Assembly (NCBI GenBank): GCA_015478825.1
Contig: JADMKN010000056.1
Location: 1-36,402, forward strand
Reading direction: 5' to 3'
DNA: 36,402 nt
Origin: Patulibacter sp.
Lineage (GTDB): Bacteria; Actinomycetota; Thermoleophilia; Solirubrobacterales; Solirubrobacteraceae
Under the pieces are notes generated by a model, which saw nothing but the letters and a program-made list of their open reading frames with translations, had not been told where the DNA came from and made no database searches. Position numbers and translations under genes: made by a program. Each line of letters starts with the position of its first letter. Position 1 is the stretch's first letter. Shown here in pieces: positions 1-36,402 of this stretch.

Positions 1-423
1 CGGTGCGGGAGCTCGGCGTGCCGCAGTCCCCGGTGCGCGCCGCGCTGGCGGACGGCGCGCTCGCAGCCGATCGCGATCGACGATCTGGTGGCGTGCCTGG
101 TCGCCGCCCGCACGGTGCCGCCCGGTCGCTACGACGTCGCCGGTCCCGACACGCTGACCCTGGAGGAGCTGACCGAGGTGATCGCCGAGATCCTCGGCAA
201 GCCCCACCGGGCGGTTCCGTTCCCGGTCAGCGTCCCGGCCGTCGAGGGCGCCGTCGCCAGCGTGGTCACCGACGGCGACCGGGGGTTGATCACCGCGCTG
301 CTCGAGAGCCTGCGCGACGATCCCGTGACCGACGCCAACGCGATCGAGTCCATCTTCGGAGTAACGCCGATCCCGTTCCGCGACGCGGCCGCCGCGGCGG
401 TGCCCGAGATCGTCGACGGCTAG
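1..423 (+). CDS. C-terminal part of an NAD(P)-dependent epimerase/NmrA-like sugar-nucleotide or NAD(P)H-binding protein (5' truncated by window)
   Basis: Frame 1 reads ...QPIAIDDLVACLVAARTVPPGRYDVAGPDTLTLEELTEVIAEILGK..., typical of the C-terminal half of NAD(P)H-binding epimerase-like proteins; stop at 421-423; no start inside window. Confidence 0.65.
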   Translation, partial: RCGSSACRSPRCAPRWRTARSQPIAIDDLVACLVAARTVPPGRYDVAGPDTLTLEELTEVIAEILGKPHRAVPFPVSVPAVEGAVASVVTDGDRGLITALLESLRDDPVTDANAIESIFGVTPIPFRDAAAAAVPEIVDG

Positions 424-429
424 CGCCGG

Positions 430-1212
430 CTACCGCCCCGTCGCCGGCGTGCCGTGGCGCGGACCGCGCGCGAGGAATCCCTCGACCGCCGCCCGCAGGT
501 CGTCCGTCTCGAACAGCGCGCCGGAGACCTCGGGGACAGCCGCGTCGGCCGAGTCCAGGCCGTTGTCGCACCACTCGCGCACGAGCTGCTTGGTCGCGTC
601 GTGGGCGCGCGTCGGCCCGTCGGCGAGCCGCTGGGCGAGCTCGCGCGCCTTACGATCGACGTCGGCGTCGTCCCAGACGCGGTTGACGACGTTCCAGCGC
701 TCCAGCGTCTCGGCGTCGAACAGCTCCGCGGTCATCACGAGCTCGCGCGCCCGTCCCGACCCGGCCCGCTCGGCGATCCGCTGCGGGCCGCCCATCGACG
801 GGGTCAGCCCGACGACCGTCTCGACCAGGCCGAACTTGGCGCCGCGACCGGCGACGATCAGGTCGCAGGCGAGCGACAGCTCGAACGCCGCCGTCAACGT
901 CAGCGCGTGCGCCGCGAAGACCGTCGGGCAGGGCAGCCGCTCGATCGCCTTGAGCGCCGAGAGCAGGTCGCGCCACAGATCGCCACCCTGCTCGGCGGTC
1001 AGGCCGTGGAACTCCTGCACGTCGACGCCCGCCGAGACGACCTCGCCCTCGGCGCGGATCAACAGCCCGCGCGGCGGATCGGCTTCGAGGTCCGCCGCCG
1101 CCGCGCGGAACGCGTCGAACATCGCCCGGTCGAAGAGGTTCAGCGGCGGATTGCTGATCGTCAGGACGGCGAGGTTGCCCTCGCGTTGCAGGTGCATCGG
1201 CGCGTCGGACAT
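430..1212 (-). CDS. Enoyl-CoA hydratase/isomerase family protein
   Basis: 260 aa; crotonase-like pattern (LAVLTISNPPLNLFDRAMFDAF..., ACDLIVAGRGAKFGLVETVVGLTPSMGG); GGAGGT ribosome-binding site upstream. Confidence 0.9.
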   Translation of the reverse strand: MSDAPMHLQREGNLAVLTISNPPLNLFDRAMFDAFRAAAADLEADPPRGLLIRAEGEVVSAGVDVQEFHGLTAEQGGDLWRDLLSALKAIERLPCPTVFAAHALTLTAAFELSLACDLIVAGRGAKFGLVETVVGLTPSMGGPQRIAERAGSGRARELVMTAELFDAETLERWNVVNRVWDDADVDRKARELAQRLADGPTRAHDATKQLVREWCDNGLDSADAAVPEVSGALFETDDLRAAVEGFLARGPRHGTPATGR

Positions 1213-1317
1213 CGAAGGGTACCTCCGGTAGAAGTCCCGGCCATCATGCCGGTTCCGCGCCGCCGCGTCGCGCGTCGGCGGCGTCCCGGGTCGCCCGAGG
1301 TCCTAGGATCAGCAGCG

Positions 1318-1884
1318 ATGACGAGCGTCTGGAGCGACCTCGACGACCTCGTGCGGATCGTCGAGCGGCACGCGACCCACCTGCAGTCGACGATCCACGG
1401 ACCGAGCCACTGGCGGGCGGTCGGCGCCGTCGCCGCCGAGCTGGCCGGGGCGTTCCGCGCCGAGCCGGCGACCCCGGGGTCGGCCGCGGCGGGACCCGAC
1501 CGCGAGCTGCTGTTCCTCTTCGCCCTGCTCCACGACGCGATGCGCGAGGACGACGGACGCGACCTCGAGCACGGCCCCCGGGCCGAGATCCTGCTCGAGC
1601 GGTTGCGGATCGACGGCACGATCACGCTGACGGATCCGCGGGCTGCCACCCTGGGGGAAGCGCTGCGCGACCACACCAACGGCACGCTCTCCCCCGATCC
1701 GACCATCGGCGTCTGCTGGGATGCCGACCGGTTGTTGATCGGACGCGTCGGGATCGTCCCCGACGCCCGGTTCTGCTCGACCGTCGATGGTCGCCGCCGC
1801 GCCGTCGCGGGGGACCTGCCCGATCTCGAAGGCCCCGAGAGCTGGCAGCGGGTCGCCGCCATGCTCGGCGTGGCGGCCCGGTAG
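1318..1884 (+). CDS. HD-domain-like protein of unknown function
   Basis: Translation from ATG 1318 (MTSVWSDLDDLVRIVERHATHLQSTIHGPSHWRAV...LFALLHDAMREDDGRDLEHGPRAEIL...) has H...HD...HG spacing typical of HD hydrolase-like proteins; TAGGAT at 1304-1309. Confidence 0.75.
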   Translation: MTSVWSDLDDLVRIVERHATHLQSTIHGPSHWRAVGAVAAELAGAFRAEPATPGSAAAGPDRELLFLFALLHDAMREDDGRDLEHGPRAEILLERLRIDGTITLTDPRAATLGEALRDHTNGTLSPDPTIGVCWDADRLLIGRVGIVPDARFCSTVDGRRRAVAGDLPDLEGPESWQRVAAMLGVAAR

Positions 1885-1902
1885 GTCCGCCCGTTCCCAC
1901 TC

Positions 1903-1937
1903 GCATATATTTTATACGTACTGGCGCAAATATACGC
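1903..1937. promoter_or_regulatory. AT-rich inverted repeat upstream of the IclR-type regulator (candidate operator/promoter)
   Basis: GCATATATTT (1903-1912) and AAATATACGC (1928-1937) are inverted with one mismatch, in an AT-rich island within very GC-rich DNA. Confidence 0.45.
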
Positions 1938-2010
1938 CGTCTCAGTTTCGCTGTACACCAGGTAACCGAATCCCAATTTCCGTGAGCTTTCGGCTACGGT
2001 GCCCGTACGC

Positions 2011-2820
2011 ATGTTCGACCCCGATCTCCACCCCGAGGTCCCGGACGACCCCGCAGCCGCCGCGGCAGTCGCGGAGTACTCGATTCGCGCGGTGCACCGC
2101 GTCTGCGACCTGCTCGACCTCCTGCAGGGCGACGATGGCGGCACCTCGCTGGCCCGTGCCGCATCCGCGTCCGGCCTGCCGAAGAGCTCGGTCTTCCGGT
2201 ACCTGGCGACGCTCGAGGGACGGCACTACGTCGAGCGCGACGACAACGGCGACTACCGGATCGGCTTGGCGCTGCTGCCGATGCAGGCGCGCCAGCTCGA
2301 TCTGATGACCCGCCGCGTGCGCCCGATCCTCACCCGGCTGCAACAGGAGCTGGACGAGACGGTCAGCCTCGGCATGCTCGACGGCAACACCGTGGTCTAC
2401 CTGGACGTGCTCGAGAGCAGCCGAGCGATGCGCCTGGCGTCGCGCGTCGGCGCGCGGGAGGCGCTGCACGCCGGGGCGATGGGCAAGGTGCTGGCCTCCC
2501 GGCTCGAGCTCACCGACGTCCGAACGATCCTCGAGTCACAGGGGATGCCGCGCCTCACCCCGCACACGATCGTCACGATCAAGGACTACGTCGACCACCT
2601 GGAGATCGTCCGCGAGGAGGGCTTCGCGCTCGACGAGAGCGAGTCCGAGCTGGGCGGACGCGCCGTGGCCGTCGCGGTCGAGGACGTGCACCTGCCGCTG
2701 GCGCTGAGCCTGTCGGGTCCGGAGGCGCGCCTGGAGATCGATGCGATCCCCGAGATCGTCGACGTCCTCCACGACACCGCCGACCTGGTGGCCGACGAGC
2801 TGCTCGACGTCGTCGAGTGA
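2011..2820 (+). CDS. IclR family transcriptional regulator
   Basis: N-terminal wHTH (AVHRVCDLLDLLQGDDGGTSLARAASASGLPKSSVFRYLATLEGRHYVERDD) and C-terminal IclR effector domain (GMLDGNTVVYLDVLESSRAMRLASRVGAREALHAGAMGKVLAS). ATG 2011 preferred over GTG 1999. Confidence 0.92.
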   Translation: MFDPDLHPEVPDDPAAAAAVAEYSIRAVHRVCDLLDLLQGDDGGTSLARAASASGLPKSSVFRYLATLEGRHYVERDDNGDYRIGLALLPMQARQLDLMTRRVRPILTRLQQELDETVSLGMLDGNTVVYLDVLESSRAMRLASRVGAREALHAGAMGKVLASRLELTDVRTILESQGMPRLTPHTIVTIKDYVDHLEIVREEGFALDESESELGGRAVAVAVEDVHLPLALSLSGPEARLEIDAIPEIVDVLHDTADLVADELLDVVE

Positions 2821-2854
2821 GCGGGCCCCGGCCGCGGGGAACCGGCGCCGCAGC

Positions 2855-3688
2855 TCAGATCACGTCTTCGGGGGTCTCGCGGTGACGCCAGTAGCCGATC
2901 GCCTGCATCGTCTCCGGGTCCACCCCACGCTCGTCCCGCAGATGCTCGCGGACGTCGCGGATCGCCATCGACTCGCCGGCCGCCCAGACCTTCCCCCGGC
3001 CGGACGGCAGCTCGGCCGCCCGCACCGCGTCGACCAGTCGGGTTCCGGTGCCGGCCGGCGCGCCGTCGCGAGACAGCCAGACCACGTCGGCGTCGCAGAC
3101 CGCGTCGATCGCCTGCTGCTCCTCCGGTCCGTCGACCTCGACGAAGGCCAGCGCCCGGTGACCACGCGGTAGCTGCTCCAGCGTCGCGGCGATCGCCGGC
3201 AGGGCGGTCTCGTCGCCGACCAGCAGCGACCACTCGGCCTCGGGATCGCTGACCCAGTGCAGCCGCGGGCCCGCGATGCCCAACCGCTGACCAACCGCCG
3301 CCTGCCCCGCCCAGCGCGTGGCCCGGCCGTGGTCACCGTGCAGCACGAAGTCCGCTTCGAGCACCGTCCCGTGCCCGGGGACCCCGCGCCGCAAGCGGCG
3401 CACCGTGTAGTTGCGCCAGTGCTGCCCCTCGGCGCCGGGCGGGAACCGCCAGCTCCCGCTGATCGGCAGCACCACCTCGCGGCCTTCATCCGGCCAGATG
3501 AAGGTCGCGATCTCGCCCGGCTCGTCGTGGGGCATCTCGTCCAACACGGAGCCCGCGAAGCCGATCCGGGCCATCTTCGGCGAGACCCGATCGACCGCGA
3601 CCACCTCGACGATCCCGGTCACGAGCGGGAACCGGACCGATCGGCGCTGCACGGCCTCGGCGATCTCCTCAGCGGTGCGCTGGCTCAT
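2855..3688 (-). CDS. Siderophore-interacting protein (FAD-binding, ViuB-like)
   Basis: 277 aa; RNYTVRRLR, DFVLHGDHGRATRWA, LVGDETALPAIAATLEQLPRGHRALAFVEVDGPEEQQ, WAAGESMAIRDVREHLRDERG match SIP family motifs. Confidence 0.92.
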   Translation of the reverse strand: MSQRTAEEIAEAVQRRSVRFPLVTGIVEVVAVDRVSPKMARIGFAGSVLDEMPHDEPGEIATFIWPDEGREVVLPISGSWRFPPGAEGQHWRNYTVRRLRRGVPGHGTVLEADFVLHGDHGRATRWAGQAAVGQRLGIAGPRLHWVSDPEAEWSLLVGDETALPAIAATLEQLPRGHRALAFVEVDGPEEQQAIDAVCDADVVWLSRDGAPAGTGTRLVDAVRAAELPSGRGKVWAAGESMAIRDVREHLRDERGVDPETMQAIGYWRHRETPEDVI

Positions 3689-3804
3689 CAGGGTCCTTCG
3701 GTCGGGGGCGAATCGGAGGCGGGCCCACCCGTGTTCGGGGACCCTACTTCGGTCAGCTCGTCAGGCTAGCAAGGGGCCGCCGCCCGCACCGGGGCGGGCC
3801 GTGT

Positions 3805-3835
3805 CGCCTTCTGCCGAATGGTCCGGCAGAAGGCG
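3805..3835. terminator. Hairpin downstream of copA (candidate terminator)
   Basis: CGCCTTCTGCCG-AATGGTC-CGGCAGAAGGCG: perfect 12-bp stem, 7-nt loop, 35 nt past the copA stop; no U-tract. Confidence 0.7.
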
Positions 3836-3869
3836 CCACGCTCCCGTTCGATGGCGGTCCGCGACGCCG

Positions 3870-6128
3870 TCAGGCGGCGGACTCGGGGTCCCCCTGCGCG
3901 CGGAACGTCCGCAGGCGCAGCGAGTTGGAGACCACGAAGACGCTGGAGAACGCCATCGCGGCGCCGGCGAACAGCGGGTTGAGGTACCCGAGCATCGCCA
4001 CGGGGATCAGCACCACGTTGTAGGCGAACGCCCAGAACAGGTTGATCTTGATCGTCCGCAGCGTCCGCCGCGAGAGCCGGATCGCGTCCGCGGCGGCCCG
4101 CAGGTCGCCGCTGACGAGCGTCAGGTCCGAGGCCTCGATCGCCACGTCGGTGCCCGTCCCGATCGCCAGCCCGAGGTCGGCCTGCGCCAGCGCCGGCGCG
4201 TCGTTGATGCCGTCGCCGACCATCGCCACGGTGTGGCCCTCCTGCTGCAACCGGGTGACGACCCCGGCCTTCCCGGCCGGCAGCACGTCGGCGATCACCT
4301 CGTCGATCCCCAGCTCGTCGCCGATCGCCCGCGCGGTCTGCGCGTTGTCGCCGGTCAGCAGCACCGTGCGCAACCCCAGCTCCCGGAACCGCCGGATCGC
4401 CTCGGCACTGGTCGGCTTGACCGTGTCGGCGACCACGACGATCGCTCGGGCGCGACCGTCCCACGCGGCCGCGATCGCGGTCCGGCCCCGGCTGCGGGCT
4501 TCGTCGAGCGCGGACTGCAGGTCCGGCGACAGGCTGACGCCCCACTCCTCCAGGAGCTGCGGGCGCCCGACCACGACCGCTGATCCGTCGACGATGCCCT
4601 CGACGCCGAGGCCCTCGCGGTTCTTGAACCCCTCGACCTCCGGCAGACGCCCGTGATCCTCCTGCGCCGCGGCGGCAATCGCCTGGGCGATCGGGTGCTC
4701 GGAGGCGCTCTCGACCGCGCCGACCAGCCGCAGCGCCAGCCCGCGCTCTTCGCCCTCGGCGACGACGACATCGACCACGCTCATCCGCCCCGTCGTCACC
4801 GTGCCGGTCTTGTCGAGCACGATCGTGTCGATCCGCCGGGTCGACTCCAGGACGTCGGGGCCCTTGATCAGGATCCCGATCTGGGCGCCACGACCGGTGC
4901 CGACCAGCAGCGCCATCGGCGTGGCCAGCCCCAGCGCGCACGGGCAGGCGATGATCAGCGTCGCCACGGCCGCGGCGAACGCGAACGTCGTCCCGGAGCC
5001 GTCGCCGATCCAGAATCCGAGCGTCGCGACCGCCAGCACGATCACGATCGGCACGAACACGGCCGAGATCCGGTCGACCAGGCGCTGCACCGGCGCCTTG
5101 CCGGTCTGCGCGTCCTCGACCAACCGGGCGATCTGCGCCAGTGCGGTGTCGGCGCCGATCTTCGTCGCGCGGACGACCAGGCGGCCGCCGGCGTTGACCG
5201 TGGCCCCGACGACCTGGTCGCCGGGGCCCTTCTCGACCGGCACCGATTCACCGGTCAGCAGCGACTGGTCGACCGCCGAGCGGCCGTCCTCGACGAGGCC
5301 GTCGGTGGCGACCCGCTCGCCGGGCCGGACGACGAACCGGTCGCCGACCCGGAGTTCGCCGATCGGGATCCGCGTCTCGTCGCCGTCGTCGTCGAGTCGC
5401 GTGACCTGCTTGGCGCCGACCTCGAGCAGCGCCGTGAGGGCCGCTCCGGCCGTGCGCTTCGACCGGGCCTCGAAGTACCGCCCGGCGAGGATCAGCGTGA
5501 TCACGACGCCCGCGGCCTCCAGGTAGATGTGCGAGGCGGCCGCGCCGCGGTCGAGGACCAGCTCCATCGGCATCTCCATGCCGGGCCCGCCGGCGTCGAG
5601 CAGGAACAGCGCGACGACCGACCACCCCCACGCCGCCAGCGTCCCGACCGAGATCAGGGTGTCCATCGTCGCGGCGCCGTGGCGCAGGTTCTGCCAGGTG
5701 GCGCGGTGGAACGGCCACGCCGCCCACAGCACGACCGGCGTCGCGAGCTGCAGCGCGAGCCACTGCCAGTACTCGAACTGGAGCAACGGGATCATCGAAA
5801 TCAGCAGCAGCGGGATCGACAGGACCGCCGCGCCGGTCAGCCGCAGCCGCAGATCGCGCAGATAGACGTCCTCGCCCCGGGACTCCGGCTCGTCGTCGTC
5901 GCCCGCGGTGGCGGGCAGGCGCGCCGTGTAGCCGGCGGCCTGCACCGCCCCGAGCAGGTCGTCGGGGCTGACCGTCGCCGCGTCGTACTCGACCGCGGCC
6001 TTCTCGGTGGCGTAGTTGACGGTCGCCGTGACCCCGTCGAGCTTGTTCAGCTTCCGCTCGATCCGACCGGCGCACGAGGAGCAGGTCATGCCCTCGACGG
6101 GCAGTTCGATCCGCTCGGCGACGCTCAT
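3870..6128 (-). CDS. copA: Heavy-metal-translocating P1B-type ATPase (copper exporter)
   Basis: 752 aa; N-terminal [22 protein letters not shown] motif in [32 protein letters not shown]. Confidence 0.96.
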
Positions 6129-7126
6129 CGTCCGACCTCCACCGTGTAGTCGACGGTCCGCACGCGTCCGTCGACCTTGAACTGCAGGAACAGCCGGTAG
6201 CGCCCGGCCGTCGGGAACGTCGCCGCGAAGCTCGTCTCGTTCGCGTGCGGCGCGGCGTCGGCGCCCGCCCCGTGGTCGTGGGCGGCGCCCTCCGTCGGGT
6301 GGACGTGCAGGTACCCGAGGTCGCCCTCGCGCAGCGCGACGAGGTGCCCCTTGGCGCCGAGGTAGGGCTCGAGCGCGTCGAGCGGCTGGCCGTCGCGGAC
6401 GGCGGCGAACCTCAACGTCGTCACGCGACCGGCGCGGATCGGCGGGGCGTCCAGCGTCACGTCGATTCCGGCGGCGGTCGACCCGCGGCCGTCGACCGCG
6501 CGGTCGGTGGTCCGCGGCGCGGGCAGCGCCTCGGGGGCGACGTCGCCGGGGACGAACAGGTCGGCGCCCAGCGTCTGCTTGCCGTCGCCGGTCGTGAAGT
6601 CCGCATAGGCCCGGTAGGTCCCGGCCGCGGGCAGCGCGACGTCGACCTCCCAGGCGCCGTCGGCCCGCATCGTCGGATGGACGTGACGGAAGACGGCGGT
6701 GTCGCGACGCACCACGATCATGTGCAGCCGCTTCTCGTGCTCGACCCGGAAGTCGCGCACGGCGCGTCCGCGCTCGTCGGTGATCCGGAAGCGAAGCCGC
6801 GCGGATCCCGTCGCCACGAAGCGGGTGCGGTCGAGCTCCAGGGCGTAGCCGTTCTGCGCGACGGCGAGCCCGCCGATGGCCGGGGCGGCCGGATCGTGCG
6901 CGTCGTGGCCGGCGGCGCCGGAGTCGGTTGCGGCCCGGTCGTGGTCGCCTTCCACGGCGGGGGCCGCGTCGCCGTGCGCGGCGTCGTCAGCGCCCGGCTC
7001 GTCGCCGTGTCCGGTCGACGCGACGGGCGCGTCGGTGGGGTCGGTCGCCGCCCCCAGCAGGACGGCGCCGCCGAACACCAGGCCGAGCAGCACCGCGAAG
7101 GCGGCGAGCCTGCTGGGAACGCTCAT
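6125..7126 (-). CDS. Secreted/membrane-anchored His-rich protein of the copper operon with two similar HVHP-containing domains
   Basis: ATG 7126 preceded by CGGAGGA; signal-like N-terminus ([27 protein letters not shown]), His-rich linker, two repeats ([40 protein letters not shown]); ATGA overlap with copA. Confidence 0.85.
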
Positions 7127-7152
7127 GGGAGTCCTCCGTGTCCTCGTGCTCG

Positions 7153-7359
7153 TCAGGAGACGAGCGTGTAGCCGGCAGTCTCGACCGCTTGGTGGACCGC
7201 GGCGGGGTCGACGTCGCCGACGACGGTCAGGCGCCCGCTCGCGCGCTCCGCCGTGGCGGAGCGGACGCCGTCGAGCTCCTCGACCTCCTCGCGGACGGAC
7301 AGCTCGCAGTGGCCGCAGGTCATGCCCTCGACGGTGAAGATCTGGGTGTCCTGGGTCAT
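7153..7359 (-). CDS. copZ: CopZ-like heavy-metal-associated copper chaperone
   Basis: 68 aa; QIFTVEGMTCGHCELSVREEVEELDGV (GMTCGHC). Confidence 0.93.
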   Translation of the reverse strand: MTQDTQIFTVEGMTCGHCELSVREEVEELDGVRSATAERASGRLTVVGDVDPAAVHQAVETAGYTLVS

Positions 7360-7442
7360 ATCGCGCCTCTCGCTCTTCGCACCCGCTTCGAGAACGACCG
7401 GCCGTCGGCCACCGATCTCGAAACGGGTTCCTGGGTTTCAAT

Positions 7443-7457
7443 TACCCTCAGGGGGTA
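7443..7457. promoter_or_regulatory. Candidate CsoR operator 1
   Basis: TACCCTCAGGGGGTA, resembling the established CsoR-type TACCC...GGGTA palindrome, in the copZ/csoR divergent region. Confidence 0.75.
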
Positions 7458-7477
7458 TCGACAAAGCGAACCGTAAC

Positions 7478-7494
7478 ATACCCAAGGGGGGTAT
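7478..7494. promoter_or_regulatory. Candidate CsoR operator 2
   Basis: ATACCCAAGGGGGGTAT, overlapping the putative csoR promoter just upstream of TAGGAT 7498-7503. Confidence 0.8.
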
Positions 7495-7509
7495 TGCTAG
7501 GATGTCGGT

Positions 7510-7809
7510 ATGGCCGAAGCTCCCGCCCCCGCCTCTCGCGGCTACACCGCGACCAAGGACCAGCTCCTCAAGCGCCTGCGGCGCGCCGAGGGGCAGCTAC
7601 GGGGCGTGCAGGGGATGGTCGAGGACGACCGCTACTGCATCGACGTGCTGACCCAGATCAGCGCCGTCCAGGCCGCGCTGGACAAGGTCGCGCTCGGCCT
7701 GATGGACCAGCACGCGCGCCACTGCGTCGCCGGGGCGGACGGGCAGGAGCAGATCGACAAGACCGACGAGCTGATGGCCGCCGTGGGGCGCCTGATGCGC
7801 CGCGGCTGA
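7510..7809 (+). CDS. csoR: CsoR family metal-sensing transcriptional repressor
   Basis: 99 aa; LLKRLRRAEGQLRGVQGMVEDDRYCIDVLTQISAVQAALDKVALGLMDQHARHCV with the Cys-His-Cys pattern; divergent from the copper operon. Confidence 0.93.
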   Translation: MAEAPAPASRGYTATKDQLLKRLRRAEGQLRGVQGMVEDDRYCIDVLTQISAVQAALDKVALGLMDQHARHCVAGADGQEQIDKTDELMAAVGRLMRRG

Positions 7810-7852
7810 CCGGACGGTCGCCCCCTCCGGGTGCGAGGCCGGACCCGAAGTC

Positions 7853-8488
7853 CTACGGCGCGGGCTCCCGCGGGCCTGCGGTCGCCTGGAGCCCGGCGAA
7901 GAACAGCACCAGCATCGTCCCGAACAGGTCGTCGGGAACGCCGTCGGGATCGATCAGCCGCTGGATCGCGACCCCGCTCGCCATCGTCGACGTCATCCGG
8001 GCGATCTCGTCCGGCGGGTGGGCGGACTCGAGACCGAGCTCCTCGGCACGCTGGGCGTAGACCGCGGCGACCCGGTCGCGCAGCGGCGTGATCCGCGCGA
8101 GCATCTCGCGACGGAAGTCCTCGTCCCGGGTCGCGTGGCCGACGAGCTCCACGAAGACCCGACCCCAGGCCGGATCGCTCGCCATTTGGTCGGCGAACTT
8201 GAGCCCCGCGTCGCGCGCCTGGTCCTCCACCGCGTCGTGCGACGCGACAGCGTCGTCGACGTCGTCGATCGCGGTCGAGAAGTGCCGCTCGAGGATCGCC
8301 AGCACCAACGCGTCCTTGCTGGCGAAGTTGGCGTAGAACGCGCCCTTGGTGAATCCGGCGTCGCGGGCGATCTCGTCGATCGACGCCCGGTGCAGCCCAC
8401 GCTCGGCGACCGCCCGGGCCCCCGCCCGGATCAGCGCGTCGCGGGTCCGTTCCTGCTGCTCCTTGCGCGTCAGCCGCGGGGTGTCCAT
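7853..8488 (-). CDS. TetR family transcriptional regulator
   Basis: Starts MDTPRLTRKEQQERTRDALIRAGARAVAERGLHRASIDEIARDAGFTKGAFYANFASKDALVLAIL; start overlaps the P450 stop. Confidence 0.93.
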   Translation of the reverse strand: MDTPRLTRKEQQERTRDALIRAGARAVAERGLHRASIDEIARDAGFTKGAFYANFASKDALVLAILERHFSTAIDDVDDAVASHDAVEDQARDAGLKFADQMASDPAWGRVFVELVGHATRDEDFRREMLARITPLRDRVAAVYAQRAEELGLESAHPPDEIARMTSTMASGVAIQRLIDPDGVPDDLFGTMLVLFFAGLQATAGPREPAP

Positions 8489-9846
8489 CACCCCACCGTC
8501 GCCGGCACCTCGGGGGTCGCCGGCGCGGTGCGGCGCCCGACCACGATCTCGGCCTGGCCGCCGGGGGTGCGGGCGATCGCCCGGCTGCGCATCGGCTCGC
8601 CGGGGGCGGTCGTCGTCTGCAGGTCCATCGACCGCACGATCTCGCCGAGGATCGTCTTCATCTCGAACAGCGCGAAGCTCGCCCCGAGGCAGCGGCGCAC
8701 GCCGCCACCGAACGGAATCCAGGTGTAGGTGCCGGGCGTCTGGTCGAGCCAGCGCTCGGGCTTGAACGCATCCGGGTCGGGATAGATCTCGGGGCGGCGG
8801 TGGACGAGGTGGATGCACGGCACGACCCGCGCGCCCTTCGGGATCCGGTGGCCGGCGATCTCGACGTCCTCCTGGATCTCGCGCACCACGATCGAGATCA
8901 CCGGGCAGAGCCGCAGCGTCTCGCGGCAGACCGCGTCCATCCAGACGTCGGTCTCGCCCTCGCGGACCTCGTCCTGCAGCCGCTGCAGCGCGTCGGGGTG
9001 GCGGATCAGCCGCTCGAGCGCCCACGACAGCGAGTTCGCCGTGGTCTCGTGCCCGGCGACCAGCAGCGTCATCAGCTCGTCGCGCAGCTCGCGGTCGCTC
9101 ATCGGGCGCCCGTCCTCGTCGGTCGCCTGCAGCAGCAGCGAGAGGATGTCGCCGCGCTCGGCCAGGTCGGACGCCTCGCGCCGCCGCGCGATCTCCGGCA
9201 GCAGGATGTCGTCGACCGCGGCGAGCCGACGCCGCACCGACTTCAGTCGCGAGAACCGCCGCTCACCGAGCAGCGCGATCAGCAGCATCGTCCGCGGGTT
9301 GGTGACCTCGCCCAGCAGGTACTCCAGCGCGGACCGCAGGTCGTTCAGCTTGGCGCCCTCCACGCCAAAGACCGCGCGCATGATGATCTCGAGCGTGATC
9401 GCCTGCATGTGCGGCCAGGCCCGCAGTGGCTCGCCGACCGGCCACTCGGCGATCGTGTCGCGGGCGATCTGGCGCATCAGGTCCTCGTAGCCCGCCATCC
9501 GCTTGCCGTGGAACGGCGGCAGCAGCAGCTTGCGCTGGCGCAGGTGCGGCGCCTCGTCGAGCAGCAGCACCGAGTGCTTGCCGAGCAGCGGCAGCAGGAT
9601 CGAGTTGCCCTCTCCGGCGTGGAAGACCTTGGGATCTCCGGTGAAGACCTGCTTGACGTGCGCTGGATCGGTCAGGAAGACCCAACCGCCCTTGCCCCCG
9701 GGCAGCTTCAGCGTGAACGTGTCGCCGAACTTCGCCTGGACCTTCGCCAGATAGCTCCAGGCGTAGCGGTTGAACCGGATCGAGTGCCACAGCAGCGGCC
9801 CGCGGGGGCCGGGCGGGACGGAGGTGATCGAGCGGTCGGCAGCCAT
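8488..9846 (-). CDS. Cytochrome P450
   Basis: 452 aa; AGHETTANSLSW I-helix, ETLRLCPV, FGGGVRRCLGASFALFEMK heme-binding motif. Confidence 0.96.
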   Translation of the reverse strand: MAADRSITSVPPGPRGPLLWHSIRFNRYAWSYLAKVQAKFGDTFTLKLPGGKGGWVFLTDPAHVKQVFTGDPKVFHAGEGNSILLPLLGKHSVLLLDEAPHLRQRKLLLPPFHGKRMAGYEDLMRQIARDTIAEWPVGEPLRAWPHMQAITLEIIMRAVFGVEGAKLNDLRSALEYLLGEVTNPRTMLLIALLGERRFSRLKSVRRRLAAVDDILLPEIARRREASDLAERGDILSLLLQATDEDGRPMSDRELRDELMTLLVAGHETTANSLSWALERLIRHPDALQRLQDEVREGETDVWMDAVCRETLRLCPVISIVVREIQEDVEIAGHRIPKGARVVPCIHLVHRRPEIYPDPDAFKPERWLDQTPGTYTWIPFGGGVRRCLGASFALFEMKTILGEIVRSMDLQTTTAPGEPMRSRAIARTPGGQAEIVVGRRTAPATPEVPATVG

Positions 9847-9860
9847 AACGTAACGGAGAC

Positions 9861-9870
9861 TATTCGAATA
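9861..9870. promoter_or_regulatory. Palindrome in the P450-tetR promoter (candidate TetR operator)
   Basis: TATTCGAATA perfect palindrome overlapping a putative minus-strand -10 (TAGTCT, plus-strand agacta 9857-9862). Confidence 0.4.
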
Positions 9871-9916
9871 CTCGGCGGTATGTCAAACGATGTACGCGGA
9901 TGCTGGCGCCGGCGAC

Positions 9917-9957
9917 CTGTTGACGTTGTGCCGGCAGTACGAGCACAACGTCAACGG
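9917..9957. terminator. Long hairpin downstream of the FMO gene
   Basis: GTTGACGTTGTGC (9919-9931) / GCACAACGTCAAC (9943-9955): perfect 13-bp inverted repeat, 11-nt loop, 15 nt past the FMO stop. Confidence 0.65.
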
Positions 9958-9969
9958 CTCGCGAACCGC

Positions 9970-11472
9970 CTACTCGGCGGCCCCCACCGGCTCCTCCGCC
10001 CGCTCGGCCGCCGCGACCGCGCGGAACTCGGCCGGGTCGAACCGCGCGACGAGCCGCTCGTACTCGGCCATCCGGTGCGGCCAGTTGCTGACCACCCGGC
10101 CCTGGGCGTTGCGGTACCAGCTCGAGCACGACGTCCAGACCGAACCCTCGAAGTCCCGCTGGATCGACGCGTTCGACGCCTGCTGGACCTCCGGCCGCAC
10201 GTCGACCGCCGCGGTGCCAGTGCGGCGCAGGTGCTCGAGCGCCTGGTGGACGTAGCCGACCTGCGCCTCGATCATCACGATGATCGATCCGACGCTGAGG
10301 TTGGTGTTGGGGCCGTAGAGCACGAACATGTTTGGGAAGCCCGAGACCGTCATCCCGTGGTGCGCCTCGGCTCCGTCGACCCACGCCTGCTGCAGGTCCT
10401 GTCCGTCGGCGCCGCTGACCGTGACCGGCGCGACGAAGTCGTGCGTCCGGAAGCCGGTGCCGTAGACGATCACGTCGACCTCGCGCTCCTGCCCGTCGGC
10501 CGTGACGACGCCGCGCTCGGTGATCTCGCGGATCGGGTCGACGATCAGGTCGACGTTCTCGCGCTGCAGCGCCGGGTAGTACTTGCTCGAGAAGAGGATC
10601 CGCTTGCAGCCGATCGGGTAGTCCGGGGTCAGCTTGCGGCGGAGCTCCGGGTCGCGCACGCGCAGCCGGCGGAAGCCCTGGGACCACAGCTTCAGCGGCA
10701 GGCTGAGGGCCGGAGCCGCGGTCAGGCCGACGGTCGTGACCTCGCAGAAGTGGTAGAGCGTCTGCCGCCGGACCCATTGCAGCGGCGGGATCCGCTCGAT
10801 CGCGGTACGGGCCCAGTCGGCGTAGGCGTTGTTGCGGCGCGGCAGCAGGTACGACGCGCTGCGCTGGTAGACGTCCAGCCGCCCGACCTCGGGCGCGATC
10901 GCCGGCACGAACTGGATCGCGCTCGCGCCCGTGCCGATCACCGCGACCCGCTTGCCGCGCAGGTCGCAGTCGTGGTCCCACTCGGCGGAGTGGAAGCTGC
11001 GCCCGGCGAATCGGTCCTGCCCCGGGATCGCGGGCCACGCCGGACGACTGAGCTGCCCGCAGGCGAAGATCACCGACGAGGCGACGATCGTCTCGCCGTC
11101 GACGGTGCGCAGCGTCCAGCGCGCGTCCTCGTCGTCCCACGCCGCGTCGGCGATCTCGGTGCCCAGGCGCAGGTGCGAGCGCAGGCCGTACGTGTCGACG
11201 CACTCGCCCAAGTAGCGCTTGATGTCGTCGTGCGACGCGCACGGGCTGGTCCAGTCGCGGCGCTGCGCGAACGAGAACGAGTAGAGCGCGGACGGGATGT
11301 CGCAGGCCGCGCCGGGATAGGTGTTGTAGTGCCAGACCCCGCCGACCTCCTCCGCCCGGTCGAAGATCGTGAACGCGATCCCCGCCTGCTTCAGCGCGAT
11401 CCCCATGCCGATGCCGCTGAACCCCGCCCCGACGATCGCCACGTCGAGCGCCGTCGCCGTCCGCGCGCTCAT
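9970..11472 (-). CDS. Flavin-containing / Baeyer-Villiger-like monooxygenase
   Basis: 500 aa; GAGFSGIGMGIALKQAG, FAGRSFHSAEWDHD, VAVIGTGASAIQFVPAIA, FVLYGPNTNL. Confidence 0.92.
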   Translation of the reverse strand: MSARTATALDVAIVGAGFSGIGMGIALKQAGIAFTIFDRAEEVGGVWHYNTYPGAACDIPSALYSFSFAQRRDWTSPCASHDDIKRYLGECVDTYGLRSHLRLGTEIADAAWDDEDARWTLRTVDGETIVASSVIFACGQLSRPAWPAIPGQDRFAGRSFHSAEWDHDCDLRGKRVAVIGTGASAIQFVPAIAPEVGRLDVYQRSASYLLPRRNNAYADWARTAIERIPPLQWVRRQTLYHFCEVTTVGLTAAPALSLPLKLWSQGFRRLRVRDPELRRKLTPDYPIGCKRILFSSKYYPALQRENVDLIVDPIREITERGVVTADGQEREVDVIVYGTGFRTHDFVAPVTVSGADGQDLQQAWVDGAEAHHGMTVSGFPNMFVLYGPNTNLSVGSIIVMIEAQVGYVHQALEHLRRTGTAAVDVRPEVQQASNASIQRDFEGSVWTSCSSWYRNAQGRVVSNWPHRMAEYERLVARFDPAEFRAVAAAERAEEPVGAAE

Positions 11473-13097
11473 GCGCCGACCCCGGTCGTGACGCTCGCGT
11501 CGTGGAGCGGCGTCCGTCCCCGCAGCAGGTCGGCGGCGCGCTCGGCCACCATCACCGTCGGCGCGTGCGTGTTGCCGCCCGGGATCGTCGGGAAGACCGA
11601 CGCGTCGATCACCCGCAGCCCGTCGATCCCGCGGACCCGCAGCTCGGGGTCGACGACCGCGTTCGGATCGTCGGCCGCCCCCATCCGGCAGGTGCCCACG
11701 GGGTGGTAGATCAGCTCGATCCGGTCGCGCAGGCTCGCCTCGAGCTGCTCGTCGCTCTCGTGCTCGCTCCCGGGCCGCAGCTCACGCTCCACCGTCGCCC
11801 GCAGCGGTCCCGAGGCCGCGACCCGACGCGCCATCCGGATCGCCGCGACCATCGCGTCGACGTCCTCGCGCTCGTGCAGCGTGTTGGTCAGGATCGACGG
11901 GGCGTCGTCGGCGTGCGGCGAGCGCAGGGTGACGCGACCCCGGCTCTTCGGCGTCAGCAGCACCGGGGCGATCGTCATCGCGTGTCCGTCGTAGGTCTCG
12001 GCGCCGTGCTTCTCGTAGAACAGGGCGCCGCAGTGGAACTGGATGTCGGCCGCCGGCAGCTCGGGCCGACTGCGCCAGAACGCGACCGACTCGGCGGCCG
12101 TCGAGGTCAGCGGCCCGCTGCGCCGCAGCAGCCACTCCAGCAGGCGGCGCGGCTTGTCGGCGCCGTAGAGCGTGTCGGTCTCCGACACCGCCCAGAGCAC
12201 CGTCAGCATCGGATGGTCCTGGAGGTTCTGACCGACCGCGGACAGGTCGTGGAGCGGGGTGATGCCGTGCTGCCGCAGCTTCCCCGCGGCGCCGATCCCG
12301 GACAGCATCAAGAGCTGCGGCGAGCCGATCGCCCCGGCGCTGAGCAGGACCTCGCGGTTCGCCCGGATCACGTGCAGCTCGCCCTTGCGGTCGCGGTAGC
12401 GGACCCCGGTCGCGCGGTCGCCGTCGTGCTCGACCCGCTCGACCTGGCCGTGGGTGACGACGCTCAGGTTCGGCCGCTTGCGCACCGGGTGCAGGTAGGC
12501 GTCGGCCGCGCTCCAGCGGCGGCCGTCGCGCTGCAGCACCTGGAACATCCCCGCTCCGTCCTGCCGCGGCCCGTTGTAGTCCGGGTTGCGGTCCACGCCC
12601 GACGCGACGAACCCGTCGACGATCCGGCGGTTGAGCGCGCGCGGCGACTTCGCGTCCTGGACGTGCAGCGGACCGTCGGCGCCGTGGTCATCGGACGCGC
12701 CACGGCTGTTGCTCTCGGCCTTCAGGAAGTACGGCTTGACGTCCGCCCAGCCCCACCCGGTCGCGCCGTCGTCCGCCCAGCCGTCGTAGTCGGACGGACG
12801 GCCGCGGACGTAGAGCATCGCGTTCATCGCGCTCGATCCACCGAGGCACTTGCCCCGCGGGACGTACAGCCGGCGGTCGTGGCAGGCCGGCTCGGGATCG
12901 GTCTCGTAGTTCCAGTCGAGCGGACCGTGGAACAGGTTGGGAAAGGCGAGCGGGATCCGCACGTTGAGCCCGGAGTCCTTGCCGCCGGCCTCGATCAGCA
13001 CCACCGAGGTGCCGGGGTCCTCGGTCAGGCGGTTCGCCAGCACGCAGCCGGCCGAGCCGGCTCCGACGATCACGTAGTCCGCGGCGGAGGGAAGCAT
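11469..13097 (-). CDS. GMC family oxidoreductase (choline dehydrogenase-like)
   Basis: DYVIVGAGSAGCVLANRLTED, PRGKCLGGSSAMNAMLYVRG, LLSAGAIGSPQLLMLSGIG, YHPVGTCRMG. Start MLPSAADYV at 13097 preferred over 13127; 4-nt overlap with the FMO gene. Confidence 0.94.
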   Translation of the reverse strand: MLPSAADYVIVGAGSAGCVLANRLTEDPGTSVVLIEAGGKDSGLNVRIPLAFPNLFHGPLDWNYETDPEPACHDRRLYVPRGKCLGGSSAMNAMLYVRGRPSDYDGWADDGATGWGWADVKPYFLKAESNSRGASDDHGADGPLHVQDAKSPRALNRRIVDGFVASGVDRNPDYNGPRQDGAGMFQVLQRDGRRWSAADAYLHPVRKRPNLSVVTHGQVERVEHDGDRATGVRYRDRKGELHVIRANREVLLSAGAIGSPQLLMLSGIGAAGKLRQHGITPLHDLSAVGQNLQDHPMLTVLWAVSETDTLYGADKPRRLLEWLLRRSGPLTSTAAESVAFWRSRPELPAADIQFHCGALFYEKHGAETYDGHAMTIAPVLLTPKSRGRVTLRSPHADDAPSILTNTLHEREDVDAMVAAIRMARRVAASGPLRATVERELRPGSEHESDEQLEASLRDRIELIYHPVGTCRMGAADDPNAVVDPELRVRGIDGLRVIDASVFPTIPGGNTHAPTVMVAERAADLLRGRTPLHDASVTTGVGA

Positions 13098-13176
13098 GCC
13101 CGCCAGCCTCGCGGACCGCCCCCGCAAGGAACAGTGGCCAGACCACGAGTTTCGTCCGTACGACTAGTCTCCGACC

Positions 13177-14436
13177 ATGAGTTCGCTCGACCCCGCCGCG
13201 TCCGGATCCCCCCAGTCCGGGCCCTGGATCGCGCTCGCGACGGAGCTGGCCGCCCAGGAGGCGTGGCGGCACCGCGTCGTGGCCGAGATCAGCGACGCGA
13301 TCGTGCGGGAGATCCCGGCCCTCGGACGCGAGACCGAGCTGCGCGCCGCGATGCGCGACAGCGTTGACGCCAATGCGGTGCTGTTCGCCGCGATGGCCGA
13401 GCGCCAGCAGGACCCGACCACCGCCGAGCCGCCCGCGCTGGCGGTCGCGTTCGTCCGCCTGCTGGTCCACCGCGGGCTGCCGCCCGAGACCCTGGTCCAG
13501 ACCTACCGGATCGCCCACGGCGCGTTCTGGCGCACGCTGGTCGGCGAGCTCCGGGGCGCGATCGACGATCCGACGGCCCTGGCCACGGCGCTCGAGCACG
13601 GCGCCGCCTACATGTTCGCGTTCATCGACGCGCTGACCGATGCCGCCCAGCGGCGCTACGCCGAGGAACGGGCGCTCTGGGTGCGCTCGTCCGACGCGGT
13701 CCGGGCCCAGACCGTCCGCGAGCTGCTCGACGGCGTCCCGCTCGACCCCGAGGCGGCCGGCCGCCGGCTGCGCTACGCGCTCGACCGCGAGCACCTGGCG
13801 CTGGTCGCCTGGAGCCCGGCGGGAGCGGCCGTGGCGTCGACCGCGATCGAGCGAGACGTTCGCGAGCTACTGGCGCCGCTCGACGCGGGGACGCCGCTGC
13901 TGACCACGATCGGCACCGGGCTCGTCGCTGCCTGGGTCGGCCGTCGTCACGGCCTTGACCCCGCCGCGGTCCGCGCCCTGCGTTCCGCGAGCGACGCGCC
14001 GACCGAGCCGGTGCTGGCGGTCGGCGGTCCCGCCCGCGGACCGGATGGCTTCCGCCACGCGCACGTCCAGGCGATGCACGCCCGGCGGGTCGCCCAGCTC
14101 CGCTCCGCGGGAGCGGGCTCGGTCACCCACTACGCCGACGTCGCGGTCACCGCGCTCGCGACCGCCGACCACGAGCAGGCGCGGCAGTTCGTCGCGGCGC
14201 AGCTCGGACCGCTCGCCGCCGGCACGTCTCGCGCCCGCCGGCTCGCCACGACCTTGGAGACCTACCTCCAGGAGCGATCGAGCCCACGGCGGACCGCCAC
14301 CCGACTCGGGATCCACGAGAACACCGCCGCGGCCCGGGTCAAGGCGGCCGAGGACGCGCTGCCGGGCCCGATCGAGGGCCGGGTCACCGAGCTGCTGCTG
14401 GCGCTGCGGCTCGCCCCCGTGGTCGGCGGCGATTGA
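13177..14436 (+). CDS. PucR/CdaR-type helix-turn-helix transcriptional regulator
   Basis: 419 aa; C-terminal LATTLETYLQERSSPRRTATRLGIHENTAAARVKAAEDALPGPI typical of PucR C-terminal HTH. Confidence 0.88.
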   Translation: MSSLDPAASGSPQSGPWIALATELAAQEAWRHRVVAEISDAIVREIPALGRETELRAAMRDSVDANAVLFAAMAERQQDPTTAEPPALAVAFVRLLVHRGLPPETLVQTYRIAHGAFWRTLVGELRGAIDDPTALATALEHGAAYMFAFIDALTDAAQRRYAEERALWVRSSDAVRAQTVRELLDGVPLDPEAAGRRLRYALDREHLALVAWSPAGAAVASTAIERDVRELLAPLDAGTPLLTTIGTGLVAAWVGRRHGLDPAAVRALRSASDAPTEPVLAVGGPARGPDGFRHAHVQAMHARRVAQLRSAGAGSVTHYADVAVTALATADHEQARQFVAAQLGPLAAGTSRARRLATTLETYLQERSSPRRTATRLGIHENTAAARVKAAEDALPGPIEGRVTELLLALRLAPVVGGD

Positions 14437-14464
14437 GCGGACCGCCGCCCTCCGCGCCGCGGCA

Positions 14465-14507
14465 GCGCGGCGCCTTGTGCCGATCAGGCCGCTACAAGGC
14501 ACCGCGC
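14465..14507. terminator. Bidirectional terminator candidate between convergent genes
   Basis: GCGCGGCGCCTTGT / ACAAGGCACCGCGC: 14-bp stem with one C-A mismatch, 15-nt loop that can form a further GCC/GGC pairing. Confidence 0.65.
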
Positions 14508-14535
14508 TCCGGACCGCCGCCACCGCCACCGCTGT

Positions 14536-16002
14536 TCAGTCCCGCGGGTCGGGGATCGCCACGTAGCGCTGCTGCAGGTACTCCTCGAGGCCCTCCGGTC
14601 CGCCCTCGCGACCGAAGCCCGAGTCCTTGATCCCTCCGAACGGCGCCGCGGGGTTGGACACCAGCCCGGTGTTGATCCCCAGCATGCCGGCCTCGAGCTT
14701 GCGCGACAACCGCAGCAGCCGCGCCGCGTCGCGGGTGTAGGCGTAGGCGACGAGTCCGTATTCGGTGTCGTTGGCCTTGCGGATCGCGTCGTCCTCGTCG
14801 CGGAACGTGACGATCGGCGCGACCGGGCCGAAGACTTCCTCGTAGAGGATCCGGGCATCGTCGGGGACGCTGGTCAGGATCGTGCCGGGGACGTAGCGGC
14901 CGTCGATCTCGTCGAGCCCCCCGATCACCACGTTCGCCCCCCGCTCGACGGCATCGCCAACCAGCTCGCGGACCTTGTCGACCGCGTTGTCGTCGATCAT
15001 CGGCCCGAGCGTCGTCTTCTCGTCGGTGCCGGGGCCGAGCACCAGGTCGTCGGCGATCTTCGCCAGGCCGGCCGTGAACTCCTCGGCGACGTCCTCGTGG
15101 ACGAGGAACCGGTTGGCCGACGTGCAGGCCTGCCCGCCGTTGCGGAACTTCGCGACCTTGGCACCCTCGAGCGCGGCGTCGACGTCGGCGTCGTCGAAGA
15201 CCAGGAACGGCGCGTTGCCGCCGAGCTCCATCGACATCCGCAGCAGCGCCTTGCCACCCTGCTCGGCCAGATTGCGGCCGACCGGCGTGGACCCGGTGAA
15301 CGACAGCTTTGCCGTCCGCGGGTGCTCGATCATCGCCGTGGTGACGTGCCGCGAGTCGGTCGTCGTGACCACCGAGACCGCCTTCGGGTGGACGCCGGCC
15401 TCGAGCAGGATGCCGGCCAGCGCGAGCATCGTCAGCGGGGTCTGCTGCGGCGGCTTGACCACGACCGAGCAGCCGGCCGCGAGCGCCGGGGCGATCTTGC
15501 GGGTGCCCATCGCGAGGGGGAAGTTCCACGGCGTCACGAAGACGCACGGGCCGACCGGATCGCGCTGGGTCAGGATCCGGCCGCCGGACGTCTCGTGGAA
15601 CGCGTGGCGTCCCTCGATCCGGGTGGCGCGCTCGGAGTACTCGAGCAGGAACCCGTTGGCGTAGGCGACCTCGCCGCGGCTGTCCGGCAGCGCCTTGCCC
15701 ATCTCCAGGCTCATCAGCACCGCGAGCTCCTCGGCCCGCTCGTCGATCAGCTCCCACGCCCGACGCAAGACGTTCGCCCGCTCGCGCGGCGGCGTCTGAC
15801 TCCACGCCAGGAAACCCTCCCAGGCGCCCTCCATCACGGCATCGACGTCGTCGGGCGTCGCGTCGGGGAGATGCGCGAGCTCACTGTCGTCGGCCTTGTC
15901 CGTGACCGCGAAGGTCGACCCGTCGAGCGCCGTCCACTCCCCGTCGATCAGGCTGCGGTGGGGGACCCGAAGCCGCAGCTCGGGGGCGTCGTAGTCGGTC
16001 AT
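14536..16002 (-). CDS. NAD(P)-dependent aldehyde dehydrogenase (succinate-semialdehyde dehydrogenase-like)
   Basis: 488 aa; VFVTPWNFPLAMGTRKIAPALAAGCSVVVKPPQQTPL, FTGSTPVGRNLAEQ, MELGGNAPFLVF, NGGQACTSANRF, EEVFGPVAPI. Confidence 0.94.
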   Translation of the reverse strand: MTDYDAPELRLRVPHRSLIDGEWTALDGSTFAVTDKADDSELAHLPDATPDDVDAVMEGAWEGFLAWSQTPPRERANVLRRAWELIDERAEELAVLMSLEMGKALPDSRGEVAYANGFLLEYSERATRIEGRHAFHETSGGRILTQRDPVGPCVFVTPWNFPLAMGTRKIAPALAAGCSVVVKPPQQTPLTMLALAGILLEAGVHPKAVSVVTTTDSRHVTTAMIEHPRTAKLSFTGSTPVGRNLAEQGGKALLRMSMELGGNAPFLVFDDADVDAALEGAKVAKFRNGGQACTSANRFLVHEDVAEEFTAGLAKIADDLVLGPGTDEKTTLGPMIDDNAVDKVRELVGDAVERGANVVIGGLDEIDGRYVPGTILTSVPDDARILYEEVFGPVAPIVTFRDEDDAIRKANDTEYGLVAYAYTRDAARLLRLSRKLEAGMLGINTGLVSNPAAPFGGIKDSGFGREGGPEGLEEYLQQRYVAIPDPRD

Positions 16003-16138
16003 GGTGCTCCTTCGTTGCTCGCTACCGGCCCAGCCGTGACGGCCTCGGCGCTCGTGTACCCGGACGATCCGGGCGCTACCGCCTTGATGCTCGCAGACGC
16101 GGAGCTAGGGCCGGACCCGGGCCGATCGGCGGCGAATC

Positions 16139-17281
16139 TCAGCCCTTCACGTCCACCCGCAGGATCCGGTCGTCGTCGTCCGCCGGGTCGCCGCGGCCGT
16201 CGCGGTTGGACGTGGTGATCCAGAGCGAGCCGTCGGGCGCGGCGACGGTGGTGCGGATCCGGCCGTAGTCGCCGACGTAGAGCGCCTGCGGCTTGCCGGT
16301 CCGGGTGCCGTTCAGCGGAACCCGCCAGAGCCGCTCGCCGCCCAGGGCCGCCACCCACAGCGCGCCGTTCAGGAACGTGACGCCGCTCGGCGACGCCTCG
16401 GACGTCGACCAGACAACCTTCGGGCTGACGTACTTGCCGCCGCCGGTCCCCTTGCCCTCGACGTCCGGCCAGCCGTAGTTCCGGCCCTTGCGGATCAGGT
16501 TGATCTCGTCGTAGGTGTTCTGGCCGAACTCGGCCGCCCAGAGCCGATCGCGCTCGTCCCAGGTCAGCCCCTGGACGTTGCGGTGGCCGAGCGACCAGAC
16601 CCGCGAGCCGCGGATCGGGTTGTCCTTCGGCACGCTGCCGTTGGGGTTCATCCGCAGGATCTTGCCGCTCTGCGACCCCCGGTCCTGGGCCAGATCCCCG
16701 TCGCCGACGTCACCGACCCCCGCGTAGAGCTTGCCGTCCGGTCCGAAGGCGATCCGCCCGCCGTTGTGGATCGCTCCCGACTCGAGCCCGCTCACCACGG
16801 TGCGCAGGGTACGCGGCGCGTTCAGCTTGAACCGCACGATCCGGTTGTCGCGCGACGTCGTCATGTAGGCGTAGATCCAGCGGTCGCGCGCGTAGCGGGG
16901 CGAGACCGCCAGCCCGAGCAGCCCGCCCTCGCCCTGCTCCTCGACGCCCGGCAGCCTGCCGACCGTGCTCAGGCGGTTGCCGTCCTTCGCGATCCGCCGC
17001 ACCCGACCGCCGCGCTCGGCAACTAGGGCGTCGCCGTTCGGCAGGAACGCCACGCCCCACGGGACGTCCAGGCCCCGGGCGACGGTGCTGACTGCCGGCG
17101 CCTCGATCGCACGGGACGACGCGGCCGCGTCGTCGCGGGGCGGGCCGGGCTCGCTGCGGCTGGTCGCCGGAGCGTCGGCGGCGTCGGTCGCGGTCGTGGT
17201 GTCGCTGTCGGCCGCGGTTCCCGATCCACAGCCAATCAGGACCACGCCGGCCGTCAGCAGGACGGTCATCCGGGTGCGCAT
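16139..17281 (-). CDS. PQQ-dependent-type sugar dehydrogenase (glucose/sorbosone dehydrogenase family), predicted lipoprotein
   Basis: 380 aa; lipobox-like LIGCGSG; GLDVPWGVAFLPNGDALVAERGGRVRRI, EGGLLGLAVSPRYARDRWIYAYMTT, HNGGRIAFGPDGKLYAGVGD. Confidence 0.9.
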   Translation of the reverse strand: MRTRMTVLLTAGVVLIGCGSGTAADSDTTTATDAADAPATSRSEPGPPRDDAAASSRAIEAPAVSTVARGLDVPWGVAFLPNGDALVAERGGRVRRIAKDGNRLSTVGRLPGVEEQGEGGLLGLAVSPRYARDRWIYAYMTTSRDNRIVRFKLNAPRTLRTVVSGLESGAIHNGGRIAFGPDGKLYAGVGDVGDGDLAQDRGSQSGKILRMNPNGSVPKDNPIRGSRVWSLGHRNVQGLTWDERDRLWAAEFGQNTYDEINLIRKGRNYGWPDVEGKGTGGGKYVSPKVVWSTSEASPSGVTFLNGALWVAALGGERLWRVPLNGTRTGKPQALYVGDYGRIRTTVAAPDGSLWITTSNRDGRGDPADDDDRILRVDVKG

Positions 17282-17357
17282 CGACCCAGCCTGACGGATC
17301 CGCCCGCGCAGCCCGCCACTACCGGGGTTCCCGCCCGGCCCTCGCCCGACCTCGGCG

Positions 17358-18299
17358 CTACTTGCGGCGCTTCTTGCCGCCGCTGCCGGCCTTCGGCTTC
17401 GGCGCGGGGGCGTCGAGATCCGACGCCTGGGCCTCGCGGGCCCGCTCCGCGGCTTCCATCAGCTCTGCGCGGGTCGGCCACGGCTGCGGCGTGCCGGTCT
17501 CCCATGCGGCCGGGCGACCGCCAGGCCACTTGCCGAGCAGCGTGACGCCGATCGCGATGAACCAGAAGGCCCGCAGGAAGCCCTGCTGATCGAAGATCGG
17601 GACCACCACGAGCACCGCCAGCAGCACGCCGAGGAAGCCCATCACCTTCGTGATCAGGCCGACGTTCATCGCGCTCAGCGCGGCGGACCCGATGCCGACC
17701 GCCACCAGCATCTGGCCGAGCACGCTGAGGATCGAGAGCCCGCCGAGGTCCTCGCGCGGCGCGTTGAGCGCATCGGCCGCCGCCCAGTTCGTCTGCAGCT
17801 CGGGAGCGAGGCTCGCGAAGTCCGAGAGCTTGATCGCGCCGTAGGTCATCGCCACCGTGGTGCCGATGCCGAAGGCCAGCGCGCCGATCACGGGGGCCCA
17901 GAAGAACCATCGGGGGAACGACGGACGGCGTCGCCACGAGGCGCGCAGCAGGCCGAACAGCACCGGCGCCATCACGATCAGGCTCAGGCCGGCGAGCGCG
18001 GTCGCGGCGATGATCATCACGGCGTTGTTGCCGTAGTGGTCGGCGACCTGCGACTGGGCGCCGACCAGGCCGGCCCCCTGCTCGCCCGCGCCGTAGATCG
18101 TCAGCGACTGGGCGACGGTCTTGACCGCTTCGACCTCGTTCGGGATCCCACGCGAGGTGATCACCTGCAGCGCGATCGCGATCAGCGGCAGGATCCCGGC
18201 GACGATCGCGAGGATCCCCGCCTTCGGCAGCCAGCGCTGCTCGATCGCCAGCGTCTCTTCCGGGTCCAGGGCGTCGGGAATCACTCGGGTGTTCGCCAC
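17358..18299 (-). CDS. Multi-pass membrane protein of unknown function
   Basis: 313 aa from GTG; several hydrophobic segments and a basic C-terminus (PKAGSGGKKRRK); TAGAAT on the minus strand 8 nt upstream. Confidence 0.8.
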   Translation of the reverse strand: MANTRVIPDALDPEETLAIEQRWLPKAGILAIVAGILPLIAIALQVITSRGIPNEVEAVKTVAQSLTIYGAGEQGAGLVGAQSQVADHYGNNAVMIIAATALAGLSLIVMAPVLFGLLRASWRRRPSFPRWFFWAPVIGALAFGIGTTVAMTYGAIKLSDFASLAPELQTNWAAADALNAPREDLGGLSILSVLGQMLVAVGIGSAALSAMNVGLITKVMGFLGVLLAVLVVVPIFDQQGFLRAFWFIAIGVTLLGKWPGGRPAAWETGTPQPWPTRAELMEAAERAREAQASDLDAPAPKPKAGSGGKKRRK

Positions 18300-18406
18300 G
18301 GAGCAGGATTCTACGGACCTCCGGGGGGATCGGAGCCCACCCCATCCACCGCCGGCCGAACGCTCACCCGCCCCGGCCCGCGGCGGCGGAGCGGTAGCAT
18401 CGCGGT

Positions 18407-18673
18407 ATGGAAGGCTTTGGCGATCTCTTTGGCGACCCGGACGACCTGCAGCGCAAGATGATGGAGTTCGCGGAGCAGATGCAGGGCCAGCAGAAGCTGG
18501 CCTGGGCGGACAACGCGATCGGGCTCGCGGTCCAAATGACCGTCGCGGCGGTCGGTCGCGTCAACCTCCAGGGCGACGCCGAGGCGCAGGCCCGGCAGAT
18601 CCGCCAGGTGATGGCGGTCGTCTTCCCCGAGGCCGTCACGCTCGTGCGCGAGGCCCGGCAGGGCCTCGGCTAG
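18407..18673 (+). CDS. Small conserved-looking protein of unknown function
   Basis: 88 aa MEGFGDLFGDPDDLQRKMMEFAEQMQGQQKLAWADNAIGLAVQMTVAAVGRVNLQGDAEAQ...; TAGCAT 6 nt upstream of ATG. Confidence 0.7.
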   Translation: MEGFGDLFGDPDDLQRKMMEFAEQMQGQQKLAWADNAIGLAVQMTVAAVGRVNLQGDAEAQARQIRQVMAVVFPEAVTLVREARQGLG

Positions 18674-18720
18674 TCGGTCGTCGGCGGGCCGCGGCCCCGG
18701 CTAGTTGCGGGGCCTCGCGG

Positions 18721-19728
18721 CTAGCCGGACGCGCTCGGCTCGGCGTTCTCGCTCGCCCGGTGCTCCTTGCCGGCGGCGATGACCTCCTTGAACGAGCGGA
18801 AGCCGAAAATCTTGACCAGGGCGAAGAAGCCGATGGCGAGGCACGTGACCCCGATCGCGATCTGCTGGCCGACCGAGTAGGCGGCGACCGTCGCGGCCGT
18901 CGCCGAGCCGGCGAAGACCTTGACCATGAACGCCTGCTGCACGCCCGCCCCGCCCGGCGTGAACGGCATCAGCGCCGCGACGGCGTTGATCGCGTGGACC
19001 AGCAGGACGTTCTGCACCGATCCGCCGACGTGGAACGCCTCGAGCAGCATCCAGAAGGCGGTCAGCCGGAACAGGTAGCCGGCGAACAGCACCAGCCAGA
19101 CCTCGCGGAAGAACCGCCGCCGGTCGCGCAGGATCACCACGCCCTGGCGGACCCGGGCCCAGAACCGCCGCGCCCGCTCCGACAGCACCGCGAACGCGAC
19201 CAGTCCGCCGACCGCGAGCACGGTCAGCACGAACAGCGTCGCCGAGAAGTTGGCGAACACGAACGACAGGTCGAACGCGTTGAGGCTGGCGAAGTCCGGC
19301 GGCTTCGGGAAGACGCCCTGCGTGAACGCGAAGATCAGGATCGGGATCGCGACCGTCAGGTCGAACACCGCCTCGACCATCATCGCCGCCGTCACCGCCG
19401 GGTACGTCGAGTTGGGGATCGAGGTCTTGACCAGGAAGACCTTGATCACGTCCCCACCACGCGCCGGGATCACGTTGTTGAAGCCGTAGGCGGCGATGTA
19501 CGCGCCCCAGATCCGCCGCCACTGGAAGGTCTCGGCGGGATACGCCGCCCGCAGCACGTTGAAGAACCCGCGGGAGCGGAACGTCAGGTAGACGACGAAG
19601 CACGTCAGCCCGATCAGCAGCGGGACGAGGTTGACGTTGGCGATGCTCGCGAAGAAGTCGCCGATCGCCCCGAAGACCTCGGAGATCCCGGCGAGCGGCG
19701 TCGGTGCTCCGGTTCGGGGGACGGACAC
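18721..19728 (-). CDS. Lysylphosphatidylglycerol synthase TM region / UPF0104-like integral membrane protein
   Basis: 335 aa; R-G--VIKVFLVK, MVEAVFDLTVAIPI, NAVAALMPFTPGGAGVQQAFMVKVF typical of this family. Confidence 0.85.
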   Translation of the reverse strand: MSVPRTGAPTPLAGISEVFGAIGDFFASIANVNLVPLLIGLTCFVVYLTFRSRGFFNVLRAAYPAETFQWRRIWGAYIAAYGFNNVIPARGGDVIKVFLVKTSIPNSTYPAVTAAMMVEAVFDLTVAIPILIFAFTQGVFPKPPDFASLNAFDLSFVFANFSATLFVLTVLAVGGLVAFAVLSERARRFWARVRQGVVILRDRRRFFREVWLVLFAGYLFRLTAFWMLLEAFHVGGSVQNVLLVHAINAVAALMPFTPGGAGVQQAFMVKVFAGSATAATVAAYSVGQQIAIGVTCLAIGFFALVKIFGFRSFKEVIAAGKEHRASENAEPSASG

Positions 19729-19782
19729 GGGTGCAGCCTACGATGATTGGAGCCCGGCCGCCCCGCCCGCTGGCCGCCCTGC

Positions 19783-20451
19783 CTACCCGAGCTCGACGAG
19801 CTCGACGCCGAGCAGATCCCAGATCAACGGGTCGTTGAGCGTCGGCACCACGTGGTGGGCGTCGAGCTCGACGCCCGGGTGGCTGAGCACGCCGACCACC
19901 GTCATCCCGGCGTCGCGCGCCGAGCGGACGCCGGTCGGGCTGTCCTCGACCGCGACGCACGTCTCGGGACGGACGCCGAGCGCTTCGGCGGCCGCGACGT
20001 AGATGTCCGGCGCGGGCTTCGGGCGCGGCACGTCGTCGGCGGTCAGCAGCACGTCGAACGTGTGCCCGTGCCCGGCGGCGACGAGCGCCTTCTCGGCGAA
20101 GCTGCGGGCGGCGTTGGTCGCCATCGCGATCGGCACGTCGTCGGCGTCGAGCGCCGCGACCAGCTCGGCGGCGCCCGGCATCACCGGGACGCCGTGGTCG
20201 AGCTCGGCGTGGACCAGCTCGGCCAGCTCCTCCAGGAGCCGGGACCCGTGGCCCGGCGCCTCGAGGAAGCGCTCGAGATGCCGCGACGCCTCGGCGAAGC
20301 TCGTGCCCAGCAGCTCGCGCTTGTGCTCGGGGCGCAGGATCTGGCCCCAGCGCGTGAACAACGCGGACTCCGCGCGCGACCATGCGTCCTCGGTCGCGAG
20401 GAAGGTCCCGTCGTTGTCGAAGATGACCGCCGCCGGCCGTGCCACGGTCAC
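19783..20451 (-). CDS. HAD superfamily hydrolase (beta-phosphoglucomutase/phosphatase-like)
   Basis: 222 aa; AVIFDNDGTFLATEDAW, MATNAARSFAEKAL, PKPAPDIYVAAAEALGV, VAVEDSPTGVRSARDAGMTVVGV. Confidence 0.92.
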   Translation of the reverse strand: MTVARPAAVIFDNDGTFLATEDAWSRAESALFTRWGQILRPEHKRELLGTSFAEASRHLERFLEAPGHGSRLLEELAELVHAELDHGVPVMPGAAELVAALDADDVPIAMATNAARSFAEKALVAAGHGHTFDVLLTADDVPRPKPAPDIYVAAAEALGVRPETCVAVEDSPTGVRSARDAGMTVVGVLSHPGVELDAHHVVPTLNDPLIWDLLGVELVELG

Positions 20452-20476
20452 GGCCCCTCGGCGGTACCCGCCACGC

Positions 20477-20953
20477 TCAGAACTCGACGCCGACGATCAG
20501 CGGCTTCGCGCCGCCGGTGATCCGCCACGGGGTCTCCGGCTCGTACAGCGCGCCAAGACCCTCGGACTTCATCAGCGCGAACTCGATCGCCTCGCCACCC
20601 TCGGGGGTCACCACGACCGTGGCCGTCTCGCCGTCGTCCGCGGTGACCTCGTAGTCGAGATCCTTGACCGAGGCGACGTCGCGGACCGGCTCGCCGCCGG
20701 AGATCAGTCCGGAGAGCTCCATCGCCATGCGGCAGTTCGCGCCCTCGCTGGCGCCGGCGACCAGCTCGCCCTGCGCCTCGACGGTCATGAAGTCGCAAGC
20801 GCGTTGACCGTTCTTCTGGGACAGCGCCTCCGAGAGGAAGTCGCGGACGGCCGTCTGCGGTTCGTCCTTCTGGAAGGTGGTTCCGCCGCAGCCCGTCACC
20901 GCAAGGGCAAGGACCGCCGCCGTGGCGAGGGAGAACACGCGAGTCGAACGCAT
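20477..20953 (-). CDS. Predicted lipoprotein of unknown function
   Basis: ATG 20953: MRSTRVFSLATAAVLALAVTGCGGTTFQKDEPQTAVRDFLSEALSQKNGQRACDFM; lipobox AVTGC. Confidence 0.82.
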   Translation of the reverse strand: MRSTRVFSLATAAVLALAVTGCGGTTFQKDEPQTAVRDFLSEALSQKNGQRACDFMTVEAQGELVAGASEGANCRMAMELSGLISGGEPVRDVASVKDLDYEVTADDGETATVVVTPEGGEAIEFALMKSEGLGALYEPETPWRITGGAKPLIVGVEF

Positions 20954-21084
20954 CACGCGTTGATTCTGACGCCTGAGACGTTCTGACGCATCCTCGTTCC
21001 GCGCCTGGCCCGCGGGATGGCCGCGAAACCCCGTCGACACGGGCGATTCGGCGTGTCGAGCGACGGTCTGCGACGATCGCGGCG

Positions 21085-21759
21085 ATGGCCCGCGCGACGC
21101 CCGATCACCGCCCTCGACCGGTAGCCGGGCCGCGGATCGCGCCGGATCTGGCGCCGTTCTCGCTCGACGACGGCGTCGCCCACGACGACCGTCTGTCCGA
21201 CGTCGCGATGGGCGGGTCGCTGCCCGCCGGAACGTTCGCTCGCGGGGTTCAGATCGAGGCGGCGCGGGCCGAGCAGGTCGACCTGGCGGGCGCGCGGATG
21301 CCCGGCATCGCCCTGGTCGACGTCGAGCTGCGGGCCGCGAACCTGGCCAACGCCGACCTGCGGTCCGCGTCGCTGCGGCGGGTCGCGATCGTGCGGGGGC
21401 GGCTGACCGGAATCCAGTGGTCCGGCGCGCGGCTCGACGACGTGCGCTTCGACGGCTGCCAGATCGACCTGGCGGCGTTCACCGGCTGCGAGCTGCGCCG
21501 CGTGGAGTTCCACGACTGCCGGCTCGTCGGCAGCGACTTCCAGGACCTGAACGCGCAGGACGTCACGTTCGCCGACTGCGACCTGTCCGACATCGACCTG
21601 ACCGGTGCGCGGTTCACCCGCACCGAGATGCAGCGCTGCACGCTCGACGGGATCCGCTCGCTGGAGCGGCTGCGCGGCGTCGGCATGCGCTGGGAGGACG
21701 TGCTCGCGTCGGCAGGGGCGTTCGCGGGAGCGATCGGCGTGCGGCTGATCGACGGCTGA
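21085..21759 (+). CDS. Pentapeptide repeat protein
   Basis: 224 aa; repeated A(D/N)L/F-x-x pattern (LRAANLANADLRSASLRRVAI...ARLDDVRFDGCQIDLAAFTGCELRRVEFHDCRLVGSDF). Confidence 0.88.
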   Translation: MARATPDHRPRPVAGPRIAPDLAPFSLDDGVAHDDRLSDVAMGGSLPAGTFARGVQIEAARAEQVDLAGARMPGIALVDVELRAANLANADLRSASLRRVAIVRGRLTGIQWSGARLDDVRFDGCQIDLAAFTGCELRRVEFHDCRLVGSDFQDLNAQDVTFADCDLSDIDLTGARFTRTEMQRCTLDGIRSLERLRGVGMRWEDVLASAGAFAGAIGVRLIDG

Positions 21760-21809
21760 TCGCCTGGCCGCAGCGAGCCGCCGGAACCGACCCGACACAA
21801 TCGCCGGAC

Positions 21810-23252
21810 GTGTCCCGGTACCTGAGCAACCCGAAGTTCACCGTCAGCGTCGTCTTCGTCGCGGCGATGTTCATGAGCATCCTCGACTCGACGATCGTCA
21901 ACGTCGCGCTGCCGTCGATCAGCCGCGACTTCGACGCCTCGATCTCCGCCGCCGGGGTCGTCGCCTCCGGCTACCTCGTCAGCCTGGCGGTCTTCATCCC
22001 CGCGTCGGGTTGGCTTGGCGACCGCTTCGGCACGCGCCGGGTCTTCCTGCTGGCGTTGCTGGCGTTCGTGGTCGCCTCGGCGCTCTGCGGCGCCGCCGGC
22101 AGTCTCGGCCAGCTCGTGCTGTTCCGCATCTTCCAGGGCGCGGCGGGCGGGATGATGATCCCGGTCGGGATGGCGATGCTCTACCGCGTCTTCCCGCAGG
22201 ACGAGCGGGTCGCCGCGTCGCGGGTGCTGATCGTGCCGACCGCCGCCGCCCCCGCGCTCGGTCCGGTGCTCGGCGGGATCCTCGTCGAGCACCTCTCCTG
22301 GCACTGGGCCTTCCTGATCAACGTGCCGGTCGGGCTGCTGGCGGTCGCGTTCGGCCTGCGCTTCCTGCCCCGCGACGTGCCCGGTCGCCCGGGGACGTTC
22401 GACGGCCTGGGCTTCGTGCTCGCCGGCGCCGGGCTCGGGCTGGCGATGTTCGCGATCTCCGAAGGCCCGGGTCAGGGCTGGGCCTCGGCGCAGATCGTGG
22501 CGAGCGGCGTCGTCGGCGTGACGTTGCTCGCCCTGCTGGTGCCGTGGGAGTTGCGGAGCGCGGCGCCCCTGCTGGACCTGCGCCTGCTGCGCGAGCGGAT
22601 GTTCCGCCGCTCGTTCCTGATCCTCGTCCCGTCGACGGCGGGCTTCCTCGGACTGCTCTACGCCTTCCCGCAGCTCCAGCAGGAAGGGCTGGGCCGTTCG
22701 GCGATGACCAGCGGGCTGCTGACCTTCCCCGAGGCGATCGGCGTGATGGCCGGATCGCAGGTGGCGTCGCGGCTCTACCCGCGCGTCGGGCCGCGACGCC
22801 TGATCAGCGGCGGGGCGGTCGGCGTCGCGATCGGCGCGCTGCTGCTGACCCGGGTCACCGGCGCAACGCCCGACGCGCTGGTCGTCGTGCTGATGCTCGG
22901 GATCGGCCTGTCGATGTCGGCGGTGTTCATGCCGATCAACGTCGTGCCCTTCGCCAACATCTCCAACGCGGCGACCAGCCAGGCGTCGAGCATCTTCAAC
23001 GCCCTACGCCAGACCGGCGCGGCGCTCGGCGTCGCCTTGCTCGCGACGACGATCGCGCTGGTGGGCCCGGTCGCGGTCGGAGCCGGCGGCGGGCCGGGCG
23101 GAGAAGCGGGGGGCAGGGCGGGCGTTCCGATCCCCAACCTGGACGCCTACCACGCGGCCTTCTTCGTCGCGGCCGGCTTGATGCTGCTCGCGGCCCTGAT
23201 GGCGCTGCGGATCCGCGACGCCGATGCGACATCGACCTATCGACGGGTCTGA
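21810..23252 (+). CDS. MFS transporter, DHA2 (EmrB/QacA-like) family
   Basis: From GTG 21810: NPKFTVSVVFVAAMFMSILDSTIVNVALPSISRDFD..., GWLGDRFGTRRVFLLAL, ALGPVLGGILVEHLSWHWAFLINVPVG. Confidence 0.93.
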   Translation: MSRYLSNPKFTVSVVFVAAMFMSILDSTIVNVALPSISRDFDASISAAGVVASGYLVSLAVFIPASGWLGDRFGTRRVFLLALLAFVVASALCGAAGSLGQLVLFRIFQGAAGGMMIPVGMAMLYRVFPQDERVAASRVLIVPTAAAPALGPVLGGILVEHLSWHWAFLINVPVGLLAVAFGLRFLPRDVPGRPGTFDGLGFVLAGAGLGLAMFAISEGPGQGWASAQIVASGVVGVTLLALLVPWELRSAAPLLDLRLLRERMFRRSFLILVPSTAGFLGLLYAFPQLQQEGLGRSAMTSGLLTFPEAIGVMAGSQVASRLYPRVGPRRLISGGAVGVAIGALLLTRVTGATPDALVVVLMLGIGLSMSAVFMPINVVPFANISNAATSQASSIFNALRQTGAALGVALLATTIALVGPVAVGAGGGPGGEAGGRAGVPIPNLDAYHAAFFVAAGLMLLAALMALRIRDADATSTYRRV

Positions 23253-23278
23253 CCCCGGAATCCGGCATACTTCGTTGC

Positions 23279-23896
23279 ATGCGCAAGGACTTTGATCCGG
23301 CGAACCGGTCGGCCGGCGACTTCTACCGCCTGATGACCGCGGTGATCGTCCCGCGGCCGATCGCCTGGGTCGCGTCGACCTCGGCCGACGGAATCGACAA
23401 CCTGGCGCCGCACTCGCTGTTCACGATCTCGTCGACCGCTCCGCCGGTCGTCCAGTTCACGTCGGTCGGGACCAAGGACACGCTGCGCAACGTGCTGGCG
23501 ACCCGCGAGTTCACGATCAACCTGGCCCCCGAGTCGCTGTTCGAGCAGATCAACGCGACCGGCACCGACTACCCGGCCGACCACAGCGAGTTCGATGCGG
23601 TCGGCCTGACCCGCGAGCCGAGCCGCCGGGTGGCGGTGCCACGCGTCGCGGAGTCGCCGGTGGCGATCGAGTGCGAATTGCACCACACGGTCGGATTCGG
23701 CACGTCGACGGTGGTCTTCGGACGGGTGCTGCACCTCGCGATCGCCGCGGACGCGATGGCCGACGACGACCTGCCGTCGATCGACCGGCTGGCGCCGTTG
23801 TCCCGGCTCGGCCGCAACGAGTGGGGCACGACCCGCGAAGTCCGCTCGATCGACCGGATCCGGTTCAGCGACCTCGGCGACGCGGCGAACGACTGA
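23279..23896 (+). CDS. Flavin reductase family protein (FMN-binding)
   Basis: From ATG 23279: DFYRLMTAVIVPRPIAWVASTSADGIDNLAPHSLFTISSTAPPVVQFTSVG. Confidence 0.92.
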   Translation: MRKDFDPANRSAGDFYRLMTAVIVPRPIAWVASTSADGIDNLAPHSLFTISSTAPPVVQFTSVGTKDTLRNVLATREFTINLAPESLFEQINATGTDYPADHSEFDAVGLTREPSRRVAVPRVAESPVAIECELHHTVGFGTSTVVFGRVLHLAIAADAMADDDLPSIDRLAPLSRLGRNEWGTTREVRSIDRIRFSDLGDAAND

Positions 23897-23910
23897 CCAC
23901 GGCGGGGCGC

Positions 23911-24208
23911 GCCAGCCCCCACGATCGGCTTCTCGATCCGCGGCCGCGTCCGAGATACCACGAACGTGGGCCGTAGCCCCCACGATCGCCCCCACGATCC
24001 GGGGCGCGGGCGAGATACCACGATCGTGGGGCCCAGCCCCCACGATCGACCCCTCGATCGGTGGCGCGGTCGAGATACCACGAACGTGGGCCGTAGTCCC
24101 CTCGATCGCCCCCTCGATCCGGGGCGCGGTCGAGATGCCCGGAACGTGGGGCCCAGCCCCCAGGATCGCCCTCTCGATCCGGGGCGCGGGCGAGATACCA
24201 CGAACGTG
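23911..24208. repeat. Intergenic tandem repeat, about five ~60-bp units with alternating subtypes
   Basis: GGGGCGCGGNCGAGATACCACGAACGTGGG... recurs at 60-bp spacing (unit starts about 23941, 24001, 24061, 24121, 24181) with a partial first unit; subtypes carry CCGTAG or GCCCAG at unit positions 31-36. Confidence 0.95.
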
Positions 24209-24260
24209 CCCCACCCCGTCCAGCGGGCCCGAGAGGCCGAGGGGCCATACCCTTGACGGC

Positions 24261-25001
24261 ATGATCGTCCGCACCCCCGAGGAACTCGACGGCCTGAAGC
24301 GCGCGGGGGCCCTGGTCGCCGAGACCATCCGGCGGATGCGCGACGCGGTCGCCCCCGGCGTCACGACCGCCGAGCTGGATCTGGTCGCCGCGCGATGCTT
24401 CCACGAGCACGGCGCGGAATCAGGTCCGATGGAGACCTACTCGTTCCCCGGATCGACCTGCATCTCGGTCAACGACGAGGTCGTGCACGGGATCCCCGGC
24501 GGACGCAAGCTGCAGGAGGGCGACCTGGTGACGCTCGACGTCACGCCCTCGTTGCACGGGTTCTTCGCCGACGCGGCAGTGACCGTCGGCGTCGGGGAGA
24601 TCAGCGAGGAGGCCCAGCGGCTGCTCGACGTCGCCGACCAGTGCCTGGAGGCCGCGTTGGCGGCCGCCGTCGCGGGGACGCCGGTGCGGACGATCGGCGC
24701 CACGGTCCAGGCGACCGCCGCGATGCACGGCGCGAAGCCGTTCGCCGAGCTCTGCGGACACGGGATCGGTCGCCAGCTCCACGAGGAGCCGGACGTGCCG
24801 AACGTCGACATGCCGGCCCTGACCACCCCGCTCGCCGAGGGCCTGGTCCTGGCGATCGAGCCGATGCTGACCTTCGGCGCCCCCGCGCTGGTCGAGCGTG
24901 ACGACGAGTGGACGATCGCCACCGCCGACGGCGCGCTCTCGGTCCACGTCGAGCACACCGTGGTGATCCAGAACGGCGCGCCGATCGTCTTGACGGCCTA
25001 G
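24261..25001 (+). CDS. map: Methionine aminopeptidase, type I
   Basis: MIVRTPEELDGLKRAGALVAETIRRMRDAVAPGVTTAELD..., CISVNDEVVHGIPGGRKLQEGDLVTLDV, CGHGIGRQLHEEPDVPN, EHTVVI. Confidence 0.96.
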   Translation: MIVRTPEELDGLKRAGALVAETIRRMRDAVAPGVTTAELDLVAARCFHEHGAESGPMETYSFPGSTCISVNDEVVHGIPGGRKLQEGDLVTLDVTPSLHGFFADAAVTVGVGEISEEAQRLLDVADQCLEAALAAAVAGTPVRTIGATVQATAAMHGAKPFAELCGHGIGRQLHEEPDVPNVDMPALTTPLAEGLVLAIEPMLTFGAPALVERDDEWTIATADGALSVHVEHTVVIQNGAPIVLTA

Positions 25002-25475
25002 TCAGCCCTGCAACCGATCCAGGGCCGCGAGCACCTTCTCGTCGTGCGCCTTCGGCGTGATCTTCGCGAAGACCTCGGCGACGTTCCCGTCGGGGTCGAC
25101 GATCACCGTCGAGCGTGACGCGCCCCAGTACTTGCGGCCGTACATCGACTTCTCGACCCAGGTGCCGTAGAGGTCGCAGACCGCGTGGTCCTCGTCGCCG
25201 AGCAGCGTGAAGTTCAGTTCCTGCTTCTCGACGAACGTCGCGACCTTGTCGACCGGGTCGGGCGAGATCCCCAGCACCCGCGCCCCACGCTCGGCGTAGG
25301 CATCCTCGTTGTCGCGGATCGAGCAGGCCTGCGTCGTGCATCCGGGGGTCGAAGCCTTCGGATAGAAGTAGACGACGACCCACTGTCCTCGCAGCTCCGA
25401 CAGCGAAACCGACGATCCGTCGGCGGCGGGCAGGGTGAAGTCGGGCGCGGGCTGACCAATCTCGGGGAGCGGCAC
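25002..25475 (-). CDS. bcp: Peroxiredoxin, BCP/PrxQ family
   Basis: From GTG 25475: PLPEIGQPAPDFTLPAADGSSVSLSELRGQWVVVYFYPKASTPGCTTQACSIRD. Confidence 0.92.
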   Translation of the reverse strand: MPLPEIGQPAPDFTLPAADGSSVSLSELRGQWVVVYFYPKASTPGCTTQACSIRDNEDAYAERGARVLGISPDPVDKVATFVEKQELNFTLLGDEDHAVCDLYGTWVEKSMYGRKYWGASRSTVIVDPDGNVAEVFAKITPKAHDEKVLAALDRLQG

Positions 25476-25645
25476 GGTGGTCTCCTGGTCGAGGGACGGG
25501 CGGAGCGCCCATCGTCCCAGACCGCGCCCCACCCCACTTCGGCGGTCTGCCGTGCGGTTCTTCCCCTTCACGGACGCAAACTGCACACCGGTGCTTGCCA
25601 CCGCTGCGCGGCGGCCTTCGCCGCGGCCCGGCTATCGTCGGCCCC

Positions 25646-26677
25646 ATGCCCTCCTCCCCGCTGATGCGTGCCGTCGTCGCCCTCGCCCCGGGGGATCCCG
25701 ACGTCCTGGAGGTCCGCGAGGTGCCGCGACCGGAGCCGAGCGCGGGCGAGGTGCTGATCCGGGTCGCCGCAGCGGGGATCAATCCGGTGGACGCAAAGAC
25801 GCGGAGCGGGGCGGGCGCGGGGAAGTTCCTCGACGAGCTGCGTCCGGCGTCCGCCGACCTGGCCGCGGCCCTCGCCCGCGACGGCGCCGAGCCGACCACC
25901 CCCACGGGCGGCGGCTTCCCCTGGGTCCCCGGCTGGGACGTCGCGGGCACCGTCGAGGCGGTCGGCTTCGGCGTCAGCCGGTTCGCCGCCGGCGACCGCG
26001 TCTGCGGGCTGGTCGGGTTCCCCCGTGCCGCAGGGACCTACGCCGAATACGTCGTCGCCCACGTCAGCCAGCTCAGCCGCTCGCCGCGCTCGCTGACCGA
26101 CATCGAGTCCGCCGCGCTGCCGCTCGCCGGGCTGACCGCCTGGCAGGCGATGGCCGACGCGGGCGACCTGGAGACCAACCGGCGCGTGGTGATCACCGGC
26201 GCGTCCGGCGGGGTCGGGCACATCGCCGTGCAGGTCGCGGCGGACCTCGGGGCTCACGTGATCGCGGTGACGTCCACCGAGAACGTCGACTTCGTCCGTG
26301 GACTCGGCGCGGCCGAGGTACTCAACCGGACCCACGGCGACTGGACGGAGCAGCTCGACGCCCCGGTGGACCTGGTCGTCGACGGGTCGGGCCACGACCT
26401 GCGAGCGGCCGCCTACGCCACGCTCGTGCCCGGCGGGCGATTCGTCTCGCTGGTGTCGTCGGCGCGCGGCGAGCCGACCCCCGACACGATCCTCGCGCCT
26501 CGGGTCTTCGTCGCTCCCGACGGGCTCGAGCTGCAGCTCCTGACCGGGACCATCGAGCGCGGGATGCTGCGGCCCCACGTCTCGGCGACCTTCCCGCTCG
26601 AGCAGGCGGCCGAGGCCCACCGCCAGATCGAGTCGGGCACGACCCGCGGCAAGATCGTGCTGACCGTCGGCGACTGA
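25646..26677 (+). CDS. NADP-dependent zinc-type/quinone oxidoreductase (MDR superfamily)
   Basis: MRAVVALAPGDPDVLEVREVPRPEPSAGEVLIRVAAAGINPVDAKTR..., VVITGASGGVGHIAVQVAADLGAHVIAVTS, GKIVLTV. Confidence 0.93.
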   Translation: MPSSPLMRAVVALAPGDPDVLEVREVPRPEPSAGEVLIRVAAAGINPVDAKTRSGAGAGKFLDELRPASADLAAALARDGAEPTTPTGGGFPWVPGWDVAGTVEAVGFGVSRFAAGDRVCGLVGFPRAAGTYAEYVVAHVSQLSRSPRSLTDIESAALPLAGLTAWQAMADAGDLETNRRVVITGASGGVGHIAVQVAADLGAHVIAVTSTENVDFVRGLGAAEVLNRTHGDWTEQLDAPVDLVVDGSGHDLRAAAYATLVPGGRFVSLVSSARGEPTPDTILAPRVFVAPDGLELQLLTGTIERGMLRPHVSATFPLEQAAEAHRQIESGTTRGKIVLTVGD

Positions 26678-26773
26678 CCGTCGCGCTCCGCGTCACCTTG
26701 TGTACCTCCGCGGTACCGCGGGCGACGCGCCAGGGCGGGCCGGCCCAGCCGCGTTCGCCACACCCAGCGTCGG

Positions 26774-28519
26774 CTAGTCCGCCAGCGCCTGCTCCTTGAA
26801 CGCGCCCTCCGGGGTGACGCTGACCGGCATCGGCTCGGGCTCGCCGCTGGCGGTCTTGTCGGGAATCGCGATCCGGCCGAGCGGCTCGATGGCCGTCGCC
26901 CCCGGCTTCGGTGGGATCAACGCGATCGCGCGCTCGCTCATCGCGGTGATCGTCAGCGACGGGTTGACCCCGACGTTGGCCGGGATCGCCGCGCCGTCGC
27001 AGACCAGCAGGTTCTCGTAGCCGAACACCCGGTGCTCGGCGTCGATCACGCCGTGGTCGGGATCGGCGCCGATCGGGGCGCCGCCGAGGATGTGGGCCGT
27101 CGACGGCACGTTGAACAGCGCCTCGCTGACCGACGACGCCGGCACCCCGCCGGTCTGTCGCGCCAGCCAGTCGGTGAACGCGTTGGCCGCGGGAATGAAC
27201 GTCGGGTTGGGGTGGTTCGGGTCCTGCTGCGTGTTGAGCTTGACCCGGCCGCCCCGCCGCCGCTTCTTGGCGACCAACTGCATCGAGTTGTCGAGCGTCT
27301 GCATCACCAGCACGATGATCGTGCGCTGCGACCAGTCGCGACTGAACATCAGCTCCCAGACCCACCTCGGATGGCGGACCATCTGGCCGAGCCACTTCAG
27401 CGGCCGCGTGACCTTCGTGCCGTCCCCGGTGAGAACCGTGAACAGGCCCCGCAGCGCGCCGCCGCCGGCGCCGTAGGTGACGGTCTCGATGTGGGTATGC
27501 GGATCGGGATAGATCGACGACGTGATCGCGACCCGCTTCGCCAGCGCCTCCGCCCGGCCCGCGGGCACCGTGACGCCGAGGATCGCCTCGCTGTTGGTCC
27601 GGACGAGGTGCCCGAGCCGCCGCGAGAGCTTCGGCAGATCGCCGTTCAACCGGCAGCGCATCAGCAGCTCGTTGGTGCCGAGCGCGCCGCCGGCGACCAC
27701 CACACCACGGGCGCGGATCGTCCGCGCGTCCCTGCGGCGCCACGACCCGGTGCGCTCGTGGACGACCTCCCAGCCGTCGGCGCCGTCGCGCCCGTTGATC
27801 GGCCGCAGCGACGTGACCTCGCGGCGCGCCTCGATCCGGGCTCCGAGCCGGCGGGCGACGTGCAGGTAGTTCTTCGTCGTGCTGTTCTTGGCGCCCTGCG
27901 GACAGCCGAGCATGCAGCGCCCGAGGTTGCTGCAGCCGGTGCGGTCCGGGCCAACCCCGCCGAAATACGGATCGGCGACGGTCTCCCCCGGGGTGTCGAG
28001 GTAGGTGCCGACCCGGGCCTTGCGGTAGGTGTCGGGGACGCCGATGTGGTCGGCGTAGCGCTTGAGGAGCTGGTCGGCCGGATCGTCGACCGTCACGTCG
28101 GTCACGCCCAGCATCCGCTGGGCGGTCTCGTAGTGCGGCGCCAGCTCGTCCTGCCAGTCGGCGAGGTCGGCCCACTGGCGGTCCTCGAAGAACGCCCGCG
28201 GCGGGACGTAGAGGGTCATCGCGTAGGTCAGGCTGCCGCCGCCCACGCCCGAGCCGCTCATGATCGTGACGTCGCGGAAGAACGTCATCTTGAAGATCCC
28301 GCGCATCCCCAGCCGCGGCGCGTAGAAGTAGCGCCGGACGTCCCACGAGCTCTTCGGCATGTCGCGGTCCTCGAAGTGCTCGCCGCGCTCGAGCACGAGC
28401 ACGCGGTGGCCCTTCTCGGCCAGCCGCAGCGCGCTGACGCTCCCGCCGAAGCCGGATCCGATCACCAGCCAGTCGGTGTCGAACTCCCGATCCTCGCCGG
28501 CTGCCCCGGTCGTGCTCAT
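26774..28519 (-). CDS. GMC/cholesterol oxidase-like FAD-dependent oxidoreductase
   Basis: 581 aa; DWLVIGSGFGGSVSALRLAEKGHRVLVLERG, GSGVGGGSLTYAMTLYVPP, CDGAAIPANVGVNPSLTITAMSERAI. Confidence 0.92.
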   Translation of the reverse strand: MSTTGAAGEDREFDTDWLVIGSGFGGSVSALRLAEKGHRVLVLERGEHFEDRDMPKSSWDVRRYFYAPRLGMRGIFKMTFFRDVTIMSGSGVGGGSLTYAMTLYVPPRAFFEDRQWADLADWQDELAPHYETAQRMLGVTDVTVDDPADQLLKRYADHIGVPDTYRKARVGTYLDTPGETVADPYFGGVGPDRTGCSNLGRCMLGCPQGAKNSTTKNYLHVARRLGARIEARREVTSLRPINGRDGADGWEVVHERTGSWRRRDARTIRARGVVVAGGALGTNELLMRCRLNGDLPKLSRRLGHLVRTNSEAILGVTVPAGRAEALAKRVAITSSIYPDPHTHIETVTYGAGGGALRGLFTVLTGDGTKVTRPLKWLGQMVRHPRWVWELMFSRDWSQRTIIVLVMQTLDNSMQLVAKKRRRGGRVKLNTQQDPNHPNPTFIPAANAFTDWLARQTGGVPASSVSEALFNVPSTAHILGGAPIGADPDHGVIDAEHRVFGYENLLVCDGAAIPANVGVNPSLTITAMSERAIALIPPKPGATAIEPLGRIAIPDKTASGEPEPMPVSVTPEGAFKEQALAD

Positions 28520-28541
28520 GTCGCCCTCCCCGTGAAAATCA

Positions 28542-28555
28542 TGACGCAGGCGTCA
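28542..28555. promoter_or_regulatory. Palindromic operator candidate (copy 1)
   Basis: TGACGC-AG-GCGTCA perfect palindrome 23 nt upstream of the GMC start; near-identical copy at 32853-32866. Confidence 0.75.
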
Positions 28556-28562
28556 CTTTAGA

Positions 28563-28579
28563 GCCTCGGGCCCCGGGGC
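28563..28579 (-). terminator. Weak terminator-like hairpin downstream of the fpg-like gene
   Basis: GCCTCGG-GCC-CCGGGGC with one wobble pair, just after the minus-strand stop at 28588. Confidence 0.35.
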
Positions 28580-28587
28580 GGGCGATT

Positions 28588-29514
28588 TCAGTCGATCAGC
28601 AACCGCGAGAACCGGCGGTCCTTGTACGGCTTGCCGCCGGTCTGGCAGGTCGCGCAGTACGCCATCTCGTCGCTTTCGTAGGAGACGCGGAGGATCTCGT
28701 CGCCGCAGCGCGGGCACGGCTCGCCGACCCGGCGGTGGACCTGGAGCGGCAGCGGCAGCTTGTCGGGCAGCGGCAGCGAGAGCTTCTCCGCGTACTCCGC
28801 CAGCGTGCGGTCCAGCACGACCCGGATCGTCTCGCGCAGGCGGGTGCGCTCGTCGTCGTCGAGATCGCCGCAACGACGCAACGGCGCGAGCTGCGCCTCC
28901 CAGAGGATCTCGTCGACCCAGCTACGACCGATCCCCGCGATCACCCGCTGGTCGCGCAACGCGCCGCGCAGCGTCCGCCGGGGCGGCAGGATCGCCGGGT
29001 CGGGCGGGTCCGGCCACGCTTCCGGTCCGAGCGTCGTCAGCGTCGGGTCCTCGGCCAGCGCGTCGGGCCGCAGCAGTCGCCCCCAGGCGGCGTGCTTCTT
29101 GCCGAACTCGCGCAGTCGCAGCTCGCGCTCGCCGTCGGCGATCCGCACCAGCAGCCGGCTGGAGCGGTCCTTCATCGACGCTCGCGCGTCCCACAGCTGC
29201 AGCCGTCCGGCGCTCATCAGGTGGACCACCAGGGTCGCGTCGGCGACCGCGAGCCGCTCGCCCACGGCGGCGTCCGGATCGACGGCGCGAGCCGCCGCAC
29301 CGGCCGCCGCCAGCCCGCCGCCTGCGAAGCCGACGACGAACAGCTTGCCGCGTCGCCCGATCCCGGTCAGCGTGGCCCCCTCGAGCGCGCTCAGCGGCGG
29401 GTCGAAGGTCTGCATCGTGGCCAGCCCGGGCGCGAACGCGCCCTCGACCCCCGCGCCGCGCAGCGCCCCGTCGAGCAGCCGGGCGGTGATCTCCACTTCC
29501 GGCAGCTCCGGCAC
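28588..29514 (-). CDS. Fpg/Nei family DNA glycosylase
   Basis: 308 aa; MPELPEVEITARLL N-terminus, GRRGKLFVVGF, C-terminal zinc finger CPRCGDEILRVSYESDEMAYCATCQTGG. Confidence 0.94.
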   Translation of the reverse strand: MPELPEVEITARLLDGALRGAGVEGAFAPGLATMQTFDPPLSALEGATLTGIGRRGKLFVVGFAGGGLAAAGAAARAVDPDAAVGERLAVADATLVVHLMSAGRLQLWDARASMKDRSSRLLVRIADGERELRLREFGKKHAAWGRLLRPDALAEDPTLTTLGPEAWPDPPDPAILPPRRTLRGALRDQRVIAGIGRSWVDEILWEAQLAPLRRCGDLDDDERTRLRETIRVVLDRTLAEYAEKLSLPLPDKLPLPLQVHRRVGEPCPRCGDEILRVSYESDEMAYCATCQTGGKPYKDRRFSRLLID

Positions 29515-29527
29515 GGCGTCTGCCCCC

Positions 29528-29980
29528 TCAGCCGATCTCGGCGAGCTCGCGCGGCCCGAGCAGCGCGTCGAGTCGTCCGCCCCCGCCGACCCGCAGCATC
29601 GCGACCGCGCCCTTGCGCATCTTCGTCCGGGCTCCGGTCAGGTCGTGCACCACCTGCGACAGGTCCGGCTCGTGCCCGACGATCAGCACCCGCGGACCGA
29701 GCGTGGCCAGGCCGAGCGCCTCGTCCACATCCAGACCGACCACGGCGGCGTGCTCGACCACCGCTCCGCCCCACGCCGCGACAGCCAGCTCCGCCGTCTG
29801 CCGGGCCCGGACCTTCGGCGAGGCGATCACCACGTCCGGAATGCGGTCGAGCGCGACGAGCGCGCGCCCGGCGATCCGCGCCTCCTCCTCGCCCCGGGCG
29901 ACGAGCTTCCGTGCTCCGTCGTGGTCCCGACTGCCGTGGTCCTCGGCCGTCCCGTGCCGCAGCAGCAGCAACTCAGACAT
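29528..29980 (-). CDS. SixA-like phosphohistidine phosphatase (histidine phosphatase family)
   Basis: 150 aa; LLLRHGTAEDHGSRDHDGARKLVARGEEEA, VLIVGHEPDLSQVVHDLTG. Confidence 0.9.
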   Translation of the reverse strand: MSELLLLRHGTAEDHGSRDHDGARKLVARGEEEARIAGRALVALDRIPDVVIASPKVRARQTAELAVAAWGGAVVEHAAVVGLDVDEALGLATLGPRVLIVGHEPDLSQVVHDLTGARTKMRKGAVAMLRVGGGGRLDALLGPRELAEIG

Positions 29981-30105
29981 CGCGGGCCTCCCGCGGACGC
30001 TTCGTCGTCATGGGCCGGAGTCTACGACGCGGTTTCGCGCGCCACGCACGATCCGGCCCGTTCGGGCGTCACGCGGGCGTCCGGCGGATCCGGTGGAATG
30101 GCGGC

Positions 30106-31227
30106 GTGGACCAAATCGCCCGATACGAGCGCCGTTTCCGCCGCGCGGGGCTGCCGTTGCTGATCGAGGACTGGTCGGCCCGCACCGACGCGTTCAACCG
30201 CGCGTACCCGCTGCTGGCGCTGATCTTCGTCGTCGAGCTGCTCGGCGCGCTCAACCTCGACTGGTCGCCGCTGGCCAACGTCGGGGCGATCGCCGGGGCG
30301 CTGGCCTTCGCGATCGCCGCGGTGGCGCTGAGCAACCGGCTGCGCCGCCGTCCGTGGCTGGCGGTCCCCGAGGATCTCGGTCCGGCGGAGCTCACCGGCT
30401 TCGTGCTGGTGCCTGCCCTGCTGCCGCTGATCTTCAACGGCCAGCTCGTCAGCGCGCTGGTGACCGCCGGGGTCAACCTCGCCGTGCTCGGGGTCGTCGC
30501 GCTCGGCTTCGGCTTCGGGATCGGGTCGATCCTGCTCTGGACGCTGCGGCACCTCGCCGGTCAGCTCGCGGTCTCGCTGATGCTGCTGGCGCGCGCGGTC
30601 CCGCTGCTGCTGCTGTTCGCGCTGGTGCTGTTCGTCAACGCCGAGATGTGGCAGGTCTTCGGCCACATGCGCGACGACTCGATGATCGCCGTGGGGATCC
30701 TCTTGAGCGTGGTGGTGCTCGCGTTCCTCGGCGTGCGGATCCCGCGCGAGGTCCGCACGCTGGAGGCCGGGGTCGCGGCGGACCTGGCGAAGAGCGACGA
30801 CGCCGGAGAGGGCGGGGCGCCGTTCGTGCCGCTACGCCGCGCTCAGCGCGCCAACGTCGGGCTGGTGATGCTGATCAGCCACGGGCTCCAGGTGCTGGTG
30901 GTGACCGCGGCGATCTCCGCGTTCTTCGTCGCGCTCGGGATGCTGATCATCGACCGCGAGACGATGGAGTCGTGGATCGGCACGACCGGCTCCGTGGTCT
31001 GGGTGCCGCCCGACGTCGGCGCCCCGCTGCTGCTGACCGAGGAGCTGCTGCGGGTGGCGCTCGCGATCGGTGGCCTGTCGGGGGTCTACTTCGCGATCAG
31101 CGTGCTGACCGACGCCGCGTACCGCGAGGAGTTCCTCGACGAGCTGACCGAGAACATGGGCCAGACGTTCGCGGCCCGCAGCGAGTACCTCGCGCTGCTG
31201 GCCGCGAAGACCGAAGACCAAAGCTAG
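30106..31227 (+). CDS. Multi-pass integral membrane protein of unknown function
   Basis: From GTG 30106: MDQIARYERRFRRAGLPLLIEDWSARTDAFNRAYPLLALIFVVELLGALNLDWSPLANVG..., multiple hydrophobic segments. Confidence 0.85.
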   Translation: MDQIARYERRFRRAGLPLLIEDWSARTDAFNRAYPLLALIFVVELLGALNLDWSPLANVGAIAGALAFAIAAVALSNRLRRRPWLAVPEDLGPAELTGFVLVPALLPLIFNGQLVSALVTAGVNLAVLGVVALGFGFGIGSILLWTLRHLAGQLAVSLMLLARAVPLLLLFALVLFVNAEMWQVFGHMRDDSMIAVGILLSVVVLAFLGVRIPREVRTLEAGVAADLAKSDDAGEGGAPFVPLRRAQRANVGLVMLISHGLQVLVVTAAISAFFVALGMLIIDRETMESWIGTTGSVVWVPPDVGAPLLLTEELLRVALAIGGLSGVYFAISVLTDAAYREEFLDELTENMGQTFAARSEYLALLAAKTEDQS

Positions 31228-32810
31228 TCCCGCGTCCCGCGCCCGTAGAAGAACCGGGTCACGCCGCGCAGCAGCTTGAAGCCGCGGCCGGTGTACGGGT
31301 AGACCTGCGGCTCCTTCTTGATGTGCCAGCGGGACAGCACGAGCGTCTGGGAGTTCGTGTACTTGCGGATCCCGACCGCGCCGTGGCGGGCTCCGAGGCC
31401 GGAGTCCTTCCAACCGCCCATCGGGGCCTCGATCGCGGCGTAGCCGACCAGCGAGTCGTTGACGTGGACCAGGCCCGCTTCGATCCGGCGCGCGATCTGC
31501 TCGCCCTTCGCCATGTCCTTGGTGAAGACCGAGGCCATCAGGCCGTAGGGGCTGTCGTTCGCCATGCGGATCGCCTCCTCGACGTCGGCGACCTTCATGA
31601 TCGGCAGGGTCGGCCCGAAGGTCTCCTCCGTCATGCAGGTCATCGAGTGGTCGACGCCGGTCATCACCGTCGGCGGGTACCAGTAGCCGGGGCGATCGGG
31701 GTCCGGATCGCCGCCGGCGACGATCTGGGCGCCCTTGGTGCGGGCGTCCTCGACGTGGTCGTTGACGATCCCGAACTGGCTCTCGACGGTCAGGGCCCCG
31801 ACGTCCGTGCTGCCCGGACCGGTCGGCTGGTCGTTGCGCAGCGCGCGCGCCTTCTTGGTGACCTTGGCGACGAACTCGTCGTAGACCGGCGCTTCGACGT
31901 AGACCCGCTCGACCGACACGCAGGTCTGGCCGGTGTTGAACATGCCGTAGAACAGCGCCTGGTTGGCGGCGCGCTCGAGGTCCGCGTCGGCGCAGACGAT
32001 GAACGCGTCCTTGCCGCCGAGCTCGAGCGAGCACGGGATCAGCCGCTCGCCGGCGCGGGCGCCGATGTGGCGTCCGACCTCGGTCGAGCCGGTGAACATG
32101 ATCATGTCGACCTGGTCGATGATCGCGTCGCCGAGCACCGAGCCCTTGCCCGTCAGGACCTGCATGACGCCGTCGGGCATCCCGCAGTCCTTGAGCGCCT
32201 TGGCGAGCAGCAGCGAGGTCAGCGGGGTCTTCTCGGCCGGCTTGAGCAGCACGCTGTTGCCGGCCATCAGGGCGGGGATGCAGTCGCCGAAGCCGTTGGT
32301 GAAGGGATAGTTCCACGGCGCGATCACGCCGACCAGCCCGACGGGCGCGTACCGGGTGATCACCTTCTTGCCCTTGAGCAGCGGCGAGGAGATCTTGATC
32401 TTCTCCTCGGCCAGCAGGTCCTCGGCGTGGTCGGCCCAGTGACCGAACGCGGCGGCGGCGTAGAGCACCTCCGCCATCATCGCGTCCTCCCACGCCTTGC
32501 CGGTCTCCGAGACGATCGTGCGGACCAGCTCGTCGGCGTTGGCGGTCACCCACTTCTGGGCGCGCTTCATCACGCGGGCGCGTCCGGCGAAGCCGAGCGC
32601 CTCCCAGGCCGGCTGCACGGCACGGCCGCGGACGGCGGCGGTCGCGGCGGCCTCGGGACCCAGGTCGTCGACCCAGGCGATCGTCTGGCCCGTCGCCGGA
32701 TCGACGACGCCCTTCTGGCCGGCGTGCGGGTCGTCGGCGACCGCGGTCGCGCCGCCCGTCGCGTCGACGTCGTCGGACGGGTGGGCGGAAACCGGTTCCT
32801 GCGCGCTCAT
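31224..32810 (-). CDS. Aldehyde dehydrogenase (succinic semialdehyde dehydrogenase-like)
   Basis: 528 aa; IAPWNYPFTNGFGDCIPALMAGNSVLLKPAEKTPL, FTGSTEVGRHIGARA, SLELGGKDAFIV, MFNTGQTCVSVERVYVEA, EETFGPTLPI. Confidence 0.94.
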   Translation of the reverse strand: MSAQEPVSAHPSDDVDATGGATAVADDPHAGQKGVVDPATGQTIAWVDDLGPEAAATAAVRGRAVQPAWEALGFAGRARVMKRAQKWVTANADELVRTIVSETGKAWEDAMMAEVLYAAAAFGHWADHAEDLLAEEKIKISSPLLKGKKVITRYAPVGLVGVIAPWNYPFTNGFGDCIPALMAGNSVLLKPAEKTPLTSLLLAKALKDCGMPDGVMQVLTGKGSVLGDAIIDQVDMIMFTGSTEVGRHIGARAGERLIPCSLELGGKDAFIVCADADLERAANQALFYGMFNTGQTCVSVERVYVEAPVYDEFVAKVTKKARALRNDQPTGPGSTDVGALTVESQFGIVNDHVEDARTKGAQIVAGGDPDPDRPGYWYPPTVMTGVDHSMTCMTEETFGPTLPIMKVADVEEAIRMANDSPYGLMASVFTKDMAKGEQIARRIEAGLVHVNDSLVGYAAIEAPMGGWKDSGLGARHGAVGIRKYTNSQTLVLSRWHIKKEPQVYPYTGRGFKLLRGVTRFFYGRGTRD

Positions 32811-32838
32811 GCTCAGAGCCTAGCGCTTCAGGAACGAC

Positions 32839-32849
32839 TTGTCCGACAA
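32839..32849. promoter_or_regulatory. Second palindrome in the ALDH promoter
   Basis: TTGTC-C-GACAA, adjacent to TGACACAGGCGTCA. Confidence 0.35.
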
Positions 32850-32852
32850 ACA

Positions 32853-32866
32853 TGACACAGGCGTCA
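32853..32866. promoter_or_regulatory. Palindromic operator candidate (copy 2)
   Basis: TGACACAGGCGTCA, same as copy 1 except one base; flanks CA...CG(T)T also shared; 43 nt upstream of the ALDH start. Confidence 0.75.
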
Positions 32867-32891
32867 CGTTTGCCGGGAAACCGACCCGGCC

Positions 32892-32917
32892 CGCGCCCCG
32901 CCGAGCGGCGGGGCGCG
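32892..32917. terminator. Hairpin downstream of the cyclophilin gene
   Basis: CGCGCCCCGCCG-AG-CGGCGGGGCGCG: perfect 12-bp inverted repeat. Confidence 0.65.
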
Positions 32918-32939
32918 CGGATCGGGCGCCGAGCGGTCG

Positions 32940-33398
32940 CTAGTCGGAGATCGCGATCGAGCGGATCTCGATCGGCGTGACCGGGCGGTCCTGGGGGCCG
33001 GTCGGCGTGGTGCCGACCCGCTGCACGACGTCGTCGCCGGCGGTGACCTTGCCGAACGCGGTGTGCTTGCCGTCGAGCCACGGGGTCGCGTCGGCGGTGA
33101 CGATGAAGAACTGCGAGCCGTTGGTGTTCGGCCCCGCGTTCGCCATCGCCAACGTGCCGCGCACGATCTTGTGGTCGTTGAACTCGTCCTCGAACGTGTA
33201 CCCGGGGCCACCGATGCCGGTGCCCTCGGGGCAGCCGCCCTGGATCATGAAGTCCGCGATCACGCGGTGGAAGATCAGCCCGTCGTAGAAGCCGTCGTTG
33301 GCGAGCTTCTTGAAGTTCTCAACCGTCTTCGGCGCGTCGGCGTCGAAGAGCTCGAAGACGATCTCGCCCTCGCTGGTGTTCATCGTGGCGGTGCTCAA
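32940..33398 (-). CDS. Peptidyl-prolyl cis-trans isomerase, cyclophilin type
   Basis: [70 protein letters not shown] or internal ATG start with GGAGGAG upstream. Confidence 0.96.
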
Positions 33399-33445
33399 GG
33401 CGCTCCTCCAGTGGTTGGGGTGGATACCTCGCGCACGACCCTAAC

Positions 33446-33515
33446 GAGCCGCCCGAGCACGCGGGCTGCGCCGTCGCGTCGAGCCGCCCGGGCGGGCGGG
33501 CTGCGACGTCGACGG
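33446..33515. repeat. Two-copy 35-bp imperfect tandem repeat, second copy containing a hairpin
   Basis: GAGCCGCCCG(A/G)GC...GCGGGCTGCG(C/A)CGTCG at 33446 and 33481, 27/35 identical by eye; copy 2 contains CCGCCCG-GG-CGGGCGG (33484-33499) after the minus-strand gene stop at 33529. Confidence 0.7.
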
Positions 33516-33528
33516 CGAGCGCCGGAGC

Positions 33529-34644
33529 TCAGCGCGAGATCTCGATCTCGTTGATCTGCGTGGCCGCCGGCGTACCGGGCGCCTCGGCGACCAGCAGCAG
33601 CACGTGGCGTAGCTTCTTCGCGCCGTCGAGCTTGAAGTCGGTGCTGGCCCCCGCGCCGCCCTTGAGCGTCTGCAGCGGCGCCAGCTCGACCCACTGGGCG
33701 TCGGTGGTCGACGCCGGGAGCGTCTTGCGGGTGGTCCCGAGGATCTTGACCTTGAGGCCCTCGGTCGGGCTGTGGAGCGTCAGGGTCTTCAGCGCGGTCG
33801 CCGAGGCGAAGTCGAGCACGTAGCCGAACTCGCCCGTCTTGCCCGCGACGAGCGTGGTCCGCCACGAGGTCTTGACGTTGCCGTCGATCGCGCGTCCCTC
33901 TTCGCCGCGGTCCGCGACGACGCCCATCGGGTCGTACAGCGACCCCTGGCCAGCGGCCAGCGTGATCGGACCGGAGGTGTCGGTCTTGGTGTCCGTGTTG
34001 CCGCCGGAGCCCGAGCCGGAACCGCTACCCGAGCCGCTGCCGCCGCCCGAGCCGCTGGTGTCGTCGGTCGAGTCGGTGGCGTCGGGGCCGCCGCCCGTGT
34101 CGGCCGGGGGCTCGACCGGGGGCGCCGGCGGAGCGGACGGCGCGGACGGCGCGGACGGCGCGCCCGAGGAGAGGTCCGGGCCGAGGTCCAGGTCGGTCGG
34201 CTCGTCCTCGAAGTCGTCCGCCAGCTCGGCGCCCAGGTCCTGCGGAGCGCCGAGGTCCGGATCGGTGTCGGCCGGCAGCTCGTCCTCGACGGGCGGCGGG
34301 ACCACCGGATCGGCCGGCGTGACCGGGGGCGGCGTCGGCGACGGGGTCACGGGCGTGCCCGCGGGGCCGGCCGGGGCCGCAGCCGTCGGCGCGGTGTCGC
34401 TGCGCAGGGCGGCGTAGGAGGCTGCCGCCGCGCCGCCCGCCAGCAGCACGGCCAGCGACACCACGACGCCCGCGGCGCGCAGGCCGGGCAGGCGCGGGCT
34501 CACGGCGGACATCCGCACGCCGCACGCCAGGCACCATTCCTGATCGGCGGAGCAGACCGTGCCGCAGCGGTCGCACGCACGCACCATGCCGCCCTCGGGG
34601 GCAGCGGGTGTCTCCTGAGGATGCTGACCTTCGGACATCGTCAC
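33529..34644 (-). CDS. Zinc-ribbon, single-TM, Pro/Gly/Ser-rich linker protein with C-terminal discoidin-like (F5/8 type C-like) domain
   Basis: VRACDRCGTVCSADQEWCLACGVRM zinc ribbon; TM GLRAAGVVVSLAVLLAGGAAAASYA; C-terminal GRAIDGNVKTSWRTTLVAGKTGEFGYVLDFASATALKTLTLHSPTEGLKVKILG. GTG 34644 preferred to ATG 34653 because a TAGCAT hexamer overlaps the latter. Confidence 0.82.
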   Translation of the reverse strand: MTMSEGQHPQETPAAPEGGMVRACDRCGTVCSADQEWCLACGVRMSAVSPRLPGLRAAGVVVSLAVLLAGGAAAASYAALRSDTAPTAAAPAGPAGTPVTPSPTPPPVTPADPVVPPPVEDELPADTDPDLGAPQDLGAELADDFEDEPTDLDLGPDLSSGAPSAPSAPSAPPAPPVEPPADTGGGPDATDSTDDTSGSGGGSGSGSGSGSGSGGNTDTKTDTSGPITLAAGQGSLYDPMGVVADRGEEGRAIDGNVKTSWRTTLVAGKTGEFGYVLDFASATALKTLTLHSPTEGLKVKILGTTRKTLPASTTDAQWVELAPLQTLKGGAGASTDFKLDGAKKLRHVLLLVAEAPGTPAATQINEIEISR

Positions 34645-34717
34645 GTCCACCATGCTACCGCCGGAAGGGAATTCGGTGCGGAAGTCCGCAAAAGTTCGTT
34701 CACCACGGGACGTTCGG

Positions 34718-34736
34718 CGGTCTCGAACCGAGACCG
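34718..34736 (-). terminator. Hairpin immediately downstream of the DEAD-box helicase gene
   Basis: CGGTCTCG-AAC-CGAGACCG perfect 8-bp stem directly after the stop codon at 34738-34740. Confidence 0.6.
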
Positions 34737-34737
34737 A

Positions 34738-36249
34738 TCAGCGCGGAACCAGGACCTCGGCGTACAGCGGGCGCTCGCCGCCGGCCCGCTCGTTGATCGC
34801 GTCGACCGCCTCGTCGACGTTCGCCGCCGGGACCGTCGCCAACGCGAACCGCTCCAGCACGAGCACGTCGCGGACGGCCTCGCCGTCCAGGCCGGTCGCC
34901 TCGGTGATCGCCGCCACGAGGTCGCGCACCTCGAGCCCGGCGCTCGTCCCCGGAGCCAGCACGATCCGCGTGCCCGGCTCGTCGGCGTCGCGATTGATCT
35001 GCGGCTTGCGCCCGCGACGGGGCTTCTGACGGCGGACCTCCGACGCGTCGGCCGGCGCGTCGTCGGTCGGGGCCGGGGCCTCCTCGACGGCGCCCTCCGC
35101 AGGCGCGGGAGCCTCCGGAGCGGATCCGCGGACCGCGGTCGCTCCCGCCGACCACGGCGTGATCTCCATGCCGATGTGCTCCTCGATCGCCTCGCGCTCG
35201 CGGGTCTGCTTCGACTCGACGAAGGTGATCGCGCGGCCGCTCGCGCCCGCGCGGCCCGTCCGGCCGATCCGGTGGACGTAGGTGTCCGGCGACCGCGGCA
35301 CGTCGTAGTTGACGACGTGGGTGACCGTGGAGATGTCCAGGCCGCGCGCGGCGACGTCGGTCGCGACGAGGATCGGCACGCGACCGCCCTTGAACGCCAG
35401 CATCACGCCGTCGCGCTGCCCCTGCGAGAGGTCGCCGTGCAGCGCGCGGGCGTTCTGCCCCCGGTCCTTCAGCAGCCGGTACAGCCGGTCGGTGCCGATC
35501 TTGGTGCGGCAGAAGACGATCGCCTGGCGCGGCCGCTCGGCGGCGATCACCTCGGCCAGCTTCTCGGGCTTGTCCTTCGACGCGACCTCGACCCGGAACT
35601 GCTCGACCGAGTCGACGGTCAGCGTGTCGGCCTTGACCTTGACGTGCTCGGGCTCGTAGAGGTAGTTGTCGGCCAGCTTGCGGATCGGCGGCGCCATCGT
35701 TGCCGAGAACAGCGCGGTCTGACGGCCGTTCGGCGTCCGCCGGAGGATCTTCTCGACGTCCTCGAGGAAGCCCAGGTCGAGCATCTCGTCGGCCTCGTCG
35801 AGCACCACGAAGCGACACGAGCCGAGCTGCAGCGCGCCCCGGTCGATCAGGTCGAGCACGCGGCCGACCGTGCCGACGACGACGTGCGCGCCGGAGCGCA
35901 GCCGCGAGATCTGCTCGCGGATCGGCGCGCCGCCGAAGGTCGCAACGACCTCGACGTTCTTCTTGACCCCGAACGAGCGGATCGCCTGGGTGACCTGGAT
36001 GCAGAGCTCACGGGTCGGCGTCAGCACCAGCGCCTGGGTGTCGCTGCTCGTCGGGTCGACGTACTCGACGATCGGCACGCCGAAGGCGGCGGTCTTGCCG
36101 GACCCGGTCTGCGCCTGGCCGATCACGTCTCGACCCTCGAGCATCGGCGGCATGCCCTGCGCCTGGATCGGGCTGGGCTTCTCGTACCCGATCTCGCGCA
36201 GGGCCTCGAGCACGGGTTCGGACAGGCGGAGGTCGGCAAACGCGGTCAT
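34738..36249 (-). CDS. DEAD/DEAH-box ATP-dependent RNA helicase
   Basis: 503 aa; FADLRLSEPVLEALREIGYEKPSPIQAQGMPPML Q-motif, AQTGSGKTAAFGVPI, VVLDEADEMLDLGF, SATMAPPIRKLA, HRIGRTGRAGASGRAI. Confidence 0.96.
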   Translation of the reverse strand: MTAFADLRLSEPVLEALREIGYEKPSPIQAQGMPPMLEGRDVIGQAQTGSGKTAAFGVPIVEYVDPTSSDTQALVLTPTRELCIQVTQAIRSFGVKKNVEVVATFGGAPIREQISRLRSGAHVVVGTVGRVLDLIDRGALQLGSCRFVVLDEADEMLDLGFLEDVEKILRRTPNGRQTALFSATMAPPIRKLADNYLYEPEHVKVKADTLTVDSVEQFRVEVASKDKPEKLAEVIAAERPRQAIVFCRTKIGTDRLYRLLKDRGQNARALHGDLSQGQRDGVMLAFKGGRVPILVATDVAARGLDISTVTHVVNYDVPRSPDTYVHRIGRTGRAGASGRAITFVESKQTREREAIEEHIGMEITPWSAGATAVRGSAPEAPAPAEGAVEEAPAPTDDAPADASEVRRQKPRRGRKPQINRDADEPGTRIVLAPGTSAGLEVRDLVAAITEATGLDGEAVRDVLVLERFALATVPAANVDEAVDAINERAGGERPLYAEVLVPR

Positions 36250-36343
36250 CGACCCTGGACATTACCCGCCCCCCGGCCCCCGACGGGAACACCGATCGTC
36301 TTCGTCGGCCGATTCCCTTCGGCGACCGCCCGCGACGGCGCGG

Positions 36344-36402
36344 TCAGACGTCGAGGATCAGCTTGCCGGTGGTCAGCACGGTCATGACGCGGGCGGGGCG
36401 GG
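36344..36402 (-). CDS. C-terminal end of a protein continuing beyond the window (possibly MDR-type oxidoreductase)
   Basis: Minus strand reads ...RVMTVLTTGKLILDV* ; GKLILDV resembles the end of quinone oxidoreductase/alcohol dehydrogenase proteins, but only about 19 codons are visible. Confidence 0.4.
   Translation of the reverse strand, partial: RPARVMTVLTTGKLILDV

What the first reader, a model, noticed from the sequence alone, without database searches (positions are those of the whole stretch)
28541..32868. Near-identical palindromic operator upstream of the GMC oxidoreductase and the aldehyde dehydrogenase 4.3 kb apart
Read on the coding (minus) strand, GTGACGCCTGCGTCATG precedes the GMC gene and GTGACGCCTGTGTCATG precedes the ALDH gene (16/17 identical), each followed by a T-rich run (ATTTT / TTTGT). 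The first is a perfect TGACGC-NN-GCGTCA palindrome. I did not find another copy in the window. A GMC alcohol oxidoreductase plus an ALDH could oxidise an alcohol to an acid, so a shared regulator would make biological sense. No regulator gene lies beside either site, so it would act in trans.
Basis: partly seen in the sequence, partly recalled or inferred. Interest (0 to 1): 0.65.

Follow-up and report, generated by a model that had tools for sequence, protein, structure and literature searches.

The report
Operator of a TetR-family oxidation regulon
Two matching DNA palindromes in front of an alcohol-oxidising and an aldehyde-oxidising enzyme gene are real switch sites: the genome holds only one more such site, in front of a third oxidising enzyme, and the same site goes together with one particular repressor gene in distant bacteria that use it on alkane-oxidising genes.

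Summary
The sites lie 22 nt upstream of the GMC oxidoreductase ATG and 42 nt upstream of the ALDH ATG. A weight matrix built without the window's sites scores them 30.9 and 30.1, against 3.5 for the next best place. The whole genome has one more site, upstream of a short-chain dehydrogenase, so the regulon is three oxidoreductases. All three other sampled species of the genus carry the site at both genes. Across 61 family genomes the sites sit before FMO, GMC, SDR, ALDH, penicillin-amidase-like and TetR genes. The regulator is very probably one TetR protein encoded beside gltBD, often in an FMO-tetR operon headed by the operator; in this genome it lies on another contig (C189:3263-3928) without FMO or operator. 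Site and TetR co-occur in the family (29 of 32 site genomes, 6 of 29 siteless ones), again in Caulobacteraceae, where sites precede CYP153 alkane hydroxylases, and in Leptospiraceae/Spirochaetaceae-labelled MAGs. Repression and a fatty-acyl or alkanol-type ligand are inferred, not shown.

The parts
28536..28561 (-). Operator 1 (26 bp; core TGACGC-NN-GCGTCA 28542-28555), 22 nt upstream of the GMC start codon
   Evidence: matrix score 30.9, next best in window 3.5; conserved upstream of the GMC orthologues in three other species of the genus
26774..28519 (-). Target 1: GMC oxidoreductase, 581 aa, cholesterol-oxidase-like
   Evidence: Pfam GMC_oxred_N/C; nearest NCBIfam model CholsOxChoxAB 586.6 bits, below its 850 cut-off; PDB cholesterol oxidases
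32847..32872 (-). Operator 2 (26 bp palindrome; core 32853-32866), 42 nt upstream of the ALDH start codon
   Evidence: matrix score 30.1; conserved upstream of ALDH orthologues in G052, G019, G037
31224..32810 (-). Target 2: aldehyde dehydrogenase, 528 aa, passes the succinic semialdehyde dehydrogenase model NF006916
   Evidence: Pfam Aldedh 4.4e-144; NF006916 523.5 bits against cut-off 521

Best explanation
Both sites are operators of one TetR-family dimeric repressor. It binds the palindrome AARGTGACGCNNGCGTCACYTT (consensus) just upstream of the start codons and blocks transcription until a hydrophobic substrate or its acyl derivative binds the repressor. Release then co-induces the alcohol oxidase (GMC), the aldehyde dehydrogenase and, from a third site at C90, a short-chain dehydrogenase, so that an alcohol is carried to the acid. 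The repressor here is most probably the TetR protein encoded at C189:3263-3928 beside gltBD; it acts in trans and is not autoregulated in this genus, which has no FMO gene or operator at that locus. Shown: sites, genome-wide rarity, conservation, co-occurrence with the TetR, synteny, conserved DNA-binding helix. Inferred: binding, repression rather than activation, ligand, and the chemical substrate.
For: Sites are non-random and out-of-sample high scoring; only three full-length sites in 3.37 Mb, control 0, the third upstream of an SDR whose homologues carry the same site in seven other family genomes. Orthologous promoters keep it. In 61 family genomes the motif is found far above the backwards control. 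66 of 70 unique sites have a recognised oxidative, hydrolytic or TetR gene starting within 300 bp. TetR: one strong homologue per genome, or none, with a clear gap to the next hit; site against TetR presence 29/3/6/23, Fisher p = 2e-8. FMO-tetR operons and stand-alone tetR genes carry the operator themselves. Independent repeat in Caulobacteraceae, core-intact sites: 12/1/5/22, p = 1.2e-5. All 12 other site-bearing genomes tested, from several classes, have one strong TetR homologue. 18 of the 20 invariant TetR residues lie in the DNA-binding region, residues 22-68. Synteny gltB-gltD-tetR-FCRHxR links the own-genus TetR to the others. In G036 the tetR HTH is broken by out-of-frame deletions and no operator was found.
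Against: No binding or expression data. The own-genus TetR is only about 44% identical to the query TetR and its locus carries no operator, so autoregulation, the usual proof, is missing here. Genomes are related, so Fisher p-values overstate the evidence. With every match up to 3 mismatches counted, the Caulobacteraceae table is weaker (12/5/5/18, p = 0.003). Several GMC genes in TetR-bearing genomes lack the site (4 of 18), and most ALDH orthologues outside the genus lack it (5 of 25 have it). Promoter -35/-10 elements were not mapped.
Confidence: 0.8

Rival explanations
1. Same operator and same regulon, but in this genus a different regulator reads it; the C189 TetR is a diverged protein with another job.
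For: The own-genus TetR is 42-44% identical to the query and lacks the operator and FMO at its locus. The genome has about 30 TetR-like matches.
Against: Its synteny (gltB-gltD-tetR-FCRHxR) matches the operator-bearing loci, its recognition region (TVRDIVRRT.LASGTFYNY) is that of the others, and no other TetR in the genome comes close (8.8e-42 against 5.6e-10).
Confidence: 0.12
2. The protein works as an activator or dual regulator at this palindrome, not a repressor.
For: Some TetR proteins activate; promoter elements were not located, so steric block is not demonstrated.
Against: Sites lie mostly within about 20-60 nt of the start codon, downstream of where activators usually bind; operator-headed FMO-tetR operons fit the usual repressor design.
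Confidence: 0.1
3. Chance palindrome or recent duplication of a promoter segment, without regulatory meaning.
For: Two copies only 4.3 kb apart in the window.
Against: Flanks outside the 26 bp are unrelated, orthologous promoters keep the site while the surroundings diverge, a third copy is on another contig, and the same sequence recurs in other classes of bacteria together with the same TetR.
Confidence: 0.01
4. The element acts in the mRNA 5' leader as a hairpin rather than as a DNA operator.
For: It is close to the start codon and self-complementary.
Against: The two-base spacer is too short for a normal hairpin loop; the element also lies between divergent genes and serves both; the sequence itself is conserved, not just pairing; its presence tracks a DNA-binding protein.
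Confidence: 0.02

Closest known systems
AlkX / AlkU (TetR repressors of alkB operons in Dietzia and Rhodococcus)
   Same: TetR repressor controlling first steps of aliphatic oxidation; AlkX reported to respond to C10-C24 fatty acids and to be autoregulated (review PMC8784404)
   Different: The proposed AlkU operator repeats are GATTTacAAATC and ACAAATcTtcAtATTTGT (PMC6921075), unlike TGACGCNNGCGTCA; the targets here are GMC, ALDH, SDR, FMO and CYP153, not alkB. AlkX/AlkU protein sequences were not compared here.
CypR (AraC/XylS activator of CYP153 in Alcanivorax and Dietzia)
   Same: Controls CYP153 alkane hydroxylase genes (PMC8784404)
   Different: AraC-type activator; the Caulobacterales CYP153 genes seen here carry a TetR-linked palindrome instead
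FadR of Thermus and Bacillus (acyl-CoA-responsive TetR repressors)
   Same: Best fold matches of the predicted C189 TetR structure (TM by query 0.55-0.69); lipid metabolism regulon
   Different: About 21-23% identity; below the NCBIfam FadR cut-off (33.1 against 200); oxidation of alcohols and aldehydes rather than beta-oxidation genes
EthR / EthR2 (mycobacterial TetR repressors of BVMO genes)
   Same: TetR repressor next to a flavin monooxygenase; EthR2 among fold matches
   Different: About 23% identity; here one dispersed regulon with a different operator (EthR operator from memory, not tested)

Membership tests
TetR family of transcription regulators (proposed regulator) | N-terminal TetR_N HTH domain | tested here: met
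   Three operator-headed family members hit PF00440 above cut-off (53-65 bits against 24); C189 TetR aligns with them across the HTH and folds as an all-helical TetR
TetR family of transcription regulators (proposed regulator) | Binding to a palindromic operator near its own or target promoters | tested here: inconclusive
   Operator heads FMO-tetR operons or tetR in most family genomes, but not in the own genus; no binding assay possible
MftR (mycofactocin TetR regulator) | NCBIfam TIGR03968 equivalog score | tested here: not met
   38.4 bits against 224.9
KstR (cholesterol catabolism repressor) | NCBIfam NF033703 equivalog score | tested here: not met
   20.9 bits against 280, although the GMC target is cholesterol-oxidase-like
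FadR (Bacillus-type TetR) | NCBIfam NF053878 equivalog score | tested here: not met
   33.1 bits against 200
AlkX/AlkU alkane repressors | Operator sequence of the alkB promoter type | tested here: not met
   Published proposed repeats (PMC6921075) share nothing with TGACGCNNGCGTCA
AlkX/AlkU alkane repressors | De-repression by fatty acids or derivatives | not testable with these tools
   needs ligand-binding assay
Cholesterol oxidase (GMC target) | NCBIfam NF058674 equivalog score | tested here: not met
   586.6 against cut-off 850: related, not filed as one
Succinic semialdehyde dehydrogenase GabD2-type (ALDH target) | NCBIfam NF006916 equivalog score | tested here: met
   523.5 against 521, a marginal pass; substrate untested

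The most novel reading that the evidence does not exclude
A previously undescribed TetR family with one operator (AARGTGACGCNNGCGTCACYTT) is kept across Solirubrobacteraceae, Caulobacterales and relatives, and Leptospiraceae/Spirochaetaceae MAGs. It is a general switch for oxygenation and alcohol/aldehyde oxidation of hydrophobic substrates, including the CYP153 alkane hydroxylases of Caulobacterales, whose regulator has not been reported in the literature searched.
Probability: 0.6. Interest if true: 0.6.

Novelty: new member of a known kind. Interest (0 to 1): 0.5.

Why it matters
It assigns a regulator, operator and regulon to genes that had none, from two promoters read by eye, and gives a directly testable prediction (C189 TetR binds three named promoters). 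If the Caulobacterales part holds, it names a TetR switch for CYP153 alkane hydroxylases, for which the 2022 review read here lists AraC-type regulators as the characterised ones (PMC8784404), and offers a conserved operator/repressor pair for hydrocarbon or fatty-alcohol biosensors.

Tried and rejected
Exact-core scan as a measure of the regulon: it missed the true third site (C90, one core mismatch) and included a false one inside rpsI; the full-length pattern and matrix corrected both. Rejected: chance palindrome, promoter duplication, RNA hairpin (see rivals). Rejected as family names for the regulator: MftR, KstR, FadR, by curated cut-offs. Mapping -35/-10 boxes by eye gave no convincing promoter. 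Literature searches with motif strings found nothing; searches on CYP153 with TetR gave no report of this pair. The exact GTDB-wide pattern scan also hit AT-richer Clostridia, Lactococcus, Shewanella and cyanobacterial genomes; these lack an evident matching gene context and were set aside as probable chance.
Full report
OBSERVATION. They lie 22 nt upstream of the GMC start codon (28519) and 42 nt upstream of the ALDH start codon (32810). Within one mismatch the core occurs once more in the window, at 11489, without the flanks.

THE ELEMENT IS LONGER THAN THE CORE. In orthologous promoters from the same family the core is flanked by AARG on one side and CYTT on the other, for example GAAGGTGACGCATGCGTCACCTTC. 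A weight matrix from 54 family sites, none of them the window's own (the window's sites fail the selection), scores the two window sites 30.9 and 30.1; the next best place in the window scores 3.5. In 300 simulated windows (10.9 Mb, first-order Markov) the highest score was 23.2.

THE WHOLE GENOME. The exact core occurs three times, control zero, but one copy is inside rpsI and scores 5.7. With the full-length pattern the genome (3.37 Mb, 297 contigs) has exactly three sites, control zero: the two in the window and C90:25108-25129. The C90 site, 31.5 by the matrix, is about 125 bp upstream of a short-chain dehydrogenase gene. SDR genes of the same family carry the same operator in G045, G002, G027, G003, G029, G044 and G052. 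The regulon in this genome is therefore three oxidoreductases: GMC, ALDH, SDR.

CONSERVATION. The three other species of the genus that were sampled (G052, G037, G019) carry the site upstream of both GMC and ALDH orthologues. In the alignments the operator is a conserved block while the surrounding leader diverges. In the family, 14 of 18 GMC loci from genomes with the TetR have the site, against 2 of 12 from genomes without it; these two (G032, G051) are fragmented assemblies. For the ALDH the site is mostly a feature of this genus (5 of 25).

FAMILY-WIDE REGULON. A scan of 61 genomes with the 22-bp palindrome, up to 3 mismatches, finds sites far above the backwards control. Of 70 unique sites scoring at least 20, 66 have a gene of a few families starting within 300 bp. 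Counts, some sites serving two divergent genes: FMO 27, cholesterol-oxidase-like GMC 17, penicillin-amidase-like 13, SDR 8, ALDH 5, TetR 4, peptidase C26 3, FAO-like GMC 2, and one each of P450, acyl-CoA ligase, BVMO and patatin (domain identities for several of them). The GMC, ALDH, FMO and TetR counts are inflated because some loci were fetched through those genes; the unbiased pattern hits show the same families.

THE REGULATOR. Three of the genes directly behind the operator were TetR genes. Searching with one of them gives, in 35 of 61 genomes, a single strong homologue and then a steep drop. In most of these genomes it is the second gene of an FMO-tetR operon headed by the operator, beside gltBD and a conserved FCRHxR-type gene. 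Site and TetR co-occur: 29 genomes with both, 3 with site only, 6 with TetR only, 23 with neither (Fisher p = 2e-8, not corrected for relatedness). Of the six "TetR only", five do have matrix-detectable sites when looked at closely, including this genome. The sixth, G036, has a tetR whose HTH coding region is broken by out-of-frame deletions. In the own genus the orthologue is at C189:3263-3928 (L157), at the same gltB-gltD-tetR-FCRHxR place, without FMO and without operator. It is 44% identical to the query, but the DNA-contact region is the same; 18 of 20 residues invariant across 18 TetR proteins from three groups of bacteria lie between residues 22 and 68. Its predicted structure (pLDDT 86) is a TetR fold nearest to FadR, PfmR, EthR2 and KstR2.

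BEYOND THE FAMILY. In a sample of the class the operator pattern is confined to this family. An exact pattern scan of all species genomes found it again in Phenylobacterium, Caulobacter, Hyphomonas, Parvibaculum and in Spirochaetaceae/Leptospiraceae-labelled MAGs. In the latter the operator lies between divergent tetR and FMO genes homologous to those of the family. In Caulobacterales it precedes CYP153 P450s (one matches CYP153A7 at 9e-162), their ferredoxin reductase, GMC dehydrogenases, AurF-like diiron proteins, and what look like a TonB-type receptor and a thiolase (the last two named from sequence by eye). All 12 site-bearing genomes examined have one strong homologue of the TetR. In 40 Caulobacteraceae genomes the TetR is again bimodal, and core-intact sites follow it (12/1/5/22, p = 1.2e-5; with every match up to 3 mismatches 12/5/5/18, p = 0.003). 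The core-intact criterion was set after seeing the list.

MECHANISM. Shown: sites, rarity, conservation, association with one TetR family, conserved DNA-contact region. Inferred: the dimer binds the palindrome, blocks transcription close to the start of the transcript, and is released by a ligand. The targets (monooxygenases, alcohol oxidases, ALDH, SDR, acyl-CoA ligase, CYP153) and the FadR-like fold suggest a long-chain alkane, alkanol or acyl derivative as ligand, but a sterol-like or other hydrophobic substrate is not excluded, since the GMC is cholesterol-oxidase-like (586.6 bits, below cut-off 850) and the ALDH is filed as succinic semialdehyde dehydrogenase.

KNOWN OR NEW. TetR repressors of alkB (AlkX, AlkU) and AraC activators of CYP153 (CypR) are known (PMC8784404, PMC6921075); the AlkU repeats differ from this operator. 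No paper in the searched library prints this motif, and none found there describes this TetR/CYP153 pair; subscription papers are not covered. The kind of system, a TetR operon switch, is ordinary; the family, operator and regulon appear undescribed. The organism is a member of the Solirubrobacteraceae (inferred from named relatives), probably close to Patulibacter (a Patulibacter MAG has 79% identity over the first 145 aa of the GMC protein).

Noticed in passing
L161 (G036:C5) 4442-5013: The tetR gene of G036 has out-of-frame deletions in the HTH coding region while the rest is 86% identical to its relative in G018; no operator was found in that genome, suggesting joint decay.
   Followed up: partly
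L182 3300-3383 and L183 6475-6558: Svornostia-type genomes have three operators in tandem (spacings of about 27 and 35 bp) between the FMO-tetR operon and the divergent penicillin-amidase-like gene.
   Followed up: no
L163, L165, L166, L175, L182, L183, L187: A penicillin-amidase-like (PF01804) secreted-looking protein of about 820 aa is often transcribed from the same operator, divergent to FMO or tetR; an N-acyl amidase would fit release of acyl chains or homoserine-lactone-type signals, but this is untested.
   Followed up: partly
L289, L292, L295, L297, L300, L302: In Caulobacteraceae the operator repeatedly precedes AurF-like diiron proteins of about 370-390 aa whose role in an alkane-type regulon is unclear.
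   Followed up: no
L118 about 3008 (G019:C1:2647207): A high-scoring operator (32.9) in a same-genus species lies upstream of a 234-aa predicted membrane protein of unknown function.
   Followed up: no
L157 3939-5030 and homologues L163_1, L168_5, L179_6: A conserved FCRHxR...CxxC protein of unknown function sits downstream of tetR beside gltBD across the family, with or without the FMO gene.
   Followed up: no
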